From positions 1 to 63,359 of the IMG/VR virus record IMGVR_UViG_3300023179_000108: a stretch of DNA of 63,359 bases; one strand, written 5' to 3'. Each line of letters opens with the position of its first letter. Within the stretch, counting starts at the first letter, position 1. Below are positions 1 through 63,359 of this stretch, piece after piece. This stretch comes from a virus. The position numbers and the translations under genes were made by a program. Below the pieces are notes generated by a model, which saw only the letters and a list, made by a program, of their open reading frames with translations, did not search any database and had not been told where the DNA came from.

Positions 1-1
1 A

Positions 2-559
2 ATGAGATTTACACGCTCTGTAAGAGCAGCATCGAAATATTTAGGAGCTAGCTATCAACATGTTAAACCCTACTTTAAATTATTTAGAGTAGACGAATCT
101 GATCCTAACTCTCCTACTTTATTTGAAGTACATAAGAATCAAAGTGGAAAAGGAATACCTAAATTCTTACCTAATAAAAGAAAAGAACCAAATGTTAAAT
201 TAATATTTGAAACAGGTACTGGTTGGGAATCATTTACTCCTGAAAAAATAAAAGCAAGAGGTGTAGCTGAGGGATATTTGAAAGAGGAATGTTATCATTG
301 TGGATTCTGTGAACGTAGAGTAACAGATTATAAAATACCGTTATTATTAAACTTTAAAGATGGAAACAAAAACAATTATCTTATTGATAATCTCGAGTTA
401 TTATGTTATAATGACTATTTTCTTCTTATTGCCGATCCGCTTACCCCTGACCAAGTACGTCATATTGAAGACAATACTGAAGTTAAAGCGGTGGCTCACG
501 AATGGGATTTGGATGAGGCGCATTTAGAAAATATGAAAGCATTAGGACTTTTGGATTAG
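2..559 (+). CDS. HNH-like protein, catalytic motif degenerate, 5' end uncertain
   Basis: 185 residues from the first ATG in the window; the gene may begin upstream of the window. The N-terminal half (AASKYLGAS, then NQSGKG near residues 47-52) matches the layout of the HNH protein at 25648. A Cys-x-x-Cys pair (CYHCGFC) precedes a segment shaped like the HNH core, but the usual LDHxDG is LNFKDGNKNN and the usual LCPNCH is LCYNDYF, so the catalytic His and the second zinc pair are missing. It may bind DNA without cutting it, or be a decaying homing nuclease. An early-type promoter overlaps its TAG stop. Confidence 0.6.
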   Translation: MRFTRSVRAASKYLGASYQHVKPYFKLFRVDESDPNSPTLFEVHKNQSGKGIPKFLPNKRKEPNVKLIFETGTGWESFTPEKIKARGVAEGYLKEECYHCGFCERRVTDYKIPLLLNFKDGNKNNYLIDNLELLCYNDYFLLIADPLTPDQVRHIEDNTEVKAVAHEWDLDEAHLENMKALGLLD

Positions 560-581
560 GCAAAATACTTTATTAAATTTA
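559..581 (+). promoter_or_regulatory. early-type promoter
   Basis: GGCAAAATA followed by TTAAATTTA just downstream of the first gene; reads toward the 598 gene. Confidence 0.5.
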
Positions 582-597
582 GTTATAATTAAAAAAT

Positions 598-888
598 ATG
601 CGTTACGAACTAGCACAACAATTTGCTGAATTTGAATTACCTAATGATGTAAAACAAGCATGGAAAGCAGGAATACCATTAATTGGTTCACTTAGATTTA
701 CTAAAATGATGTTGTTCGCAAATAAAGTTGAATTAACTAATGATGATATTGATTATTTTATGGCTATGAAGCCTAAACAAAATGAAGATGAAACTCCTGA
801 ATCATTTAGAATTCGCTCTAAATTTGCAAAAGCACTTCTAAAATATAGAGCTCATCTTTATGATTATTCCGTTTATTATCAACAATAA
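598..888 (+). CDS. hypothetical protein, 96 aa
   Basis: Not recognised. A soluble, mainly helical protein rich in Lys and acidic residues with no Cys pair and no membrane segment. It starts right after the leader AATTAAAAAAT, 17 nt beyond the -7 box of the promoter at 559, and is followed after 12 nt by the 901 gene, so the two are probably co-transcribed. Confidence 0.7.
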   Translation: MRYELAQQFAEFELPNDVKQAWKAGIPLIGSLRFTKMMLFANKVELTNDDIDYFMAMKPKQNEDETPESFRIRSKFAKALLKYRAHLYDYSVYYQQ

Positions 889-900
889 AATTAATGTTAT

Positions 901-1101
901 ATGAAATATTTTCAAGTTAAAGTTGAATTTACAATAGAAGAAAATAATAAAATTAAAAAACAAAAAGTAAATTACCTTGTAGATTCAATGACTGTGACTG
1001 AAGCGGAACAGAGAATGGTTAAATATCTCCAAGAACAAGGAGAAAATGAATTTCAAATTAAATCAGCAGTTGAATCTTCTATTTCAGCTGTAATTAGTTA
1101 A
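901..1101 (+). CDS. DUF4494-like small protein, 66 aa
   Basis: The opening MKYFQVKVEF, then YLVDSMTVTEAEQRM, resembles the start of DUF4494 proteins common in Bacteroidetes and their phages (function unknown). At 66 residues it is shorter than I recall for the family, so it may be a truncated form. It is the last gene before tRNA-Pro. Confidence 0.6.
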   Translation: MKYFQVKVEFTIEENNKIKKQKVNYLVDSMTVTEAEQRMVKYLQEQGENEFQIKSAVESSISAVIS

Positions 1102-1115
1102 AATAAAACTAAGAC

Positions 1116-1191
1116 CGAGTAGTTCGGGAGTCCGGTACCCGGCTTGGTTTGGGACCAAGACAATTCGCAAGTTCGAATCTTGCCTACTCGA
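1116..1191 (+). tRNA. tRNA-Pro(UGG)
   Basis: Acceptor CGAGTAG/CTACTCG, D stem CGGG/CCCG, anticodon arm CTTGG-TTTGGGA-CCAAG giving anticodon TGG, T arm GCAAG-TTCGAAT-CTTGC. All arms pair. CCA is not encoded. Confidence 0.95.
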
Positions 1192-1243
1192 CATAGAAAT
1201 ATTTCTTTAAAAATTTAAGTTATTAGTCTTTAAGACGTTTGTG

Positions 1244-1256
1244 AATATTTATTAAT
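1244..1256 (+). promoter_or_regulatory. late-type promoter box
   Basis: AATATTTATTAAT, a lone -7-like box without GGCAAAAT upstream, ahead of the HNH gene. Confidence 0.4.
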
Positions 1257-1269
1257 ATAAATTAATAAT

Positions 1270-1710
1270 ATGAAACGAACAAATATTAAAGACAATATGA
1301 GTAAAATTTTAAATGGAGAAATGAAGATAACTTTTGTTCCTGCATTTAGAAATAGAATTAAAAAAGATAAATTATTAGGTGATCCAAAGTGTGGAGAGTG
1401 TGGAATTGGAGAAGAATGGAGAGGTAAAAAGTTATCTTTAGAATTAGATCATATTGATGGAGATAAACATAATAATAAAAAAGATAATTTAAGATATCTT
1501 TGTCCTAATTGTCATTCTCAAACCCATACTTTTAGAATAAAAAATTATAATAAACCTAAAAATAAAAGACAATGGGTAGATGAGTCTAAACTTATAGAGT
1601 CTATACAACTAGGAGGATCAATAGCTGATATTTTAAGACGAGCTGGGCTTAAGCCGGTTGGTGATAATTATAATAGAATTCATCGTCTTAAAATAAAATA
1701 TGAACTATAA
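1270..1710 (+). CDS. HNH endonuclease
   Basis: 146 residues. A complete zinc-HNH core is visible: CGECG at about 41-45, LELDHIDGDKHNN, then LRYLCPNCHSQT, giving both Cys pairs and the catalytic His. The C-terminal 40 residues (SIQLGGSIADILRRAGL) look like a helix-turn-helix DNA-binding element of the kind attached to homing nucleases. It sits between tRNA-Pro and tRNA-Ser with no other gene, a usual niche for free-standing homing endonucleases. The 5' neighbour carries a late-type box. The HNH assignment is firm; target and mobility are inference. Confidence 0.85.
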   Translation: MKRTNIKDNMSKILNGEMKITFVPAFRNRIKKDKLLGDPKCGECGIGEEWRGKKLSLELDHIDGDKHNNKKDNLRYLCPNCHSQTHTFRIKNYNKPKNKRQWVDESKLIESIQLGGSIADILRRAGLKPVGDNYNRIHRLKIKYEL

Positions 1711-1711
1711 T

Positions 1712-1799
1712 GGAGGCTTGGCAGAGAGGTTGATTGCACCGCTCTTGAAAAGCGGCATACGTGATAAGCGTATCTGGGGTTCGAATCCCTAAGCCTCCG
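1712..1799 (+). tRNA. tRNA-Ser(UGA)
   Basis: Acceptor GGAGGCT/AGCCTCC, anticodon arm CCGCT-CTTGAAA-AGCGG with anticodon TGA, long variable arm, T arm GGGG-TTCGAAT-CCCT. It ends one base before the convergent endolysin gene. Confidence 0.95.
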
Positions 1800-1800
1800 C

Positions 1801-2643
1801 TTAAGATAGTAATTTATAATATTCTTTGAAATGCTTCAATCGATCAGGTAAACCAATTGTACCTCCGTTAACACATTTAGTTACATTTACAACAGTAGTA
1901 TCACTAGCGTCAACACATCTACCTAAACAGTTTTTACTAAAAAACCAAGCAGCAGATAATAATGGATACTTAGTTGCTACTAAATCAGGTTCAGCTACAA
2001 CGTCAACACCAATAGAATCACTAAACGCTTTATAATTGTTTTTACCTGTTAATTGAATATAACCACGTCCACGATACTTCCACCCCTCACCCGAGGATTC
2101 AGGACCATTACCCATTCTACCACCATAAACACGGCTAGCTATTTTTTGAGGATTGCGAGCATAAGAATCAGGAGATACATCTCTAAAATATTTGGGAAAT
2201 ATTTTTCTTAAACCATCAGCTGAGTAGTTTAAATTTTCACTTACTAGTCTGAATCCTCCTGATTCGTGACCACATTGAGCTAAGAAATGAGCTAATTTAA
2301 CAGGATTATTAATTCCAAACTTTGAAGCAACTTCAGGTATTTGAGATATAACAGTATCAGGTATATGTCCTTTTAATCGCTCAATGTTTAATCCTGAAAT
2401 AGCAGGTATGGTAGAAGAAGATGATGGAGTTGATGGAGCTGAAGTTGGTTGGAGATTAACTATTATTAATTTATTCCAAACTAAATCACCAACTACACCA
2501 TCAACAACAATATTATTATTTATTTGAAATCTTTTAACTGCTTCTTCAGTATTTTTTCCAAAAATACCATCTGCGGTTAAACCTAATTTCTGTTGAATTT
2601 TTTTAACATCGTCACTTTTGGACCCAACTTTAAGTAATGGCAT
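1801..2643 (-). CDS. endolysin: peptidoglycan-binding domain plus GH19 muramidase/chitinase-like domain
   Basis: 280 residues and the only reverse-strand gene seen. Residues 1-62 form a PG_binding_1 domain (GSKSDDVKKIQQKLGL, DGIFGKNTEEAVKRFQ). A Ser/Thr/Pro linker follows at about 64-80. Residues 85-280 are a GH19 domain with the catalytic-type AQCGHESGG (Glu127) and the conserved YRGRGYIQLTG at 190-200. GH19 phage lysins cut peptidoglycan glycan strands. There is no signal peptide, so release would need a holin; candidates are at 5568-6073. A late-type box lies just upstream on the same strand. It converges on tRNA-Ser. Confidence 0.9.
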   Translation of the reverse strand: MPLLKVGSKSDDVKKIQQKLGLTADGIFGKNTEEAVKRFQINNNIVVDGVVGDLVWNKLIIVNLQPTSAPSTPSSSSTIPAISGLNIERLKGHIPDTVISQIPEVASKFGINNPVKLAHFLAQCGHESGGFRLVSENLNYSADGLRKIFPKYFRDVSPDSYARNPQKIASRVYGGRMGNGPESSGEGWKYRGRGYIQLTGKNNYKAFSDSIGVDVVAEPDLVATKYPLLSAAWFFSKNCLGRCVDASDTTVVNVTKCVNGGTIGLPDRLKHFKEYYKLLS

Positions 2644-2648
2644 AAATA

Positions 2649-2666
2649 CATTTATTTATAAATATT
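2649..2666 (-). promoter_or_regulatory. late-type promoter box for the endolysin
   Basis: On the reverse strand AATATTTATAAATAAATG lies just upstream of the endolysin ATG. Confidence 0.4.
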
Positions 2667-2672
2667 AGAGTA

Positions 2673-2696
2673 GGCAAAATAGATTTTATAAATTTA
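2673..2696 (+). promoter_or_regulatory. early-type promoter for the Met-Thr-Arg tRNA cluster
   Basis: GGCAAAATAG, then TAAATTTA, 19 nt before tRNA-Met; it is divergent from the endolysin promoter. Confidence 0.55.
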
Positions 2697-2714
2697 ATCA
2701 ATTAAAATAATTAA

Positions 2715-2789
2715 GGACTCATAGCTCAGTTGGTTAGAAGCAACGGTCTCATAAACCGTAGGTCCCAGGTTCAAGTCCTGGTGGGTCCA
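2715..2789 (+). tRNA. tRNA with anticodon CAU (Met or Ile2)
   Basis: Acceptor GGACTCA/TGGGTCC, D stem GCTC, anticodon arm ACGGT-CTCATAA-ACCGT, T arm CCAGG-TTCAAGT-CCTGG. Elongator Met and lysidine-modified Ile2 cannot be separated by eye. Confidence 0.93.
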
Positions 2790-2792
2790 CAC

Positions 2793-2864
2793 GGCCGGTT
2801 AGTTTAACAGGAAAAATACATCACTTGTAATGATGAGTTAACGGTTCGGTTCCGTTACTGGCCT
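2793..2864 (+). tRNA. tRNA-Thr(UGU)
   Basis: Acceptor GGCCGGT/ACTGGCC, anticodon arm CATCA-CTTGTAA-TGATG with anticodon TGT, T arm ACGG-TTCGGTT-CCGT. Starts 3 nt after the CAU tRNA. Confidence 0.92.
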
Positions 2865-2872
2865 CAAACAAT

Positions 2873-2944
2873 GGTCCTATAGTTAAATGGATATAACAAA
2901 GACCTTCTAAGTCTTTTTTGGAGGTTCGATTCCTCCTAGGACTA
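2873..2944 (+). tRNA. tRNA-Arg(UCU)
   Basis: Acceptor GGTCCTA/TAGGACT with a terminal G-U pair, anticodon arm AAGAC-CTTCTAA-GTCTT with anticodon TCT, T arm GGAGG-TTCGATT-CCTCC. UCU reads AGA codons, which suit an AT-rich phage. Confidence 0.92.
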
Positions 2945-2960
2945 CTAATATTCATACTTA

Positions 2961-3422
2961 ATGGAAAGAAAATTTAAAACTTTAAATAGTAATCAACAAA
3001 TAGATATAATAAATTATATTAGTGAATATTTATTGACGCACTCAAATGTTGAGATATTAATTGGGTGCGATTCACAAAATCAAAATCTAATATCTACAAC
3101 TTATGCAATTGTAGTTGGATTATACAAACCCGGTAAAGGTGCTCATGTACTATACTCTAAATGGAGCACCAATTTCGAAAAAGAAAGTACCGTTCGTCTA
3201 CTAAATGAAGTTTGGTATTCGGTTGAAGTAGCAGAATATATTAAAAATAAACTTAATATAAAAGCTACTTGGATAGATATTGATTTAAATCCTGATCCAA
3301 AATATAAATCAAATCAAGTACTAGCCAGTGCTGTAAGTATAGTAACAGGAATGGGATATAAAGTAAGACATAAAGGAAATAACCCAGTAATGGTATATGC
3401 TGCAGATCATATTGTAAAATAA
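2961..3422 (+). CDS. DUF458/YkuK-like RNase H-fold protein
   Basis: 153 residues. ILIGCDSQ (about 33-39), LYKPGKGAHV, LNEVWYSVE and IDIDLNPDPKYKSN are the signature blocks of the DUF458/YkuK family, which has an RNase H-like fold with conserved acidic residues; its activity is not established. The length fits the family. It starts 16 nt after tRNA-Arg and may belong to the same transcript, which would fit a role in RNA metabolism (inference). Confidence 0.75.
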   Translation: MERKFKTLNSNQQIDIINYISEYLLTHSNVEILIGCDSQNQNLISTTYAIVVGLYKPGKGAHVLYSKWSTNFEKESTVRLLNEVWYSVEVAEYIKNKLNIKATWIDIDLNPDPKYKSNQVLASAVSIVTGMGYKVRHKGNNPVMVYAADHIVK

Positions 3423-3427
3423 ATTAT

Positions 3428-3452
3428 GGCAAAATTTTTTTATTATATTTAT
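3428..3452 (+). promoter_or_regulatory. early-type promoter
   Basis: GGCAAAATTTTTTTATTATATTTAT, upstream of the true start of the GH73 gene; it overlaps the false N-terminal extension of that reading frame. Confidence 0.55.
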
Positions 3453-3470
3453 AAAACAAAATTAAATAAT

Positions 3471-3950
3471 ATGAAAAAAATATTTTTAATTTTCACTCTA
3501 CTATTATCTTTTACTCTAAACTCTTATTCAGTTAATCCACAACATGGAAAAGATTTTGAAGAAATAAGTAAAGAGAATTTATGGAAAGTAATTAATGAAA
3601 TGGATATTCAACATCCTAAAATTGTATTTGCTCAAGCCTTACTTGAAACAGGAAATTTTACAAGTTATATTTTTAAAACAAACAATAACTTATTTGGTAT
3701 GAAAATGCCAGGAAAACGCCCAACTGTAGCTAAAAAACCAAGTAAAAAAGGAAGTTATGCCAGATATAATAGCTGGACTGAATCAGTAGAAGATTATAAG
3801 TTATTTCAAGACTATGTTTTTGAAAGAAAAGGAGAACTTGGAGAGACAAAATATTTTAATTATCTTGACAGAATGTATTGTGAAAGTACAGGCTATAGTC
3901 AAAAACTTAAAAAGATAATAGAAAAAAATAAACGAATATTTAATAGTTAA
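3471..3950 (+). CDS. secreted glucosaminidase-like (GH73) peptidoglycan hydrolase
   Basis: 159 residues. The frame is open from 3426, but a promoter motif lies in that extension and the leader AAAATTAAATAATATG precedes the ATG at 3471, which starts a clear Sec signal peptide (KKIFLIFTLLLSFTLNSYS, cut near residue 20). The mature part has the GH73 signature: AQALLETGNF with probable catalytic Glu59, then NNLFGMK. These enzymes hydrolyse GlcNAc-containing glycan bonds in peptidoglycan. Sec export of a phage hydrolase means it could reach the periplasm without a holin. Confidence 0.85.
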   Translation: MKKIFLIFTLLLSFTLNSYSVNPQHGKDFEEISKENLWKVINEMDIQHPKIVFAQALLETGNFTSYIFKTNNNLFGMKMPGKRPTVAKKPSKKGSYARYNSWTESVEDYKLFQDYVFERKGELGETKYFNYLDRMYCESTGYSQKLKKIIEKNKRIFNS

Positions 3951-3957
3951 TTTAAAC

Positions 3958-4113
3958 TGTCAGATGGTGAAAAGCGTTACGCATGGCAGACACACCCACC
4001 CGTCTAGTGGGCGCAGATAACGAGATAGATAAGTAATATAGGTTGACCACAAAGCCGGCTTATTTTGTTACTTATTGAATTGCTGCTTAGAGGTTCGAAT
4101 CCTTTTCTGACAG
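3958..4113 (+). ncRNA. tRNA-like RNA with a greatly enlarged central domain
   Basis: 156 nt. Ends pair as an acceptor stem (TGTCAGA/TCTGACA), a D-arm-like GTG...CGC hairpin follows, and a T arm AGAGG-TTCGAAT-CCTTT precedes the 3' end. GGCAG (near 3985) can pair with CTGCT just before the T arm, where an anticodon stem would be, but about 90 nt sit in place of a 7-nt loop. That insert forms CCCAC-CCGTCTA-GTGGG (3995-4011) and an 8-bp stem ATAAGTAA/TTACTTAT (4029-4036 with 4068-4075). No anticodon can be assigned with confidence. It could be a tRNA with a small intron, a tRNA mimic, or a decaying gene. Confidence 0.6.
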
Positions 4114-4115
4114 CA

Positions 4116-4128
4116 AGTATTTATATTA
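4116..4128 (+). promoter_or_regulatory. late-type promoter box
   Basis: AGTATTTATATTA just after the tRNA-like RNA and before the 4140 gene. Confidence 0.35.
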
Positions 4129-4139
4129 AACAATAATTA

Positions 4140-4454
4140 ATGGCCTGTCACTGTTTATCTTTAAAAGATCAAAAAGAATTTTATAGTTTACTTAAAGCCA
4201 GAGATTCAGACTTAATTATAAAAATGGTGAGATGTGTTATTAGTGCTACTAAACGTAATAAACCAAGTATTGATATATTTGATATAACGTTTAAAAATTT
4301 AGATTCATTAGTATTTACTATTGAAAAAAGTCAATATAAAGAATTACTTTCTAATTGTTTAGATGATCTTATAGCAGTTGAAGAATATGAATTATGTGCT
4401 GAAATTAAAAAAATATTAGAAAGTAAAAGTAAAAAGAAAAAAGAAGCTCTTTAA
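4140..4454 (+). CDS. hypothetical protein, 104 aa
   Basis: Not recognised. Helical, charged, with an N-terminal MACHC and a basic tail (SKSKKKKEAL). It ends 5 nt before the tmRNA and may share its transcript. Confidence 0.65.
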   Translation: MACHCLSLKDQKEFYSLLKARDSDLIIKMVRCVISATKRNKPSIDIFDITFKNLDSLVFTIEKSQYKELLSNCLDDLIAVEEYELCAEIKKILESKSKKKKEAL

Positions 4455-4459
4455 CATAC

Positions 4460-4827
4460 GGGGATGACTTGGAATTGATTGCTACACGAATGGCAATATT
4501 ACAAGTAGGAAAATGATACTATTCCTTAATATTGTATCAAAAAATAAATGCTGAAGAATTATCTTCCTTTACCTTCGAAGACGCTATGGCTTTCGTTGGT
4601 GCTGATTACGCAGTAGCTGCCTAATCACTCCCGCACACATCGTGGAATTTAAAAAGAATGTGCAACTAGAGTACGGCTCACTAACTCTTTAAATAAAAGT
4701 GAGAAACATAATGATAATGTATGTATAAAACTTATCTATTTGTCTATTATGAATAATATAATAAACTTGTGAGACGTTGATATTATTATTACTTAGCAAG
4801 ACGCCGGTTCGAATCCGGCCATCTCCA
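4460..4827 (+). ncRNA. ssrA: transfer-messenger RNA (tmRNA)
   Basis: 368 nt, the usual tmRNA size. The 5' end GGGGATGACTTGGAATTGAT and the 3' end with T arm GCCGG-TTCGAAT-CCGGC form the tRNA-like domain; acceptor GGGGATG pairs with CATCTCC with one G-U. After AAAATAAAT a tag frame starts at GCT (4550) and stops at TAA (4622-4624): 24 codons, AEELSSFTFEDAM then AFVGADYAVAA. The end DYAVAA is a typical C-terminal degron-like tag. tmRNA rescues stalled ribosomes with SmpB. The tag is longer than the common 8-15 residues. The exact resume codon is inferred. Confidence 0.93.
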
Positions 4828-4881
4828 CTTATATTTAACTTTCTTCCCTATTAGTTTTGTTAAGATTTAAAAAACTAACCT

Positions 4882-5508
4882 ATGAAAACACCATTATTTG
4901 TATTATTATTGTTAACGTTAAATGTATCTGCTCAAGATACTATTACTTTACATCATAAAGCATACTCAACCACATTTAGTAAATCAAAACATTATCCAGT
5001 AAAAGTAGAATGGTGGTTAACTAAAGCAATGCTAAACTGTACAGACAAAGTAAAACGTACAGATAAGTTTATACCAGACCCTAAATTACCTAATGAAACT
5101 GACTTACAAGCAGATTACAATAATACAGGTTTTGATCGTGGACATAACTTTAATGCTGCTGATGGTGCTTGTGATCAAATAACAATGGAAGAGTCATTTT
5201 ATTTTAGTAATATGACTGCTCAGTATCCATCATTAAATAGAGGTGATTGGAAAGCACTAGAATCATGGACACGTGAAATAGCATCTAAAGAAGACTCAGT
5301 TCATATTTGGTGTGGATCAATTGGTATTGAAAAAAAAATTGGTACAACTGCTATTCCTAAACAATGTTGGAAAGTGATTTATATTAAAAAAACAAACGAA
5401 TGGTTAGCTTATTTATTTAATAATGATACAAGTAAAGCTGATGGAATAGATAATAATAAAGTAACTATAACCAAAATAGAAAAGTTAACCAATTTTAAAT
5501 TTAAATAA
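4882..5508 (+). CDS. secreted DNA/RNA non-specific endonuclease (NUC1 family)
   Basis: 208 residues. Residues 1-18 (KTPLFVLLLLTLNVSAQ) are a signal peptide. The nuclease core shows DRGHN at 85-89 (His88 general base) and FSNMTAQ...NRGDWKALE, supplying metal-binding Asn119 and Glu127; these are the key residues of Serratia-type nucleases. It degrades DNA and RNA without sequence preference, here probably in the periplasm or outside the cell. It precedes the putative holin/spanin genes, so release at lysis, clearing of extracellular DNA or attack on superinfecting DNA are all possible (inference). Confidence 0.9.
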   Translation: MKTPLFVLLLLTLNVSAQDTITLHHKAYSTTFSKSKHYPVKVEWWLTKAMLNCTDKVKRTDKFIPDPKLPNETDLQADYNNTGFDRGHNFNAADGACDQITMEESFYFSNMTAQYPSLNRGDWKALESWTREIASKEDSVHIWCGSIGIEKKIGTTAIPKQCWKVIYIKKTNEWLAYLFNNDTSKADGIDNNKVTITKIEKLTNFKFK

Positions 5509-5537
5509 TATTATTATACAATAATCCAGTAAATACT

Positions 5538-5549
5538 CATATTTATTAG
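5538..5549 (+). promoter_or_regulatory. late-type promoter box
   Basis: CATATTTATTAG, 18 nt before the 5568 gene. Confidence 0.4.
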
Positions 5550-5567
5550 TGTTCACCGTTAAAACTA

Positions 5568-5855
5568 ATGAGTATGAATCTATTCAAAGATAATAATGAT
5601 ATTAATGAAAAATCAGTTGCTGGTTTTATTTCTCTTTTAGTAATGATTGGATTCGCTATAGCTGATGTAGCTACTGGATATGTGGGTAAAGATTTAGTTG
5701 TGAATGAATTTATATTTAATGCTTTTTTAACGTTAACATTAGGTTCATTAGGTATAGCATCTGTTGATAAATTCATCAATTCTAAAAAATCATCAAACAA
5801 TAATACTTCTAGCAGTAATGAAATAGAAGAGAGAAAAGAAGACGATCTAATATAA
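5568..5855 (+). CDS. two-segment membrane protein, holin candidate
   Basis: 95 residues. Two hydrophobic stretches (about 17-38 and 45-65, e.g. VAGFISLLVMIGFAIADVA) are followed by a Ser/Asn-rich and then acidic tail (EERKEDDLI). Small size, two membrane helices, a charged tail and its place among other tiny membrane genes fit a class II holin, but nothing in the sequence proves it. The reverse-strand frame over it is treated as a shadow. Confidence 0.65.
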   Translation: MSMNLFKDNNDINEKSVAGFISLLVMIGFAIADVATGYVGKDLVVNEFIFNAFLTLTLGSLGIASVDKFINSKKSSNNNTSSSNEIEERKEDDLI

Positions 5856-5878
5856 TCACCTTTAAAAATTAAAAATAA

Positions 5879-6073
5879 ATGAATCCTAAAATTTTAAGCT
5901 TTGTTGGATCTTTACTAGTAATGGCAATTGCTATTGGTATTTTCTTCATGTTGATGGAAAAAGAAATGCCGCAATCTAATAGAGAGTTATTAATTGCTTT
6001 TGTCTCTGTTTTGTTTGGTGCTATGGCTACATCAATCAAGAAAATAACAGGAGATGATGAAAAACCAGGATAA
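5879..6073 (+). CDS. small two-helix membrane protein, holin/antiholin candidate
   Basis: 64 residues. Helices at about 5-25 and 36-53 are joined by an acidic loop, with a charged tail DDEKPG. Its end overlaps the next gene by 20 nt, suggesting coupled translation. With the 5568 gene it could form a holin/antiholin pair; this is inference from size and position. Confidence 0.65.
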   Translation: MNPKILSFVGSLLVMAIAIGIFFMLMEKEMPQSNRELLIAFVSVLFGAMATSIKKITGDDEKPG

Positions 6074-6344
6074 TATTATTATTTTTATGGGTATAGTATT
6101 GTTAGTTGCTTTTATAGGATTTTTATTTTATAATTCCTATAATAGAGATAAACTTAATCTCATTAGAGAAGATATAACTAACGACTCTATTATTTTTAAA
6201 CAAAACTATAATCTCCAATTTAAAGATAGTATTCTTTTGAAAAATAATAATGATTTAAGAAAAACTATTATCTTACACGAAAAAAGAATACGTTCTTTAG
6301 AAAAAGTTAAACACTTTCATTCATTAGATACTTCTAAATTATGA
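6054..6344 (+). CDS. single-pass membrane coiled-coil protein, i-spanin candidate
   Basis: 96 residues. One N-terminal membrane helix (about 8-26, IIIFMGIVLLVAFIGFLFY), then a charged helical region to the end. That is the layout of inner-membrane spanins (Rz-like). The start may be the second ATG at 6057. It overlaps the next gene by 4 nt. Confidence 0.6.
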   Translation: MMKNQDNIIIFMGIVLLVAFIGFLFYNSYNRDKLNLIREDITNDSIIFKQNYNLQFKDSILLKNNNDLRKTIILHEKRIRSLEKVKHFHSLDTSKL

Positions 6345-6622
6345 AAGAACAAAATTCATCTTCCCTCTCAGATACTTTCTTTTCAAAACTAAAAGAACAG
6401 TCATTTACTATTATTTTATTAGTAGGTATAATGTATTATCAAAATATAATTTTTACTCAACAAATGAATGAATATAAGAAGATGATTGACCAAAAAGAAA
6501 ATCTTATTTTAAAGCTTACTGAAGAAGAAAGATTACGTCTTATAGAGAGAGAAAAGTACCTTATTCAACAAAGAGATGGTTTTATAGAAGATCTGAAAGA
6601 AATGGCTTTATCTAAAAAATAA
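6341..6622 (+). CDS. single-pass membrane coiled-coil protein
   Basis: 93 residues: a short polar N-terminus, one membrane helix (about 22-36, FTIILLVGIMYY), and a long charged coiled coil (EEERLRLIEREKYLIQQRD). The same topology as its upstream neighbour; it may be a second spanin-like or membrane-anchored partner. Start and preceding stop overlap as ATGA. Confidence 0.6.
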   Translation: MKEQNSSSLSDTFFSKLKEQSFTIILLVGIMYYQNIIFTQQMNEYKKMIDQKENLILKLTEEERLRLIEREKYLIQQRDGFIEDLKEMALSKK

Positions 6623-6627
6623 AAATA

Positions 6628-6652
6628 GGCAAAATAAAAATTTTATATTTAT
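6628..6652 (+). promoter_or_regulatory. early-type promoter for the lipoprotein gene
   Basis: GGCAAAATAAAAATTTTATATTTAT directly after the 6341 gene. Confidence 0.6.
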
Positions 6653-6677
6653 TTAAACAAAAAAAAAAAACAAGTTT

Positions 6678-6845
6678 ATGAAAAAAACAATGTTTGTTAT
6701 CGCGAGTGCTATGATTATGGTTGCCTGTGGTGGTCAAGAAACTACCAAAACAGAAGTAGTTGATTCTTTGTCTATTGATTCTACATCTATAGCTCCAATA
6801 AGTGACTCAGTAGCATCATTGGACAGTATGCATGTTGTCCTTTAA
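6678..6845 (+). CDS. small lipoprotein, 55 aa
   Basis: Starts MKKTMFVIASAMIMVACGG: a lipoprotein signal with lipobox ending at Cys18. The mature 38 residues are Ser/Asp/Thr-rich and low in complexity. It has its own promoter and a strong terminator, so it is a one-gene unit. Possible roles are an o-spanin or a superinfection-exclusion (Cor/Llp-type) surface lipoprotein; the sequence does not decide. Confidence 0.8.
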   Translation: MKKTMFVIASAMIMVACGGQETTKTEVVDSLSIDSTSIAPISDSVASLDSMHVVL

Positions 6846-6851
6846 AAATTT

Positions 6852-6884
6852 AAGGTCCGGTTGAAAAACCGGACCTTTTTTTTT
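6852..6884 (+). terminator. intrinsic terminator
   Basis: AAGGTCCGGTT-GAAA-AACCGGACCTT hairpin followed by a run of T, 7 nt after the lipoprotein stop. Confidence 0.92.
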
Positions 6885-6895
6885 AATTTTAAATT

Positions 6896-7096
6896 ATGAT
6901 TGAAAATATTATTAAGAAAATTAATAGTAATAATACTGATAGTATTATGCTTGATAATGAAGAGCTTATAGCTCTTATTTTAAAATCTGTAAATGATACA
7001 TTTGCCTATAAAAAAGCAGAATCGGCAAAATTATTTCATTATATTGATACAGAAGATCAAAGTGAAAAAATAGGTGTTCGTATTAAGTTCAATTAA
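6896..7096 (+). CDS. hypothetical protein, 66 aa
   Basis: Not recognised. Acidic and soluble. Starts 12 nt after the terminator with leader AATTTTAAATTATG; no clear promoter lies between, so it may depend on read-through. Confidence 0.65.
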   Translation: MIENIIKKINSNNTDSIMLDNEELIALILKSVNDTFAYKKAESAKLFHYIDTEDQSEKIGVRIKFN

Positions 7097-7100
7097 TGTT

Positions 7101-7247
7101 ATGTTAGGTTTCATTATTTTAATAATTTCATTTATTGCCACTATTGCTTGGTTATGGGCGGGAGGAATAGATTACATGAGAGAGAATCATCCTGATTATA
7201 AAGGTGAAGACTTTTTAGATTGGGATAAGGGTAAAAATAAAAAATAA
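7101..7247 (+). CDS. micro membrane protein, 48 aa
   Basis: MLGFIILIIS then FIATIAWLWAGGIDYM: one membrane helix and a short charged tail (HPDYKGEDFLDWDKG). It is a clear relative of the 38-residue protein at 10196, sharing IAWLW-x-GGI-x-Y and H-x-DYK. The shared motif supports both as real genes. Function unknown. Confidence 0.7.
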   Translation: MLGFIILIISFIATIAWLWAGGIDYMRENHPDYKGEDFLDWDKGKNKK

Positions 7248-7251
7248 TGCT

Positions 7252-7533
7252 ATGAACTACAAAAATATGCTCAAATATCTTCAAAGCAAGAAGATATATG
7301 GGAATAAATTAGACGCACCCGAAGTAACGAGAGTACTAAAGATCATCAACAAGAACCACGATGACGAGTACGGAACAGTAAACGAACACTACGTTGTCAC
7401 GTACGAGATCAGAGCCAACATACACAACAACGTTTTCAAAAGACAAACGTGTCTGGTAAATAAAGCATCCTATAAGTCTTGGGAAAAAGAAAAAAAATCT
7501 GTAATATTATTAAATCAAAACGAAAATGAATAA
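7252..7533 (+). CDS. hypothetical protein, 93 aa
   Basis: Not recognised. The coding sequence between about 7310 and 7450 is richer in G+C and uses C-ending codons unlike the surrounding phage genes, suggesting acquisition. It ends in NQNENE, and the bases for that tail contain the start of the next gene (8-nt overlap). Confidence 0.65.
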   Translation: MNYKNMLKYLQSKKIYGNKLDAPEVTRVLKIINKNHDDEYGTVNEHYVVTYEIRANIHNNVFKRQTCLVNKASYKSWEKEKKSVILLNQNENE

Positions 7534-7786
7534 CACACCAATCTTCCAAAACACAGAAATCATTCAAAACTACATTGAAAAAAACGGAAGTTTTTATCTA
7601 CATTACCGCCGTGATAAAAAACAATTCGAAGTCTTCACTCGTCCCACCCAACAATTCTATGTAAACTCATTAGAAGAACTAACACCAGATAGGTTTATGT
7701 TAGAAGAGGAAAGACAGAAGCAATATGAGGAAAATTATATAGCATATATGTTTAGATTGTGCCAAAAACAAAATGAAAATGAGTAA
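7526..7786 (+). CDS. hypothetical protein, 86 aa
   Basis: Not recognised. Starts inside the end of the previous gene and itself ends in KQNENE, with the next start (7773 or 7779) inside its last codons. Mixed beta/alpha look with RRDKKQFEVFTRPTQQF. Confidence 0.65.
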   Translation: MNNTPIFQNTEIIQNYIEKNGSFYLHYRRDKKQFEVFTRPTQQFYVNSLEELTPDRFMLEEERQKQYEENYIAYMFRLCQKQNENE

Positions 7787-8018
7787 TTACAAATCAGCAC
7801 ATTACGACCCCGTAACTTTGGAAAAATTAGAAATTGAAACTAACATACCAAACGAATTAGTTACTGATTTAAAACTTATGTTAGAACAAATGGAGAACTA
7901 CCTATCAACTCCGATAATAATTAACAAAGAAGATAAATCAGTTATGTGGGGATTAATGGATAAAGAAGATAAAACTTTGAAATATACAATATCAATAAAA
8001 CAAAACGAAAATGAATAA
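7773..8018 (+). CDS. hypothetical protein, 81 aa
   Basis: Not recognised. The start may be 7773 or the ATG two codons later at 7779. Third gene in a row to end in KQNENE, with the thymidylate synthase ATG at 8011 inside that tail. Confidence 0.65.
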   Translation: MKMSNYKSAHYDPVTLEKLEIETNIPNELVTDLKLMLEQMENYLSTPIIINKEDKSVMWGLMDKEDKTLKYTISIKQNENE

Positions 8019-9108
8019 CATCGACCGACAATACTTAGAACTTGTAAACCACATCCTACGATTCGGATATACTAAACAAGACCGTACCGGAACAGGAACC
8101 AAGTCCATATTCGGGTGGCAGATACGCCATTCTATGAAGGACGGATTTCCACTTCTCACTACAAAGAAGATGGCGTTCAAGACGATGGTGACCGAACTAC
8201 TGTGGATGTTACGCGGAGACACAAACATTAAGTATCTTGTGGATAATGGTTGTCATATATGGGATGGTGATGCTTATAAGAATTATGTAAATACACATGA
8301 AAATTATGAGTGGACAGATGAATTTTGTAAAAAAAATCTTAAAGATTGTGGAGACCAATGGATGGAATTGAGTAAAGAAGAATTCATCAACAAAATCAAA
8401 ACCGATGATGAGTTTGCAAAGAAGTGGGGTGAGTTAGGTCCAATTTATGGCAAGCAATGGAGAAAGTGGAAGCAAAAAGATATATTGGAATGGGGTTATA
8501 AAGAAGGGGAAGTAGAGGTAGACCAAATCGCAAACGCAATTCATCCACTGAAAACAGACCCTGATAGTAGGAGGATACTTGTGAGTGCTTGGAACGTAGG
8601 AGAACTTGACCAGATGACGTTGCCACCGTGTCACTACTCGTTTCAATTTTATACGAGAGAGTTGAGTGAAGATGAGAGATATGAATTATGTGCAGCACAA
8701 AAAAGTAAAATGACTGCAATCTCTGAAGAAGATTATATCAAATATAACATTCCAACACGAGCAATCTCTTTATCCTGGCAACAACGCAGTGTGGACGTGG
8801 GATTGGGCCTCCCCTTTAACATCGCATCCTACGCTCTTTTGTTGGAAATTATAGCCAAAGAAGTCAATATGGTTCCCGAAGAAGTGATTGGTAACTTGGG
8901 AGACTGTCACATCTATCTCAATCACGAAGAGGGATTGAAGGAGCAATTGACGAGGATTCCTTACGATTTACCCAAATTAAAATTCAATCCCATATTTTTA
9001 GCTAATTTAGAACAGAAAGGGTTTGATGAAGCTGTTAATGGACAAATCAATTTTGAGTTAGAGAATTATCAATCGCACCCAGCAATTAAACTTCCCCTTT
9101 CAAATTAA
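8011..9108 (+). CDS. thyA: thymidylate synthase
   Basis: 365 residues. Converts dUMP to dTMP with methylene-tetrahydrofolate. Visible blocks: QDRTGTGTKSIFG (23-35), FPLLTTKK, ELLWMLRGDTN, the active-site LPPCHYSFQFY with Cys207, and QRSVDVGLGLPFN (258-270). It is about 100 residues longer than the E. coli enzyme; an extra segment at roughly 95-139 and another at 218-247 account for it. It starts inside the tail of the 7773 gene. Its codon use is less AT-rich than its neighbours, in line with acquisition of a metabolic gene that boosts dTMP for phage DNA. Confidence 0.95.
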   Translation: MNNIDRQYLELVNHILRFGYTKQDRTGTGTKSIFGWQIRHSMKDGFPLLTTKKMAFKTMVTELLWMLRGDTNIKYLVDNGCHIWDGDAYKNYVNTHENYEWTDEFCKKNLKDCGDQWMELSKEEFINKIKTDDEFAKKWGELGPIYGKQWRKWKQKDILEWGYKEGEVEVDQIANAIHPLKTDPDSRRILVSAWNVGELDQMTLPPCHYSFQFYTRELSEDERYELCAAQKSKMTAISEEDYIKYNIPTRAISLSWQQRSVDVGLGLPFNIASYALLLEIIAKEVNMVPEEVIGNLGDCHIYLNHEEGLKEQLTRIPYDLPKLKFNPIFLANLEQKGFDEAVNGQINFELENYQSHPAIKLPLSN

Positions 9109-9125
9109 AAAACAATAATTATGAA
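9085..9125 (+). repeat. direct repeat copy A (thyA end plus leader)
   Basis: ATTAAACTTCCCCTTTCAAA and on through the leader and ATG of the 9121 gene; nearly identical to 9446-9486. Confidence 0.85.
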
Positions 9126-9432
9126 TCAAAAAACAATTACATTAGATGGTGTTGATTATTATTTGATACCAAAACCTAAAAAAACAACCCTACCAGAAGG
9201 AGTTGAAATTAAATTCGATAAAACAGAAATTAAAACATATTTTGATATAAGGGTAAGGGGTTGGTGTTCAAGAAGAACAAGTGATGGAGAAAATCCATGG
9301 GTTCTTTTTAGAAGAATTGAAAACGAAGATGGTAGCTTTGAATGGATTGATTGGACAACTGGCGGTGTTAGACCTACAAGAGAACACGAATTGATTGTTG
9401 AAAGTTGGTATCAAAATTATATAAATTCATAA
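9121..9432 (+). CDS. hypothetical protein, 103 aa
   Basis: Not recognised. Compact, Trp-rich protein with a beta-strand pattern (YFDIRVRGWCSRR, FEWIDWTTGG). Follows thyA after 12 nt. Confidence 0.65.
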   Translation: MNQKTITLDGVDYYLIPKPKKTTLPEGVEIKFDKTEIKTYFDIRVRGWCSRRTSDGENPWVLFRRIENEDGSFEWIDWTTGGVRPTREHELIVESWYQNYINS

Positions 9433-9445
9433 ATCGCGCTTAAAC

Positions 9446-9486
9446 ATTAAACTTCCCCTTTCAAATTAAAAAACAAAAATTATGAA
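9446..9486 (+). repeat. direct repeat copy B
   Basis: Second copy of the thyA 3' end and leader, now untranslated, directly ahead of the 9482 gene. Confidence 0.85.
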
Positions 9487-9643
9487 AAAGAACACATTTA
9501 CAGTTGAATACGACACTCAAGCAATTTTCACGGTGGATGATATTAAAAGTATTCTTAACGAATCTTTTGGTCTCGACATAATAAGATTGAGTGAGGATGA
9601 TGATGAGACACAGAAGTATGAAATAGTCAAATTGGAAAATTAA
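9482..9643 (+). CDS. hypothetical protein, 53 aa
   Basis: MKKNTFTVEYDTQAIFTVDD and on to KYEIVKLEN. Short beta/alpha protein, not recognised. Its leader is the duplicated thyA-tail sequence, which is the best evidence that it is expressed. Confidence 0.65.
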   Translation: MKKNTFTVEYDTQAIFTVDDIKSILNESFGLDIIRLSEDDDETQKYEIVKLEN

Positions 9644-9656
9644 AAAAACAAAAATT

Positions 9657-9890
9657 ATGAGCAAACCAATTTTCATTGTACGATTACCAGCAAAAAAATA
9701 TGAACCAGACATGATTGATGGTATTCAAGAAAGATTCAGCACATCGGATATATCTAATGACTATCATGTATTAGTTATGGCAGATGCATTTACAGGCGGA
9801 CAAACAAAGTTCGAATGCTTCAACGCTCCTCACACAGAAATGGAATTTGAAGAGCTGAAGCGTCGAGTGTTAGAGTTACTAAAAGATTAA
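9657..9890 (+). CDS. hypothetical protein, 77 aa
   Basis: Not recognised. Strand-rich start (KPIFIVRLPAKKY), helical end (EMEFEELKRRVLELLKD). Leader AAACAAAAATTATG. Confidence 0.65.
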   Translation: MSKPIFIVRLPAKKYEPDMIDGIQERFSTSDISNDYHVLVMADAFTGGQTKFECFNAPHTEMEFEELKRRVLELLKD

Positions 9891-9902
9891 AACAAAAGAA
9901 CA

Positions 9903-10193
9903 ATGAGTTACATTAGCATAGACGTAGACATCGATGATATCGTCTTAAGTATGAGCAAGTACGACAGAAGAAAGTTCTTCGAAGCAATGCAAGCGGAAGG
10001 ATACATTTCTGAGCATTGTGTTGTTACAGACAACGGAGAAGTAGAAGCTCCTCCGCTGGTTGAAAAAAAAGCAGCTGCATCTAGCCAAGATGATTTCAAT
10101 CTGGCACTAAAAAAACTATGGGACAACGGTTGGAAACTTACAAAAGAAGAAGAAGACTGTATTATAGGCATATCTAAACGGTTTATACTCTAA
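9903..10193 (+). CDS. hypothetical protein, 96 aa
   Basis: Not recognised. Residues 1-40 (SYISIDVDIDDIVLSMSKYD) have a pattern seen in small phage proteins; an Ala/Lys linker at 54-62 leads to a helical C-terminus. Confidence 0.65.
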   Translation: MSYISIDVDIDDIVLSMSKYDRRKFFEAMQAEGYISEHCVVTDNGEVEAPPLVEKKAAASSQDDFNLALKKLWDNGWKLTKEEEDCIIGISKRFIL

Positions 10194-10195
10194 CT

Positions 10196-10312
10196 ATGTT
10201 AGCTGCTATAATTTTAACTTTATCGTTTTCACTATCTATAGCTTGGCTGTGGACTGGAGGTATTGAGTATATACACAAATATCATAAAGATTATAAAGAA
10301 AATAATTTTTAG
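10196..10312 (+). CDS. micro membrane protein, 38 aa
   Basis: MLAAIILTLS then FSLSIAWLWTGGIEYI: paralogue of the 7101 protein. Its TAG stop overlaps the GGCAAAATAA element of the next promoter. Confidence 0.65.
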   Translation: MLAAIILTLSFSLSIAWLWTGGIEYIHKYHKDYKENNF

Positions 10313-10336
10313 GCAAAATAAATTTAATATATTTAT
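10312..10336 (+). promoter_or_regulatory. early-type promoter for the glycosyltransferase
   Basis: GGCAAAATAAATTTAATATATTTAT. Confidence 0.6.
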
Positions 10337-10351
10337 TGAAGAAAATAATTT

Positions 10352-11116
10352 ATGTATCTAGAATGTGTTACAGTTTGTGTTAATTACGGTGATTTCTTAG
10401 CTCAAACGTTACCTCAAAATAAACAACATTTTAATCACATGGTTGTTGTTACTACACCTAGTGATAAACTTACTCAAAAGATATGTGATTACCATAATGT
10501 TGAATATCTAGTAACAAATGAATTTACAGCAGGGGGAGCTCCATTTAACAAAGCTAAAGGTATAAATGTTGGATTAGAATACCTATCTCGGAAAGATTGG
10601 GTATTGCATTTAGATGCTGATATGTATCTTCCACCTCTTACTAGAGGTATTTTAGATCGTATTTCTTTAGTTAAAGAAAATATCTATGGTATAGATAGAA
10701 TGATGTGTCCTAATTTTGAAGAGTGGACTAAATTTTTGAATGAACCCGGTCCTCTTCATACAGGATGGGTTTATATACACCCAACTCGTTTTCCTATGGG
10801 TGTTCGTATTGGAGAATATATGAGTGAAGGATATGAACCCATTGGTTATTTTCAATTATGGAACCCAAACGGGTCAGGAGTAAAATTATATCCTGAAGAA
10901 CACGGTGCTGCAGACAGAACAGATGTTATATTTGCTAAAAAATGGCCTAGAGTTAAACGAGTATTAATACCTGAAATTATAGGTATTCATTTAGATTCAG
11001 AAAACGCTACTTTAGAACAAATGGGAATGAATTGGCAAGGTAGAAAATCAAAACCATTTGGTTATACTACTATAGAGCAGCATAAGAAAAAAGGATGGAG
11101 TATTTTTTCCAAATAA
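10352..11116 (+). CDS. glycosyltransferase family 2-like protein
   Basis: 254 residues. A GT-A fold is suggested by MVVVTTPSD, by NKAKGINVGLEYL, and by LHLDADMYLP with the metal/nucleotide-binding DAD at 88-90. GT-A enzymes move a sugar from a nucleotide-sugar donor. No membrane segment, so it acts in the cytoplasm. Targets might be modified phage DNA bases, virion proteins or host surface glycans; nothing here decides. It has its own early-type promoter. Confidence 0.75.
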   Translation: MYLECVTVCVNYGDFLAQTLPQNKQHFNHMVVVTTPSDKLTQKICDYHNVEYLVTNEFTAGGAPFNKAKGINVGLEYLSRKDWVLHLDADMYLPPLTRGILDRISLVKENIYGIDRMMCPNFEEWTKFLNEPGPLHTGWVYIHPTRFPMGVRIGEYMSEGYEPIGYFQLWNPNGSGVKLYPEEHGAADRTDVIFAKKWPRVKRVLIPEIIGIHLDSENATLEQMGMNWQGRKSKPFGYTTIEQHKKKGWSIFSK

Positions 11117-11117
11117 A

Positions 11118-11130
11118 ATATATTTATATA
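11118..11130 (+). promoter_or_regulatory. late-type promoter box
   Basis: ATATATTTATATA between the glycosyltransferase and the 11143 gene. Confidence 0.4.
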
Positions 11131-11142
11131 AAATAAGTTAAT

Positions 11143-11562
11143 ATGAACGATTACAAAACTAATCAAGAAATATTTTCAGCTTGGAAAAACCAGATTGAAA
11201 TGAGTCCTTCCTCTATTTTTAGTAAACAAGATGTCTTAAATGTATTAGATAGTGTATTTAAAGCTCTCAATCTTGTTGAAGGAGAAAGTACAGGTAATGG
11301 AGAATCATTTGCTAGTATTGCTAATGAAGCTATGAATGATTTTAAAGTAGAAACATTAAAAGGTTTAGCTGAGTTAGTAGATGAAGGTAAATATCATGAT
11401 GAATTAATGGATTTTTCTCAAATTGTATACAGCATTGAACCAGGTAGTGTTATAGCTGTAAAAGATGGAGTTGTAATAGACTTAGAAAAATTTGATGGAT
11501 TTTTAGAAACAATTAAAAATCGCTGTCTTAATCCTACTGTTCCTCTTGCTGATAATGAATAA
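11143..11562 (+). CDS. hypothetical protein, 139 aa
   Basis: Not recognised. Acidic helical protein. The part from IFSKQDVLNVLDSVFKAL resembles short helical segments in phage and Bacteroidetes proteins of unknown role. Confidence 0.65.
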   Translation: MNDYKTNQEIFSAWKNQIEMSPSSIFSKQDVLNVLDSVFKALNLVEGESTGNGESFASIANEAMNDFKVETLKGLAELVDEGKYHDELMDFSQIVYSIEPGSVIAVKDGVVIDLEKFDGFLETIKNRCLNPTVPLADNE

Positions 11563-11572
11563 AATGTTTTGA

Positions 11573-12295
11573 ATGAAAATTATCGCTATTAGTGATACTC
11601 ATGGTAAGCATAATCATGTAAGCTTACCGGATGGTGATTTATTAATACATGCTGGTGATTTAACCAATATTGGGAGAGAAATAGAAGTAGAAGAAGTAAT
11701 TAATTGGTTTTATCAACAAGCAAATCGTTATACTTATGGTATAGTGTTTATAGCAGGTAATCATGATCGTTCATTCGATCCTAAATTTAATTTAAATGAT
11801 GGAAAAACTAAAAAACCAAAATGGTTATTTAATATTTTATCTAATATTAAATCTACTAACCATATACACTATTTGGAGAACAACTCTGTTGAAATAAACG
11901 GAGTTAAAATATGGGGATCACCTATCACACCTTGGTTTGGAGGTGACTATTGGGCGTTTAATGCTCATAGAGGTCCTGATATAATGAAATATTGGGAACA
12001 AATTCCATCTGATGTTAACATAATAGTTACTCATGGTCCTGTAATGTATAAGTTAGACTATACAATATATGATAAAAAATACGTTGGTTGTGAACAACTA
12101 AGATATCAAATAGAAACAATAAAACCACTACTTCATATTTCAGGCCATATTCATGAAGGATATGGGTATGAATACAGCACTGATACTCATTATTTTAATG
12201 CTTCAATTTGCAATATCAATTATAATCCAATAAATGAACCTTGGAGTATAGATGTTGATTTTGAAAATAGAGATATTAATGGTGAGTTTTTTTAA
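11573..12295 (+). CDS. calcineurin-like metallophosphoesterase
   Basis: 240 residues. All five metal-site blocks are visible: SDTHG (Asp8, His10), HAGDLT (Asp29), AGNHD (Asn63, His64), VTHGP and SGHIHEG. The size and blocks fit the MPPED/YfcE-like single-domain phosphoesterases. The substrate is unknown; cyclic nucleotides, nucleotides or 2',3'-ended RNA are possible. The next gene starts inside its 3' end. Confidence 0.9.
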   Translation: MKIIAISDTHGKHNHVSLPDGDLLIHAGDLTNIGREIEVEEVINWFYQQANRYTYGIVFIAGNHDRSFDPKFNLNDGKTKKPKWLFNILSNIKSTNHIHYLENNSVEINGVKIWGSPITPWFGGDYWAFNAHRGPDIMKYWEQIPSDVNIIVTHGPVMYKLDYTIYDKKYVGCEQLRYQIETIKPLLHISGHIHEGYGYEYSTDTHYFNASICNINYNPINEPWSIDVDFENRDINGEFF

Positions 12296-12665
12296 AAATA
12301 TTATTATTTGTTTCTTTCCTAATGAGTATACTAAGTTTATTTATTTGGGATACATTGATTATTTATTTGAGAAAAATACAAAGGAGTATAGTATAATAAA
12401 AGATTTTATTTTAATTGTTGATGGAGCTGCTAGACCAAAATGGTGCCCTAAATGGTTTCTACGTTTATTAGAATTATACAGAAATAATAACTCAATAGTA
12501 AATAAATTACATAGTAAAATAACTAAAAATATTCGTATTACAGATATGTCAACTACATATCATAGCCATAATATTATTATACAGGGTTACTTTAATCCTG
12601 AAATTATGTATAGTATAGAAAGATTAAAAGAAAAATTATTATATGAAACCGATACACAAATTTAA
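12279..12665 (+). CDS. hypothetical protein, 128 aa
   Basis: Not recognised. I chose the ATG at 12279, which overlaps the phosphoesterase stop by 17 nt, over the in-frame ATG at 12252. Contains ILIVDGAARPKWCPKWFLRL. Confidence 0.6.
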   Translation: MVSFFKNIIICFFPNEYTKFIYLGYIDYLFEKNTKEYSIIKDFILIVDGAARPKWCPKWFLRLLELYRNNNSIVNKLHSKITKNIRITDMSTTYHSHNIIIQGYFNPEIMYSIERLKEKLLYETDTQI

Positions 12666-13038
12666 TGATGGCTCTGGAGCTACATTGTGCCATAAATGTT
12701 ATAAAATAATTAGTAATGGTTTTACTGATGATTTATATTGTGAAAAACATAATAATGAAGAATCTATTTACAAATATAGATTAGTTAGAGAACATGATGG
12801 ATTAGTTAAAACAGGTAATGTAGCGTATTGGGTAGAATGGGATGAAAACAATAGAGGTAAAAAACCACATCAAGAACCAGCAATAGGATATAGTTTTGTA
12901 CTTGACTTTATGTATGGTGATTACATTTGGTTAACAACACAAGTAGAAGAAATTTTAAGTAGGCAAGATAATTATATTAAATTTAAAACAAAAAATAGTA
13001 TTTACGAATTATTTATCAATGAGACAGAAAGTAAGTAA
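12643..13038 (+). CDS. zinc-ribbon-like protein, 131 aa
   Basis: An N-terminal CHKCYK...CEKH (about 16-36) looks like a metal-binding finger. The rest (YWVEWDENNRG, FMYGDYIWLTTQVEEI) is a mixed domain I do not recognise. Overlaps both neighbours by about 20 nt, so it is part of a coupled operon. Confidence 0.65.
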   Translation: MKPIHKFNDGSGATLCHKCYKIISNGFTDDLYCEKHNNEESIYKYRLVREHDGLVKTGNVAYWVEWDENNRGKKPHQEPAIGYSFVLDFMYGDYIWLTTQVEEILSRQDNYIKFKTKNSIYELFINETESK

Positions 13039-13225
13039 AGAAAAACGTCGTTGGTTTATAGTTATGAATTCTAAATGTCAATTTTTTTGTGGATTACAAT
13101 ACGGTGGAGAACTAGTTTGGACAGATGATTCTAATAGAGCTAAACCACTTGATGATGAAAGAAAATTTGAAACACTACAAGTATTATGTCGTGGTGAAGA
13201 ATTGATAATGGACTATATTAATTAA
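13019..13225 (+). CDS. hypothetical protein, 68 aa
   Basis: Not recognised. Basic start RQKVSKEKRRWFIVMN, then a short beta-rich domain. Overlaps the previous gene by 20 nt. Confidence 0.6.
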   Translation: MRQKVSKEKRRWFIVMNSKCQFFCGLQYGGELVWTDDSNRAKPLDDERKFETLQVLCRGEELIMDYIN

Positions 13226-13227
13226 TA

Positions 13228-13236
13228 ATATTTATT
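13228..13236 (+). promoter_or_regulatory. late-type promoter box
   Basis: ATATTTATT, ahead of the leader-type gene at 13251. Confidence 0.4.
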
Positions 13237-13250
13237 GGTAAATAACAAAC

Positions 13251-13496
13251 ATGAAACAAATTAATGAAGTTAAAAGAATGCAGCAATTAGCTGGTGTTTT
13301 AAAAGAAGAAGATACTTGGGCGGATGCAGCTAGAGAAGAGGCTATAGATGGTATTATAAAAAATATGAAACAAGAAGTGCAAGATTTAATAAGAATGCAA
13401 TATGGTGACACTGCAGAGGGTGTTTTAGATAGAGTTAAAAAAGAATTAAGCATGCATCAATTTGAAGTACCTGATACAGAGGATCTTCCTTTTTAA
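13251..13496 (+). CDS. small acidic protein with N-terminal leader-like helix, 81 aa
   Basis: Begins MKQINEVKRMQQLAGVLKEE, an amphipathic helix ending in Lys-Glu-Glu that resembles the leaders seen on proteins of the 49-63 kb region. The rest is helical and acidic. With its late-type box, this suggests a virion or head-internal protein (inference). Confidence 0.65.
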   Translation: MKQINEVKRMQQLAGVLKEEDTWADAAREEAIDGIIKNMKQEVQDLIRMQYGDTAEGVLDRVKKELSMHQFEVPDTEDLPF

Positions 13497-13583
13497 ATTA
13501 AAAAGAATCATTTAAAATATCCAAAGGACATAAGCATTAAAGAAGTTGAAACTCTTAATTATTAATCAATAAAAACAAAAACA

Positions 13584-13784
13584 ATGAAGGTTATTAAAGA
13601 AAATTACACGATGAAGTGGTTTGAGTTTGTTGATGAGAAACTTATCCATCATGAAGTAACTAATGAGTATTCAATTGCTTTAACAGATGATGGTAAGATA
13701 AAAAATATCATTAATGAATTTGGATCTTCAATAAGTGAAGATAGTGAAGTGTTTGAGTATTTCTCAAGCAAGTACAATGGTTAA
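13584..13784 (+). CDS. hypothetical protein, 66 aa
   Basis: Not recognised. Acidic, soluble. Leader AATAAAAACAAAAACAATG. Its end overlaps the next ATG. Confidence 0.6.
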   Translation: MKVIKENYTMKWFEFVDEKLIHHEVTNEYSIALTDDGKIKNIINEFGSSISEDSEVFEYFSSKYNG

Positions 13785-13974
13785 TTTTAATGAAAGCAAA
13801 GACGAATCATATATTCGTCGCCGCAATCATCTTTTAGAGATGATGAAAAAAGAAAAATGGGATGTGGATGAAAAACCACAATATAAAAAACGTGGTCGTA
13901 AAATCAAAGAAAAATCTAAATCAAATATTGATTTAGAAAAACCAAGAAACAAATATTATAGTTGGTTAAAATAA
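13777..13974 (+). CDS. basic protein with AT-hook-like motif, 65 aa
   Basis: The ATG at 13777 was chosen because it overlaps the previous stop by 8 nt; the frame is open from 13735. Lys/Arg-rich with KKRGRKIKEKSK, a single AT-hook-like GRK/RGR core, so it may bind AT-rich DNA. Confidence 0.55.
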   Translation: MVNFNESKDESYIRRRNHLLEMMKKEKWDVDEKPQYKKRGRKIKEKSKSNIDLEKPRNKYYSWLK

Positions 13975-13979
13975 ATGTT

Positions 13980-14234
13980 ATGACAGAACAAGAACTGATA
14001 GACGCTGGTTTTGAAAAACTTATAGAAGAAAATGGTGGTTATGAACCATTTTATTATTACTTTTGGGAACCATATGAAATGAGTGGTTTTGGTCTTATTT
14101 CACCTGCTAATGATGAAGTAAAAGATAATTTTTGGAAAATATACATGTTTGATGATGAAAGTATAGTATTCTCAGATATTAAAGAAATTCAAACACTTAT
14201 AGATGTAATAAAAAGAAATACTAAAATCAAATAA
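13980..14234 (+). CDS. hypothetical protein, 84 aa
   Basis: Start at 13980 (TEQELIDAGFEKL) after leader AAATAAATGTT rather than the in-frame 13962. Rich in Tyr and Phe in the middle (YEPFYYYFWEPYEMSGFG). Not recognised. Confidence 0.65.
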   Translation: MTEQELIDAGFEKLIEENGGYEPFYYYFWEPYEMSGFGLISPANDEVKDNFWKIYMFDDESIVFSDIKEIQTLIDVIKRNTKIK

Positions 14235-14236
14235 CT

Positions 14237-14482
14237 ATGGCTAAAGCTATTCTTGAATATGATCTTGCTAATCCTGATGATGTTATAGAATATAATAGAG
14301 TTAATAAAGTATTAGATTTAGCCCTAGCAATTTGGGATATAGATAGTTTTCTAAGATCAAAAATTAAATATGCTCCTGATGATATATCTCAAGAAAAATA
14401 TGAAGCATATAGTGAAGTTAGAGAAGAATTATATGAAATATTGAATAAGCATAGTATTAATATGGATAATATAATAAAATGA
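14237..14482 (+). CDS. hypothetical protein, 81 aa
   Basis: Helical protein; PDDVIEYNRVNKVLDLALAI followed by EKYEAYSEVREELYEILNKH. This shape is common among small phage proteins of unknown function. Overlaps the next gene by 4 nt (ATGA). Confidence 0.65.
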   Translation: MAKAILEYDLANPDDVIEYNRVNKVLDLALAIWDIDSFLRSKIKYAPDDISQEKYEAYSEVREELYEILNKHSINMDNIIK

Positions 14483-14967
14483 AAAAGTTTGAATGGTTAA
14501 AAATATTAAATAGCCCATTTAAACTGTTTAGTGTTAGATGGTATATTGGTAAAACACAAATTGGAGTACCTTATTTTTACCCTAGAAAATGGGTTAAAAG
14601 TAAAGAAAAACCGGGATATTTAAAACCCATACCACTTAAAGTAGGATTTGATTACTGTGATTTAGGATGGAAGACTAAATGGGGGGATACTGATTTTAGA
14701 TATGAATGGGGACCTGTATTTACATTTGTATTCTTTGGTTATCAAATAGCAGCAATGGTAGGATTTAGAGATAAAGAAGCTGTTCATGCATATTGGGAAG
14801 CATGGTTATGTTATGAATATGCTACAGATAAAACTAAATCCAAAGTAGAACGAATAGCTGAATGTAGAAAAATAATGCCTCAAATATGGTATAAATACAC
14901 TGATGGAAATAAAGAAACAATTGATTATTATGAACGTATACTTAAACCAAAGTATTTAAATAAATAA
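14479..14967 (+). CDS. hypothetical protein, 162 aa
   Basis: Rich in Trp and aromatic residues, with blocks VGFDYCDLGWKTKWGDTDFR and YEWGPVFTFVFFGYQIA that look conserved; I recall similar phage proteins without a function. Possibly a compact beta domain. Last gene of the 14 kb unit. Confidence 0.65.
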   Translation: MKKFEWLKILNSPFKLFSVRWYIGKTQIGVPYFYPRKWVKSKEKPGYLKPIPLKVGFDYCDLGWKTKWGDTDFRYEWGPVFTFVFFGYQIAAMVGFRDKEAVHAYWEAWLCYEYATDKTKSKVERIAECRKIMPQIWYKYTDGNKETIDYYERILKPKYLNK

Positions 14968-14970
14968 GTT

Positions 14971-14993
14971 GGCAAAATAATTTTTATATTTTT
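14971..14993 (+). promoter_or_regulatory. early-type promoter
   Basis: GGCAAAATAATTTTTATATTT upstream of the 15010 gene. Confidence 0.6.
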
Positions 14994-15009
14994 AATTAAA
15001 TAATAGGTT

Positions 15010-15372
15010 ATGAAAAAAGAATTCGTTCCTTACGAACAAGCATTAGAACTTAAAGAACTAGATTTTGATGAACCTTGTTTTGGATGGTACACGTTGGAAG
15101 GTGATGGAGCGAAACCAATGTTTATTTTTGAGCAATGCCTTAAACAAGATATAGGTTTATGTTTAGCCCTAACCTTCTCTCAAGCATTTAGATTTTTTCG
15201 TGAGAAGTATGGATTAGTAGGTTTAATCGAGATTGGTACACAGGAATATTCTTTTTTCATATACGATGAAAAGACAGATAGTCCAAAAGTAACAACTTCC
15301 ATGAATGGTACCTACGAAAAAGCAGAACTTGGATGTCTCAAGAAGTTGATTGAGATGGTAAAAAACAAATAA
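15010..15372 (+). CDS. hypothetical protein, 120 aa
   Basis: Not recognised. MKKEFVPYEQALELKELDFD with FREKYGLVGLI later: the layout resembles short phage proteins seen with a substrate-like pattern (EPCFGWYT), but no function is known. Confidence 0.65.
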   Translation: MKKEFVPYEQALELKELDFDEPCFGWYTLEGDGAKPMFIFEQCLKQDIGLCLALTFSQAFRFFREKYGLVGLIEIGTQEYSFFIYDEKTDSPKVTTSMNGTYEKAELGCLKKLIEMVKNK

Positions 15373-15373
15373 C

Positions 15374-15661
15374 ATGACACAAGAAGAAATACAAGAACGT
15401 AATAAGCAGATTGCGTTGATGCTTAGATTAAAGCTACCTCTTTCAATATCAAAATACTCAGCATTAATTTGTGAGAACAATGGTAACTATCATTCAGATT
15501 GGAACTGGCTTATGGAGGCAATTCAATTTTTACATAAAAACTTTGAAAGTAAAGAAAGGGGTTGGACTTCAATTGAGAGGTATCCGCTTTATACAGATAT
15601 CGAAACTGTTTTTGTTTTAGTATCTGATTTTGCCAGACATTATAACGAAGGAAAACTATGA
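15374..15661 (+). CDS. hypothetical protein, 95 aa
   Basis: Not recognised. Helical; DWNWLMEAIQFLHKNF and WTSIERYPLYTDIETVFVLV. It overlaps the next start (ATGA). Confidence 0.65.
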   Translation: MTQEEIQERNKQIALMLRLKLPLSISKYSALICENNGNYHSDWNWLMEAIQFLHKNFESKERGWTSIERYPLYTDIETVFVLVSDFARHYNEGKL

Positions 15662-15996
15662 AGCACAGTTTATTTGCAATAGACAACTACCTGTTGGTGG
15701 TAGATGACTCAGAGATTAAAGAAGGGGATAAAGTACTATACAATGATTTAGATATTTTAACTACAGACAAGTTTGATTCTTGGTTTACAAAATGGGATTT
15801 TGTGGAGAAAAGCATTCCTCCTGTCAAGTATATCAATAATTGCAAAAAAATCATTGCTCACCTCCCTCTCAATGGAGCACCAGTTCTTGATGGTGTTCCA
15901 CTACTTCCACCACTTCCACAAGAAGACGATAAAGAGAAGTATAAGTACACAGAGGAGGATTTAGTTAGGGCGTTGTGGAAAGTTGGGAATCTGTAA
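15658..15996 (+). CDS. hypothetical protein, 112 aa, apparently frameshifted at its 3' end
   Basis: Contains KIIAHLPLNGAPVLDGVPLL, a block I recall from Bacteroidetes phage proteins of unknown function. The frame stops at 15994-15996, but the -1 frame continues for 26 codons to 16073, ending NGVIIIQSKQTI. That tail matches the end of the 16641 protein (NGVIIIQSEQ), so the native protein was probably about 137 residues. Confidence 0.65.
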   Translation: MKHSLFAIDNYLLVVDDSEIKEGDKVLYNDLDILTTDKFDSWFTKWDFVEKSIPPVKYINNCKKIIAHLPLNGAPVLDGVPLLPPLPQEDDKEKYKYTEEDLVRALWKVGNL

Positions 15997-16073
15997 GTGA
16001 TTATATAACTTCTATAGAACAAAGTTATTTTCCAAACGGTGTTATCATCATTCAATCAAAACAAACAATATGA
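15993..16073 (+). pseudogene. out-of-frame C-terminal tail of the 15658 gene
   Basis: Reads VSDYITSIEQSYFPNG then VIIIQSKQTI and stops at TGA 16071-16073, overlapping the next ATG at 16070 in the ATGA manner usual here. Either a single-base indel or a programmed shift; no classical slippery heptamer is visible. Confidence 0.6.
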
Positions 16074-16441
16074 AACTAATAAACAAAGATGTACATGAAC
16101 ATTGTTGTTCATTGGAACTATTACAACTACTCTATGACAAAGGAATGAGGTATCGTGAATGGGGAGAGGGTACATTAACATATAATTCATTAGCGGAAAA
16201 GAAGTTCAATGAGGGTGATGTTTCATACCTAAAGGATACAGTCACACATCAAATTGTTCTTGAGTGGTTAAGAGTTAATCATGGTATTTGGATTTCAGTT
16301 TCTTTAGATTTATCAAATACTCAATTATTTGATTTTGAAATTCAAAAAGAACATTGGCTACATCTTGAAACAGGACTTTATGACACACCGCAAGAAGCGA
16401 CAGAAGTTGGAATAATGTATGTTTTAAATAATTTGATATGA
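16070..16441 (+). CDS. hypothetical protein, 123 aa
   Basis: MRYREWGEGTLTYNSLAEKK and GLYDTPQEATEVGIMYVL: the layout of a phage protein family of unknown function common in Bacteroidetes phages. Its start overlaps the tail of the broken upstream frame. Confidence 0.65.
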   Translation: MKLINKDVHEHCCSLELLQLLYDKGMRYREWGEGTLTYNSLAEKKFNEGDVSYLKDTVTHQIVLEWLRVNHGIWISVSLDLSNTQLFDFEIQKEHWLHLETGLYDTPQEATEVGIMYVLNNLI

Positions 16442-16451
16442 CAATAAAAGA

Positions 16452-16628
16452 ATGAAACGCAACAAAATGAAAAGAAAACTTAATCAAATATTAAATAGTT
16501 TTACAGCTATTTTAACTGGACTTACTATGTCTTCTCTTTGGATAACAAATAATGATAATTGGAAAATATACCTACCATTAATTTTTATTTGTATAGGACT
16601 TAGAAACGCAATAGATGACGCTGAATAA
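16452..16628 (+). CDS. small membrane protein, 58 aa
   Basis: Basic start (MKRNKMKRKLNQ), then two hydrophobic stretches (FTAILTGLTMSSLWI and IYLPLIFICIGL). Start 16452 or the in-frame ATG 16467. Function unknown. Confidence 0.6.
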   Translation: MKRNKMKRKLNQILNSFTAILTGLTMSSLWITNNDNWKIYLPLIFICIGLRNAIDDAE

Positions 16629-16640
16629 AATACAAACATT

Positions 16641-16886
16641 ATGAAAGGAGTATACCTCACAGAGGAAGGAAAGAAAGCTATTGAAGCTAAGATAGTTGAA
16701 CTTGAAAGGTTCAACTTTGAATTGGAAGATGAAAAGCTAAATGGTAATTTGGAAGGGAATGTTTATTGTTTAAAAGAAATCCTATCCTCAGCAACAATAC
16801 TTCCTGTCGAAAAGGGATATTTTGAGTTTTATTATAATATAGAAGAATATCCAAATGGAGTAATCATCATCCAATCAGAACAATAA
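16641..16886 (+). CDS. hypothetical protein, 81 aa
   Basis: N-terminal YLTEEGKKAIEAKIVELE is a helix pattern; the C-terminus NGVIIIQSEQ matches the out-of-frame tail after 15996, so these two genes share a 3' module. Confidence 0.65.
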   Translation: MKGVYLTEEGKKAIEAKIVELERFNFELEDEKLNGNLEGNVYCLKEILSSATILPVEKGYFEFYYNIEEYPNGVIIIQSEQ

Positions 16887-16913
16887 CATGTCACCCAAGG
16901 AAATAGAAAAACT

Positions 16914-17186
16914 ATGACACAAAAGAAAATAGATGCAACAGATGCTCCTCTTGAAGGAGCCATTGAATGGTTCTGGAAACAACTGCCAGAGATTCTACCA
17001 TATACAGTTGATACAGAAACTGCTATTGATTTACTAGACGCTTACGAACGTGCTAAACAAACTCAAAAGCACATGGTGATGCATGCGTACAATTATGGAT
17101 GGGATGATGGGCATTTTGATGTAAAAGGAAGCGAGGAAGATGATGCTGATGAGAAATTTTACAATACGTTTTATGGAAAGCAATAA
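16914..17186 (+). CDS. small helical protein of a local paralogue family, 90 aa
   Basis: GAIEWFWKQLPEIL, YERAKQTQKHMVMHAYNYG, ending EKFYNTFYGKQ. The same arrangement (TAVxW start, KAKxMEKEQI middle, YYNETYG end) is found at 17173, 17387, 27887 and in part at 20789. Function unknown; I recall many copies of this family in Bacteroidetes phages. Confidence 0.7.
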   Translation: MTQKKIDATDAPLEGAIEWFWKQLPEILPYTVDTETAIDLLDAYERAKQTQKHMVMHAYNYGWDDGHFDVKGSEEDDADEKFYNTFYGKQ

Positions 17187-17433
17187 ACAACAGACCGCAG
17201 TTGATTGGTTGTTTCTTATGTTAAACAATCCAAATAGAGACCAAGAGTTTGCTCATAAGTTATTACAAAAGGCTAAAGAAATAGAGAAAGAGCAGATAAT
17301 GAGAGCGTTTGCATTAGGTAAAGCGGAAGTTTTAATGTATGAAATTGGAAATAGAAAAGACGGAGAAGATTATTATAATGAAACACATGGAAAACAACAA
17401 GCAACAAACAGCAATACAAAGTTTTTGGGATAA
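17173..17433 (+). CDS. paralogue family member, 86 aa
   Basis: Start at 17173 (MESNKQQTAVDWLFLML), overlapping the previous stop by 14 nt. KAKEIEKEQIMRAFALGKAE and DYYNETHGKQQ match the family pattern. Confidence 0.7.
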   Translation: MESNKQQTAVDWLFLMLNNPNRDQEFAHKLLQKAKEIEKEQIMRAFALGKAEVLMYEIGNRKDGEDYYNETHGKQQATNSNTKFLG

Positions 17434-17635
17434 AATAGCATTGCAATTATCTATTGCACAAATTAACGAGTTCCTACCTGAATTTGAAAAAGCCAAAGAA
17501 ATGCATAAAGAGCAGATAGAAAACGCTTGGGATAGGGGACAGTATATCGGTGAAACTTTTCCGCAAAGAAATATTGAGCCAGAGTACGAAAACAATTCAG
17601 AGGAGTACTACAACAAAACATATAGAAAAGAATAA
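17387..17635 (+). CDS. paralogue family member, 82 aa
   Basis: Start at 17387 (MENNKQQTAIQSFWDKIAL), overlapping the previous gene. KAKEMHKEQIENAWDRGQYI and EEYYNKTYRKE complete the family pattern. Third tandem copy. Confidence 0.7.
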   Translation: MENNKQQTAIQSFWDKIALQLSIAQINEFLPEFEKAKEMHKEQIENAWDRGQYIGETFPQRNIEPEYENNSEEYYNKTYRKE

Positions 17636-17638
17636 AAA

Positions 17639-17662
17639 GGCAAAATAATTTTTTTATATTTA
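17639..17662 (+). promoter_or_regulatory. early-type promoter
   Basis: GGCAAAATAATTTTTTTATA then TTTA, upstream of the 17682 gene. Confidence 0.6.
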
Positions 17663-17681
17663 TACATATAATAACTAAAAA

Positions 17682-17870
17682 ATGCCAATCATTACCAAGG
17701 ATCAGTCTCAAGACAAAGCTAGTAATCGTTTAGACAGGAATTTAAACAAAAAGAAAAAACAAAAACCATTAGGTGAAGAAGAATGGAGTGAACTAACAAA
17801 TAGAGGAGCTAGTTTAGCTGAGCAATTTGAATGGCTTAAAATTAAAAAACAAAAGGATGATTATAAATAA
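17682..17870 (+). CDS. basic hypothetical protein, 62 aa
   Basis: Lys-rich and hydrophilic (RNLNKKKKQKPLGEEEW). Not recognised. It is the first gene of a promoter unit. Confidence 0.6.
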   Translation: MPIITKDQSQDKASNRLDRNLNKKKKQKPLGEEEWSELTNRGASLAEQFEWLKIKKQKDDYK

Positions 17871-17880
17871 TGCTGAGTTA

Positions 17881-18054
17881 ATGTATAAAGCATTTTTAAT
17901 TGAAGCCACAACTAAACTACTTGTATTGAAAGGAATCACCGATTGGGAAAAATTAGTTAAAGAAATTGATGAACAATACCAACCAATCACAGAAGAAGAA
18001 ATGGAAGTATTTAGTGAAGCTATTATATATGCTAGATGTGCTATATTAAACTAA
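17881..18054 (+). CDS. hypothetical protein, 57 aa
   Basis: Start at 17881 after GAGTTA; an in-frame ATG at 17857 overlaps the upstream stop. Helical: YKAFLIEATTKLLVLKG, then acidic QPITEEEMEVFSEAI. Confidence 0.55.
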   Translation: MYKAFLIEATTKLLVLKGITDWEKLVKEIDEQYQPITEEEMEVFSEAIIYARCAILN

Positions 18055-18060
18055 AAAGTT

Positions 18061-18255
18061 ATGAATAAAACAAAATGGTATTGGTGGTTTCCTCTTTTAG
18101 GATTGTTCTTTATAGAAGAAATTACAGGGTGGGTTTGGGATAGTAAACTAGAAGAACAAAAACAAAGAATATCATATTATTCTTCTATATGGGCTCTACA
18201 CCTAATAAGTACTTCTATAGTTATGATGATATTTATTTTAGTGATAAAATCTTAA
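18061..18255 (+). CDS. small membrane protein, 64 aa
   Basis: Trp-rich start (TKWYWWFPLLGLFFIEEITG) and a C-terminal membrane helix (LISTSIVMMIFILVIKS). Function unknown. Confidence 0.65.
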   Translation: MNKTKWYWWFPLLGLFFIEEITGWVWDSKLEEQKQRISYYSSIWALHLISTSIVMMIFILVIKS

Positions 18256-18266
18256 AATAATATAAT

Positions 18267-18740
18267 ATGGCTGCTACTATCTTAAAAGGTTTTCACTATT
18301 CTTTTGGGATAGCCCCTAAAATATACACTACACCAACTACCATTTCTAAGCAAATAACATTCACTGACAGTTGTAGATATAATCTTAATTCTGATGATCA
18401 ATTAGATATAAATAAGTTATTTGGTATTGGTTATTTTCCATCACATCATCATAATAGTGTTAGGTTTGGATGGAGATATGATTTAAATCAAGACAAAATA
18501 GAAGTATTAGCTTATTGGTATGAAGATAAAGTAAGAAAAAATATGTCTTTATTTTTTGCTAATATAGGGAAAAAATATGAATATGATATTCATGCAATGA
18601 AAAGTTCTCATATTTTAAGTGTTAAAAAAACAGTTGGTTATACTGTATTTGTTCCAAGTAAACGTTATGGTTTTTCTCTTAATCCATATTTTGGGGGTAA
18701 TAGACGAGCACCTCACACTATGAAAATACTTATTGATTAA
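18267..18740 (+). CDS. hypothetical protein, 157 aa
   Basis: Beta-rich; HHHNSVRFGWRYDLNQDKIE then GYTVFVPSKRYGFSLNPYFG, ending in a jelly-roll-like pattern. Not recognised; the alternation suits a small beta-sandwich. Confidence 0.65.
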   Translation: MAATILKGFHYSFGIAPKIYTTPTTISKQITFTDSCRYNLNSDDQLDINKLFGIGYFPSHHHNSVRFGWRYDLNQDKIEVLAYWYEDKVRKNMSLFFANIGKKYEYDIHAMKSSHILSVKKTVGYTVFVPSKRYGFSLNPYFGGNRRAPHTMKILID

Positions 18741-18743
18741 AGA

Positions 18744-18768
18744 GGCAAAATAAAAGTCTTATATTTAG
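18744..18768 (+). promoter_or_regulatory. early-type promoter for the DUF932 gene
   Basis: GGCAAAATAAAAGTCTTATA then TTTAG. Confidence 0.62.
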
Positions 18769-18790
18769 TTTATAATTAAAAATAAATGTT

Positions 18791-19570
18791 ATGAACACAA
18801 ACAGAATGATGACAAATCACAGTTACACACTTGATGAGATTAAGCATCTCGCTCCATCTGTTTTTACAGAGCAAAAAGCACCTCACCTAACAGACAAGTA
18901 CATTCAAACTCCAACATCACGTGTTGTTGAAGATTTGATGCGTTTGGGGTGGCAAGTAACTAAAGCTCAAGAAATTAAAGCTCGCAAAGGTAAAGGATTT
19001 CAAAAACACATGGTTGTGTTTCGCAACCCAGACATTATGATTAGAGGTAATAATGGAGACGATTCATTCCCTCAAATTCTACTTACCAATTCACATGATG
19101 GTAAATCAGCATTTAATTTTAGAGTAGGTATTTTTCGTTTAGTATGCTCAAATGGATTAGTTGTTAGTGATGCTGATTTTAATAATGTTTCTATTAAACA
19201 TATTAATTATACTTTTGAATCACTCCAGGAAAAAATAAATGGTGTGATTGAAAAGTTACCTGGTTTAGTTCAAAAAATTAACTTGTTTAAGAGTAAAGAA
19301 TTGACTCAAGAACAAATGGTTGATTTTGCAACTAAAGCTGCTACACTTAGAAATAAGCAAGTAGTGAATGCTATGGATTTACTTAATGCTACTCGAGAAC
19401 AAGATAATGGAAATGATTTGTGGGTAGTATTTAATCGAGTTCAAGAAAAAATACTTGGTGGTGGTTACAGTTATGGTAGAAAAAATCGTAAAGCACGTTC
19501 AATTACAAACTTTCAACAAGATATTAAAATAAATGAACAATTATTTGAATTAGCTGAAGCTTATCTTTAA
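18791..19570 (+). CDS. DUF932-family protein
   Basis: 259 residues. TPTSRVVEDLMRLGWQVTKA, the FRNPDIMIRG strand, LTNSHDGKSAFNFRVGIFRL and VCSNGLV are the recognisable DUF932 blocks (proteins of phages and plasmids, function unproven, sometimes placed near anti-restriction genes). The C-terminal helical part ends with NEQLFELAEAYL. The protein is complete for the family and has its own promoter. Confidence 0.85.
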   Translation: MNTNRMMTNHSYTLDEIKHLAPSVFTEQKAPHLTDKYIQTPTSRVVEDLMRLGWQVTKAQEIKARKGKGFQKHMVVFRNPDIMIRGNNGDDSFPQILLTNSHDGKSAFNFRVGIFRLVCSNGLVVSDADFNNVSIKHINYTFESLQEKINGVIEKLPGLVQKINLFKSKELTQEQMVDFATKAATLRNKQVVNAMDLLNATREQDNGNDLWVVFNRVQEKILGGGYSYGRKNRKARSITNFQQDIKINEQLFELAEAYL

Positions 19571-19576
19571 TTTTTA

Positions 19577-19612
19577 AAGGTGGGGGTGTGAATAGCCCTC
19601 ACCTTACATTTG
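19577..19612 (+). promoter_or_regulatory. hairpin followed by a -7 box (TACATTTG)
   Basis: AAGGTGGGGGT...AGCCCTCACCTT hairpin (19577-19605) ends directly in TACATTTG, a perfect TAnnTTTG box, with no GGCAAAAT element. It may terminate DUF932 transcription and start the next gene. Confidence 0.55.
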
Positions 19613-19618
19613 TACCTT

Positions 19619-19909
19619 ATGGAAAGTAAAGATGAAATACATATAGGGTTTAATTCTTATTTGAATGTTCAAACATCAAAAATAATTTCATTAGATGAAA
19701 GATTAATTTTAATGGTTGAAGATCAAAAATCAATTGAATTAAAAATTAAAATTGAAGCTGACTTTAATACTATACCTGAAGAATATCATGAAATATTTTT
19801 AAATATGATAACTTCTAAATATTACAATAAAGTATCATTCAGTGATAATCTATTTTCACAATGTTGTAAACCAAAACGTAAGTGGTATGAATTTTGGAAG
19901 GCAAGATAA
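19619..19909 (+). CDS. hypothetical protein, 96 aa
   Basis: Start 19619 (MESKDEIHIGFNSYL), just after the TACATTTG box; the frame is open from 19610. Strand-rich then basic tail (KPKRKWYEFWKAR). Not recognised. A leader this short is unusual. Confidence 0.6.
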   Translation: MESKDEIHIGFNSYLNVQTSKIISLDERLILMVEDQKSIELKIKIEADFNTIPEEYHEIFLNMITSKYYNKVSFSDNLFSQCCKPKRKWYEFWKAR

Positions 19910-19923
19910 TTATTTTATCTTTA
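19900..19923 (+). promoter_or_regulatory. early-type promoter (variant)
   Basis: GGCAAGATAATTATTTTATC then TTTA; overlaps the end of the 19619 gene. Confidence 0.5.
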
Positions 19924-19942
19924 ATTCATAAAAATAAAAGTT

Positions 19943-20269
19943 ATGATTACTTACAATTTAGAAGCAGTTAAACCTAAACTAATTGATTGGGTGAAAAGTA
20001 ATGTATCCGATTTTTGTAGTGATATGTTTAAAGAAATTCAACATGCTGCTGGACATAAATCACCAGATGATGTTGAAATGTTTTTAGGTCAAATAAGAGA
20101 AGCTGAAAAACTATCAGTAGATTATACTAAAATAATCAATGAAGCACAAACATTAGCTGATATACTCAAAATAGCTGATGAAGATGTTATGTGTAATGTT
20201 TTTTATGAAAGAGAAGATGAAATTATAACTATTATTTTGGGTGTTAAAATAGAACAAGTATATTTATAG
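19943..20269 (+). CDS. hypothetical protein, 108 aa
   Basis: Helical; DWVKSNVSDFCSDMFKEIQH and AQTLADILKIADEDVMCNVF. Not recognised. Confidence 0.65.
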   Translation: MITYNLEAVKPKLIDWVKSNVSDFCSDMFKEIQHAAGHKSPDDVEMFLGQIREAEKLSVDYTKIINEAQTLADILKIADEDVMCNVFYEREDEIITIILGVKIEQVYL

Positions 20270-20285
20270 CAAAAAATAAAATAAA

Positions 20286-20600
20286 ATGACCGCTGTAGAC
20301 TTTATCAAAGCAATTATCAATGCACAGCACGGATGGGCTGTAGCCGATCAGTTTGAATCTACTTATGAAAATCCATCTCCAAGTAATTTTAGTGAACGAA
20401 ATCAAGAAGCACTTGATTCAATTAAAGAAACTATCGAAGATTTATTTGATAGTAATCTTTTAAGTGAAGGATTAATAGATGAATTAAATTATTATCTTGA
20501 CTGTATGGATGGACTTATTGATGAAGAAGAAGTAGATGATAACTATGATGATGGATTTGAAGATTATGATTATGATAAAGGTTTATTTGATGTTGATTAA
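20286..20600 (+). CDS. hypothetical protein with very acidic tail, 104 aa
   Basis: Start TAVDFIKAIINAQHGWAVAD; helical to residue 75, then a tail made mostly of Asp, Glu and Tyr. Such tails can mimic DNA or bind basic proteins, but that is only a possibility. Its stop overlaps the next ATG. Confidence 0.65.
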   Translation: MTAVDFIKAIINAQHGWAVADQFESTYENPSPSNFSERNQEALDSIKETIEDLFDSNLLSEGLIDELNYYLDCMDGLIDEEEVDDNYDDGFEDYDYDKGLFDVD

Positions 20601-20761
20601 TGGAACGGTTATTTAGAGCTTTATTTAAAACCATTATAGCTATTTTTATTTTAATGGTTATCATTGAATATGGTGATAATATAGTGTATTTTTATGAAAA
20701 ACACCCATGGATGTTAATAGCGACTATATTTTTCTTGTACTATTATTATTTTTCAAAATAG
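20600..20761 (+). CDS. small membrane protein, 53 aa
   Basis: MERLFRALFKTIIAIFILMV then IIEYGDNIVYFYEKHPWMLI: two membrane helices separated by a short polar loop. Its TAG overlaps the GGCAAAATAA of the next promoter. Confidence 0.6.
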   Translation: MERLFRALFKTIIAIFILMVIIEYGDNIVYFYEKHPWMLIATIFFLYYYYFSK

Positions 20762-20784
20762 GCAAAATAAGATTTTTATATTCA
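20761..20784 (+). promoter_or_regulatory. early-type promoter
   Basis: GGCAAAATAAGATTTTTATA then TTCA, just ahead of the 20789 ATG, giving a very short leader. Confidence 0.55.
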
Positions 20785-20788
20785 TGTT

Positions 20789-21016
20789 ATGAAAAAAACA
20801 GCAGTACAAGAAGTAATTGATTATATTGAAAGTTCAACAAAGATAAAGTTTAAAGATACAAGTAAGGAATTATTTAACGATAAACACAAGTATCAAATAA
20901 CTGAAGCTATTGAACATGTACTTGCTGGTTTTATCACTAATGACTATCTTAGACATAAAATAGCTGAAAAATATTACAATGAAGTTTATGGTAATAATAA
21001 AAATAGTGAAGAATAA
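20789..21016 (+). CDS. probable paralogue family member, 75 aa
   Basis: Starts KKTAVQEVIDYIESS and ends AEKYYNEVYGNNKNSEE, sharing the TAV start and YYNEVYG end with the 16914-17387 genes but with a different centre (KYQITEAIEHVLAGF). Confidence 0.65.
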   Translation: MKKTAVQEVIDYIESSTKIKFKDTSKELFNDKHKYQITEAIEHVLAGFITNDYLRHKIAEKYYNEVYGNNKNSEE

Positions 21017-21031
21017 TTTAAAAAATAAGTC

Positions 21032-21250
21032 ATGAAATATCTTGTAACAACATTTATAGTACTCCTACTAGGAGTAGTTATGTATGGTTTGTATTCGTTT
21101 ATGTATTTAGAATTGAATCCACTTAAGTGGGAAGATGATGTTCGTAAATCTATTAGTTTTGGTTGGTTTAGTTTGTCAATGTTAATTGTTATTGTTAGAT
21201 CAATGACTAAAAAAGATAAAACTGATCCATATGGAAGAAAATATATCTAG
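21032..21250 (+). CDS. small membrane protein, 72 aa
   Basis: Two membrane helices (LVTTFIVLLLGVVMYGLYSF and FGWFSLSMLIVIVRSM), Lys-rich end. Overlaps the next gene by 20 nt. Confidence 0.65.
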   Translation: MKYLVTTFIVLLLGVVMYGLYSFMYLELNPLKWEDDVRKSISFGWFSLSMLIVIVRSMTKKDKTDPYGRKYI

Positions 21251-21434
21251 GTGGGATGAATTAGAGAATAAATTAGATGTTTGTTCATTTGTTGCTTTTA
21301 ATAGAAGTAATAAATGGTCATATAAGATTTATTCTATATCAAATGATGAAATATTTGAGCAGAAAAGCGGTTATGCTACAAAAAATGATGCTAAAAAAGC
21401 ATGTTTAGATAAGTTAATTGAATTGGCAAAGTAA
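21231..21434 (+). CDS. hypothetical protein, 67 aa
   Basis: Compact alpha/beta protein (CSFVAFNRSNKWSYKIYSIS, then KNDAKKACLDKLIELAK). Its end overlaps a variant promoter. Confidence 0.6.
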   Translation: MEENISRWDELENKLDVCSFVAFNRSNKWSYKIYSISNDEIFEQKSGYATKNDAKKACLDKLIELAK

Positions 21435-21449
21435 TTTTATTATTTTTAC
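21425..21449 (+). promoter_or_regulatory. early-type promoter (variant)
   Basis: GGCAAAGTAATTTTATTATT then TTTAC, overlapping the 21231 stop. Confidence 0.5.
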
Positions 21450-21467
21450 TTCATAAAATTAAAAGTT

Positions 21468-22103
21468 ATGAAAGTAATAGAGAAACCATGGTACTATGGT
21501 TCATATTTAGCCTATGAAGACATTGAAGATGAGTTTATACCTACTGAACGAGGAGTAAGGGTATTACCTGCTCCATTCTTCTATGATAAAAAGATATTTT
21601 TCACTTTACATAAACAATACCAACCAGGCGAAAAACAATCATTCCCAAATGGTGGTTATGAAGTCATAGACATGACTGGTGGTATTAGAAATTATGACTT
21701 AGATCAAATCATTATTCACCCAGCAGTATTGAAACATAAAAAGATGCTGGAGAAAATGAAACGTAGAACTGAAAAAACTCAAAAGCAAATTGATCGAGAA
21801 TTAAGAAAACGTAATCGCGAAGCTAAGAAACAAAATAAAACAGGCAAACGAGGCAGACCAGCACTTAATTCAGAAGAAAAAGCAAAACGAGAAATAGCTA
21901 AAGCAGAAAGTAAAACACGTTCAGGTGGTAAACGAGGTAGACCCAAATCAAATACACCTAAACCAATCACTGAAAAAACAAATACAGGTAAACGAGGTAG
22001 ACCAGCATTAAGTGAAGAAGCAAAACGTCAACGTGAATTAGCTAAATTAGCAACTAAGGTTAGAAGTGGTGGTAAACGAGGTAGACCTAAGAAGGCAAAA
22101 TAA
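21468..22103 (+). CDS. AT-hook protein with four GKRGRP motifs
   Basis: 211 residues. An N-terminal domain (1-85, not recognised; YYGSYLAYEDIEDEFIP) leads through a basic coiled coil (100-125) to four GKRGRP cores in the C-terminal half. Each GRP core is an AT-hook that can enter the minor groove of AT-rich DNA. The hooks alternate with SEEAKRQRELAKLATK-type helices. Likely a DNA-binding or nucleoid-type protein made early; the target (host or phage DNA) is unknown. Confidence 0.8.
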   Translation: MKVIEKPWYYGSYLAYEDIEDEFIPTERGVRVLPAPFFYDKKIFFTLHKQYQPGEKQSFPNGGYEVIDMTGGIRNYDLDQIIIHPAVLKHKKMLEKMKRRTEKTQKQIDRELRKRNREAKKQNKTGKRGRPALNSEEKAKREIAKAESKTRSGGKRGRPKSNTPKPITEKTNTGKRGRPALSEEAKRQRELAKLATKVRSGGKRGRPKKAK

Positions 22104-22118
22104 AAGTCTTATATTTAT
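22094..22118 (+). promoter_or_regulatory. early-type promoter
   Basis: GGCAAAATAAAAGTCTTATA then TTTAT; overlaps the last codons of the AT-hook gene. Confidence 0.62.
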
Positions 22119-22132
22119 TAAAATTAATAGTT

Positions 22133-22342
22133 ATGAAAAATAAAGTTTGGCACAAAATCACTATTGCTACAGAGGAACAGAATGTAGAAATACACCCAAC
22201 AGACACGTATGATGGTATCATAGTGGTGACTAAAGAGCTGGATGATAAGACAGAAAGTCCACGAATGTATCTGAATGAAGATGAAATGGAAATGCTTATT
22301 CTTAAGATGAGAGAGATGATGAATTCTGTTAAAGCAAAATAA
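22133..22342 (+). CDS. hypothetical protein, 69 aa
   Basis: Short beta/alpha protein (VWHKITIATEEQNVEIHPTD, ending MEMLILKMREMMNSVKAK). Not recognised. Confidence 0.65.
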   Translation: MKNKVWHKITIATEEQNVEIHPTDTYDGIIVVTKELDDKTESPRMYLNEDEMEMLILKMREMMNSVKAK

Positions 22343-22562
22343 AAAATTAGGTTGATCGGGGAAGGAAGAGACTTATAAACCCTGTCGATGGGTGGGTAGG
22401 GCCTTCGGAGTTGAAATCGTCAAAGTAAAGCCAATCATAAAAGTAGATGTCCACGCAACCATCTTCTACTTTCCTAATTCTCAGTGTTCCCAGAGATTAA
22501 ACGGGGGCTATTGACGACTGGAGATTAGTCGTAGGTTCACGATGCAAGAGAAATCGTAGGTT
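22343..22562 (+). ncRNA. structured non-coding region upstream of a tRNA-like element
   Basis: 220 nt without a credible gene. Less AT-rich than its surroundings and rich in inverted repeats, e.g. AAAGTAGATG with CATCTTCTACTTT (22440-22475) and ACGACT-GGAGATT-AGTCGT (22515-22533). It shares TAGGTTGAT with the leader of the tRNA-like element at 26564 (near 26490). Could be further degenerate tRNA-like material or a processed leader RNA. Confidence 0.4.
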
Positions 22563-22699
22563 AGTCAGGTGGCGGAATTGGTAGACGCAAATAGGGTGTG
22601 TAAGTGTGAATCTAATCCGAGAGGTAGTCGCTCGGACAATAAAGCACTCGATTGATGAAGTGACTTGTCATCATACAGGTTCGAATCCTGTCCTGACTG
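22563..22699 (+). ncRNA. tRNA-like element with enlarged anticodon region (137 nt)
   Basis: Acceptor AGTCAGG/CCTGACT, Leu-type D arm GCG-GAATTGGTAGA-CGC, T arm ACAGG-TTCGAAT-CCTGT. Between them GGGTGT can pair with GCACTC in place of an anticodon stem, but encloses 44 nt including a CCGAG...CTCGG hairpin; a second hairpin TGATGA...TCATCA sits where a long variable arm would be. No anticodon can be named. Confidence 0.6.
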
Positions 22700-22714
22700 A
22701 TAAAAAAATAATAT

Positions 22715-22786
22715 ATGACAGAACTTGAGTATATACAGAAAAAACTGAATGTCATAAAAAAACTACGGAAGAACAACAAACCCTAA
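22715..22786 (+). CDS. micro-ORF, 23 aa
   Basis: MTELEYIQKKLNVIKKLRKN, right after the tRNA-like 3' end. Basic helix; coding status uncertain. Confidence 0.35.
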   Translation: MTELEYIQKKLNVIKKLRKNNKP

Positions 22787-22789
22787 ATT

Positions 22790-22882
22790 ATGAATAAAAA
22801 AATAAAAGAAACTATTTTATTAATAGGTGCAGCCTTAGTTTGGTCATTAATATTGTATCTCCTATTTAAATTAATTCAATAA
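22790..22882 (+). CDS. micro membrane protein, 30 aa
   Basis: A single membrane helix, ETILLIGAALVWSLILYLLF, flanked by Lys. Plausible but short. Confidence 0.45.
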   Translation: MNKKIKETILLIGAALVWSLILYLLFKLIQ

Positions 22883-22911
22883 AAACACAATGAAAAAAGT
22901 AAAATTAGAAC

Positions 22912-23037
22912 ATGAAAAAAAGAAAGTTAAAATGGGTAGCGTGGTTTGAAACTCCGATATGTTTCTATACCAAAAAAGAAATGTTAAAATATTGCGAGGG
23001 GAAAATCGTGATGAAGAGTAAAATGAATTGTCATTAA
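22912..23037 (+). CDS. hypothetical protein, 41 aa
   Basis: KWVAWFETPICFYTKKEMLK then YCEGKIVMKSK. The aromatic pattern looks protein-like, and the end runs into a tRNA-like 3' remnant, so it may be truncated. Confidence 0.45.
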   Translation: MKKRKLKWVAWFETPICFYTKKEMLKYCEGKIVMKSKMNCH

Positions 23038-23059
23038 AATCCTGTCCTGACTACTAAAA
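23038..23059 (+). pseudogene. 3' remnant of a tRNA-like element
   Basis: AATCCTGTCCTGACTACTAA is identical to the 3' end of the family members, with no 5' half nearby. Confidence 0.7.
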
Positions 23060-23068
23060 CTTAAAAAC

Positions 23069-23185
23069 ATGGAACAAGAAAAATGCAATGTGTGTAATTA
23101 TGAAAATGGGCATAATTCACTATGTCCTAATAACGTGATTAACTCTGATGTGTACGAATATCAGAATAGTCAAATTGAAGAGTAA
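23069..23185 (+). CDS. small zinc-finger-like protein, 38 aa
   Basis: EKCNVCNYENGHNSLCPNN: a C-x2-C...H...C pattern that may bind zinc. Starts 10 nt after the remnant. Confidence 0.45.
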   Translation: MEQEKCNVCNYENGHNSLCPNNVINSDVYEYQNSQIEE

Positions 23186-23193
23186 AATAACAT

Positions 23194-23271
23194 AGTCAGG
23201 TGGTGTAATTGGCAACGCAACATATAAGTCCGAGTGCATTGTTGATACAGGTTCGAATCCTGTCCTGACTA
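23194..23271 (+). ncRNA. tRNA-like element (78 nt)
   Basis: Acceptor AGTCAGG/CCTGACT, D arm GTG...CGC, T arm ACAGG-TTCGAAT-CCTGT. In the anticodon position CAACA pairs with TGTTG around a 17-nt loop, so a normal 7-nt loop is missing. Confidence 0.55.
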
Positions 23272-23286
23272 CTAAAATTAAAAGTT

Positions 23287-23454
23287 ATGGAAAAAGATAA
23301 AGACTTTGAATCATTTGGATATAATACAGACAATCCATGTGAAATATGTGGAGAAAAACCTGCTAAAATAGAACCAAGATTCTTTTATACTGTTTGTAAA
23401 GAACATCAGTATTTAACACCCACACAAGTAAGTGAGTTAAAAATAAAGAAATAA
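23287..23454 (+). CDS. small zinc-finger-like protein, 55 aa
   Basis: NPCEICGEKPAKIEPRFFYT then VCKEH: C-x2-C...C-x2-H, a probable treble-clef-like zinc site. Leader TAAAATTAAAAGTTATG follows directly on the tRNA-like 3' end. Confidence 0.65.
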   Translation: MEKDKDFESFGYNTDNPCEICGEKPAKIEPRFFYTVCKEHQYLTPTQVSELKIKK

Positions 23455-23487
23455 TCAGGTGGGGGAATCCTGTCCTGACTACTAAAA
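23455..23487 (+). pseudogene. collapsed tRNA-like element
   Basis: TCAGGTGG, the family 5' end, joined directly to GGGAATCCTGTCCTGACTAC; the whole centre is deleted. Confidence 0.75.
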
Positions 23488-23496
23488 ATAAAATAC

Positions 23497-23583
23497 ATGA
23501 AAACTCTATTTTGGATTTGTTACTATGGGCTTATAGTTGTATTAGGTATATATGCCGTTGTAAAATTCATTAAAAATAAATAA
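23497..23583 (+). CDS. micro membrane protein, 28 aa
   Basis: KTLFWICYYGLIVVLGIYAV then VKFIKNK: one membrane helix. Confidence 0.45.
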   Translation: MKTLFWICYYGLIVVLGIYAVVKFIKNK

Positions 23584-23594
23584 AAATTACAGAA

Positions 23595-23619
23595 GGCAAA
23601 ATAATTTTTTTATATTTAC
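23595..23619 (+). promoter_or_regulatory. early-type promoter
   Basis: GGCAAAATAATTTTTTTATA then TTTAC upstream of 23634. Confidence 0.62.
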
Positions 23620-23633
23620 TAAAATTAAAAATT

Positions 23634-23870
23634 ATGATGTCAAACGATGAAATTCAAAAATGGAATAGAGAAATGTTCAATGAAATGCATGAACCTATTC
23701 AAGAAAGTGTTTCTGATGCTCTAGATTATGTTAAGTATACTTTAGAAGAAGCAAAAGAATGTCATATGGAAACTGAAGTGGTAGTTTGGGCTCTAAAGTA
23801 TATGAAAGATGATCCAACACTAACTATTAAACAGGCAATATCTTACTCATTTAACGATTGGATAAAATAA
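23634..23870 (+). CDS. hypothetical protein, 78 aa
   Basis: Start 23634 or 23637. Helical with ALDYVKYTLEEAKECHMETE and VVWALKYMKDDPTLTIKQAI. Resembles small phage proteins of unknown role. Confidence 0.65.
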   Translation: MMSNDEIQKWNREMFNEMHEPIQESVSDALDYVKYTLEEAKECHMETEVVVWALKYMKDDPTLTIKQAISYSFNDWIK

Positions 23871-23874
23871 ACAA

Positions 23875-24066
23875 ATGAAAACATTTAGAATTATTGAAGA
23901 AGCCCCAGTTATCTGTGTTTGGACATACATAGTTGAAGCAGAAACTGAAGAAGAAGCATTAGAACTAGTAACAAATGGTGATGTTGAAGCAGCGGAGATG
24001 AATATTGAAGTAGATTATGAAGATGCTGAATTCACATACCATATTGAAGAAGAAGAGGCAAAATAA
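23875..24066 (+). CDS. hypothetical acidic protein, 63 aa
   Basis: ICVWTYIVEAETEEEALELV: a strand followed by an acidic helix, the pattern of short 'TEEEA' domain proteins seen in phages and plasmids. Its 3' end overlaps the next promoter. Confidence 0.65.
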   Translation: MKTFRIIEEAPVICVWTYIVEAETEEEALELVTNGDVEAAEMNIEVDYEDAEFTYHIEEEEAK

Positions 24067-24080
24067 TTATTTTATCTTTA
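24057..24080 (+). promoter_or_regulatory. early-type promoter
   Basis: GGCAAAATAATTATTTTATC then TTTA, overlapping the stop of the 23875 gene. Confidence 0.6.
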
Positions 24081-24103
24081 TTTAAACAATTAAAACAAAG
24101 GTT

Positions 24104-24448
24104 ATGACAAAGCAACAAACAATTGACACTCTGAAAAGTCAACTCCCCGGATTTTATTCAGTTGAACAAGTAATCGCACTTATTGATGGTATTGAAGCTG
24201 AAACTGAACAAACAGCAATATCAAAACTTGATAGTGACAAAGTATCATCACTTGTAAGAGATATGGTTGAAGAAATATGTGATCAAGCTGATTCTCTAAT
24301 AGATAATTATGAGCTGGAAATGAATGGTAGAGAAGTAGAAATGACAAGTATTACACTTGATCTGTATGGTTTGAAATCAATAGTAGAAGAATATTTGAAA
24401 GATAATAATATAATGTTGATTGAGAAAGAAGAAAGTGATGAAGATTAA
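24104..24448 (+). CDS. hypothetical protein, 114 aa
   Basis: TLKSQLPGFYSVEQVIALID then a helical, acidic remainder. Resembles the small N-terminal segment of many Bacteroidetes phage proteins; function unknown. Confidence 0.65.
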   Translation: MTKQQTIDTLKSQLPGFYSVEQVIALIDGIEAETEQTAISKLDSDKVSSLVRDMVEEICDQADSLIDNYELEMNGREVEMTSITLDLYGLKSIVEEYLKDNNIMLIEKEESDED

Positions 24449-24451
24449 GTT

Positions 24452-24476
24452 GGCAAAATAATTATCTTACATTTAT
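24452..24476 (+). promoter_or_regulatory. early-type promoter
   Basis: GGCAAAATAATTATCTTACA then TTTAT. Confidence 0.6.
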
Positions 24477-24490
24477 TAAAATTAAAAATT

Positions 24491-24703
24491 ATGGCAAAAA
24501 TTGAATTTGTAGAACTCAAAGATGTTGATGATTCTTTATGGTATTTTACTCAAGTAAATGGATGTTATATTGTTAATTCTGGTAGTTTCAAGAAAGAAAA
24601 AGCATATGATTTTTTCAAAAAGTACGTTGAAAGCTCAAATAAAAAACCAGTTGAAACCGTTCTAGAAACTGTTGAAGTAGAAGAAGCAGCCGCACCATTC
24701 TAA
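24491..24703 (+). CDS. hypothetical protein, 70 aa
   Basis: Strand-strand-helix pattern (FTQVNGCYIVNSGSFKKEKA, YDFFKKYVES) and a Val/Glu tail. A paralogue-like layout is seen in the next gene. Confidence 0.65.
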   Translation: MAKIEFVELKDVDDSLWYFTQVNGCYIVNSGSFKKEKAYDFFKKYVESSNKKPVETVLETVEVEEAAAPF

Positions 24704-24714
24704 AACAAACCATT

Positions 24715-24897
24715 ATGAAAATTCAACTTGTCAAAGAAACAAAATACGACAAAGCCACCTACTACATTACAGTAGATGGTAAGTTCAAAGCTGGTTCCAC
24801 TTGTGATAACCTAGCAGAGGCACTGGAAGCATTTGAAGATGCTAAATATGAAGTAAATGGTAAGCGTATCGAAATTCTAATGCAAGAAGAACTTTAA
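24715..24897 (+). CDS. hypothetical protein, 60 aa
   Basis: TYYITVDGKFKAGSTCDNLA then EALEAFEDAKYEV: the same beta-beta-alpha pattern as its neighbour. Overlap in layout suggests an old duplication. Confidence 0.65.
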   Translation: MKIQLVKETKYDKATYYITVDGKFKAGSTCDNLAEALEAFEDAKYEVNGKRIEILMQEEL

Positions 24898-24900
24898 AAA

Positions 24901-24923
24901 GGCAAAATAATTTTTATATCTTT
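24901..24923 (+). promoter_or_regulatory. early-type promoter
   Basis: GGCAAAATAATTTTTATATC then TTT; the leader to the next ATG is only a few bases. Confidence 0.55.
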
Positions 24924-24928
24924 AGCAT

Positions 24929-25114
24929 ATGAAAAAAATAATAATTAAAATCAACCAGCTATTGTTTACTAATGAAAATCAAAAAACATATAGCTTCACC
25001 CCAGGTACGCACACTATTCTGCCTACAGATATACTAGATGAAAAACAATGGATGAATGAGTTTAAAGTATCATTTATGTATGGTTGGCGAAGTAATCCAA
25101 TATATTTAGACTAA
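24929..25114 (+). CDS. hypothetical protein, 61 aa
   Basis: KKIIIKINQLLFTNENQKTY; short, mixed. Not recognised. Confidence 0.55.
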   Translation: MKKIIIKINQLLFTNENQKTYSFTPGTHTILPTDILDEKQWMNEFKVSFMYGWRSNPIYLD

Positions 25115-25129
25115 TAAAAGTAAGTAAAA

Positions 25130-25204
25130 ATGGATATGTTTTTATTAGTAATCATTATAATTTATTTACACGATATTAATCACAATATCAAAGTTAAAAA
25201 ATAA
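25130..25204 (+). CDS. micro membrane protein, 24 aa
   Basis: MDMFLLVIIIIYLHDINHNI then KVKK. One hydrophobic segment; coding status uncertain. Confidence 0.35.
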   Translation: MDMFLLVIIIIYLHDINHNIKVKK

Positions 25205-25211
25205 TTTGTTA

Positions 25212-25235
25212 GGCAAAATAAAGATTGTATATTTA
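25212..25235 (+). promoter_or_regulatory. early-type promoter
   Basis: GGCAAAATAAAGATTGTATA then TTTA ahead of the AT-hook gene. Confidence 0.62.
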
Positions 25236-25265
25236 ATTATTATTTAAACAATTAAAACAAAGGTT

Positions 25266-25502
25266 ATGAACAACGAAACGATGAATGTAGAAACAAAGCG
25301 CCGTGGAAGGCCGGTTGTTGAAAACAGTGCTCGCCAACTGAAACTCGCAGCACAAGCAGCACGAGGTGAAGTAAAACGAGGCCGTCCCGCGAATCCAAAT
25401 TCAAATCGCCAAACCAAAATGGCAGCACGAATGATTGTGATTGCAAATGGTGGTGAAGTAAAGCGTGGTAGGCCCAAGATGATAAAAGAAGTGGTTGCGT
25501 AA
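25266..25502 (+). CDS. small AT-hook protein, three hooks
   Basis: 78 residues made of three units: KRRGRPVVENSARQLKLAAQ, VKRGRPANPNSNRQTKMAAR and VKRGRPKM. Each has an RGRP AT-hook core followed by a helix with S-x-RQ. No other domain, so it is essentially a tandem minor-groove binder. G+C is visibly higher than in its neighbours. Ends 12 nt before tRNA-Leu. Confidence 0.8.
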   Translation: MNNETMNVETKRRGRPVVENSARQLKLAAQAARGEVKRGRPANPNSNRQTKMAARMIVIANGGEVKRGRPKMIKEVVA

Positions 25503-25514
25503 GCAACCACTAAT

Positions 25515-25601
25515 GCCTGGGTGGTGGAATAGGTAGACACGCTTGACTTAAGATCAAGTTTGCAGAAAAAGCAAGTGCGGGTTCGATTCCCGCCCCAGGT
25601 A
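25515..25601 (+). tRNA. tRNA-Leu(UAA)
   Basis: Acceptor GCCTGGG/CCCAGGT, anticodon arm CTTGA-CTTAAGA-TCAAG with anticodon TAA, long variable arm, T arm GCGGG-TTCGATT-CCCGC. Confidence 0.95.
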
Positions 25602-25633
25602 CATAAATAAGATTACTAGTCTTATATGTTTAC

Positions 25634-25647
25634 ATATATTTATTAAT
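25634..25647 (+). promoter_or_regulatory. late-type promoter box
   Basis: ATATATTTATTAAT immediately upstream of the HNH ATG. Confidence 0.35.
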
Positions 25648-26115
25648 ATGAAACAATATAATACTAAAAAATCAAACAGTTGGGAAAAAACAGGTATTAA
25701 AGTTGATAATATCTCTCAACAAGAATTCGTTAATATATGTTCTAGTAGTGAATCAATGGCTCACGCCGCTTCTAGACTTGGATTACATTTTAATACTTTT
25801 AAAAAATATGCTCTTAAATATGATTGTTATAAACCAAATCAATCAGGAAAAGGATTAAAAAAAGAGAATGGGTATAGAGTAAAATATGATGGATTAAAAA
25901 CAAGAGCAGGAATAAGAAAACGAATAATAAAAGAAAAGTTAATTGAATATAAATGTAGTGAATGTGAAATATCAGAATGGAAAGGTCAAAAACTAGCATT
26001 ACATTTAGATCATATAGATGGTAACGCTTGGAATCATGATTTATCTAATTTAAGATTTTTATGCCCAAATTGCCATTCATTAACTGATAATTACACGGGA
26101 AAAAATAAAAAATAA
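25648..26115 (+). CDS. HNH endonuclease
   Basis: 155 residues. N-terminal helix-turn-helix-like part (MAHAASRLGLHFNTFKKYA), NQSGKG hinge, then a full zinc-HNH core: CSECEISEWKGQKLALHLDH, IDGN, LRFLCPNCHSLT. Related to the proteins at 2 and 1270. It lies next to tRNA-Leu and tRNA-like elements, consistent with a homing nuclease. Confidence 0.88.
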   Translation: MKQYNTKKSNSWEKTGIKVDNISQQEFVNICSSSESMAHAASRLGLHFNTFKKYALKYDCYKPNQSGKGLKKENGYRVKYDGLKTRAGIRKRIIKEKLIEYKCSECEISEWKGQKLALHLDHIDGNAWNHDLSNLRFLCPNCHSLTDNYTGKNKK

Positions 26116-26120
26116 AAGTT

Positions 26121-26375
26121 ATGAAAGCATACCAAGTATATAAAGGAGAACAAGATAAACACGGACATCAACAATTTGATTTAATAGCAACTTATTTAGA
26201 TAAACAACAAGCTTTAAACCACGCTGAAAAAATAGCTGAAGAAACTCCTTTGTATAGCGATACTATATTAGAATTTGATGGATGGTACGGGAAAGGTAAG
26301 TATTGTAGCTGGTCCATAAGAGGTTGGGAAATAATTATTGTTTCTCAATTCAGAGAGATTGAAATTATAGAATAA
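26121..26375 (+). CDS. hypothetical protein, 84 aa
   Basis: KAYQVYKGEQDKHGHQQFDL then ATYLDKQQALNHAEKIAEET: a strand-helix pattern found in a common small phage family of unknown function. Complete, with leader AAAAATAAAAGTTATG. Confidence 0.7.
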   Translation: MKAYQVYKGEQDKHGHQQFDLIATYLDKQQALNHAEKIAEETPLYSDTILEFDGWYGKGKYCSWSIRGWEIIIVSQFREIEIIE

Positions 26376-26379
26376 AAAT

Positions 26380-26470
26380 AGTCAGGTAGTGTAATGGTAG
26401 CACGGAGTGAAGTAGACGCATTAACATGTAGTCCCGATCTCAAGTATAGGTTCAAATCCTGTCTTGACTA
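26380..26470 (+). ncRNA. tRNA-like element (91 nt)
   Basis: Acceptor AGTCAGG/CTTGACT, D arm GTG-TAATGGTAG-CAC, T arm ATAGG-TTCAAAT-CCTGT. The middle 40 nt hold a hairpin GACGCAT-TAAC-ATGTAGTC but no regular anticodon arm. Confidence 0.55.
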
Positions 26471-26563
26471 CAAACACAGAGTGACGTAGGTTGATGTTCC
26501 AAAAAGGAATCTGATATAGAGTTAAAAGAGGTAGGAGAAATCACTCATTAACCCACCCAATTT
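26471..26563 (+). other. non-coding spacer between two tRNA-like elements
   Basis: 93 nt with TAGGTTGAT (also in the 22.35 kb spacer) and a small GTTCC-AAAAA-GGAAT hairpin. No gene seen. Confidence 0.4.
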
Positions 26564-26636
26564 AGTCAGGTAGCTCAAAGGTCGAGCGGGCCCGTAACAG
26601 GGAGTGCGTATGCAGGTTCGAATCCTGTCCTGACTA
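26564..26636 (+). tRNA. tRNA-like gene of normal length (73 nt), anticodon unclear
   Basis: Acceptor AGTCAGG/CCTGACT, good D arm GCTC-AAAGGTC-GAGC, T arm GCAGG-TTCGAAT-CCTGT. The anticodon arm is poor: only CCC/GGG around GTAACA pairs, giving a 6-nt loop. A functional tRNA with an irregular arm or a recent pseudogene are both possible. Confidence 0.6.
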
Positions 26637-26667
26637 CTGATAGTCATACTTTTAATTTTTAATGGTG

Positions 26668-26704
26668 AAACGACCTGGAGTGTCTACTCCGGGTCTCTTT
26701 TTTT
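26668..26704 (+). terminator. intrinsic terminator
   Basis: GACCTGGAGT-GTCT-ACTCCGGGTC hairpin followed by TCTTTTTTTT. Confidence 0.88.
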
Positions 26705-26711
26705 AAAGGTT

Positions 26712-26736
26712 GGCAAAATAAAAGTTTTATATTTAA
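26712..26736 (+). promoter_or_regulatory. early-type promoter
   Basis: GGCAAAATAAAAGTTTTATA then TTTAA, directly after the terminator. Confidence 0.65.
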
Positions 26737-26756
26737 TCAATTAAAAAATAAAAGTT

Positions 26757-26957
26757 ATGAAACTAATTTACACAAAACGCGAACTTCAAGAATTAGATAC
26801 AATTGAGCAAGCTTGGGATGATGATGAATTAAAAATTGATGAGGATAATGTTCGTGTATGGTTAACACATACAGAAAATAGACAATACAATGGTGATTAT
26901 GTTGTTGAAATAAAAACAAATGGTAGTTGGACTCAACACTATATGTTGTTTGAATAA
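26757..26957 (+). CDS. hypothetical protein, 66 aa
   Basis: KLIYTKRELQELDTIEQAWD; Trp-rich C-terminal half (VRVWLTHTENRQYNGDYVVE). Not recognised. Confidence 0.65.
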   Translation: MKLIYTKRELQELDTIEQAWDDDELKIDEDNVRVWLTHTENRQYNGDYVVEIKTNGSWTQHYMLFE

Positions 26958-26960
26958 GAG

Positions 26961-26985
26961 TGACAAAATAAATTCTTACATTTAA
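26961..26985 (+). promoter_or_regulatory. early-type promoter (variant)
   Basis: TGACAAAATAAATTCTTACA then TTTAA. Confidence 0.5.
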
Positions 26986-27003
26986 TTATTAATAATTAAT
27001 TAT

Positions 27004-27261
27004 ATGATCATAGAATTAAAAAGCATCATTGAAGAAATAAGTGATTTCATTAATGAAAACACTGATGAGTTTGAATTTGTAGTTGATATTAATAATTTGG
27101 ATTTATGGGAATTTGATTTTAATGATTTGAGTTTTAATATAAGAGAATGCTGTAATATATTTGTTAGAGAATTAGAAGATAATAGTATTGAAAAAGAATA
27201 TAGTGAAAGTGTTATTAAAAAAGTCTATAAAAACAATTTAATATTATACTTGGTTAATTAG
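27004..27261 (+). CDS. hypothetical protein, 85 aa
   Basis: Very acidic N-terminal half rich in Asn, Asp and Phe (NTDEFEFVVDINNLDLWEFD), then a helical end. Not recognised. Confidence 0.6.
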   Translation: MIIELKSIIEEISDFINENTDEFEFVVDINNLDLWEFDFNDLSFNIRECCNIFVRELEDNSIEKEYSESVIKKVYKNNLILYLVN

Positions 27262-27284
27262 GCGAAATAAATTATTAACTTTAT
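27261..27284 (+). promoter_or_regulatory. early-type promoter (variant)
   Basis: GGCGAAATAAATTATTAACT then TTAT. Confidence 0.5.
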
Positions 27285-27298
27285 TAAAATTAAATAAT

Positions 27299-27589
27299 AT
27301 GATTACAAAAGAACAATTCCTAACAGCTCAGTTAAAAGATATCTCTCAAGTTTATCTTGGTAAAAATCATCACTGCCGATGCGGTTGTGGAGGAAAATAT
27401 ACCGCTACTACTTACATGATTAAACCTCGTACAGCGACTATAGACAATAATTTGGTTAATTTGCGTCTTAAAAGAGCAAAAAAACTGATTGAATCTGGAG
27501 TTCAAGTTGATTATGGTGATAATTATGTTAATATTGTGACAGGAAATAATCGAGCCTTGACATTTTATTTTAACGAAACACAACAATAA
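27299..27589 (+). CDS. Cys-rich-motif protein, 96 aa
   Basis: HHCRCGCGGKYTATTYM near residues 24-40 has three Cys and two His in a row, a possible metal site. The rest is an alpha/beta domain (AKKLIESGVQVDYGDNYVNI). Not recognised as a named family. Confidence 0.65.
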   Translation: MITKEQFLTAQLKDISQVYLGKNHHCRCGCGGKYTATTYMIKPRTATIDNNLVNLRLKRAKKLIESGVQVDYGDNYVNIVTGNNRALTFYFNETQQ

Positions 27590-27596
27590 AAAAGTT

Positions 27597-27620
27597 GGCA
27601 AAACAATTCACTACATTTAT
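27597..27620 (+). promoter_or_regulatory. early-type promoter
   Basis: GGCAAAACAATTCACTACAT then TTAT. Confidence 0.55.
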
Positions 27621-27634
27621 TAAAATTAAAAGTT

Positions 27635-27853
27635 ATGAAAATAGAATTGACAGACATGCAGCTACAAAATCTATACTATGTAGCTAACAAAGTGAAACTA
27701 GAAAAGGAGAAGGGAATGTTTGCAATGATTGAAATGAATGAATTGGATGAACTAATTGAATTGCTTGATAACGCAATAGAAGAAAATAATAAACAATTCA
27801 GACAAGAATTGTGGAATAGTGTTAGTAAAACTATGGATAAAAGGACAAAATAG
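27635..27853 (+). CDS. hypothetical helical protein, 72 aa
   Basis: KIELTDMQLQNLYYVANKVK, then ELDELIELLDNAIEENNKQF. Possible coiled coil. Not recognised. Confidence 0.65.
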   Translation: MKIELTDMQLQNLYYVANKVKLEKEKGMFAMIEMNELDELIELLDNAIEENNKQFRQELWNSVSKTMDKRTK

Positions 27854-27865
27854 TAACCATATATT
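27842..27865 (+). promoter_or_regulatory. early-type promoter (variant)
   Basis: GGACAAAATAGTAACCATAT then ATTT, overlapping the end of the 27635 gene. Confidence 0.5.
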
Positions 27866-27886
27866 TAATTAATAAATAAAAAGGTT

Positions 27887-28168
27887 ATGGCACAACAAAC
27901 AGCAGTTGAATGGTTGATAAAGGAAATTGACTCACAATATCCGCATATTAATATCTTATGGAAGCAGTGGATGATCGAAAAAGCCAAACAAATGGAGAAA
28001 GAGCAGATAATAAAAGCAGATTTAGCTGGAGTAGAAAGAACTATTGTAAAATTTAATGAATATTTACCTCTTCCTGATGTATTAAATGTTTTAAAAAACA
28101 TTAAACAAGGCATAGATATACATGAAGAAGGAGAACAATACTATAACGAAATTTACACAACCAAATAA
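27887..28168 (+). CDS. paralogue family member, 93 aa
   Basis: AQQTAVEWLIKEID, then EKAKQMEKEQIIKADLAGVE and EQYYNEIYTTK: the family pattern of 17173/17387, here about 10 kb away and with a longer centre. Confidence 0.72.
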   Translation: MAQQTAVEWLIKEIDSQYPHINILWKQWMIEKAKQMEKEQIIKADLAGVERTIVKFNEYLPLPDVLNVLKNIKQGIDIHEEGEQYYNEIYTTK

Positions 28169-28192
28169 TAAACAAACAAAAAACCAAAGGTT

Positions 28193-28495
28193 ATGATGAA
28201 CGTAAATGAACTAAAATCCAACTACAGTATTTTCGGTAATAAAGGAAACGTATGGAATAATACAGCTCATATCTATAAATCGGGTGAGGGTAATTTATGT
28301 GGAACTCCAGCACTATCAACTAATTGGGCTAGGATAGAAAATGTAGAAACAATCGGTTGTGTGGAGTGTTTGAAAAAATATAATGAAACTAATTATGAAA
28401 TATTTGATATAGATACTCAATATAATACTGAAGTGTATTATGGGGATGATGATTATGATTTTGGTTATGATGAATGGAAGCAGCAAAGTAGGTAA
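28193..28495 (+). CDS. hypothetical protein, 100 aa
   Basis: KSGEGNLCGTPALSTNWARI then ETIGCVECLKKYNE: the CGTP...C-x2-C layout is shared by a family of small phage proteins that may bind metal. Acidic, Tyr-rich tail. Confidence 0.65.
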   Translation: MMNVNELKSNYSIFGNKGNVWNNTAHIYKSGEGNLCGTPALSTNWARIENVETIGCVECLKKYNETNYEIFDIDTQYNTEVYYGDDDYDFGYDEWKQQSR

Positions 28496-28528
28496 TAATT
28501 TAGTTGAATTTTGTAGTTGAAATTAGGA

Positions 28529-28554
28529 AGTCAAAATAATTCACTAACTTTACT
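28529..28554 (+). promoter_or_regulatory. early-type promoter (variant)
   Basis: GTCAAAATAATTCACTAACT then TTACT. Confidence 0.45.
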
Positions 28555-28573
28555 TAAATAAAAAAATCAAGTT

Positions 28574-28753
28574 ATGAATACACAAGAATTGGCAACTAAA
28601 ATCTACAATTACATTACAACTCTTAATAGAAACGGAGAACATTGGGATAAGTGGGATGATGAGAGGGAAATCGATTTCATTAGGAGCCTGATTGATAATC
28701 AACACAAGTCAGTAATAGAGCAAAACTGTAATAATGATGATTGGGGTTTCTAA
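28574..28753 (+). CDS. hypothetical protein, 59 aa
   Basis: MNTQELATKIYNYITTLNRN then a Trp/Asp-rich stretch. Leader AAAAATCAAGTTATG. Not recognised. Confidence 0.6.
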   Translation: MNTQELATKIYNYITTLNRNGEHWDKWDDEREIDFIRSLIDNQHKSVIEQNCNNDDWGF

Positions 28754-28782
28754 AGGTGAAATGAACAAGTAAAAAATAATAT

Positions 28783-28905
28783 AGTCGGGTGGCGGAATGG
28801 TAGACGTAAATACATCCAGTTATAGGGACTGAAACTCAAGCACATTTACGTTTTAGTAAATGAGAGATGAAAAAACTAATACAGGTTCGAATCCTGTCCT
28901 GACTA
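28783..28905 (+). ncRNA. tRNA-like element with enlarged centre (123 nt)
   Basis: Acceptor AGTCGGG/CCTGACT with G-U pairs, D arm GCG-GAATGGTAGA-CGT, T arm ACAGG-TTCGAAT-CCTGT. The centre has a CAGT-TATAGGG-ACTG hairpin (possible 7-nt loop, but A at position 33) and a 7-bp CATTTAC-GTTTTA-GTAAATG hairpin. Confidence 0.58.
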
Positions 28906-28920
28906 CTAAAAAAAGAAAAA

Positions 28921-29019
28921 ATGTTTTACGAAGCAAACAATAAAAAGGATTTTATTATTGGTTGGATTTCGGGCGTGATATTCGCTATATCAATTGTAAT
29001 ATTGTTTAAGATTCTGTAA
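28921..29019 (+). CDS. micro membrane protein, 32 aa
   Basis: FIIGWISGVIFAISIVILFK: one membrane helix after a short polar start; 15 nt downstream of the tRNA-like 3' end. Confidence 0.5.
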   Translation: MFYEANNKKDFIIGWISGVIFAISIVILFKIL

Positions 29020-29249
29020 AAAATGTATTAAGTTAATGGATGGAAATAGATGTTAGAGGGTGGAAAATGATAGGGTGTTATGTAGTGTTTTTTTATAGAT
29101 CTTTGTTATAGTATGTGGAATGGTGTTAATGTAGAGTTAGGTGATGGTTGTGATAAGGTTCCTTTCTTTTCTCGCCTCACCTAATTTTTTTTCTAAACCC
29201 AATTTTTTTATACACAATTTTTTTTATTCTATTTTTTTTTCTCCAAAAA
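29020..29249 (+). other. non-coding strand-asymmetric region
   Basis: About 230 nt without a gene. 29020-29155 is almost free of C and G-rich; 29156-29247 is almost free of G and made of C/T with long T runs. An 8-bp inverted repeat TTAGGTGA (29137) / TCACCTAA (29177) spans the switch. Confidence 0.6.
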
Positions 29250-29273
29250 GGCAAAGTAATTTTTTTATATTTA
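29250..29273 (+). promoter_or_regulatory. early-type promoter
   Basis: GGCAAAGTAATTTTTTTATA then TTTA. Confidence 0.6.
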
Positions 29274-29294
29274 ATCATTAAAAAATTAAAAGTT

Positions 29295-29546
29295 ATGTAC
29301 AATGAAAAAACAATGAACAATGTTATGTTGCAACGCGCAGCATTGATGGGGGCATTTTCAGCTATTCTTGCCACTGAGGAAGAAAAAACAATAGAGGAAA
29401 TTAAAATAGCTATTTGTAATTTTATAGGTGATTTGATTAGTCAAGGGATAACTATAGGTGATGAAATTGAATTGGATGTCACTAGCCGATGTATAATTTT
29501 TATTGAGCAACAAAGAGCAGTTGTTGCGGTTAACAGTATACTTTAA
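29295..29546 (+). CDS. hypothetical protein, 83 aa
   Basis: LMGAFSAILATEEEKTIEEI then a beta-rich end. Not recognised. Confidence 0.6.
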   Translation: MYNEKTMNNVMLQRAALMGAFSAILATEEEKTIEEIKIAICNFIGDLISQGITIGDEIELDVTSRCIIFIEQQRAVVAVNSIL

Positions 29547-29555
29547 TATAAGAGA

Positions 29556-29580
29556 GGCTAAGTTTTATTTTTATATTTAT
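29556..29580 (+). promoter_or_regulatory. early-type promoter (variant)
   Basis: GGCTAAGTTTTATTTTTATA then TTTAT. Confidence 0.5.
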
Positions 29581-29594
29581 ACAAATAAAAAGTT

Positions 29595-29807
29595 ATGAAT
29601 AACTACAAAACGCAAATGACCGCCCCCACTTACAAAATTGTTTATACTAAAAAGAATGGGGACGTTAGGGTAATGAAATGTAGGGTAGAAAGTGATTACT
29701 GTGAACATATTTCAGGCAAGCCAGAATATGTTGTTGTTTATGATTTGGTTAACGAGGGATACAGGACAGTAAATACTGATACGATTAAGTTGTTTGAATT
29801 GATGTAA
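29595..29807 (+). CDS. hypothetical protein, 70 aa
   Basis: APTYKIVYTKKNGDVRVMKC, a compact beta-strand protein resembling short WYL- or SH3-like barrels found in phage. No firm family. Confidence 0.6.
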   Translation: MNNYKTQMTAPTYKIVYTKKNGDVRVMKCRVESDYCEHISGKPEYVVVYDLVNEGYRTVNTDTIKLFELM

Positions 29808-29828
29808 TGTGAATTGGATATAATAAAT

Positions 29829-29858
29829 GAGGGGGTCAAAACCCCCTCACTACATTTA
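29829..29858 (+). promoter_or_regulatory. hairpin plus -7 box
   Basis: GAGGGGGT-CAAA-ACCCCCTC (29829-29848), then TACATTTA (29851-29858), in place of the GGCAAAAT element. Confidence 0.55.
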
Positions 29859-29877
29859 TCTTATAAAATTAAAACGT

Positions 29878-30129
29878 ATGAAAATTAAAGTAATCAAAAA
29901 CGCTTATTACGTAAGTGAAGATTTGACTAATTACGGCTGTGTAGATGAAGAAACATTTAACAATTCATTTTCGCAAGTGTTGTGTGTTGGAGATATATGG
30001 GAGAGTTGTAGTACTGAGTTTGGTGACTTTTTTAAATGTATTAAAAGTAATATATGGAGAGAAGAGTTGAATGATGGTTGGTGGGATTATGATCGTATGA
30101 AAGATTATTTTGAAGTGATTGAAAATTAA
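29878..30129 (+). CDS. hypothetical protein, 83 aa
   Basis: Start at 29878, after leader AAAATTAAAACGTATG; the longer open frame from 29827 would run through the hairpin. KIKVIKNAYYVSEDLTNYGC, Trp-rich end. Not recognised. Confidence 0.62.
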   Translation: MKIKVIKNAYYVSEDLTNYGCVDEETFNNSFSQVLCVGDIWESCSTEFGDFFKCIKSNIWREELNDGWWDYDRMKDYFEVIEN

Positions 30130-30132
30130 AAT

Positions 30133-30162
30133 GAGGGGGTCAAAACCCCCTCACTACATTTA
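30133..30162 (+). promoter_or_regulatory. hairpin plus -7 box, second copy
   Basis: The same GAGGGGGT-CAAA-ACCCCCTC hairpin (30133-30152), then TACATTTA (30155-30162). Confidence 0.55.
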
Positions 30163-30177
30163 TTAAAATTAAAAGTT

Positions 30178-30324
30178 ATGAATTACAACATTGGTGATCA
30201 GGTCATTATTAAAGATGACAAATGTAAATTATATGGTACGATTATAGAAATAAATAATGACATAATCACAGTTCGTACTATGTTTGGAAATAAATTGGTC
30301 ACAATAAATGAAATTGTAGATTAA
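30178..30324 (+). CDS. small beta-barrel-like protein, 48 aa
   Basis: NYNIGDQVIIKDDKCKLYGT then IIEINNDIITVRTMFGNKLV: strand pattern of a KOW/SH3-like barrel. Function unknown. Confidence 0.6.
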   Translation: MNYNIGDQVIIKDDKCKLYGTIIEINNDIITVRTMFGNKLVTINEIVD

Positions 30325-30327
30325 TTG

Positions 30328-30350
30328 GGCAAAATTATTTATTATATTTA
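30328..30350 (+). promoter_or_regulatory. early-type promoter
   Basis: GGCAAAATTATTTATTATAT then TTA. Confidence 0.58.
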
Positions 30351-30369
30351 ACCATTAAAATTAAAACGT

Positions 30370-30537
30370 ATGAGAGTTACTAATGAATTGCTTCAAAAGT
30401 ATTTCGAAGCATTAGTTGCAGGTCAGCCTGATGATGTTGTAAATATGTTAATGGAGTTGTTTAATGAAAAAGTTAGTCAAAGGGAGTGGATTGAATTAAT
30501 TGCCGATGATGTTTATGATATATACAAAGATGTATAA
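30370..30537 (+). CDS. hypothetical helical protein, 55 aa
   Basis: RVTNELLQKYFEALVAGQPD then DVVNMLMELFNEKVSQREWI. Helical and acidic. Not recognised. Confidence 0.6.
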   Translation: MRVTNELLQKYFEALVAGQPDDVVNMLMELFNEKVSQREWIELIADDVYDIYKDV

Positions 30538-30544
30538 ATAAAAA

Positions 30545-30568
30545 GGCAAAACAACAATTGTATATTTA
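30545..30568 (+). promoter_or_regulatory. early-type promoter
   Basis: GGCAAAACAACAATTGTATA then TTTA. Confidence 0.6.
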
Positions 30569-30588
30569 ACCATTAAAAATTAAAAGTT

Positions 30589-30867
30589 ATGTTTACAAGT
30601 AATCGCAACAAAGGATTCACAATGACATTTGAAAATGGCTGGACTATAAGCGTTCAGTGGGGTATAGGAAATTATTGTGATGTAGGCCGTTCAGCAGAAG
30701 ATTATAATGAATCAACAAAGCATAAATCTTGGAAATCCGAAACCGCTGAAATAGCAATATGGGATAAAAATGATAATTGGTATGAGTTTGAACATGACAC
30801 AGTAAAGGGGTATTGCACAGCCAATGAAGTAGCTGAGTGGATTTTGATTGCGGCTACATTGAAATAA
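30589..30867 (+). CDS. hypothetical protein, 92 aa
   Basis: GFTMTFENGWTISVQWGIGN then YCDVGRSAED: beta-strand rich, with AEIAIWDKNDNWYEFEHDTV. It resembles a small phage family of unknown function; ANEVAEWILIAATLK forms a C-terminal helix. Confidence 0.68.
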   Translation: MFTSNRNKGFTMTFENGWTISVQWGIGNYCDVGRSAEDYNESTKHKSWKSETAEIAIWDKNDNWYEFEHDTVKGYCTANEVAEWILIAATLK

Positions 30868-30870
30868 AAA

Positions 30871-30894
30871 AGCAAAACAACGAACGTACATTTA
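30871..30894 (+). promoter_or_regulatory. early-type promoter (variant)
   Basis: AGCAAAACAACGAACGTACA then TTTA. Confidence 0.55.
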
Positions 30895-30913
30895 ACCATT
30901 AAAATTAAAACAT

Positions 30914-31012
30914 ATGAACACAATTATCATTACAGCACAGTTCAGTGCCGCAGCAATTGTTTGGGTATTAATTGTATATGTTATTATTAGTAAAATTAAA
31001 GAGGCAAAGTAA
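30914..31012 (+). CDS. micro membrane protein, 32 aa
   Basis: FSAAAIVWVLIVYVIISKIK: one membrane helix. Its final codons EAK-stop are also the GGCAAAGTAA element of the next promoter. Confidence 0.5.
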   Translation: MNTIIITAQFSAAAIVWVLIVYVIISKIKEAK

Positions 31013-31026
31013 CGAACGTATATTTA
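31003..31026 (+). promoter_or_regulatory. early-type promoter
   Basis: GGCAAAGTAACGAACGTATA then TTTA, overlapping the 30914 stop. Confidence 0.58.
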
Positions 31027-31055
31027 GTCATTATTAAAAATTAAAAATTAAGGTT

Positions 31056-31358
31056 ATGAGTAAGAAGAAAGTACAAGTAGTCGAAACAACTGAAGTAGTT
31101 GTAATTGAGAATTTGGTCGAAGCGGTTGTAACTGAAAAACGCAAACCCGGCCGCCCGATAGTAGAAGGTAGTAAGCGTCAACTTGACCTAGCCGCTAAAA
31201 TGTATCGGGTACAATTGAATGGTGGTATAGTAAAACGTGGCCGCCCAATAGTAGGTGAAAGTAAAAGACAACAAAGAATGGCTGAACGGGAAGCTAAATT
31301 GGCGGCCGGAATTGAAATTAAAAGGGGCCGCCCCAAAATGGTAGTAGCCGAAGCATAA
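31056..31358 (+). CDS. AT-hook protein, three hooks
   Basis: 100 residues: a Val/Glu-rich N-terminus (1-28), then KRKPGRPIVEGSKRQLDLAA, VKRGRPIVGESKRQQRMAER and IKRGRPKMV. The repeat unit (GRP core plus SKRQ helix) is the same as in the 25266 protein. Third AT-hook gene in the window; G+C again raised. Confidence 0.8.
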   Translation: MSKKKVQVVETTEVVVIENLVEAVVTEKRKPGRPIVEGSKRQLDLAAKMYRVQLNGGIVKRGRPIVGESKRQQRMAEREAKLAAGIEIKRGRPKMVVAEA

Positions 31359-31378
31359 ATATTAAATAACAAGTAATG

Positions 31379-31400
31379 GATGGGGACGAAGGTCCCCATT
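31379..31400 (+). terminator. hairpin, probable terminator/attenuator
   Basis: ATGGGGAC-GAAG-GTCCCCAT; only a weak T tract follows, and a promoter begins 23 nt on. Confidence 0.5.
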
Positions 31401-31422
31401 CGTTATCTCAAACAGCACGGGT

Positions 31423-31446
31423 GGCGAAACAACAACCGTATATTTA
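31423..31446 (+). promoter_or_regulatory. early-type promoter (variant)
   Basis: GGCGAAACAACAACCGTATA then TTTA. Confidence 0.55.
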
Positions 31447-31466
31447 ATCATTAAAAATTAAAAATA

Positions 31467-31607
31467 ATGATTACAAAAGCGTTGATCGAAGTAGTAATTG
31501 AACTGAGCCCAGCCATTATAATAATGGGTATTGTAGTTGTTGGTTGTATCATGTTTACTAAGCCTGAGGATGATGTTAAATGGGAAGACATTGATGGGGC
31601 GAAATAA
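31467..31607 (+). CDS. small membrane protein, 46 aa
   Basis: SPAIIIMGIVVVGCIMFTKP: one membrane helix and an acidic tail. Its stop overlaps the next promoter. Confidence 0.55.
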   Translation: MITKALIEVVIELSPAIIIMGIVVVGCIMFTKPEDDVKWEDIDGAK

Positions 31608-31621
31608 CGAACGTATATTTA
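31598..31621 (+). promoter_or_regulatory. early-type promoter (variant)
   Basis: GGCGAAATAACGAACGTATA then TTTA; last promoter of the accessory run. Confidence 0.55.
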
Positions 31622-31641
31622 ATTATTAAAAATTAAAACAC

Positions 31642-31842
31642 ATGACACTGTTCCAAGCCAAAATTGCCTTGACTGGTCTGAAGTTTGAACTTAAGACAGG
31701 TATGAAGATGTCAGGTAAAGTAAACACATACAGAATAGTTGCCACGGCTTTAGGGTATCCAAAAAATGCTCGGCCAAGTAAAGAACAATTGATTAGAGAA
31801 TTGGAAGCGGCGATTGTTGAGACGGAGCTTCAAGAAGCGTAA
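31642..31842 (+). CDS. hypothetical protein, 66 aa
   Basis: FQAKIALTGLKFELKTGMKM then YRIVATALGYPKNARPSKEQ. The pattern (helix, GMKMSGK, helix) is one I recall in small Bacteroidetes phage proteins of unknown function. Confidence 0.65.
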   Translation: MTLFQAKIALTGLKFELKTGMKMSGKVNTYRIVATALGYPKNARPSKEQLIRELEAAIVETELQEA

Positions 31843-32174
31843 GTTGTAAAAAAAAGTTTGGTGATGGCGGGTCGGTATCGATTGATATCGGCCCGCTATC
31901 GTTTTGCCATCGATCTGCTCCCATGCCAATTGTGGTCCATCGATGGGGCGGGGGCGGCATAAAAAAAATGGGATGTATTCTCAACTCACAAACACCTCTC
32001 ACCATCGACAGTATATACACATATACTTTATTTACAATTTCCATTTTAACCCCTTTTGCAACCACTTTGTAAAATCTCAAAATCTCTTTTAATACAATTT
32101 TTTTGTATAAATCCCCCATATCAATTAATTTAAATATATTAAAAATATTTTGCCTTTTTTCAATATTTATTATT
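31843..32174 (+). other. non-coding GC-rich boundary region
   Basis: 332 nt without a convincing gene. 31863-31900 is a 17-bp hairpin with a GATT loop (core GCGGGTCGGTATC / GATATCGGCCCGC). CCATCGAT (31907) recurs as CCATCGATGG (31937-31946), followed by GGGGCGGGGGCGGC. The rest becomes AT- and pyrimidine-rich and ends in a late-type box. It separates the early accessory genes from the late cluster. Confidence 0.6.
32162..32172 (+). promoter_or_regulatory. late-type promoter box
   Basis: AATATTTATTA just before the 32175 ATG. Confidence 0.45.
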
Positions 32175-32426
32175 ATGAAGACATACAAAATAAAATCTGA
32201 GGATAAAGCTGCTTTCCTTAATCGTATGGAAAAACTTAAATCCCCCATCGATACTACCCAGATTAAAGATATACCAATTGATAATGCATTTGAAGTAACA
32301 ATAGAAGATCCTGAGCAACTATTGTTAGTAAAAAAAGTTTTAAATCAAGCACCAAAAATTAATGTTTTGAAAGAAAATATATCTTTATTAGAAATTGCAA
32401 AGAGGTTATTGAATAATACAAAATAA
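32175..32426 (+). CDS. hypothetical protein, 83 aa
   Basis: Start at 32175 (KTYKIKSEDKAAFLNRMEKL); the upstream extension of the frame is non-coding-like and contains the promoter box. Contains VTIEDPEQLLLVKKVLNQAP. Similar small proteins precede structural genes in related phages; function unknown. Confidence 0.65.
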   Translation: MKTYKIKSEDKAAFLNRMEKLKSPIDTTQIKDIPIDNAFEVTIEDPEQLLLVKKVLNQAPKINVLKENISLLEIAKRLLNNTK

Positions 32427-32495
32427 GCTTGGCTCGGCAAGAAAAATTCTGTATTTTCTAACTACACTACTACAATTAGAAAAACGTAGAGTGTT

Positions 32496-32506
32496 GATAT
32501 TTATAG
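32496..32506 (+). promoter_or_regulatory. late-type promoter box
   Basis: GATATTTATAG upstream of the 32521 gene. Confidence 0.45.
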
Positions 32507-32520
32507 ATAAATATATACTT

Positions 32521-32721
32521 ATGAGATATAAAGCGAATGTAGTAATGCAATTGGAGCATATAGACTCAATTGCAAGCCGTATACAGTTTCAAGTAAATAG
32601 AGGTTACGATCAAAATCAAATTTTGGAAACTATTGAGATGTTAAAGGAACAAATTGAAAAAACTCGTGAGATGGTTTCACTCGAGGATGATGATTTTGCT
32701 AAACAATTTGCTGGGTTATGA
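32521..32721 (+). CDS. hypothetical helical protein, 66 aa
   Basis: Start at 32521 (RYKANVVMQLEHIDSIASRI) rather than 32491, which lies before the promoter box. Coiled-coil-like, acidic end. Overlaps the next ATG by 4 nt. Confidence 0.65.
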   Translation: MRYKANVVMQLEHIDSIASRIQFQVNRGYDQNQILETIEMLKEQIEKTREMVSLEDDDFAKQFAGL

Positions 32722-33005
32722 TTTGGTGGCAAATATTACTTTGGGTAGTTGGAATTCACGTTGTTGAAGTTGTAGGTGTACTTATATTTTTATTAATGAG
32801 ACGAAATGGTGCTTTAGAAAAAGCACTTGCTGAACAACAACAATATATTGATGCTATTTCAATAGTAATTGAAAACTCTGATCAACAATTAAAAGAATTA
32901 GATAGAATGGGTGCTTTTGAAGCTGACGATGAAGTAGGAACTTTTTTTAGAAATTTAAAAGAAATTCAAAATCTTATTAATCAGTTCAAGACAAACCAAA
33001 AATAA
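32718..33005 (+). CDS. single-pass membrane coiled-coil protein, 95 aa
   Basis: An N-terminal membrane helix (ILLWVVGIHVVEVVGVLIFL) and a helical acidic remainder. Unknown role; it sits just ahead of the late sigma gene. Confidence 0.65.
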   Translation: MIWWQILLWVVGIHVVEVVGVLIFLLMRRNGALEKALAEQQQYIDAISIVIENSDQQLKELDRMGAFEADDEVGTFFRNLKEIQNLINQFKTNQK

Positions 33006-33019
33006 CTTGAATGTAAGAA

Positions 33020-33790
33020 ATGTATTATACAAACGAAGAAACTGATTTATTCTTAGAAGAAGAATTACAACTAACAAAGAAAGGAAAACCACGTAAACGT
33101 AAACCAAAAGAACCTCGTATCTATTTCACTCAGGATACTGAAGATGCTATTGTTGAGTATTTAATTACTGAAGATATAGCTTTACGTAATAAAATTTATA
33201 ATGAACGTATAAAATATGGTTTTTATAAATTAGCAGAAAATATTATTCATACGTTTAAGTTTTATTATACTGATACTGATACAATTGAAGAGTTAAAGCA
33301 TGAGGTAATTACGTTTTTATTAGAAAAATTACACTTATATAATCCAACTAAGGGTAAAGCGTTTAGTTATTTTGGAACAATAGCTAAGCGCTATCTTATT
33401 GTATATAATGAGAATAATTATAAGAAGTTACAAGAAAAAGCAGACGTAGATGAGAGTGATGATGATCAAATGATGTTGTATGAGCATGATGCTAATATAG
33501 AAAGAGTATTTGATGAAGTTATTTTTATAGATCAATATATTAAGTATATAGATAATAATTTGTTTAAGTTATTTCCTAAAAAACAAGACGCCCAAACAGC
33601 TGATGCTATTATTGAATTATTCCGGAAACGTGAATCATTAGAAATATTTAATAAGAAAGCACTTTATATCTATATTCGTGAAATAACAGATGTTTCTACT
33701 CCCCAAGTTACTAAAATTATAAAAAAACTTAAAATAATATATATCCAGTTATATAATGAATATTATAATAACGGATATGTAAAAGTTTAA
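33020..33790 (+). CDS. late-transcription sigma factor (T4 gp55-like)
   Basis: 256 residues. A basic N-terminus (KKGKPRKRKPKEPRIYF) is followed by helices with a sigma region 2 pattern: LYNPTKGKAFSYFGTIAKRY near residues 111-130, the block I recognise from gp55-type and small ECF-like phage sigmas. A C-terminal helix-turn-helix (REITDVSTPQVTKIIKKLKI) follows. It would direct host RNA polymerase to late promoters with a single upstream box. It stands at the head of the late cluster, where the AATATTTATA-type boxes begin. Confidence 0.75.
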   Translation: MYYTNEETDLFLEEELQLTKKGKPRKRKPKEPRIYFTQDTEDAIVEYLITEDIALRNKIYNERIKYGFYKLAENIIHTFKFYYTDTDTIEELKHEVITFLLEKLHLYNPTKGKAFSYFGTIAKRYLIVYNENNYKKLQEKADVDESDDDQMMLYEHDANIERVFDEVIFIDQYIKYIDNNLFKLFPKKQDAQTADAIIELFRKRESLEIFNKKALYIYIREITDVSTPQVTKIIKKLKIIYIQLYNEYYNNGYVKV

Positions 33791-33794
33791 GAAT

Positions 33795-33804
33795 TTATAT
33801 TTAT
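33795..33804 (+). promoter_or_regulatory. late-type promoter box
   Basis: TATATTTATT at the start of the baseplate operon. Confidence 0.45.
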
Positions 33805-33819
33805 TGGTAAATACAATTT

Positions 33820-34203
33820 ATGTCGAATTTCGATAATGTTACTTTATTTGGGAATACATCATTATCTGATTTATTTAAGCAAATACATAAAAATAATAAA
33901 GATATTGATAAACAAATTGGAGAGTTTATTGATACTTTAAAACCTATGGCGTCTTCTAATGCTGGTTCTGCTGTAATGCTTATGCCTACTGTTAAGGATT
34001 TAATAGATGTTAATGTAAAAAATAATGAACAATTAATTAAAATGGCTGCTATTGCTCAAAGAGCAGCTAGTGTTAACGCATCTAATGGGACTGAGTTAAT
34101 TAATATGGATGAAATTAATGCATTATTAGAAGAACAAAAAGAAATACAAGAGCAAGGTCAAAAATTACTTGAACAAACTCACCCTCATAAACTAGAAAGA
34201 TGA
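33820..34203 (+). CDS. hypothetical virion-cluster protein, 127 aa
   Basis: Helical protein (LSDLFKQIHKNNKDIDKQIG) with a low-complexity Ala/Asn segment and a Gln/Glu-rich end. Not recognised; position suggests a structural or assembly role. Overlaps the next ATG. Confidence 0.65.
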   Translation: MSNFDNVTLFGNTSLSDLFKQIHKNNKDIDKQIGEFIDTLKPMASSNAGSAVMLMPTVKDLIDVNVKNNEQLIKMAAIAQRAASVNASNGTELINMDEINALLEEQKEIQEQGQKLLEQTHPHKLER

Positions 34204-35378
34204 GTTTTAAAATACGTGATAATACTTCTTATCTTTATAGCAATTTAGGAAGAAATAATTTTACTTTTCCTACCAAACCACAAGCTGGAAAAGTATTTGG
34301 AATTGTCACTACTAAAGATACTCCAACTCCAGCTATGTTTAAAAAAGCAGGAGGTTTCAGTGGATTAGGAACTATTTTTTATCAAAATTATGAGTTATCT
34401 AAAAATGAAATAGGTAATATAGATGATACTTTTTTAGACAAATGTTCTTTAGCTAAACCTTTATATCCTCAATTTTCTTATTATCCTGCCTTAAAAGAAT
34501 TAGTTTATATAATATCCCTTCCCTCAGCTTATAATCAAGTGAATTCAACTGATGCTGGATTATATTATATAAATTCAATTAATATTTGGAATAATAATCA
34601 ACAAAATAGCCAACAAGTTAGTGAAAATGAAACTTTAGGGTCTACACTTTTTGAAAATCCAAATACTAGACTTTTAATAGCATATCAAGGAGATAATATA
34701 ATTCAAGGAAGACAAGGTAATTCTTTAAGATTTAGTACAGTAACTAGAGGTGTTAACCCATCAAACGAATGGAGTCAAGTTGGAAATGAGATTGATCCTA
34801 TTACTATTTTAACTAATGGTTTAGCTTATGATCCTTCTAAACAATACTATGTTGAACAAATAAATAAAGATGCTTCATCTATTTATTTAACATCAACTCA
34901 AAAAATACCATTACAAACGGATAAAACAGGAGTATTAAATAATTTAACAAATCCTTTAAATGTACCTGATTATACTAATTCTCAAGTAATTTTAAACGGA
35001 GATAGAATAGTATTAAATTCTAAAAAAGATGAAGTAATGCTATTTGCTAAAACTAATATTGAGTTAAATACTAAAAATACTATTAATTTAAATGCTGATG
35101 AAAGAGTTTATTTAAATACAAATAATATTTTTTTAGGAAAATATGATTCGAAAAATATACCCCAACCTGTATTATTAGGTAATAATACGCTTGAAGTATT
35201 TATTTTATTGCAACAAACATTAACAACATTAGGATCTTATTTACAAAAAGCTGTAAGTACTTCTGAAGGTTCTCCTATAGTTGGAATAAACGCTGCTGGA
35301 AAAGAAATAATTAATGATATGAATAGATTATGTGATTTATTAAATAAAATAACATCTACAAAAGTATTTACAATATAA
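34200..35378 (+). CDS. baseplate spike/hub protein (gp5/VgrG-like)
   Basis: 392 residues. The middle holds an OB-like region (LIAYQGDNIIQGRQGNSLRF) and the C-terminal third is a repetitive strand pattern (VILNGDRIVLNSKKDEVMLF, then AKTNIELNTKNTINLNADER) like the spike beta-helix of gp5/VgrG proteins. It would pierce the outer membrane. No lysozyme domain is visible. Its place before gp25- and gp6-like genes fits a baseplate hub. Confidence 0.7.
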   Translation: MSFKIRDNTSYLYSNLGRNNFTFPTKPQAGKVFGIVTTKDTPTPAMFKKAGGFSGLGTIFYQNYELSKNEIGNIDDTFLDKCSLAKPLYPQFSYYPALKELVYIISLPSAYNQVNSTDAGLYYINSINIWNNNQQNSQQVSENETLGSTLFENPNTRLLIAYQGDNIIQGRQGNSLRFSTVTRGVNPSNEWSQVGNEIDPITILTNGLAYDPSKQYYVEQINKDASSIYLTSTQKIPLQTDKTGVLNNLTNPLNVPDYTNSQVILNGDRIVLNSKKDEVMLFAKTNIELNTKNTINLNADERVYLNTNNIFLGKYDSKNIPQPVLLGNNTLEVFILLQQTLTTLGSYLQKAVSTSEGSPIVGINAAGKEIINDMNRLCDLLNKITSTKVFTI

Positions 35379-36637
35379 TGGCTAGTAATTCTATTAATAT
35401 ATCACCTGTTATATCTCCTGATATTGTTAATAATATATCAAAATCTAATAATATTAAATCATTTGGAGATCAACTTAAAAATCAAGCTAAAGAGAAAATA
35501 ATAATAGGTGGTCAAGATAAAATAAAAGAAATAGGAGATAAACAGCTTGAATTAACTATAAAAGAAGAACAAGCAGGAATTAATAAAAACAATACAATAA
35601 AAAAAGCTGAGCATGATTATAATACTAAACAAATAACTGAACAACAATATAATGATATTATTGCTGCTGCTCAAACTACTTACAATGCAGAATTAGCTGC
35701 TATTAAATTAGAAAAACAAAAGTTACAACAAGATAAAGATAATATAATTAATGATCCTCTTCAAAAATTAAAAGATAAACAAAAACAATTAAATAATAAA
35801 GTTAAAGTTTTAAAAAAACAAAATATAAATATAGATAATAAAGCTAAAAAAGATTTAGCTAAGCAAGTATTATCTAATGCTTCAAAAACATTAGCTCCAA
35901 TTATTGCTCTTCAATTAACAAATAGTTTTATTTCTATTATTTCTCAACGAAAAAAATTAGAAATTTTAGTTGATCAAGTAAATGAATATATTGATACTCA
36001 AGTTAAAGATCAATCAACTGTTGCTATAGCTACTAATTTAAGAAATAATGCTGTTACTTTAATAAACAATAATGTAAAAAAATTACAAGCAATAGAAAAA
36101 ATTCTTAAAACAATTACTACTATAATAACTACTATTACAATAATATTAACAGTAATAGAAAGAATATTAAGTTTACCTATACCTGCTTTACTTCCTGTAA
36201 AAGTACAACTTCAACCTACATTACAAAAAATATTAAGATTAATATCAGCTATAAATGCTGTATTAATTATAGTAACTAACTTATTAGAGAATGAAATTTT
36301 AAAATTAATTGAAATAAGAGAACGTTTAAAAGAAATTAGTTTAAAATTAGATGGTAAAACTTTGAATAATTTAGATAATCAAGAATTTACTGATTTAATT
36401 AATACTTTTGCTCCTATTAGTACAGGAGAATTTTCACCTTATAAAGGATTTAAATTTAAATTAAAAGAAGAAAATAATCCTAAATTTGTAGTTAAAGGTA
36501 ATAAACGCCGTTATGCTGTTGCTATTGATCGTGATGGCGTTGAAGTACTTAAAAGTGAATTTTCATTTACATTAGATCCTAACGATTTAATAGACCAATT
36601 AAAATTAATTATTGATCAACAAAACTTACAAGGATAA
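35378..36637 (+). CDS. virion protein with coiled coils and hydrophobic helices, 419 aa
   Basis: Residues 40-160 are Lys/Gln-rich coiled coil; 230-320 has strongly hydrophobic helices (TTIITTITIILTVIERILSL, INAVLIIVTNLLENEILKLI). Such a mix suits a membrane-inserting tail or hub component that forms a channel. No family recognised. Overlaps the upstream stop by 1 nt. Confidence 0.65.
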   Translation: MASNSINISPVISPDIVNNISKSNNIKSFGDQLKNQAKEKIIIGGQDKIKEIGDKQLELTIKEEQAGINKNNTIKKAEHDYNTKQITEQQYNDIIAAAQTTYNAELAAIKLEKQKLQQDKDNIINDPLQKLKDKQKQLNNKVKVLKKQNINIDNKAKKDLAKQVLSNASKTLAPIIALQLTNSFISIISQRKKLEILVDQVNEYIDTQVKDQSTVAIATNLRNNAVTLINNNVKKLQAIEKILKTITTIITTITIILTVIERILSLPIPALLPVKVQLQPTLQKILRLISAINAVLIIVTNLLENEILKLIEIRERLKEISLKLDGKTLNNLDNQEFTDLINTFAPISTGEFSPYKGFKFKLKEENNPKFVVKGNKRRYAVAIDRDGVEVLKSEFSFTLDPNDLIDQLKLIIDQQNLQG

Positions 36638-36648
36638 AATATTTATAA
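36638..36648 (+). promoter_or_regulatory. late-type promoter box
   Basis: AATATTTATAA just before the 36651 ATG. Confidence 0.5.
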
Positions 36649-36650
36649 TT

Positions 36651-36980
36651 ATGAATGCTAAAATATTTAAACAATTAATTAAAGAAGCAGTTCGTGAAGC
36701 TGTTCGTGAAGAAATTGGTGTGTTGTTATTAGAACAGAAAAAACAAGAATTAAATGAAAGTAAAACATTTAGTTTTACAAGTAATGATATGCCTGTAAGT
36801 GTAGATGCTAAAACAGCATTACGTAGTAAAATGAGTACTATGTTTGGGTATGAAACTCCTCAAGCTCAGTCTCATTTAAAAGTTGATCCAACATCTGATA
36901 ATCCATTTGCTGCTTTTATAGCTGATGCTGGAGCTAATATGACTGCTCAAGATTTATCAGGATTAAGAAATTTAGGATAA
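36651..36980 (+). CDS. virion-cluster protein with leader-like helix, 109 aa
   Basis: Start at 36651 rather than 36612 because the late box lies between. NAKIFKQLIKEAVREAVREE is an amphipathic Arg/Glu helix like other leaders here. The rest is polar and Ala-rich. May be carried in the virion. Confidence 0.62.
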   Translation: MNAKIFKQLIKEAVREAVREEIGVLLLEQKKQELNESKTFSFTSNDMPVSVDAKTALRSKMSTMFGYETPQAQSHLKVDPTSDNPFAAFIADAGANMTAQDLSGLRNLG

Positions 36981-36981
36981 A

Positions 36982-37386
36982 ATGCCAATACCTCAAACGA
37001 TACGAGTAAATCCTTTAGATTTACAAAAAAATATTGCTATTGGGGTATCTCTTCCTTTTAATAAACCATTTAGTAGTACTTATACAACAAAAGATCAAAT
37101 TAAATCTAATTTAGTTAATTTATTACTAACTGATATAGGTGAACGAGTAATGAATCCTCTTTTTGGTTGTAATTTAAAAAGATTTATATTTGAAGGTATC
37201 ACTGATGCTAATATAGAAAGTTTAAAAATTAATTTGTTAAATAGTATATCTATTTTTATTCCTGAAATAACAGTAATAGAAATAGTTATAGCTCCTAATA
37301 CTGATTATAATTTAATAGATTTATCTATTAATTATGTTTTAAATATATCTAATACTCCTGATCAAGTAACAATACAACTTCAGTAA
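36982..37386 (+). CDS. baseplate wedge protein, gp25-like
   Basis: 134 residues, the usual size. VSLPFNKPFSSTYTTKDQIK, then LLLTDIGERVMNPLFGCNLK are the recognisable GPW/gp25 core (DIGER-x-M-x-P-x-F-G). gp25 forms part of the inner baseplate wedge. The gp6-like gene follows after 2 nt. Confidence 0.9.
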   Translation: MPIPQTIRVNPLDLQKNIAIGVSLPFNKPFSSTYTTKDQIKSNLVNLLLTDIGERVMNPLFGCNLKRFIFEGITDANIESLKINLLNSISIFIPEITVIEIVIAPNTDYNLIDLSINYVLNISNTPDQVTIQLQ

Positions 37387-37388
37387 TA

Positions 37389-39227
37389 ATGACTAACGAA
37401 GATAAAAATATATCATACTTAAATAAAAGTTTTCCTGATTTTAAGGCATCTTTGCAACAATATGCTAAAACATATTTTCCTACAATATATAATGATTTTT
37501 CAGAGGCAACTCCTGGAAACTTATTTATAGAAATGGCAGCATATGTTGGAGATGTAATGTCATTTTACTTAGATACACAAACACAAGAAAATTTTTTATT
37601 ATATGCTAAGGAAAAAGAAAACCTATATGCAATGTCCTATGTTATGGGTTATCGTCCTAAAGCATCATATGCTTCAAATACTACTGTTGATATATATCAA
37701 TTAGTTCCTTCTATTACTAGTGGTAGTATCACTACACCTGATTTTAATACTTATGGATTAATTATTCCTGTTAATACTATTATAACTTCAACTTCTACAG
37801 GTACTAAATTTTTAACTACACAGCAAGTAGATTTTACAAATACAGGAAGTGCAGAAATAACATTTGTAGATTCTAATTATTACTTATTTAAAAAATCAAT
37901 TCCTGCTATTTCAGCTGAAATAAAGTCAACTGTTGTTAATATACCCGCTAATCAAAAATTTGCTACTACTAATATTACTGACACTAATATTATTCAAATA
38001 TTAAACATAACATCAAGTGATGGTAATATATGGTATGAAGTACCATACTTAGCTCAATCAACAATATATCAAAAAATTGCTAATCCTAACTATAATACTG
38101 ATCAAGTACCTTATTTACTAAAGTTACAAAGAGTACCTCGTCGTTTTGTGTCTAGAATATTGTCTGACAACACATTACAATTAGAATTTGGGGCTGGCTT
38201 ATCTACTAATAAAACTGATTCTCAAATTATCCCAACTCCAGATAATATTCAATTAGGATTAGTACCTGGAATATCATTATTGACTAATAATTATAATGAA
38301 GCATCGGTATTTTTTACTCAAGAATATGGATTAGCCCCTGCTGGTAATTTAACTATAAAGTATTTAGTAGGAGGTGGAATAACATCCAATGTCCCTGCTA
38401 ATGATTTAACTATTATAGATACATCTGGCATTTATTTTAAAAATGGTAATCCAGGAGGTGGATTAGCTACTACTGTATTAAGTAGTGTAGTTTCAAATAA
38501 TCCAACTCCATCAGTAGGAGGAAGAAATGGTGATACTATTGATGAAATAAGACAAAATGCATTATATGCTTATTCAACACAGTTACGAGCTATAACTAAA
38601 GATGATTATATAACTAGAGCTTTAGCTATGCCTGCTGATTATGGTGTTATATCTAAAGTATATATATCACAAGATTTTAATAGAAATTCTCAACAAACTG
38701 TAGCTCTTACTCAACAAAATAACCCATTAGCTTTAGATTTATATGTTTTATCTTATAATAGTAGTAAACAAATCACAGTAGCTTCTACAACATTAAAACA
38801 AAATTTAATAACTTATCTTAATCAATATAGATCAATAACAGATGCTATTAATATTAGAGATGCTTATTATATTAATATAGGTGTTAATTTTGATATTACA
38901 ATTTTAAGTGGATATTCAAATAAAGAAATATTAACGTCTTGTATAACTATTTTACAAGATCATTTTAATATTGATAAATGGCAAATTAATCAACCTATAA
39001 TATTATCAGAAATAACATCTAAATTATTACAAGTAAGAGGAGTACAATCAGTAATTAAAATAGAAATTACAAATAAACAAGATAACACAGGAACTATCTA
39101 TTCACAATATGGTTATGATATAGCAGGTGCTACTAAAAATGGTAATGTTTACCCATCAATGGATCCTGCTATTTTTGAAGTAAGATACCCTAATACAGAT
39201 ATTCAAGGTAGAGTTGTTACTGTTTAA
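37389..39227 (+). CDS. baseplate wedge protein, gp6/baseplate J-like
   Basis: 612 residues. N-terminal FIEMAAYVGDVMSFYLDTQT and later GGRNGDTIDEIRQNALYAYS with AITKDDYITRALAMP are typical of T4 gp6 / baseplate J wedge proteins; the C-terminal part (INIGVNFDITILSGYSNKEI) fits too. gp6 makes the ring that joins wedges. Adjacent to gp25 as in T4-like genomes. Confidence 0.88.
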   Translation: MTNEDKNISYLNKSFPDFKASLQQYAKTYFPTIYNDFSEATPGNLFIEMAAYVGDVMSFYLDTQTQENFLLYAKEKENLYAMSYVMGYRPKASYASNTTVDIYQLVPSITSGSITTPDFNTYGLIIPVNTIITSTSTGTKFLTTQQVDFTNTGSAEITFVDSNYYLFKKSIPAISAEIKSTVVNIPANQKFATTNITDTNIIQILNITSSDGNIWYEVPYLAQSTIYQKIANPNYNTDQVPYLLKLQRVPRRFVSRILSDNTLQLEFGAGLSTNKTDSQIIPTPDNIQLGLVPGISLLTNNYNEASVFFTQEYGLAPAGNLTIKYLVGGGITSNVPANDLTIIDTSGIYFKNGNPGGGLATTVLSSVVSNNPTPSVGGRNGDTIDEIRQNALYAYSTQLRAITKDDYITRALAMPADYGVISKVYISQDFNRNSQQTVALTQQNNPLALDLYVLSYNSSKQITVASTTLKQNLITYLNQYRSITDAINIRDAYYINIGVNFDITILSGYSNKEILTSCITILQDHFNIDKWQINQPIILSEITSKLLQVRGVQSVIKIEITNKQDNTGTIYSQYGYDIAGATKNGNVYPSMDPAIFEVRYPNTDIQGRVVTV

Positions 39228-39240
39228 AAATTATATGTTA

Positions 39241-39251
39241 TTATATTTATG
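39241..39251 (+). promoter_or_regulatory. late-type promoter box
   Basis: TTATATTTATG upstream of 39269. Confidence 0.45.
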
Positions 39252-39268
39252 TATAGTAACTATTATAT

Positions 39269-40366
39269 ATGGCTATTTACAAAATATTTCCTGAAAAAAC
39301 TGCTACTTTATATTCTTATTATCCTAGCTTAAACACAGGATTAGATGAAATACTAGAAATTAGTACATATTATTCAATAACAGGTACTGGTGAAGTATCT
39401 CGTGCTTTACTTAAATTCCCATCAGATCAAATAACAGATATTATCACTAATAAAATATTAGGAAATACTTTTGATACTTATTTAAGATTATATTTAGCAA
39501 ATGCTTCTGAAATTCCTTTAAATTATACACTGTTTACTCATCCTCTTTCAGCAAATTGGAATCAAGGAACAGGAAGATTAGGAAATGTACCTCAAACTAC
39601 AAATGGAGTAAGTTGGGCTTATACTTTAGAATCAGGTAGTGGTGCTTGGATTATTAATCCTTTTACTAATGGTTCTACAGGCTCATATAGTGGAACTAAT
39701 TATGGTGGTGGAACATGGTTAACAAGCTCATTATATCAATCAACTCAATCTTTTACTAATATATCTTCTAAAGATATAGAAATAAAAACTACAAATACTG
39801 TAAAAGCATGGTATAGTAGTTCTATTTCTAATTATGGATTTATACTAAAACATTCTTCTTCTTTAGAATTTACTACAGCTTCTAAATTTGAACTAAAATA
39901 TTTCTCAGCTGAAACACATACTATTTATCCTCCATGTTTAGAATTTAGGTGGGATGATTCAGTATATTCTACAGGATCATTAACAGTAGTTACATCAAGT
40001 TATTTTAATTTAGTATTAAACAATAATAAAGGAGAATATCAACAAGGATCAGTACAACGTTTTAGAGTTAAAGTTAGAGATTTATATCCTTCTGTAGCGT
40101 TTAGATCAACATTAAGTTTTGCTAATTCAAAAGCATTACCTACTTCTTCATATTGGTCAATAAAAGATTTGGATACTGAAGAAATTGTCGTAGATTATGA
40201 CACATCATATACTAAATTAAGTTGTGACAGTGGAGGTAATTATTTTGATGTTTATATGAATGGGTTAGAGCCTGAACGTTACTATAAAATACTTATAAAA
40301 ACTATTTTATCTGATAATGAAGTAGTAATATCAGACAATAATTATATATTTAAAGTTATAAGATAA
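39269..40366 (+). CDS. virion structural protein with DNRLRE-like jelly roll
   Basis: 365 residues. IFPEKTATLYSYYPSLNTGL then EVSRALLKFP near the start matches DNRLRE-type domains, carbohydrate-binding-like jelly rolls. The second half has beta strands typical of wedge/tail proteins. Position in the T4 order suggests a gp7/gp8-like wedge role. Confidence 0.65.
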   Translation: MAIYKIFPEKTATLYSYYPSLNTGLDEILEISTYYSITGTGEVSRALLKFPSDQITDIITNKILGNTFDTYLRLYLANASEIPLNYTLFTHPLSANWNQGTGRLGNVPQTTNGVSWAYTLESGSGAWIINPFTNGSTGSYSGTNYGGGTWLTSSLYQSTQSFTNISSKDIEIKTTNTVKAWYSSSISNYGFILKHSSSLEFTTASKFELKYFSAETHTIYPPCLEFRWDDSVYSTGSLTVVTSSYFNLVLNNNKGEYQQGSVQRFRVKVRDLYPSVAFRSTLSFANSKALPTSSYWSIKDLDTEEIVVDYDTSYTKLSCDSGGNYFDVYMNGLEPERYYKILIKTILSDNEVVISDNNYIFKVIR

Positions 40367-40710
40367 TGTCTCAAATACCAGTACAAAAAACTGTATTTAA
40401 TAAAAGTACATATACTAGAGTAATTGATACTCAATTTAGTCAATTATTACTTCAAGGAGAAGAAGAAGAAACTCCCTCATTTACTATTGATGATTTTTTT
40501 GAATTATACGATCAATTATTTTATCAAATACCAAGAGAAGGAGAAACTAATTCACATCAATATATTTTACAACGTGAAGCTGATTATTTAGGAGTTAATA
40601 TTAATCAAGACGATGTTCAAGCTTTATTAGATGAAATTACAGCTTTAAGACAACAAGTACTTGATTCACAAACAATCATAAATGATTTATCTAGAACAAC
40701 AAGATTATAA
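40366..40710 (+). CDS. virion-cluster protein, 114 aa
   Basis: FTIDDFFELYDQLFYQIPRE and a Gln/Leu coiled-coil end. Resembles short proteins that precede the giant structural gene in related phages. Overlaps both neighbours by 1 nt. Confidence 0.65.
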   Translation: MSQIPVQKTVFNKSTYTRVIDTQFSQLLLQGEEEETPSFTIDDFFELYDQLFYQIPREGETNSHQYILQREADYLGVNINQDDVQALLDEITALRQQVLDSQTIINDLSRTTRL

Positions 40711-43700
40711 TGGCGGATAATATTAAAATAGTAGGTGAAATTTTAGAAACACAACAGATATCTCGTTATTCTGATGAAGATCTTAATTTACTTTTTCCTG
40801 AATTATTAAAAGAAAATTTTGGTCAACAAAATGACTATATTGAATATTTTGTATATGATGCTGGAAATAATCTTTTAAATACTAATTATTTATATAAAGA
40901 TTTTAAACTTCCATCAACATCATATATAAATCCAGCTAGTGGTTCTTTACCTATAATTGAAATTGATCCTGTAAAAGATCTTCAAAATTTAGGATACTCA
41001 TCAGGAGAATTTATAGTACAATATAATTTTTTTAATAATAAAGTTTCTAATGCTCAAGAAACAGGATTATTTATTAAAGAAATATCAGCAGATAGAACAG
41101 AATTAAGAGTAGGATCTACTGTTTTAACTAATAAACAAATTGAGGATGTAACCTTAAATATTATAAATGAATATACAGGCTCATCTTATTTTATTGATTA
41201 TTTAGCTAATTTTGGAACTAATCAACAAGTAATAATAGTAAATGTTGCTTTAAATAAAATTGAATCTGGCTATGAAATTTTTCTTAAATTATACCAACCA
41301 TTAGATATTACTATTCAAGAAAAAGCAACGTTGTGGATTGTCAAAGAAAAAGTTAATCCTTATTCTTTTAATATTAATCTTGATAAATTAATAATACCAG
41401 CTCCGGGTCCTCAATTAAGAGGTCCTAATTTTAATATACCAATTCCTAATCAAAATAATGTTTCTACTGCTTATCAAAATTATAATAATTTAATTACAAA
41501 TACTAGTGCTTCATATCAACAGCTTTTAAGTTTAATAACTTCACAAAGTATTGATATAAACATAGATTATAGTAATTTTGCTAATTTTTCTTTCTTTGGT
41601 TCTGCTGAACAGCGTGTACTAAATTTTTACAATAAAGTAAAAGAAATTGAAGATTATAAAACTAATATAGCCGCATATACAGCGTTAACTTCTAGTAGAC
41701 CTAATTTAAAAAATGATTTAAATTTAGCTACAGCTAGTATTAATAATATAATAGCTAACTTTGATGGGTTTGAATATTATTTATATTTTGAAAGTGGATC
41801 TTTAACATCTTCTGTTGATTATGGTGTAACTCCATATCCTAAATCTGGTTCTAATTTACCTTATACTTTATATCCTACCGGATCAGCATCAACTTCAATT
41901 TGGTTAAGTTATACCACAGACAATGCTGCTGAATGGGATGAATATAATCAAAATTATATAGTTAATACATTACCTGCTTTTTTAAAAGATGACACTAATA
42001 ATGATTCCTATATTACTTTCCTTAATATGGTAGGCCATTATTTTGATAATATATGGATATTTTTACAATCAGTTACTGATATTAATTTAGCAAATAATAA
42101 TTTAGAGCAAGGTGTTTCTAAAGACTTAGTATATTATGTTTTACAATCTTTAGGAGTTAAATTATATAATAAGTATGGTGATAGTAATGATTTTAAATTT
42201 TTAATAGGTAATAACACAGGTAGTAGTACTTTTGATAATAACTTCACCCCTACAGGTTCTTATTTAAATAATATTCCACGCAAAGATTTACTTGCAGAAT
42301 CATATAAACGAATTTATCATAATTTACCTTTACTTTTAAAAACTAAAGGTACAGCTTATGGATTACAAACCTTAATATCTACTTTTGGTATTCCTAATTT
42401 ACCATACTCAACTAGCTATGATACTAATGGAAGTGCTTCTTATTTTTATGTTACATCATCTACAGGATCTGGTATTACAAGTAGTATATTAAGTATAAAA
42501 GAATATGGTGGTGATTTAAAAACAAGTATGCTAGATGAGTATAATAATGATAAAATACGAATTGTTTCTAGTTCTATAGTAACAGGTAGTGTATTATCTC
42601 CTTATATTAGCGTACAAACAATAAGTTCATCTTTATTTAGAACAAATGATTTACATTATGTAGACATTTCATTTTCGCCTGAAACACAAATTGATGCTTA
42701 TGCTTCTGCTTCTATAGCAGCTGCTAATCCAACATGGAAATTAGATGATTATATAGGAGATCCTGGTTATTTATATAGTAGTTCATACTCTGATTTAAAT
42801 ATTCAAAAAAATACCTATTATAATTTCACAGCATCATATATGGATTATACTGGATTTATTCGCTTAATTCAGTTTTTTGATAATGCTTTATTTAAAATGT
42901 TAAAAGATTTTGTTCCTGCAAGAGCAAATCTTTCAACAGGTATTACTATTAGTTCTCCAGTACTAGAAAGAAATAAATGGTCTTATGCTAATCCATCAGA
43001 TACTTCTAAAGTAGATTCTAAAGATGGAACAATAGAAGGACCTACTATAGAAAGTGAATATACTAACTTATATACAGGATTATCTGGAGATAAGATAGCC
43101 TATTATGACGGTAATATTACAGGTAGTAATATTAATGTATATTCTTATTTTGTAAGTGGAAATTTAAATCCTTATTTATATAATTTTACTAATTGGAATA
43201 ATGGGCATCCAAGTGAAAGTATAGATTTATATAAGTTTGGTTTTTCTGATTTTAACATATTATTTAATAATGTATCTCAAAGTAGAGAATCATTAATTCG
43301 TAAAAAAATAGAACCTATTTATGTAATGAATAGTCCTTTAAGTTTATCAGGATATTCATCTAGTTATTATGCTGAGTTACAAGATTCATATTTAAGTTTA
43401 AAATCACATCAAACATCTCGTTATGAAGGTGTTAAATTAACTAGCTTAAAATACAACACATATACTAGTGCGTCATATACAGGTTCAAATGGAATAACTG
43501 TTCAAAATGGAGATATATCTTTTGGTAAAACTGCTGTTATAGATAAAAATGTTAAAAAAATAGGATTATTTACTGAAATAAAAGAAAATATATATTTACC
43601 AAAACGTAATAATGTTATATTAAAATATCTTGTAGATGGAGAAGGTGGATTAACAGAACTTAATGAACGTAATAAAAATTGGCATGAATTACAAAGAACA

Positions 43701-45278
43701 TTTATAGCAGGAGATACATTAGATGTTTCATTATTCAATGTTCAAAATAATCAAAAAACAACAAACGGTACTAAACTTATCTTTGACAGTGGATATGCTT
43801 ATTATCCAATACTTTATTTTAGTTCTTGCGATAAAGATCCAAAAATATATTTTGAAAGTACAGATGAATTAAAAGCTTATTCTTTACAAGCTATAAATGG
43901 TCTTTCACCTAAAACAATAAATGGGTATGATACTAATAAATATCCTATAACAAACGGAAAGGTATATAATATATTTGATACTGTAATAGAAGGATCTAGT
44001 TATTATACTATAGGTTCTATTTCAAATCAACTATTTCCTTCATACTCAGTTCAAGAATCAGGAAACCATAAAGCTAATGGTAATTTTACATTAGATGTAA
44101 GTACAACTAATAATGGTCAAACACAAATGGTTTGGAGTTTTTCTATTTACAAAAATGAAACTGAATTATTCAAACAAATAGCTAATCTTAATTTATCAAC
44201 AACATTTAATCCTGTTGAACAATCTCCATACTATACAAGATTTCCTTGTAGAGAAACTACATCAAATTTAAATATACCTGGAACTTTATTAGGCACATTA
44301 ACATTTGCTATTGCCGGTACTAATTTTAACATTGGAGATAATATATATTCTTACAATCTTTATAAATTTAAAACAGATTGTAATGTTTCTGGCTACTCAA
44401 CTTTTTATTCAAAAGCTTCATCTATTTCATTATATCCTTTCCCAGAATGTAATGATCAATGCGAAACAGGATATGCTAATATTTGGGGAGGTACTACAGG
44501 AGAATCATCATATATACTATACGATATACCTAATTTTACTTTAAATCCAAGTGGTAGAGCATCTTACAATTTTAGTATAGATCTTCCTAATATTTCTGGA
44601 GTAACAAAAAATGATTATATTATTCCTAAACTAGTATTAGAATCAACATCAACTACTAATTATACAGCTTCTATAACTGAAGGAAGTTTTACAGTAAGTT
44701 CGCTAGCAACTCAAATAGGATATGCTAATGCTTCTTGTCCTTATTTTAGCTCACCTTCAATATCAGCCTCTGTAGCAGCTAATGATAGAAGTACAATAAC
44801 TTTTAGTAGTGAATTAAGTAATTTTCATGATAAAAATTATACTTTTATTCCTAATCCTATTTATACAGGATCTCTTGGAATTTTAGCACCAAATAGTTTA
44901 TATCCTACTTATAAAGATGTTGATTATCCTTTTGCTATTAAACCTTTTGATATTATATTGACATATCTTTCTGATGGATCTTATGTTGAATCGCGAGTGT
45001 TAAAAGTTAGTACATCAAGTAGTCTTTTACAGGTAACATTAGATACTCTTATGTCTACTACTCAAATCTCTAATTTTCAATCAGGTTCATACCAAAGATT
45101 TTTAATATTAAGTAGAAAAGAAGATGAAACAAATGCTTATGTGACATTTAAAAAACGTGAAGGAGATACATCATATGGATTTGTTATTCCTTCTAATATA
45201 TCTCCTGATTTTCTTAATAATATAGATACTATAACTCGTGAGGTAAAACAAAGATTAATTAATGAACAATTATTATAA
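40710..45278 (+). CDS. giant virion structural protein (1522 aa), baseplate or tail-fibre-like
   Basis: The largest gene. Beta-rich, Ser/Thr/Asn/Tyr-rich throughout, with no Cys cluster until about residue 1250. YKRIYHNLPLLLKTKGTAYG then LQTLISTFGIPNLPYST (near 530-570) is a block I recall from large baseplate-associated proteins of T4-like environmental phages. Likely a gp7/gp10-type wedge or a fibre anchor. Single continuous frame, no frameshift seen. Confidence 0.7.
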   Translation: MADNIKIVGEILETQQISRYSDEDLNLLFPELLKENFGQQNDYIEYFVYDAGNNLLNTNYLYKDFKLPSTSYINPASGSLPIIEIDPVKDLQNLGYSSGEFIVQYNFFNNKVSNAQETGLFIKEISADRTELRVGSTVLTNKQIEDVTLNIINEYTGSSYFIDYLANFGTNQQVIIVNVALNKIESGYEIFLKLYQPLDITIQEKATLWIVKEKVNPYSFNINLDKLIIPAPGPQLRGPNFNIPIPNQNNVSTAYQNYNNLITNTSASYQQLLSLITSQSIDINIDYSNFANFSFFGSAEQRVLNFYNKVKEIEDYKTNIAAYTALTSSRPNLKNDLNLATASINNIIANFDGFEYYLYFESGSLTSSVDYGVTPYPKSGSNLPYTLYPTGSASTSIWLSYTTDNAAEWDEYNQNYIVNTLPAFLKDDTNNDSYITFLNMVGHYFDNIWIFLQSVTDINLANNNLEQGVSKDLVYYVLQSLGVKLYNKYGDSNDFKFLIGNNTGSSTFDNNFTPTGSYLNNIPRKDLLAESYKRIYHNLPLLLKTKGTAYGLQTLISTFGIPNLPYSTSYDTNGSASYFYVTSSTGSGITSSILSIKEYGGDLKTSMLDEYNNDKIRIVSSSIVTGSVLSPYISVQTISSSLFRTNDLHYVDISFSPETQIDAYASASIAAANPTWKLDDYIGDPGYLYSSSYSDLNIQKNTYYNFTASYMDYTGFIRLIQFFDNALFKMLKDFVPARANLSTGITISSPVLERNKWSYANPSDTSKVDSKDGTIEGPTIESEYTNLYTGLSGDKIAYYDGNITGSNINVYSYFVSGNLNPYLYNFTNWNNGHPSESIDLYKFGFSDFNILFNNVSQSRESLIRKKIEPIYVMNSPLSLSGYSSSYYAELQDSYLSLKSHQTSRYEGVKLTSLKYNTYTSASYTGSNGITVQNGDISFGKTAVIDKNVKKIGLFTEIKENIYLPKRNNVILKYLVDGEGGLTELNERNKNWHELQRTFIAGDTLDVSLFNVQNNQKTTNGTKLIFDSGYAYYPILYFSSCDKDPKIYFESTDELKAYSLQAINGLSPKTINGYDTNKYPITNGKVYNIFDTVIEGSSYYTIGSISNQLFPSYSVQESGNHKANGNFTLDVSTTNNGQTQMVWSFSIYKNETELFKQIANLNLSTTFNPVEQSPYYTRFPCRETTSNLNIPGTLLGTLTFAIAGTNFNIGDNIYSYNLYKFKTDCNVSGYSTFYSKASSISLYPFPECNDQCETGYANIWGGTTGESSYILYDIPNFTLNPSGRASYNFSIDLPNISGVTKNDYIIPKLVLESTSTTNYTASITEGSFTVSSLATQIGYANASCPYFSSPSISASVAANDRSTITFSSELSNFHDKNYTFIPNPIYTGSLGILAPNSLYPTYKDVDYPFAIKPFDIILTYLSDGSYVESRVLKVSTSSSLLQVTLDTLMSTTQISNFQSGSYQRFLILSRKEDETNAYVTFKKREGDTSYGFVIPSNISPDFLNNIDTITREVKQRLINEQLL

Positions 45279-45288
45279 GTTTTAAAAT

Positions 45289-45303
45289 TAATATATTTAT
45301 AAT
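45289..45303 (+). promoter_or_regulatory. late-type promoter box
   Basis: AATATATTTATAATA upstream of 45323. Confidence 0.5.
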
Positions 45304-45322
45304 AGATACAATATAAAAAACT

Positions 45323-45985
45323 ATGGCAATTTTAAATCCTGCAACAGTTACTGTAGATGCAATATTAACAATAAAAGGTCGTGAGTTATTGGCTCGCAAT
45401 GACGGTTCTTTTCAAATTACTCAATTTGCTTTAGCTGATGATGAAATTGACTATACTTTATATAACCCAACTCATCCATCAGGTTCAGCATTTTATGGAC
45501 AAGCTATTGAAAATACTCCAGTATTAGAAGCTATTCCTGATGAATCTCAAGTAATGAGATATAAATTAGTAACTTTACCTCGTGGTACTTCTAAGTTACC
45601 TGTTATTAATCTTGGTTATACTACAATCTCATTACGTCAAGGTGCTTCATTAACTATTACACCTCAAACACTTAATTATCTTGGATCTACAAGTACGTTT
45701 GAAGCTAATGGATACACAGCTACAATTGCTGATTCTCGCTTAGTATCTACATTCACTGGTACTGGTATTACTACAACAACTCCTATCCAAGATTTAAATA
45801 CAACTACAGGAACTGTATTATCTGTAACTCAAGTAGGTACTTCATTCACTCTAACTGGTACTACAATTAATACATTATTTGGTACTAGTTTAACTCAATT
45901 ATCTACTACTATTACTGTTATTGGTAGAGATAGTGGTGCTAGAGTAACTATTCCTCTTAATATTATAAAAGTATCAACAACTTAA
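45323..45985 (+). CDS. virion structural protein, 220 aa
   Basis: TVDAILTIKGRELLARNDGS, ITQFALADDEIDYTLYNPTH and PSGSAFYGQAIENTPVLEA form a well conserved N-terminal block of marine T4-like phage structural proteins. The C-terminal Thr-rich half is an immunoglobulin-like or fibre segment. Probably a tail/baseplate decoration. Confidence 0.75.
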   Translation: MAILNPATVTVDAILTIKGRELLARNDGSFQITQFALADDEIDYTLYNPTHPSGSAFYGQAIENTPVLEAIPDESQVMRYKLVTLPRGTSKLPVINLGYTTISLRQGASLTITPQTLNYLGSTSTFEANGYTATIADSRLVSTFTGTGITTTTPIQDLNTTTGTVLSVTQVGTSFTLTGTTINTLFGTSLTQLSTTITVIGRDSGARVTIPLNIIKVSTT

Positions 45986-45997
45986 TTTAAATAAAAT

Positions 45998-46987
45998 ATG
46001 TCATTTTCAAGATACAACCCAGAAGATTCTGTAATTAGTGCTGAATCCGTTGTACGCGGCGCTTGGAGCTCAGACAGTAATCAGTTATCTACTTTCCAAA
46101 CTGCCAGCTCATATACTGAATATTATTTAGATGTATATAATGGAGATCCAGCTTCAGCTGCTTCATCAGTACAATTTAGTATTCAATATGGTAATTTACA
46201 AGGCTCCGGATCGGCTTTAATTAATAATAATGTTCCTGGTCTTACTCCATCTCGTGTTGTTTATGGTCAATATAGAAATTTAGTTTATGGTACTGAAACA
46301 ACAAACTTTAGCTTTGATAATGGTACTACAATAGCAAACGATATATTTGTAATTAATATAGCTCGTTCTCGTTATAAAGAATCATTATATCCTGGTTCTT
46401 TTAATTTAACATTAGGTAGTGGAAGTAATGGTTTTATTAGATTAACTGATGATAGTGGTACTACAAGTTTAACTCGATATATTGGAGAAAATAGAGTATT
46501 TTATATTATTAGTGGAAGTAATGGTAACGCTTATACAGCAGCCGCTTCTGCTTCATATTATGGAATGATGTTTCCTGATTTAGATATTATAATACTAAAT
46601 GCTTCTTCTTCAGCGACTGTTAATTTAAAAAATTATTTTACCCCATTAACCACTACTACTTCTTCTGCTCAAAATAATCACATTAAGTTATATAATTCAA
46701 TAGTTAGTGGATCTTCATTTCAATTAAAATCAGAAGAAACAGTATCATCACGTTATTTCTTTACTAGAATTAAAAATAGTGAATTTAATTATACTACTAA
46801 TCCATCTATTATAGATAATAATGGTAATTTATTATATTCAACATTAATCAATAATCCACAAACATACATTACATCTGTAGGTATGTATAATGATAATAAT
46901 GAATTACTTGCTGTGGCTAAGTTAAGTAAGCCATTAACAAAAGATTTCACAAAAGAAGCTTTGATTAGAATCAAATTAGATTATTAA
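45998..46987 (+). CDS. virion structural protein, 329 aa
   Basis: FSRYNPEDSVISAESVVRGA and VVYGQYRNLVYGTETTNFSF are blocks seen in large-phage structural proteins. The C-terminal module ITSVGMYNDNNELLAVAKLS is shared with the 48886 protein. Likely exposed on the tail or baseplate. Confidence 0.72.
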   Translation: MSFSRYNPEDSVISAESVVRGAWSSDSNQLSTFQTASSYTEYYLDVYNGDPASAASSVQFSIQYGNLQGSGSALINNNVPGLTPSRVVYGQYRNLVYGTETTNFSFDNGTTIANDIFVINIARSRYKESLYPGSFNLTLGSGSNGFIRLTDDSGTTSLTRYIGENRVFYIISGSNGNAYTAAASASYYGMMFPDLDIIILNASSSATVNLKNYFTPLTTTTSSAQNNHIKLYNSIVSGSSFQLKSEETVSSRYFFTRIKNSEFNYTTNPSIIDNNGNLLYSTLINNPQTYITSVGMYNDNNELLAVAKLSKPLTKDFTKEALIRIKLDY

Positions 46988-46990
46988 TGC

Positions 46991-48874
46991 ATGTCTTCAT
47001 TCAAAAAACTAAGCAGATCAGACGTTACGTATGTTCCATATGTAGCTAATAAGCAATGGAATATTTCTACAAATGGTTATCCTACCTCTTCAATTGTAAT
47101 ATATAAAGGAACTAATACAAGTAGTTTCTATCCTGCTATTACTGAAGATGCATATGAATATGCTGTTTACGCTGAAATAAATCAATTATTTTATCAAACA
47201 TATACGGCTTCATTAGACACATCTTCACTAATGAACTCATTATATTATGAGTCTGCTTCATCTCAACGTCCCACATCATCATACTTTATATTTAATGATA
47301 AAGCAGAGTTAATTAGAAATTATCCTACTGGAGCCGGAGCTGGAGTTAGAGTACTAGCCGTAAATCAAAATGTTTTTGGTGAAAAAGTATTACCAAATAC
47401 TTTTATTTTATCATCGTCTGCTTACTATGTAACAGATGATGGATACGGCAATTTATATGATGGATCTACTCATATCGGAAATATATTTTATGCTCATGGA
47501 TTAGCTATTATAACTAACCAAGATTATCAAGGAATGTTTCCTTTACCTCCATTAGCGTTTGATGATAGTGCTACTTTCTTAACAACAGATTCTCCTAAAT
47601 CTATATCTGTAGCTACAAATGATAGTGGAAGAAGTGGTACTTTAATAAATAATTCATTAACATTATCTGGCAGTACAGAACAATTATCTTATTGGAGTAC
47701 AGGAAGTGGAAACACAGTTGAATTAACTACAACATCAGAAGGAGTATATGAAATATATTATACTATAGGAGCTCAAGTTGCAGGCTCATATATATTAAGA
47801 AGTAATAAAGCTAAAGTTACTGCTATTGTGAACCCTGTACCAACAGCTACACCAACCCCAACACCTACACCGACACCAACACCAACACCAACTCCTACAC
47901 CGACACCGACACCGACACCAACTGCTACTCCAACACCAACGCCGACACCAACACCAACACCGACACCAACACCTACACCGGGACCTGTTACTATATATTA
48001 TAACTTCATAACTAATCCAAGCGGTGGTTATTATGTACCTGCTGTTTCTACTAGCTTATTAATAACAGATAATGGTTCAACTGCTATTAATATTTCTAGC
48101 TCTGCTACTAGTAACTTTGGTTCTCTTGGAAGTAGATCAATAAATGTTACTTTACAATCAACAATAGGTGAGTATACCTTCTTAAAGATAGATAACGTAA
48201 CAACAGCTACTAATATATTTAATACAGTAACTTACGCCCAAGCTACTAGAAACTATAGCTTTACAACAACTAATGGAAATAACTATGCTATAACAGCATC
48301 AGCATATAACTCTCTTGTAACACCAACACCAACAGCTACGCCAACACCAACACCAACTCCAACGCCGTCGCCTACACCAACGCCGGCACCACCAACACCA
48401 ACACCAACACCAACTCCTACACCAACTCCTACACCAACACCAGGACCAAATGAGATAATGTTTATATTTGAAATATCATCTTCGTTGAATGCTAAGATTG
48501 ATCCAACATATATTGATGGTGGTTCGTTAAATACTTCAACATACCAAGCAGGAACTACATTTGCTGTACCTGCTCCAAATACAATTGTAACTGCGGGTGG
48601 TGGAGAAAAAGCAGTATATGTTGATACAACTAATCCTTCATTTGCTTTCCCAGGTAATACTTTCTACTCAGCAGTAGGATTACTTAACCCAGCTTCTGGA
48701 GCTACTATTAGCCAAACTATAACTTATGATATAATTTATAATGGTAGCACAGTAGGTACAGTTAATATGGTTCCAACAAGATTAGTTGGAAATATATTCC
48801 AAATGCCTAATAATATAATAGCATTACCATTTACAGTAGCTAATGGGGATATAATTAAATTCTACTATCATTAA
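46991..48874 (+). CDS. adhesin-like fibre protein with two Thr-Pro linkers, 627 aa
   Basis: N-terminal third is a structural domain with [20 protein letters not shown] (also known in phage structural proteins). Two stretches of alternating Thr-Pro (about residues 284-330 and 444-486) separate three beta-rich domains of about 100 residues. Such stiff linkers suit a tail fibre or adhesin that displays receptor-binding domains. The repeated codons make the linkers prone to length change. Confidence 0.75.
47838..47981 (+). repeat. ACACCAAC-type microsatellite encoding Thr-Pro repeats
   Basis: CCAACACCGACACCAACACC-like hexamers in frame, about 144 nt. Confidence 0.9.
48319..48444 (+). repeat. second Thr-Pro-encoding microsatellite
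   Basis: The same hexamer pattern with a few Ala and Ser codons, about 126 nt. Confidence 0.9.
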
Positions 48875-48885
48875 ACTAAAAAATA

Positions 48886-49191
48886 ATGCCAGTAACACAT
48901 ACAGGACCATTTACAGTATCATTTAAAAACTCACATACTATTAATGAGTTCGAGGTTCGTTGCTTAGTTGAGGAAAGTGATTTTAATTTATCTTATAATC
49001 CAACTTTAGTAACTAATTATGCCAGCGGTTCTGTAAAAGACTTTGCTACTGGTTCTAGTTTTTATACTTATGCTACATCATTAGGTTTATATAATGATAA
49101 TAATGAATTAATGGCTGTAGCTAAATTTGGTAAACCTATGCTTATATCACCAGACACAGATATGACTTTTGTTGTAAAATATGACACATAA
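48886..49191 (+). CDS. small virion protein, 101 aa
   Basis: Essentially the C-terminal module of the 45998 protein: SLGLYNDNNELMAVAKFGKP with the same FDLSYNPT-like lead-in. A stand-alone copy of the module, possibly capping or trimerising the fibre. Overlaps the next start by 1 nt. Confidence 0.7.
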   Translation: MPVTHTGPFTVSFKNSHTINEFEVRCLVEESDFNLSYNPTLVTNYASGSVKDFATGSSFYTYATSLGLYNDNNELMAVAKFGKPMLISPDTDMTFVVKYDT

Positions 49192-49841
49192 TGATTAAAT
49201 TATTAGACATATTAAAAGAGATAAATATTAAGCAAAAAATAGCAATAGGTAGTGGAGACCAACAATCAGTATACCCTTATTTAAAAGATCCAAATTATGT
49301 TATAAAAAAATTTGATTCACAGCAGGATCAACCTGTTCTTAATAGATATGAGATAAAATATTACCTTAAAATGTTAGAACTATATCCAAAATATATAGCT
49401 AATATTATAATTCCGGATGGAAATATAAAATATTATTTTCAAGAAAAAGTAGATGTAAAAAAAGCACAAGAAGATATATGGGATGTTGTTATAAAAATAA
49501 TAAAAAAAGTAGCATTAGATTTAGAAAAAAAATATAAAACACCAAATGAAGTATATAATGATTTAGTTGCTGTGGATATATTTAATAATGCTAGCAGTTG
49601 GGAAGATATAAAAAATATAAAAGATATAGATGATTTCTTTGAAATTAATTATGGTGAAGGAATACCAATGGATGATTTATTCAACAACTATATTTATAAT
49701 AATTACTCTAAAGATATACCTCTAGTACAAAAATTAAAACCAGTTTGGGATATAGGTAAAAAAATAACTCAATTTGGATCATTTCATGAAGATAATTTAG
49801 GATATGATAAAGATGGTAATTTTAAAATAATAGATCTTTAA
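49191..49841 (+). CDS. kinase-like protein with N-terminal leader, 216 aa
   Basis: Begins MIKLLDILKEI, the leader shared by several proteins downstream. Then IAIGSGDQQSVYPYL resembles a Gly-rich loop and VIKKFD carries a candidate ATP-binding Lys. The end FHEDNLGYDKDGNFKIIDL holds H199-x-D201-N202 and D215, like the catalytic and Mg-binding residues of kinase/aminoglycoside-phosphotransferase folds. It stops one residue after D215, so there is no C-lobe beyond the activation start. Kinase activity is inference. The leader suggests packaging in the head. Confidence 0.6.
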   Translation: MIKLLDILKEINIKQKIAIGSGDQQSVYPYLKDPNYVIKKFDSQQDQPVLNRYEIKYYLKMLELYPKYIANIIIPDGNIKYYFQEKVDVKKAQEDIWDVVIKIIKKVALDLEKKYKTPNEVYNDLVAVDIFNNASSWEDIKNIKDIDDFFEINYGEGIPMDDLFNNYIYNNYSKDIPLVQKLKPVWDIGKKITQFGSFHEDNLGYDKDGNFKIIDL

Positions 49842-49847
49842 CATGTT

Positions 49848-50279
49848 ATGACACATAAATGGAAATATTGGGATCGTTTTGAACCTGAAAATTATTATGG
49901 TTTTGTTTATAAAATTACCAATTTAAAAACTGGAAAGTTTTATATTGGGAAAAAATCGTTTTATCATAACAAAAAACATAAGCTCACTAAAAAACAACTT
50001 ACTGAACAAACAGGCCGCGGTCGTAAACCTACTCATGAAACAATTCAAGTTGAAAGCGATTGGAAAACATACTGGGGTTCTAATAAGCAATTAATAGCTG
50101 ATATTAAAGAACTAGGTGAAGATAAATTTGATTGTACTATCTTAAAATTATGTAAGACCAAAAAACAACTTACGTATTGGGAAATGCACCATCAATGTCT
50201 GAGTCAATGTATAGTTAGTTATGATTTAAGTTATAATGACAATATATTAGGTAAATTCTTTCCTAAAGACTTGGTTTAG
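49848..50279 (+). CDS. GIY-YIG-like endonuclease
   Basis: 143 residues. GFVYKITNLKTGKFYIGKKS carries the GIY (here F-V-Y) and YIG halves; WKTYWGSNKQL and the Glu in YWEMHHQ supply later conserved positions. Resembles Seg-type or free-standing phage homing nucleases. Confidence 0.78.
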   Translation: MTHKWKYWDRFEPENYYGFVYKITNLKTGKFYIGKKSFYHNKKHKLTKKQLTEQTGRGRKPTHETIQVESDWKTYWGSNKQLIADIKELGEDKFDCTILKLCKTKKQLTYWEMHHQCLSQCIVSYDLSYNDNILGKFFPKDLV

Positions 50280-50300
50280 GCAAACTAATATCATATATTT
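50279..50300 (+). promoter_or_regulatory. early-type promoter for the primase operon
   Basis: GGCAAACTAATATCATATAT, overlapping the TAG of the endonuclease; an early-class promoter inside the late region. Confidence 0.5.
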
Positions 50301-50306
50301 CCTTTA

Positions 50307-51248
50307 ATGGAAAATACAGCTTTATTATTTCTGATTGAATCAGTACTAGGTAAGGGACAATCTACAAGTAAAGGTAACTACGCATTTAAATGTCCATTCT
50401 GTACTCATCATAAAAATAAATTAGAAATTAATTTAAATACAACATCAAAACGTGAAAACTTTTGGCATTGTTGGATATGTGGAGCTAAAGGAAAAACATT
50501 ACTTACTTTATTTAAAAAAATAAAAGTATCTAATAATAAAATAAGTGATTTAAATATATTAATTGTTCCTACTAAAAAGGAAGAACATATTCCTATTAGT
50601 ACTATTGAATTACCTAAAGAATTTATTTCATTATCACGTTCCATAGAAGATAAAGTTGCTCAAATTGAAGCAAAACATGCTTTAAGATTCCTAAAAAAAC
50701 GAAATATATCATCAGATGATATTATAAAATATAATATTGGTTTTTGTAAAGAAGGAAAATATGAGTATCGTGTTATTGTTCCTTCATATGATGAACAAGG
50801 CAAATTAAATTACTTTATAGCGCGTGACTATAAAGAACCATCACTTCAAAAATATAAAAATCCACCCGTATCGGCTAAAGACGTAATCGGGTTTGAGCTA
50901 TACATAAATTGGGATGCACCTATTATTCTTGTTGAAGGAATATTTGATGCTCTCACCATTAAACGAAATGTTATTCCTTTATTTGGTAAAGTAATACATG
51001 GTAAACTAATGGAAAAACTAGTTAAATCTTCTGTAGATAGAATTTATATTGCTTTAGATAATGATGCTAGACGTGATGCTTTGAAACAAGCTGAAATGTT
51101 GATGTCGTATGGTAAAGAAGTATATTTGGTTGAAATGGAAGGTAAAGACGCTAATGAAATAGGTTTTGAACAATTCTTTAAAACTATCGAGCAAACATAT
51201 CCTCTAAATCTTCAAAGTTTGCTTGAAAAAAAATTACAATTAATATGA
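50307..51248 (+). CDS. DNA primase (DnaG/gp61-like)
   Basis: 313 residues. Zinc finger C29-x2-C32...C55-x2-C58 (CPFC, CWIC), a catalytic core, and a Toprim domain with ILVEGIFDAL (Glu210) and IALDNDARRD (Asp251, Asp253). Makes RNA primers on the lagging strand. Shorter than DnaG, without a helicase-binding C-terminus. Preceded by its own early-type promoter. Confidence 0.9.
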   Translation: MENTALLFLIESVLGKGQSTSKGNYAFKCPFCTHHKNKLEINLNTTSKRENFWHCWICGAKGKTLLTLFKKIKVSNNKISDLNILIVPTKKEEHIPISTIELPKEFISLSRSIEDKVAQIEAKHALRFLKKRNISSDDIIKYNIGFCKEGKYEYRVIVPSYDEQGKLNYFIARDYKEPSLQKYKNPPVSAKDVIGFELYINWDAPIILVEGIFDALTIKRNVIPLFGKVIHGKLMEKLVKSSVDRIYIALDNDARRDALKQAEMLMSYGKEVYLVEMEGKDANEIGFEQFFKTIEQTYPLNLQSLLEKKLQLI

Positions 51249-52027
51249 TTGAAAAAAATGTAAATATACTTAAAGATCCTAAGATCAAACGTATAATTGA
51301 ACACAACGAACAAGACAAACAAATAAATGTTTTAGATTCACGTTTTTATAAGCGTAATGAAAAATATTATCCATCTGTTACTTCTATTTTAAATTATTTT
51401 CCTAAAAATAAATTCTTTCATGAATGGCTTAAAGACGTAGGACATAACAGTGATATTATAGCCGCTAAAGCATCTGCTGAAGGTACTCAAGTACATAATG
51501 CTGTTGATAGATTTTTAAATGGAGAAGAAATTCAATGGATAGATGAATATGGACACGCTATATATTCACTTGAAGTTTGGAAAATGATTTTAAAATTTGC
51601 TGAGTTCTGGAATACACATAAACCTGAACTTATAGCTACAGAATATCATTTATTCTCAGATAGCCATGAATATGCTGGTACTGCTGATTTAATAGTCAGG
51701 TTAAATAATCAAGTTTGGTTACTTGATGTTAAAACATCAAATTCACTTCATACCTCCTATGATTTACAGTTATCAGCTTATGCTGTTGCTTGGAATGAAA
51801 CACACAATACACTTATTGAGCGCACAGGTATTATATGGTTAAAAGCAGCTACTCGTGGTGAAGGTAAAGGTGATTCAATTCAAGGTAAAGGATGGCAACT
51901 AAAACCAATAGACGGTATAGCTACTAATTTTAAAATGTTTCAAAATATATATGAAATATATAAACTTGAAAATCCAGATTTTAAACCTATGACTGAGTTA
52001 TTACCTACGTCGGTCAAAGTATCTTAA
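51245..52027 (+). CDS. RecB-like PD-(D/E)XK exonuclease
   Basis: 260 residues. His84 in GTQVHNAVDRF, Asp148 in GTADLIV, Asp161-x-Lys163 in LLDVKTS and LQLSAYAVAW (Gln175, Tyr179) are the motifs of Cas4/RecB nuclease domains. No helicase part. Probably acts on DNA ends in replication or recombination. Start overlaps the primase stop by 4 nt. Confidence 0.85.
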   Translation: MIEKNVNILKDPKIKRIIEHNEQDKQINVLDSRFYKRNEKYYPSVTSILNYFPKNKFFHEWLKDVGHNSDIIAAKASAEGTQVHNAVDRFLNGEEIQWIDEYGHAIYSLEVWKMILKFAEFWNTHKPELIATEYHLFSDSHEYAGTADLIVRLNNQVWLLDVKTSNSLHTSYDLQLSAYAVAWNETHNTLIERTGIIWLKAATRGEGKGDSIQGKGWQLKPIDGIATNFKMFQNIYEIYKLENPDFKPMTELLPTSVKVS

Positions 52028-52040
52028 GTATATTTATTTG
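52028..52040 (+). promoter_or_regulatory. late-type promoter box
   Basis: GTATATTTATTTG, immediately before the GTG start; leaves almost no leader, so this may not be a working promoter. Confidence 0.3.
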
Positions 52041-52041
52041 T

Positions 52042-52731
52042 GTGAATCAACAAATAACAATAGTGATTCCTTGTAAAAACGAAGGTGAAGGAATTGTAGA
52101 TGTTATCAAATTAATATTAAAACAAATAAATTGTAAAATAATAATAGCAGACTCTTCAGATGATGAAGAGTCTATTTTATTATTGCATAAATATATTTCA
52201 TTACATTCAAATATACAAGTTATAAAAGGTGGATTACCATCAGTAGCTCGTAATAATGGAGCTAAATTAGTAACTACTCCTTATGTATTGTTTTTAGATG
52301 CTGACATTTATATATATAAGAAAAATTTAATAAGAAAATGTATTAGGTTAGCAATTCAAAATAACTATGATTTAGTTACTTGTAAATTTAAAACTGATAA
52401 ACCTTATAGATGGGTATTTAGAATATTTAATATAATACAATGGTTTAGTTTATTAACTAAACCTTTTGCTTTAGGTGGTTTTATGTTATTTAAAACAGAA
52501 ACATTTAATAAACTAAAAGGATTCAATGAACAAGATAAAGTTGCTGAAGACTACAGGCTTAGCTCAAAAATTAAATCTAAAAAATTTAAAGTGTTTAATG
52601 GTTATGTATATACTCCAAGTAGAAGATTTGATAAAAAAGGTGTATGGTATATGATTAAATTAATGTGGAAATCTTGGATTAATCAAAATAATGATAAATT
52701 TTTTGAGAATGATCAAAATTACTGGAAATAA
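52042..52731 (+). CDS. glycosyltransferase family 2
   Basis: 229 residues, GTG start. ITIVIPCKNEGEGIVDVIKL, then IIADSSDD, VARNNGAK and FLDADIYIYKKNL (metal-binding D-A-D) are classic GT2 blocks; VAEDYRLSSKI supplies the ED motif. A hydrophobic stretch (FRIFNIIQWFSLLTKPFALG) may bind membrane. Likely modifies a surface lipid or polysaccharide. Confidence 0.85.
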   Translation: MNQQITIVIPCKNEGEGIVDVIKLILKQINCKIIIADSSDDEESILLLHKYISLHSNIQVIKGGLPSVARNNGAKLVTTPYVLFLDADIYIYKKNLIRKCIRLAIQNNYDLVTCKFKTDKPYRWVFRIFNIIQWFSLLTKPFALGGFMLFKTETFNKLKGFNEQDKVAEDYRLSSKIKSKKFKVFNGYVYTPSRRFDKKGVWYMIKLMWKSWINQNNDKFFENDQNYWK

Positions 52732-52734
52732 AGT

Positions 52735-53481
52735 ATGAAAAAATATCAAACAATTATTGTCTCTGATTTACATTTAGGAATAAAAGATAGTAAAGCAGAA
52801 GAATTTATAGAATTCATTGAAAATTATTCTACTGATTTATTAATACTAAATGGTGATATTATAGATGGATGGGCTATTAATAGAGGAAGTAAATGGAAAA
52901 AACATCATACTAAAGTAATATCTAAATTATTAAAATTATCAAATAAAACAAAAATAATTTGGATTAGAGGAAATCATGATGAATTTATACAAGAATTTAT
53001 AGGATCTTATTTTGGTGGTATTGAAATTAGAGAAGATTATCGATTACAATATTATGAACATGTTGAATACGATATTTGGAAATCAAAATGTTATTATATA
53101 TTTCATGGAGATATAATTGATATTTTTATAACAAAATATAAATGGTTATCAAAATTAGGAGCAATTGGATATGATTTTGCATTATGGTTAAATAGATGGT
53201 ATAATACTTACCGCAAATGGCGTAAATTACCATACCAATCAATTTCACAAAAAATTAAAGCAGGTGTGAAGACAGCTACTAATTATATTAACGATTTTGA
53301 AACTACTGCTCTCTCTATGGCAAACAAAAACGGCTGTGATGGCGTAATTTGTGGACATATACATCAACCAGAAGACAGAATAATAAATGGTAAACGATAT
53401 TTAAATAGTGGAGATTGGGTTGAAAATATGAGTGCTATACTTATAGATAAAAATGGAAAAATAGAAATTTATAAAAAATAA
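52735..53481 (+). CDS. metallophosphoesterase, LpxH/UDP-diacylglucosamine hydrolase-like
   Basis: 248 residues. SDLHLG (Asp11, His13), LNGDIIDGW (Asp41), RGNHDEF (Asn80, His81), FHGD and CGHIHQPE. The order and the WINRxY-type middle (FALWLNRWYNTYRKW) match LpxH-like hydrolases acting on UDP-2,3-diacylglucosamine. Next to the glycosyltransferase, it suggests that the phage alters lipid A or a related envelope glycolipid (inference). Confidence 0.82.
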   Translation: MKKYQTIIVSDLHLGIKDSKAEEFIEFIENYSTDLLILNGDIIDGWAINRGSKWKKHHTKVISKLLKLSNKTKIIWIRGNHDEFIQEFIGSYFGGIEIREDYRLQYYEHVEYDIWKSKCYYIFHGDIIDIFITKYKWLSKLGAIGYDFALWLNRWYNTYRKWRKLPYQSISQKIKAGVKTATNYINDFETTALSMANKNGCDGVICGHIHQPEDRIINGKRYLNSGDWVENMSAILIDKNGKIEIYKK

Positions 53482-53484
53482 ATT

Positions 53485-53610
53485 ATGTATAAGATTTTAG
53501 ATACACTGTTTAACTTTAATTCAAATAAAAAAATAGACTTTGAAAAAGGTGTTTATTGGGGAATAATCACATTTATTTCTTTATTATTGTTTTTTTCATA
53601 TATACTATAA
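53485..53610 (+). CDS. small membrane protein, 41 aa
   Basis: MYKILDTLFNFNSNKKIDFE then GVYWGIITFISLLLFFSYIL: one C-terminal membrane helix. Last gene before a terminator. Confidence 0.55.
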   Translation: MYKILDTLFNFNSNKKIDFEKGVYWGIITFISLLLFFSYIL

Positions 53611-53622
53611 ATTTATTGTTTT

Positions 53623-53635
53623 AAATATTTATAGG
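53623..53635 (+). promoter_or_regulatory. late-type promoter box
   Basis: AAATATTTATAGG directly before the hairpin at 53634. Confidence 0.4.
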
Positions 53636-53669
53636 TGGCTTGGTTTGTCCAAGTCACCTATTTATTTTT
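53634..53669 (+). terminator. hairpin, probable terminator
   Basis: GGTGGCTTGG-TTTG-TCCAAGTCACC then TATTTATTTTT; could alternatively be a stable 5' leader hairpin of the 53676 mRNA if the box just upstream is its promoter. Confidence 0.6.
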
Positions 53670-53675
53670 ACAACA

Positions 53676-55076
53676 ATGAATTTAGGACAATACTTAGTAC
53701 AACAGTTATTAGAGGATAATATACAAGAAGTATACCCAAAGCGTTCTTCAGATGACATTAATCAAAATTATGTAACTAAAAAAGAACATTGGATTGAAAA
53801 AGCAGCTGCTGACTTTAATTATCCAATACCAGATATACGTTTTGCTTTTATAGCGGGAGGTATGGTAGTGTTAACTGATGATATTTGGTCTAAATTAGAA
53901 AATCAAGACTTAGAAGATGATTTAGAACTTGATGGTCCAGCAATGGTATTAAATTATGATGATGATAAGTATTATTTAGTATATGGAGGTAATTTATTAA
54001 GAAAACATAAAGAATTAAATAAAATACCTAAAGTATTAATGGGTAAACTTAATGTTAAAGGTCCTAAACCATTTCCATTAAAAGAAGGATTAGATAAAGA
54101 TACATTAAACTCATTTTTAAAATTTGCAATTAAAGAATTAGGATTAAAACAGTTACCTTCAAAGATTACTTTATCTAAAAACGTTAAAAAAGCAAGAGAA
54201 CGCCATACATTTGGTACATTCAATTCTGAAAATAAAAGCATTTGGTTATACACTAACAACAGAAATACAGCTGATATTTTAAGAACATTAGCTCATGAAT
54301 TAGTACATCGTAAACAAGAGGAAGATGGTAGATTAAAACCTGATAGTGGTGAAACAGGTTCTGAAATTGAAAATGAAGCTAATGCTAAAGCGGGTGTATT
54401 GTTAAGAAAGTTTGGAGAAAAAAATCCAATGATATACGAGGGAATGTATGGTAATTACTTATTTGGAGATAAAAATACAGGAGCTGCTATTGGTTGGTAT
54501 GAGAATGAAATGGAATCTGATACTCCTGCTGAGAAAAAATTATTTAATATCCTAAAAAAATATACCGATTCAGAATATGAAACTTACTCAGCTGTAAATT
54601 TGGATGATTTTATCCCTATTTTTAAAAAATTAAAAAACCAATATCCTGAAATAGTAGATCCTAAATTATCATCTAATACCTACATTTATAGAGGTACTAG
54701 TTTACCAAAAGAACAAATAGATAAATTAAATGCTGAGATAAAAGATACAACATATTATAAACAAGGATATATTATTCCTAATCAAACGTATAAGTCTAGA
54801 AGAAAAGCCCAATCGTGGAGTATTAATTATTTTACAGCTTCAGGATTTGCTTTTACAAGTGCTGAAAAAAAAGGAGGAGTACCTGTTATAATGAGAGCAA
54901 AAGTATCAGATGCTGATTTATATTTTAATTCAAAATTTATAGACAAATTAAGCACTCAAGCAGAAGATGAAACTTTCAATATAGTTAACCCAATTCCAGT
55001 AGATATTATGGTTATGGAATTTTATGAAGATGAATTTGAAGATATAGAAGCAGGATATTTACATACTAAAAAATAA
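53676..55076 (+). CDS. metallopeptidase-ADP-ribosyltransferase fusion with leader-like N-terminus, 466 aa
   Basis: Start at 53676; the frame is open from 53640 but that part runs through a hairpin. N-terminal NLGQYLVQQLLEDNIQE is a leader-like helix. Residues 40-125 are a small unknown domain. Residues 140-245 carry HELVH (207-211) with downstream E230/E232/E234, the signature of a zinc metallopeptidase. Residues 254-450 carry an ART layout: YIYRG (Arg339), QSWSINYF (Ser380-Trp-Ser382) and EDE (430-432), the R-S-E pattern. This half is homologous to the 62005 protein (EGMYGNYLFGD against EGIFGDYLFAD). ART enzymes attach ADP-ribose from NAD to targets. The fusion is unusual. Host targets are unknown. 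Confidence 0.75.
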   Translation: MNLGQYLVQQLLEDNIQEVYPKRSSDDINQNYVTKKEHWIEKAAADFNYPIPDIRFAFIAGGMVVLTDDIWSKLENQDLEDDLELDGPAMVLNYDDDKYYLVYGGNLLRKHKELNKIPKVLMGKLNVKGPKPFPLKEGLDKDTLNSFLKFAIKELGLKQLPSKITLSKNVKKARERHTFGTFNSENKSIWLYTNNRNTADILRTLAHELVHRKQEEDGRLKPDSGETGSEIENEANAKAGVLLRKFGEKNPMIYEGMYGNYLFGDKNTGAAIGWYENEMESDTPAEKKLFNILKKYTDSEYETYSAVNLDDFIPIFKKLKNQYPEIVDPKLSSNTYIYRGTSLPKEQIDKLNAEIKDTTYYKQGYIIPNQTYKSRRKAQSWSINYFTASGFAFTSAEKKGGVPVIMRAKVSDADLYFNSKFIDKLSTQAEDETFNIVNPIPVDIMVMEFYEDEFEDIEAGYLHTKK

Positions 55077-55080
55077 TGTT

Positions 55081-55665
55081 ATGAGCGAATCAATGTTACA
55101 ACGTGAATTTCGTGAACGTGATGTTCAACGAATGAGAAATATAATCACTAAAAATGCTGATGCTAAAACAGTAACACAAGTTGGTTATACTAAAAAACAA
55201 ATAGAATATAATGAAGGCGATATTTGGGAAGAAAACGGCAAACAGTGGATTATTAAAAATGGTATAAAACAGACTGTTACTCGTTTTGATAAGTTAAAAA
55301 AATCAATCATATTACCTATTACATGCCCTAAATGTAATAAAGCAATGAAGGCAACATCATTAAATAAAAAGATGTGGCCTATTCATGGCACCTGTTTTGA
55401 TTGTGTCATTGAAATGGAAACTGAGTTAAAACGTCAAGGTAAGTTTGAAGAATATGCTCGCAATTTAGTTAATCGAGGTGTTAAAACTCATATTAAAGAT
55501 GTTGAAGACTTAATTTTAGAAATAGCATTAGAAGACAATAATGAAGAATTTGTTACTGAACAAGGTGATATTGAAAAATGGGCTGGTAAAGGTATTGATA
55601 AACAAAAAATAATACAAGAATTACAAGAATATATAGCTAAACTTAAAGACCATATCTCTTCATAA
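55081..55665 (+). CDS. zinc-ribbon protein, 194 aa
   Basis: N-terminal SESMLQREFRERDVQRMRNI helix, then ITCPKCNKAMKATSLNKKMW...CFDCVIEME, a C-x2-C...C-x2-C ribbon at about 86-117, and a helical acidic C-terminus. I recall similar proteins in T4-like environmental phages without a function. Possibly a structural or assembly factor. Confidence 0.68.
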   Translation: MSESMLQREFRERDVQRMRNIITKNADAKTVTQVGYTKKQIEYNEGDIWEENGKQWIIKNGIKQTVTRFDKLKKSIILPITCPKCNKAMKATSLNKKMWPIHGTCFDCVIEMETELKRQGKFEEYARNLVNRGVKTHIKDVEDLILEIALEDNNEEFVTEQGDIEKWAGKGIDKQKIIQELQEYIAKLKDHISS

Positions 55666-55675
55666 TATTTATAGG
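55662..55675 (+). promoter_or_regulatory. late-type promoter box
   Basis: ATAATATTTATAGG, overlapping the end of the 55081 gene. Confidence 0.5.
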
Positions 55676-55697
55676 CAATTAACTATTAAAATGAAGT

Positions 55698-56000
55698 ATG
55701 GAATCAAATAACATTTGGTCAGTAATAATTACAGCTATAACTATTTTAGGAGGTAGTACAGCATTTCGTTTTTATGAACAAAGAGCACAAAAAAGAGAAA
55801 GAGATGAAGATTTTATTAGACATGACTGTAAAGATAGAATCGCTAAGTTAGAAGCACTTTTAGAAGAATCATCTGAAGAAAAAAACGAACTACGCAACTT
55901 AATTATAAAATTAACAGCTGAAGTAGCTGAACTGCGAGTTAAAGTAGAATACTTATCTGAAGAAAACGCTAAATTAGAAAAAGCATTCAAACCAAAATAA
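55698..56000 (+). CDS. membrane-anchored coiled-coil protein, 100 aa
   Basis: One N-terminal membrane helix (IWSVIITAITILGGSTAF) and a long Glu/Lys coiled coil to the end. The topology of an i-spanin or a holin accessory; it lies two genes before an amidase, so a second lysis cassette is possible. Confidence 0.65.
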   Translation: MESNNIWSVIITAITILGGSTAFRFYEQRAQKRERDEDFIRHDCKDRIAKLEALLEESSEEKNELRNLIIKLTAEVAELRVKVEYLSEENAKLEKAFKPK

Positions 56001-56001
56001 C

Positions 56002-56238
56002 ATGCATAAATTATTAGATCTTATAAATGAAGCCAAAGAAGGACCCATTGAATACCCCGCTAACCATAAGCCAGGCATGCGTGTAACTAAGGGTGGTTCA
56101 ATGTGTGCTAACTGTGAGTATTGGGTTGAGAAAGGTAACTTATGTAATAACAAATATTGGTTAAAATGGAGAAATGGTGATGCTAAAATACCTGCTCCTG
56201 CAGATGAATACTGCTGTAACTGGTGGCATGCAAAATAA
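56002..56238 (+). CDS. Cys-rich HiPIP-like protein with leader, 78 aa
   Basis: Leader MHKLLDLINEAKEG, then MCANCEYWVEKGNLCNNKYW and APADEYCCNWW: five Cys in an order like high-potential iron-sulfur proteins, as seen in several phage families. It may bind an iron-sulfur cluster or zinc. The leader suggests head localisation. Confidence 0.65.
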   Translation: MHKLLDLINEAKEGPIEYPANHKPGMRVTKGGSMCANCEYWVEKGNLCNNKYWLKWRNGDAKIPAPADEYCCNWWHAK

Positions 56239-56244
56239 TATTTT

Positions 56245-56907
56245 ATGAAAGTAACACAAGTACCCTTTTCAGCTGATCAATACATTAAAGAAGAACATAA
56301 AAAAACTCAAATATACCTCCATCACACTGCAGGTAATGCAAATCCAATTGCTGTTTTTAATGATTGGGGAGCAAATAAAGAAAGAATAGCAACATGCGTT
56401 ACTATAGGTGGAAAACCGGGTGTTAGTAAAGGATGGATAGACGGAGAAGTAGCTCAAGGATTTAGCTCTAAGTATTGGGCTTATCATTTAGGTCTTAAAG
56501 AATCTACATTTCAAAAATATGGAATAACATATAGATCGTTAGATAAAACTTCAATTGGAATTGAAATATGTAATTGGGGTCAATTAACATATAAGAATGG
56601 TAAGTTTTTTAATTATGTTAATAGAGAAGTCCCTAAAGATGAAGTAGTAGAATTACCTGTTGCTCATCGTGGATTTAAATTTTACCATGCTTATACAGAT
56701 GCTCAAATAGCAACTGTACAAGAATTACTCACATCATGGAAAAACCACTATAATATCCCTATCCATTATAACCCAGACATTTGGGATATAACGCCTAGAG
56801 CGTTAAGAGGTGAGCCCGGAGTATACACTCATAACTCAGTTAGAATAGATAAAGTGGATGTATCACCACAACCAAGATTAATTGAAATGCTTAAATCATT
56901 ACCATAA
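56245..56907 (+). CDS. N-acetylmuramoyl-L-alanine amidase (Amidase_2)
   Basis: 220 residues. IYLHHTAGNANP (His26/His27), WAYHLGLKE, SIGIEICNWG and KFYHAYTDAQIATVQELL are the blocks of zinc amidases that split the stem peptide from muramic acid. No signal peptide. This is the third peptidoglycan hydrolase in the window; as it lies in the late cluster it may be virion-associated. Overlaps the next ATG. Confidence 0.88.
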   Translation: MKVTQVPFSADQYIKEEHKKTQIYLHHTAGNANPIAVFNDWGANKERIATCVTIGGKPGVSKGWIDGEVAQGFSSKYWAYHLGLKESTFQKYGITYRSLDKTSIGIEICNWGQLTYKNGKFFNYVNREVPKDEVVELPVAHRGFKFYHAYTDAQIATVQELLTSWKNHYNIPIHYNPDIWDITPRALRGEPGVYTHNSVRIDKVDVSPQPRLIEMLKSLP

Positions 56908-57542
56908 TGGAAAATAAAGAATTATTAATCGAAGACTGTGGATGTAATGGTCCTCAACTCATAAACGAATCTAAAGGTATGATATTATCTGAAGGTTTAA
57001 TATACCATCTTAAAGAAGGTAGAATGTTAATTAATAACATATATCGTCCTTTATCTGAAAATTATTTTGCTTTATTTCGTGAAGCACGTGAATTATATAA
57101 TAAAGGATTACTTTCAGTAACCGAAGATGATGCTGAATTGTTAGAATCAAACATTGGTGAATTTGGAATATATAATGGTATAAGAGTACCTTTAGATTAT
57201 GTTATTAGCTTAGACGAGTTAATATCATTAACTGAGGCTAAAGAATTAAAAGAAGCAGATAAAAAGAAAAAAACACCTCCAATCGGTAAACCAAAACGTG
57301 GCGGTTCAAAGAAATTTTACGTTTATGTTCGCAAACCAGGTGGTGGAATTAAAAAAGTATCATTTGGTGATACAACAGGATTACGTGCTAAAATAAATAA
57401 TCCAAAAGCTAGACAAGCCTTTGCTAAAAGACACAAATGTGCTCAAGCTAAAGACAGAACAACAGCGCGTTATTGGAGTTGTAGGCTTCCCAGAATAGCA
57501 AAGTCTTTAGGTCTTAAAACTAATTATTCCGGTTATTGGTAA
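56907..57542 (+). CDS. conserved T4-like phage protein with basic C-terminal domain, 211 aa
   Basis: N-terminal half is acidic. C-terminal KRGGSKKFYVYVRKPGGGIK, KVSFGDTTGLRAKINNPKAR, QAFAKRHKC and ARYWSCRLPR are blocks I recall as highly conserved in marine T4-like phages (DUF5872-like). The basic domain may bind nucleic acid and could be packaged. Function unknown. Confidence 0.72.
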   Translation: MENKELLIEDCGCNGPQLINESKGMILSEGLIYHLKEGRMLINNIYRPLSENYFALFREARELYNKGLLSVTEDDAELLESNIGEFGIYNGIRVPLDYVISLDELISLTEAKELKEADKKKKTPPIGKPKRGGSKKFYVYVRKPGGGIKKVSFGDTTGLRAKINNPKARQAFAKRHKCAQAKDRTTARYWSCRLPRIAKSLGLKTNYSGYW

Positions 57543-57558
57543 GGAAATCGGCCTCCCC

Positions 57559-57569
57559 AATATTTATAG
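57559..57569 (+). promoter_or_regulatory. late-type promoter box
   Basis: AATATTTATAG upstream of 57581. Confidence 0.5.
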
Positions 57570-57580
57570 TAAATATAAAT

Positions 57581-58207
57581 ATGGCATACGTTTATCTTGT
57601 AACTAATATAATTAATAATAAAAAATATATTGGATCCTCTAGAAAAGAAAATATAGATCCTCATTATTTTGGAAGTGGTAAAAGAATAAGAAAAGCTTTA
57701 CAAAAATACGGTAAAGAAAATTTTAAAAAAGAAATACTGTGGGAAGGTAAAGGAGATGCTAGAGATATAGAAGCATATTGGTTAAAACATTTTGATGCTT
57801 CTTCTAATCCTCAATTTTATAATATGACTAATGATGCTAGAGGAAATGGATTTCATAAAGAAGAAACCAAAAAAACTGTTAGTGAAAAACTAACAGGAAG
57901 AAAATTTTCAAAAGAAATTTGCGAAAAAATATCTAAAGCAAAACTAGGTAAACCCAACCCCAAAAAAGGTAAATTAGACGGTCCTAAACCAGGAGTAACA
58001 GCTGCTCATAAAGGTAGAATTAGTCCTAATAAAGGTAAAGGAAAACAAGTAGCTTTATATACTGTTGAAGGAAAATATATTAAAACCTACTCTAATTACT
58101 ATGAATTAGCAATTGATTTACAAATAAACCCAGAAACAGTAAGATGTCAACTTATTGGGAAAGCACAAACTATTAAAAATAAACAATATAAAGCTGAATA
58201 TTTATAA
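57581..58207 (+). CDS. GIY-YIG homing endonuclease with NUMOD motifs
   Basis: 208 residues; start at 57581 after AAATATAAAT rather than 57536. YVYLVTN (3-9) and KYIGSS (15-20) give the GIY-YIG core. SEKLTGRKFSKEICEKISKA and later Lys-rich repeats are NUMOD3-type DNA-binding modules, and VALYTVEGKYIKTYSNYYEL looks like NUMOD1. Typical free-standing homing nuclease inserted between structural genes. Confidence 0.9.
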   Translation: MAYVYLVTNIINNKKYIGSSRKENIDPHYFGSGKRIRKALQKYGKENFKKEILWEGKGDARDIEAYWLKHFDASSNPQFYNMTNDARGNGFHKEETKKTVSEKLTGRKFSKEICEKISKAKLGKPNPKKGKLDGPKPGVTAAHKGRISPNKGKGKQVALYTVEGKYIKTYSNYYELAIDLQINPETVRCQLIGKAQTIKNKQYKAEYL

Positions 58208-58210
58208 TAT

Positions 58211-58471
58211 ATGAAGCCATACACCGACATTGAAACTACATCCGAATACACTATACGTGAATTCGATGAAAATATAGACCCTGTTGAATTGCTTTGGCAT
58301 CGCGACGATGAAAATCGTACAATAGAAATTATAGGAAAAACTAATTGGCAAGTACAACTTGACAATGAATTACCAACATCATTAAATAAGTCTATATTTA
58401 TACCAAGACACTGCTGGCATAGAGTAATTAAAGGTAGTGGTAAATTGCAATTAAAGATCTATAAATCGTGA
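58211..58471 (+). CDS. cupin-like small beta-barrel protein, 86 aa
   Basis: VELLWHRDDENRTIEIIGKT, NWQVQLDNELP, IFIPRHCWHRVIKGSGKLQL: a cupin-like pattern with His/Arg positions conserved in many T4-like phages. Function unknown. Its TGA overlaps the GTG start of the next gene. Confidence 0.72.
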   Translation: MKPYTDIETTSEYTIREFDENIDPVELLWHRDDENRTIEIIGKTNWQVQLDNELPTSLNKSIFIPRHCWHRVIKGSGKLQLKIYKS

Positions 58472-58887
58472 TCAAACTAACCGACATATTAAAAGAAATA
58501 CTATTAGAAGATCGCTGCAAACGCATTGCTGATCGCCGCTATAGTAAACCATCAGCATACAAATCAGGTGCTATTGTAAGATGTCGTAAAGGTGATATTT
58601 GGAAAGGAATTAAATCTGAAGCGTTTTTCATTGGTGAAGATGATATTGATCAACTAACTGAAAAACAAAAAGAAACTCTCCGCACCTGGTTTAAACGCAA
58701 AGGCGCTCCCGGCAAAACAGGCGGTTGGGTTGATTGTAATACATGCCGTGAAGTAGATGGGAAGAAAAAATGTAAACCATGCGGCAGACAAAAAGGTGAA
58801 AAACGAGCTAAATACCCATCATGTCGCCCAACACCATCACAATGTGGTGACCCAGGCAAAGGTAAATCATGGGGGAAAACAAAATAA
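58468..58887 (+). CDS. leader-bearing Cys-rich basic protein, 139 aa
   Basis: GTG start; GTG overlaps the upstream TGA. Leader MIKLTDILKEILLED, then AIVRCRKGDIWKG, LRTWFKRKGAPGKTGGWVDC, CKPCG and YPSCRPTPSQC. The Cys/Arg-rich half resembles DUF5872-type phage proteins, perhaps zinc-binding. Leader and basic character suggest a DNA-associated internal head protein (inference). Confidence 0.7.
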   Translation: MIKLTDILKEILLEDRCKRIADRRYSKPSAYKSGAIVRCRKGDIWKGIKSEAFFIGEDDIDQLTEKQKETLRTWFKRKGAPGKTGGWVDCNTCREVDGKKKCKPCGRQKGEKRAKYPSCRPTPSQCGDPGKGKSWGKTK

Positions 58888-58888
58888 T

Positions 58889-58898
58889 AATATTTATA
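58889..58898 (+). promoter_or_regulatory. late-type promoter box
   Basis: AATATTTATA upstream of 58918. Confidence 0.5.
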
Positions 58899-58917
58899 CA
58901 TATAAAACTATAATCAA

Positions 58918-59337
58918 ATGACAATTAATGAAATACGTCAAGCAGTTAGAGAAGTAATTGCTGAAGCAAAAGAAAAAGGACTACCCAAAAGTGGTGGTAA
59001 ATTAGTGCATCTTAAAAAAGAATTAAAGAGTTTAAAAGCAATGAAAGAATCATTAGCTCAATACTCAATTAATGAAAACATTAGCGAACCTGTAGTTGAG
59101 TTTGCTCATTTACAGCGCTTTGTTAATGAAATGGCTAAAATTAAAGCTGCTCATGGTAAATTAGCTGAAATGTTAGATAGTCAAATTACCGAAGTAGAAA
59201 GTAAAGTAACAGCTGAAACTCAAAAGATTAAAGAAATGATTGGTTTAGTTGAACCACAAGCTGAAGCTAAAAAGAAAAAATCAGCTAAGAAAAAAGAAGA
59301 ACCTAAAGAAGATAAGGAACCTAAAAAAGGCAAATAA
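58918..59337 (+). CDS. leader-bearing helical protein with Lys-rich tail, 139 aa
   Basis: TINEIRQAVREVIAEAKEKG leader-like helix, a long helical middle and a KKKKSAKKKEEPKED tail. Not recognised; the shape suits a scaffold-like or internal head protein. Stop and next ATG overlap by 1 nt. Confidence 0.65.
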   Translation: MTINEIRQAVREVIAEAKEKGLPKSGGKLVHLKKELKSLKAMKESLAQYSINENISEPVVEFAHLQRFVNEMAKIKAAHGKLAEMLDSQITEVESKVTAETQKIKEMIGLVEPQAEAKKKKSAKKKEEPKEDKEPKKGK

Positions 59338-59711
59338 TGGAAAACGCCATCATAGGTCAATTCGTTTCTGCTTTAATGGCGTCTCGTACGCAAGCTCATA
59401 TTTATCATCTTCAAACACCATCGTTTGCTGCTCATAAAGCATTAAATGAATACTACGATAATATTGTAGATATAATTGATGGGTTAGTTGAATCATATCA
59501 AGGTAAATATGGTATCATTACTGGTTATAGTAATGTAGCCTTACAAGAATATCAAAGTTGTGATGGTATTATTGCTTATTTCACTACATTATGTATGTTT
59601 GTTGAAAAAACTAGATCAATGATAACCCAAGATTCATACATTCAAAATCAAGTTGACGAAGTAGTAGCTGAAATTAATTCTTTACTTTACAAATTAAAAT
59701 ATTTAAAATGA
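59337..59711 (+). CDS. DUF5856-like helical protein, 124 aa
   Basis: [40 protein letters not shown] and ESYQGKYGI: a conserved helical block in T4-like environmental phages that looks like a four-helix, Dps/ferritin-like bundle. No activity known. Start and end overlap both neighbours. Confidence 0.72.
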
Positions 59712-60364
59712 TAAAATTACTTGACTTATTAGAGAAAAAAATGACTCCCGCTCAAAAGAAAAAGCGCGGGGAAATATTTGATAAACTCAAAGCATCAGGC
59801 ATGTCTGACGCTAAAGCAGGAGCTATTGCTACTTCTCGCGCTATGAGTGAAGATTTAGACCCTATAGGTCAAGAAGATGATGATATAAATAACGATGGTA
59901 AAGTTAATAAAACAGATAAATATTTAGCTGCTCGTCGTAAAGCAATATCTAAAGCAGTACAAAAAGAAAATCTAGATCCTGAAGAAATATGGTCTAATTT
60001 AAGTAATGAAAAAAGAGCAAAAATACTAAGAAAAGTAATTTATGGAGCAGAGAACATGCCTCTTTATAGATCATTAGCTGCAAACACGGCTACTTTAGAT
60101 AATCTATCTCCAAAAAATGTACAAAGCATATATAGCTATCTTATAAATAATACTTTAAATAAGTCTTTAAATGAAGGTGATCATGAAGTATCAATGGCCC
60201 AATCTAGTTTAAAAGCAATTGCTAAAGCAGCCCTTGAATTATCTCAAAAATTAGGAACAGTTGAACGTAACATACCTGGTTGGATTCAAGATCATATAGC
60301 TAAAGCTGAAAACTATATTGAGCAAGCAGCTCAAGGTTTTCATGAATTAAAAAACGATGAATAA
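59708..60364 (+). CDS. leader-bearing protein with EF-hand-like motif, 218 aa
   Basis: Leader [36 protein letters not shown], an EF-hand/dockerin-like [20 protein letters not shown] (near 57-76) that may bind calcium, and a C-terminal helical block [20 protein letters not shown] conserved in T4-like phages. Probably internal to the head or core. Confidence 0.7.
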
Positions 60365-60878
60365 ACAATTATTATTAGAAAAATACATTAAAGTTGCTGT
60401 TCGCAAAGCTCTTGCTGAACAAGAAGAAAGAGAAAAGAAGGCAACTAAAGCTATGTATCTTGTATATCGCTTTCCCGGATTAAAGAAAGTTATGGAAGAT
60501 CTAATGTCTCCTACTTTTGGTCGTTTTATTAGCGATGTTAAAATAATAGCACCAAAACCAACTACGTTTACTGCTAAGTTAATAAACGAGCAAGATTTTA
60601 ATATTATATATGATGGTAAAAAGAATTTCACTGTTAAAGTAGCAGGGAAAAAATATAATATGCAAAACTTAGGCGAATTAGAAAGAGCACAACAAGCAAT
60701 CGCAAACGTGTTAGAATTAAATTATGCTATTGCTGAGGGAGAAGGTAAAGGAGCACCTGCTCCTGATGCTGGAGCCGAAGCATTTACTGCTACTTCAAGT
60801 GCTCCAGAAACAACACCAGCAGAAGAAACCCCACCAGCAGAAACACCAGCTGAAGAAACACCACCCGCTGAAGCCTAA
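60357..60878 (+). CDS. leader-like protein with Pro-Glu-rich tail, 173 aa
   Basis: [20 protein letters not shown] leader-like helix, a middle alpha/beta domain ([20 protein letters not shown]) and a C-terminal [20 protein letters not shown] low-complexity tail. Virion-associated by position. Not recognised. Confidence 0.65.
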
Positions 60879-60881
60879 ACA

Positions 60882-61946
60882 ATGACAGTTACTGATATAC
60901 TTACAGAATGGTCTTATAGATGCCCAGATGGTATAGTTGATTTAAAGGATCCTATTAAAATAAACATATTGAATGAAATACTAAAAGAAATAGGATTTCA
61001 AGAAACTATAGAAGAAGCTATGTCACCTAGAAAAGAAGCCATAGACATTTTAATAAGTAAATATAAAAATGAATTAGGCCCTCATAGTCGTCCTGGACGA
61101 ATAAAAAATATAGGTAATAAACTAACACCTGACGAATTCAAAAAAAGAATAGAAAATACAGATGTATTTAATAATCCTAAAGTAGAAAAAATAGACGCTG
61201 GCGATTCTAGAAATCCAAGCATGAGTAATCCTGCATTTAAATTTGAATATAAAGGTCAAAACATAATAATTGTTTTAGGAAGAGAAGCTCCTGGTCTAGA
61301 AGCTGAAAAGCAACAAGTAGATAAAATAAACAGTTTTATTCAAAGTATTGAAGGTGGAATAAATATAAAAATAAAGGATAAAATATACTATAATATCAAA
61401 TCAGCTAAACTTGATCTTAAAAATAAACACGCTGATATAATATTAGAAGGGGATGAAAATATTTATATTCAATATAAAGATGCCAACGAAGCAGATGAAT
61501 TTCAACAGTATTCTGGTATAGAAAAATTTAAAAGTGAAACTATTGTTAGGGACTTTATAGATGAAGTTCCTTCTAGCGGAGTAAAAAAAGGTGAAATGTA
61601 TAAAAGAAAAATTCCAAAAGGTAATTTATACAATCGGGGTATATTTGGAATTGGTAATTCTGAAGGAGATAAAGTTCAAATAGTATGTATAGGACCTATA
61701 CAAATAGAAAAAGAAGGTAATTATTACACTATAAAAGGAAGTACTGTTACTTTAATAGATGGAAGCCCAATTCCTGAAGATTATCAACCTTACTTAGGAG
61801 CAAGATATGCTTCTGATAGAAATCAAGAAGATAAAAGCCATACCCGATTTGGAATATACCCAGAAAAATATATTAAAAAGTTTAAAAATCCAACACAAGA
61901 AGAACCAACACTAGAAGAAATACTTTTTTCTTTAAGGGCAAAATAA
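60882..61946 (+). CDS. nuclease-like protein with conserved phage N-terminus, 354 aa
   Basis: TVTDILTEWSYRCPDGIVDL is a conserved N-terminal block of T4-like phage proteins, followed by another leader-like helix (INILNEILKEIG). The middle has KHADIILEGDENIYIQYKDA: Asp, then a strand with Gln-x-Lys, compatible with a PD-(D/E)XK-type site; this is tentative. The C-terminal part is a beta domain. Its last codons overlap the duplicated promoter at 61937. Confidence 0.6.
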   Translation: MTVTDILTEWSYRCPDGIVDLKDPIKINILNEILKEIGFQETIEEAMSPRKEAIDILISKYKNELGPHSRPGRIKNIGNKLTPDEFKKRIENTDVFNNPKVEKIDAGDSRNPSMSNPAFKFEYKGQNIIIVLGREAPGLEAEKQQVDKINSFIQSIEGGINIKIKDKIYYNIKSAKLDLKNKHADIILEGDENIYIQYKDANEADEFQQYSGIEKFKSETIVRDFIDEVPSSGVKKGEMYKRKIPKGNLYNRGIFGIGNSEGDKVQIVCIGPIQIEKEGNYYTIKGSTVTLIDGSPIPEDYQPYLGARYASDRNQEDKSHTRFGIYPEKYIKKFKNPTQEEPTLEEILFSLRAK

Positions 61947-61998
61947 ACTTCGTACTTTTAAAGCATGAATATATTTTATATCAACCACGATCCAATCT
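61937..61998 (+). repeat. direct repeat copy A: promoter plus gene start
   Basis: GGCAAAATAAACTTCGTACT through ATGAATATATTTTATATCAA to CCAATC; matches 62997-63059 apart from a few bases. Confidence 0.9.
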
Positions 61999-62003
61999 TG
62001 TAA
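61965..62003 (+). pseudogene. 12-codon duplicated start of the 63025 gene
   Basis: Reads MNIFYINHDPIL then stops, against MNIFYINQDPII at 63025. A cut-off copy lying 1 nt ahead of the ART gene; may act as a translated leader. Confidence 0.8.
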
Positions 62004-62004
62004 G

Positions 62005-62994
62005 ATGATTAAATTGATAGATATATTAAAAGAAGGAATATTTGGAGATTACTTGTTTGCAGATGAAAAATCTGGGGTAGAATATGGACTTTACGATAAA
62101 GAATTAGAAAAAGATACTCCTGAAGAATATAAACTATTTCAAGATTTAAAGTTATATGCTGCAGGCGGAGATTTTGAGGATATTAGTTTAGATAAACATG
62201 CTAGTTTATTAAAACAACTTAAAAAAGAATACCCTTCTTTTATTAAAACAAATTTATCTCCTGAAGATTACATATATAGAGGTACAGTTATTTTTAAAGA
62301 TAAATTAATTGATTTAATAAAAGAAAAAAAAATCATAAAAAATAAAGCATCTTATACTGTTTCTAATATTCCATACACTTCTAAAAAAATAATATCATCA
62401 TGGTCTTCTAATTTCTTTGCAGCTCATGATTTTGCTTATGAAACTCTTTTAAGAAAAAAAAATAATAACTTTATCCCTGCAGTTTTAAGAGTTAAAGTAA
62501 AAGAAGCAGATGTTTATTTTAAAGATGATTTTTTTGTAAAAATAAGTGATAATCAAGAATGGGAAGTTTTAAATATGAAACAACCTATAAATGTGGATAT
62601 GGTAATTCAAAGAAGAGATATCAATAATATAAAAATACGAGATAAAAATGAACTTTCTTTTGCAGAAGAATTAGCTATAAAAAGAATTAAAGATTATATA
62701 AAACAACCTGATTATTATTTATATATTAGTAATCTTCCTATTAATGAAATACCAAAAGAATTAAAGTTAGTAAAAGATGATTTTTTTGCTGATAATACTC
62801 CTATAAAATCATTACCTGATAATTTAGAAGTACAGGGAGATTTATATTTAAGATACTCTGCTATTAATATTTTACCTAAAAATCTAAAAGTTAAAGGAAA
62901 TTTAAATTTAGAAGGTACCCCTTTATCTAAAAAATATTCTCAAGAAGAACTAAAAAAATTACTTCCTGGTGTTGGAGGAGAAATTATAACTTAG
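62005..62994 (+). CDS. ADP-ribosyltransferase-like protein with leader and leucine-rich-like repeats, 329 aa
   Basis: Leader MIKLIDILKEG, then EGIFGDYLFAD (shared with the 53676 protein). ART pattern: YIYRGT (Arg92), SSWSSNFFAAHDFAYETLL (Ser132-Trp-Ser134) and QEWE (Glu185, Glu187), fitting the R-S-E class. Residues 238-305 are leucine-rich-like repeats (LPINEIPKELKLV, IKSLPDNLEVQGDLYLR, INILPKNLKVKGNLNLEGTP), which could bind a host target. T4 Alt is a packaged ART that modifies host RNA polymerase; a similar role is inference. The gene is flanked by a direct repeat. Confidence 0.75.
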   Translation: MIKLIDILKEGIFGDYLFADEKSGVEYGLYDKELEKDTPEEYKLFQDLKLYAAGGDFEDISLDKHASLLKQLKKEYPSFIKTNLSPEDYIYRGTVIFKDKLIDLIKEKKIIKNKASYTVSNIPYTSKKIISSWSSNFFAAHDFAYETLLRKKNNNFIPAVLRVKVKEADVYFKDDFFVKISDNQEWEVLNMKQPINVDMVIQRRDINNIKIRDKNELSFAEELAIKRIKDYIKQPDYYLYISNLPINEIPKELKLVKDDFFADNTPIKSLPDNLEVQGDLYLRYSAINILPKNLKVKGNLNLEGTPLSKKYSQEELKKLLPGVGGEIIT

Positions 62995-62996
62995 AA

Positions 62997-63059
62997 GGCA
63001 AAATATTTTTTATACTTTTAAAGTATGAATATATTTTATATCAATCAAGACCCAATCAT
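62997..63059 (+). repeat. direct repeat copy B: promoter plus gene start
   Basis: GGCAAAATATTTTTTATACT through ATGAATATATTTTATATCAA; the probable original copy, since the gene behind it is intact. Confidence 0.9.
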
Positions 63060-63359
63060 CGCAGCACAACAATTAGCCGATGACCACATTCGCAAAATGC
63101 AAATCGAATCAGCTCAAATGTGCTGTACAACACATTGGGCAGTAGGTTCACAAGCACCATATAAACGTGCTCATTTTAATCATCCCTCAACAATTTGGAC
63201 TCGCCAATCAATTCAACACTATCGTTGGCTTGTACAACATGGTCTTGAAATTTGTAATGAATTTACAAAACGTTATGGTAAACACCATAAAACACAAAAT
63301 GTACTTGAATGGTGTCGTGACAATGAACCTAATATACCTGATAATGGATTTACTCCTCC
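63025..63359 (+). CDS. conserved phage protein of unknown function, 3' end outside the window
   Basis: 111 codons visible. MNIFYINQDPIIAAQQLADD, HIRKMQIESAQM, FNHPSTIWTRQSIQHYRWLV and KRYGKHHKT are blocks of a family common in large phages, where the first residues and the His/Trp positions are conserved. I do not know its function. The promoter is early-type (GGCAAAATA, TACTTTTA). Confidence 0.75.
   Translation, partial: MNIFYINQDPIIAAQQLADDHIRKMQIESAQMCCTTHWAVGSQAPYKRAHFNHPSTIWTRQSIQHYRWLVQHGLEICNEFTKRYGKHHKTQNVLEWCRDNEPNIPDNGFTP

What the first reader, a model, noticed from the sequence alone, without database searches (positions are those of the whole stretch)
62005..62994. Second ART paralogue joined to leucine-rich-like repeats
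The N-terminal 200 residues are homologous to the C-terminal half of the 53676 protein (EGIFGDYLFAD against EGMYGNYLFGD, then matching RG, SWS and E-x-E blocks). Here the metallopeptidase is absent, the leader sits directly on the ART, and repeats follow. Two ARTs with different partner domains suggest modular effectors with different targets.
Basis: partly seen in the sequence, partly recalled or inferred. Interest (0 to 1): 0.75.

Follow-up and report, generated by a model that had tools for sequence, protein, structure and literature searches.

The report
Head-packaged ADP-ribosylating phage protein with address tag
A phage of uncultured bacteria encodes an ADP-ribosylating enzyme joined to a leucine-rich binding domain, and its first ten residues are a portable tag, shared with many unrelated proteins, that most likely sends it into the phage head to be injected with the DNA; reading the tag would let one list such injected proteins from sequence alone.

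Summary
62005-62994 encodes 329 aa; residues 7-201 match the C-terminal half of the 53676 protein (37% over 198 aa, E 7e-39). Residues 11-206 model as an ADP-ribosyltransferase (ART) fold with an R92 / SWS132-134 / EWE185-187 motif kept in nine of nine aligned domains; residues 216-329 are a leucine-rich repeat. MIKLxDILxE-type leaders start 5 window genes and 35 genes in eight records, on unrelated bodies. In IMG/VR the pattern starts at least 120 stretches, a codon-permuted control 4; 100 of 100 matches read open a frame, with 50 cargo groups. It ends in [LI]xE, resembles the N-terminus of T4 gp24, is exchanged for another [LI]xE leader within one ART family, and sits in T4-like phages carrying the gp21-type prohead protease. 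Best reading: a capsid-targeting sequence cut by that protease, making 62005 an Alt-like, head-packaged, injected ART whose LRR picks the host target. Packaging, cleavage, activity and target are inferred, not shown. A 68-nt direct repeat suggests recent insertion of the gene.

The parts
62005..62034 (+). N-terminal leader MIKLIDILKE, putative capsid-targeting propeptide with cut predicted after E10 (LKE|G)
   Evidence: same decapeptide pattern starts 49191, 56002, 58468, 59708 and about 30 genes in related records; 2 matches of the DNA pattern in the window, 0 in each of 100 shuffles
62035..62607 (+). ADP-ribosyltransferase-fold domain, residues 11-201
   Evidence: 37% identity to the 53676 protein; model pLDDT 82, pTM 0.81; best matches Vis ADP-ribosyltransferase and Tpt1/KptA
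62278..62280 (+). R92 of YIYRGT (motif 1, R)
   Evidence: invariant in 9 of 9 aligned ART domains
62398..62406 (+). S132-W-S134 (motif 2, SxS)
   Evidence: invariant in 9 of 9
62557..62565 (+). E185-W-E187 (motif 3, ExE)
   Evidence: both glutamates invariant in 9 of 9
62650..62991 (+). helix cap and leucine-rich repeats, residues 216-329
   Evidence: VIA-align Z 12.0 to 8z5u_0, 10.5 to SHOC2, 9.5 to SspH1; LRR homologues in G005, G006, G009
61930..61997 (+). left copy of a 68-nt direct repeat, holding the upstream gene's end and a truncated copy of the start of the 63025 gene
   Evidence: the repeat finder D3, 82% identity; 56 of 68 identical against a best of 43 in 199,548 random window pairs
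61965..62003 (+). 12-codon truncated reading frame (MNIFYINHDPIL) ending TAA, one base before the 62005 ATG
   Evidence: read
62990..63057 (+). right copy of the 68-nt direct repeat, spanning the 62005 stop and the native start of 63025
63025..63357 (+). downstream gene (phrog_624, labelled DNA binding protein), cut by the window end
   Evidence: PHROGs E 8e-41
53676..55076 (+). paralogue: leader MNLGQYLVQQLLE, region that looks ParB-like, HExxH metallopeptidase (residue 207), invariant IYE (253-255), then ART
54429..55013 (+). ART domain of the 53676 paralogue (residues 252-446)
49191..49220 (+). same leader (MIKLLDILKE) on a kinase-like-looking protein (49191-49841)
56002..56031 (+). same leader (MHKLLDLINE) on a small Cys-containing protein (56002-56238)
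58468..58497 (+). same leader (MIKLTDILKE) on a DUF5872 protein (58468-58887)
59708..59737 (+). same leader ([10 protein letters not shown]) on the 59708-60364 protein

Best explanation
62005 encodes an Alt-like virion cargo protein. The first ten residues (MIKLIDILKE) are a capsid-targeting sequence that docks the protein on the prohead core of a T4-like phage; the gp21-type (S77) prohead protease then cuts after LKE, leaving an ART-LRR protein inside the head. On infection it enters the host with the DNA, the LRR binds a particular host protein and the ART transfers ADP-ribose from NAD+ to it. The 53676 paralogue carries the same ART behind a metallopeptidase, in a polyvalent-type protein with its own [LI]xE leader. 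Shown by computation: homology, ART and LRR folds in models, conserved R-SxS-ExE, a portable leader, leader exchange at the [LI]xE boundary, T4-like head genes and S77 protease in relatives. Inferred: packaging, cleavage, injection, catalysis, target choice by the LRR.
For: ART; 44 invariant columns incl. R82, SWS122-124, E175, E177 in 9 of 9; model pLDDT 82, pTM 0.81; best rows Vis ART Z 7.3 rmsd 3.5 over 142, Tpt1 6.6, HopU1 4.8, pertussis 4.8. LRR: Z 12.0. Leader: 31 of 906 predicted genes start with it, 1 of 2,915 internal Met positions (itself a leader with a mis-set start), 3 of 166,521 body positions for the core motif; [LIM]xE ends at residue 9 or 10 in 31 of 35 leader genes against 27 of 875 others; 32 bodies fall in 16 groups; at least 120 stretches in IMG/VR against 4 for a codon-permuted pattern; 100 of 100 matches read open a frame of at least 40 aa, 50 cargo groups. 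Leader swap: the L192-L197 ART family (L107 to A2 by hhalign E 5e-9) has MI[KR]LxxLL[KR]E in five loci and ...LQKIAGILKE in L197, bodies joining right after the E. S77 protease in 4 of 10 and 15 of 27 records. T4 gp24 begins MAKINELLRES, rank 3 of 260 T4 proteins for the leader profile. T4 capsid-targeting sequences are 10-20-residue propeptides and the protease cuts after a glutamate (PMC5694885, section 14).
Against: No virion proteome of any phage with this leader was seen. The window holds no S77 protease (it is a fragment). In the T4 control only gp24 (3rd) and Alt (18th) rank high; IPI, IPII, IPIII, gp21, gp22, gp23, gp67, gp68 do not, and the set is not enriched when the leader may slide (p 0.18; p 0.008 at fixed offset). 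The ART sequence profile finds no known family; hhalign to T4 Alt is negative; all VIA Z for the ART are under 8 and no Foldseek PDB E is below 0.001. No second copy of the exact ART+LRR fusion was found. S77 also occurs in 1 of 2 control contigs, so its presence alone proves little.
Confidence: 0.66

Rival explanations
1. The leader is not a capsid address but another kind of portable N-terminal element (for instance a helix that binds a phage or host partner, a translation-favouring start, or a stability tag), and the ART-LRR is made in the infected cell.
For: No proteome evidence; the helical hydrophobic moment of the decapeptide is not above its own shuffles (19% of shuffles reach it); most T4 internal proteins score low with the leader profile.
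Against: A leader exchanged for an unrelated one that also ends in [LI]xE, [LI]xE enrichment, likeness to gp24's N-terminus, gp21-type protease in the same phages, leader genes inside or beside the head-gene block of G004 and G009.
Confidence: 0.2
2. The ART is a catalytically dead or decoy fold that uses the LRR only to bind; or the gene is a decaying recent insertion.
For: Divergent from its relatives (37-42% identity), no ART+LRR relative found, flanked by a 68-nt repeat scar, no activity data.
Against: R, SxS and ExE all kept, open frame intact over 329 codons, LRR intact in the model.
Confidence: 0.15
3. The target is not a protein: the domain is a Tpt1/KptA-like RNA or nucleotide ADP-ribosylating enzyme.
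For: Tpt1/KptA structures rank next to Vis in the fold comparison.
Against: The Tpt1 matches cover about 80 residues, Vis 142; the ExE motif is typical of protein-modifying R-S-E ARTs (recalled; R-S-E clade in PMC5512222 section 9); LRRs generally bind proteins (recalled).
Confidence: 0.12

Closest known systems
T4 Alt (head-packaged ADP-ribosyltransferase)
   Same: R-S-E type ART, N-terminus with an early [LI]xE, T4-like head with gp21-type protease; T4 Alt is packaged and injected (PMC5512222 passages and section 9)
   Different: no detectable sequence homology of the ART (hhalign prob 0.2); Alt is 682 aa and no LRR is noted; packaging of 62005 not shown
T4 capsid-targeting sequences (gp24, Alt, IPI-III)
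   Same: short N-terminal leader ending in xxE on unrelated proteins; gp24 MAKINELLRE against MIKLIDILKE
   Different: a different consensus from the IP leaders; carried by at least 50 cargo groups
Polyvalent proteins of phages and plasmids (Iyer et al. 2017, PMC5512222)
   Same: 53676 and its relatives join a zincin-like metallopeptidase, further domains and an ART, as polyvalent proteins do
   Different: that paper describes polyvalent ARTs as H-Y-D type and says R-S-E (Alt/VIP2) ARTs are not in genuine polyvalent proteins (section 9); here the ART has R-S-E motifs. 62005 is a single ART plus LRR with a short leader
Vis, an ADP-ribosyltransferase of Vibrio splendidus (4xzj)
   Same: best structural match of the ART domain, Z 7.3, rmsd 3.5, 142 residues, 13% identity
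   Different: weak score; no sequence relation detected
Bacterial LRR effectors (SspH1, IpaH) and phage LRR proteins (Edwardsiella phage Edno5)
   Same: LRR fold with LP-xxL units
   Different: no E3 ligase domain; joined to an ART

Membership tests
ADP-ribosyltransferase superfamily (fold) | split beta-sandwich ART fold | tested here: met
   model m057fe03616ab; the listed VIA rows are almost all ART or Tpt1 by title, but Z is 7.3 at best, so the fold is well supported, not proven
R-S-E ART clade (Alt/VIP2, Vis, C3-like) | R, S-x-S and E-x-E in that order | tested here: met
   R92, SWS132-134, EWE185-187; invariant in 9 of 9; residue-level overlay on a solved structure not made
R-S-E ART clade (Alt/VIP2, Vis, C3-like) | NAD+ binding and transferase activity | not testable with these tools
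   needs an assay
T4 Alt family | sequence homology to gpAlt | tested here: not met
   hhalign of A2 with T4 Alt: prob 0.2, 17 columns
T4-type capsid-targeted internal head protein | N-terminal 10-20-residue propeptide ending in xxE, shared by unrelated proteins | tested here: met
T4-type capsid-targeted internal head protein | gp21-type prohead protease in the same phage | tested here: inconclusive
   absent from the 63-kb window fragment, present in 4 of 10 records incl. both over 150 kb and 15 of 27 leader-bearing contigs of 40 kb or more
T4-type capsid-targeted internal head protein | found in the virion, leader cleaved | not testable with these tools
   needs virion mass spectrometry
Leucine-rich repeat domain | LRR solenoid with regular L/I positions | tested here: met
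   model 214-329, Z 12.0 to 8z5u_0 and 10.5 to SHOC2
Polyvalent protein | several effector domains in one long polypeptide with a zincin-like peptidase | tested here: not met
   not met by 62005 (no HExxH); 53676 has HExxH plus ART
PBECR3 nuclease (Pfam PF18812) | score above the Pfam cut-off | tested here: not met
   23.9 bits for the whole protein, 26.9 for a fragment, cut-off 30; the match straddles the ART end and the LRR cap

The most novel reading that the evidence does not exclude
A family of T4-like phages, probably of Bacteroidota, uses a short portable N-terminal code (MIKLxDILxE, with a second type ...[RK]xQ[KQ]LAG[IL]xxE) as a general head-loading tag. Any gene that gains it becomes head cargo, is cut free at [LI]xE and injected. 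The tag is carried by ARTs, an ART-LRR fusion, LRR-only proteins and kinase-, nuclease-, Nudix- and phosphatase-like proteins, so the injected protein set of uncultured phages can be read from sequence.
Probability: 0.6. Interest if true: 0.85.

Novelty: new variant of a known kind. Interest (0 to 1): 0.7.

Why it matters
Which proteins a phage injects with its DNA is known for few phages (recalled), T4 best of all. A tag that can be read from sequence would turn that into a searchable list for many uncultured T4-like phages, and it can be tested directly by virion mass spectrometry of one isolate. The ART-LRR protein adds a design seen in no retrieved relative: an ADP-ribosylating enzyme with a head-loading tag and a built-in binding domain. 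The R-S-E ART behind a metallopeptidase in 53676 departs from the published account of polyvalent proteins (PMC5512222, section 9).

Tried and rejected
Sequence look-up of the ART: Pfam, PHROGs, NCBIfam and PDB sequence searches gave nothing above threshold; annotated phage records have no ART relative; genome contigs gave none. The single-sequence scan of IMG/VR found none; the two-sequence alignment found nine; a wider alignment found the same contigs again. The ART profile found nothing in 27 further leader-bearing contigs.

PBECR3 nuclease hit: set aside, below cut-off, straddles two domains; of the eight other ART rows none shows it.

Amphipathic-helix test of the leader: hydrophobic moment not above shuffles; not used.

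The T4 control was mixed and is told as such. One of the 35 leader matches (G004 38406, MHKLCDMLNS) looks like chance and was dropped from the profile, but kept in the counts. In one search joined genes, alternative starts and several very short T4 genes were left out (260 proteins used).

A motif search for further ART-like leader cargo returned only 62005 and L107 of 222 leader-type frames; other ART-looking starts (G009 106252, G008 28917, G007 30020) were not confirmed by Pfam or PHROGs.

The S77 control set was too small to use (1 of 2). The capsid proteins of G004, G008, G009 and immuto carry QLVTE, QLMTE or QIVSE near residue 60, which is near the strict [LI]xE but not it, and the T4 gp23 cut site did not line up there in the alignment; so this was not used as evidence. 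Fold rows 9k3a_B (cyanophage A4 pre-ejectosome) and 6aqk could not be classed from their titles.

Papers: PMC5694885 section 14 read, plus passages; PMC5512222 section 9 read, plus passages; PMC9503650 and PMC9958956 passages only; all others seen as search listings with abstract starts. That I know of no printed account of this leader rests on searches of the held open-access library only: the 15 papers with 'capsid targeting sequence' are, by title and abstract start, on T4, P1, P22, SPN3US or uses of T4.

Full report
What is there. The frame 62005-62994 encodes a 329-residue protein. Against the 53676 protein BLASTP gives 37% identity over 198 residues, E 7e-39, residues 7-201 against 252-446. 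The window is an IMG/VR virus record of 63,359 bases. Nine other IMG/VR contigs encode relatives of the ART, all of them longer proteins in which the ART follows a metallopeptidase-like region; three of the nine (L004, L005, L006) are identical over this protein, so the distinct relatives are seven. In the nine-row alignment (two window rows, seven relatives) 44 columns are invariant, among them R, SxS and ExE. None of the family libraries names the domain.

Folds. The whole-protein model (pLDDT 75) shows two domains. Residues 214-329 match LRR structures (Z 12.0 to 8z5u_0, 10.5 to SHOC2, 9.5 to SspH1). The ART domain modelled alone (pLDDT 82, pTM 0.81) matches Vis ADP-ribosyltransferase best (Z 7.3, rmsd 3.5, 142 aligned), then Tpt1/KptA, HopU1, pertussis toxin, SpvB and others; Foldseek ranks Vis first (E 8e-3, prob 0.97). 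Scores are modest, and no Foldseek match is below 0.001, but nearly every row listed is of one superfamily and the catalytic motifs agree. I therefore take the ART assignment as well supported, and activity as untested.

The leader. Residues 1-10, MIKLIDILKE, recur with small changes at the start of 49191, 56002, 58468 and 59708 in the window, and of genes in each of the seven related records whose pieces I read. Over 906 predicted genes in eight records, 31 start with the strict pattern; among 2,915 internal methionines one matches, and that one is a leader whose start was set too far upstream; the core motif occurs at 3 of 166,521 body positions. With a wider choice of starts there are 35. 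The pattern did not ask for a glutamate, yet 31 of 35 have [LIM]xE ending at residue 9 or 10, against 27 of 875 other genes. Without the leader 32 proteins fall into 16 groups. In the 80 loci delivered there are 100 matches; 100 of 100 open a frame of 40 residues or more, 84 have an in-frame stop within 15 codons upstream, and the bodies form 50 groups, 36 of them single. By eye (no family search made) the bodies include LRR, AAA-type, Nudix, HAD-phosphatase, exonuclease, M23-like and kinase-like starts.

Why capsid targeting. (a) T4 internal head proteins and gp24 carry 10-20-residue N-terminal propeptides, called capsid-targeting sequences, and the protease cuts after a glutamate (PMC5694885 section 14); this N-terminal address also loads foreign proteins into the T4 core (PMC9958956 passages). 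(b) T4 gp24 starts MAKINELLRES, the third best of 260 T4 proteins for a profile of our leaders, and Alt (MELITELFDED) is 18th; but IPI-III, gp21, gp22, gp23, gp67, gp68 score lower (ranks 54 to 216), and the set of ten is enriched only at a fixed offset (p 0.008; p 0.18 when sliding). All 10 of these T4 proteins have [LI]xE within residues 3-25, against 72 of 250 others. IPII and IPIII share their own leader, MKTYQEFIAEA, as seen: the same design with another consensus. (c) The related phages are T4-like: the major capsid protein of G004 matches Flavobacterium phage immuto over its full length (57%) and has matches in 2,502 phage records by tblastn. The gp21-type protease (PF03420) is in 4 of 10 records, including both over 150 kb, and in 15 of 27 leader-bearing contigs of at least 40 kb, 6 of the 7 over 100 kb, one of these weakly. 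These 27 are the contigs of 40 kb or more among the 80 loci. (d) Leader genes lie inside or beside the head-gene block of G004 and G009.

Leader exchange. L107 encodes leader plus ART without LRR; hhalign with the A2 profile gives E 5e-9, prob 95.9, with R, SxS and ExE aligned. Its family (six loci, one of them the L107 contig itself; L194-L196 share their N- and C-termini) has MI[KR]LxxLL[KR]E in five, and in L197 the second leader type, ending LQKIAGILKE; the bodies join directly after the glutamate. The second type ([RK]xQ[KQ]LAG[IL]) is found within the first 30 residues 15 times and deeper 3 times in nine genomes. The DUF5872 protein 58468 has a homologue in immuto with a different N-terminus also ending in ILSE. 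Leader+LRR without ART occurs in G005 (560-1336) and in a group of four in IMG/VR. Leader, ART and LRR are thus separable modules.

The insertion. 62005 is flanked by a 68-nt direct repeat, 61930-61997 and 62990-63057, 82% identical (56 of 68 against a best of 43 in 199,548 random pairs). The right copy is the native 5' end of the phrog_624 gene at 63025; the left holds a truncated copy, a 12-codon frame ending TAA one base before the 62005 ATG. In G003 and G004 a similar stretch precedes the phrog_624 gene, behind other genes; in G006 and G009 the interval before that gene holds other leader genes. The simplest reading is a gene gained at a cargo hot spot with duplication of its edge, the small frame perhaps coupling translation. 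This is inference.

The paralogue. 53676-type proteins join, in order, a leader, a region that looks ParB-like to me (not tested), a HExxH region, an invariant IYE and the ART. IYE also fits [LI]xE, so the prohead protease might free the ART from the peptidase; not tested. L007 and L008 have a further N-terminal domain that looks like a nucleotidyltransferase; immuto has a protein with a similar peptidase region annotated as NMN adenylyltransferase. Iyer et al. (PMC5512222 section 9) describe ARTs of polyvalent proteins as H-Y-D type and state that R-S-E ARTs are not in genuine polyvalent proteins; this family would be an exception.

Verdict. Observation confirmed. The protein is best read as a head-packaged, Alt-like ART with an LRR, tagged by a portable capsid-targeting leader. 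My confidence: ART and LRR folds about 0.9; leader as portable tag about 0.97; leader as capsid-targeting sequence about 0.78; injection and host-protein ADP-ribosylation about 0.6. The host is unknown; Bacteroidota is suggested only by the immuto relation.

Noticed in passing
window 61930-63057: 68-nt direct repeat flanking the 62005 gene, a probable insertion scar at the start of the phrog_624 gene.
   Followed up: partly
L038 3369-9361, L051 1373-4502: The interval before the phrog_624 gene holds different leader-bearing genes in each phage: a cargo hot spot.
   Followed up: partly
window 13251-13496; G005-G009 pieces; immuto 111675: A second N-terminal leader type, [RK]xQ[KQ]LAG[IL]xxE, on many proteins, also between the protease and capsid genes of G009.
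   Followed up: partly
L041 11252-11893, L057 9917-10333, L046 11020-11403: Leader-bearing proteins whose starts look ART-like (YIYRSQ, YHFTNSS, AYHDSN) but match no Pfam or PHROGs family.
   Followed up: partly
window 49191-49841; L057 9215-9862; L091 404: Leader-bearing kinase-like-looking proteins (LGSGTESTVY), no Pfam support above cut-off.
   Followed up: no
window 53676-55076 residues 253-255: Invariant IYE between metallopeptidase and ART in all eight aligned proteins fits the [LI]xE cut motif, a possible polyprotein cut.
   Followed up: no
PDB 9k3a_B 1419-1609: A cyanophage A4 pre-ejectosome chain appears in the ART fold list (Z 3.5); it may hide an ART-like domain in an injected protein.
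   Followed up: no
window 46991-48874: Tail-region protein with long TPTPTP repeats.
   Followed up: no
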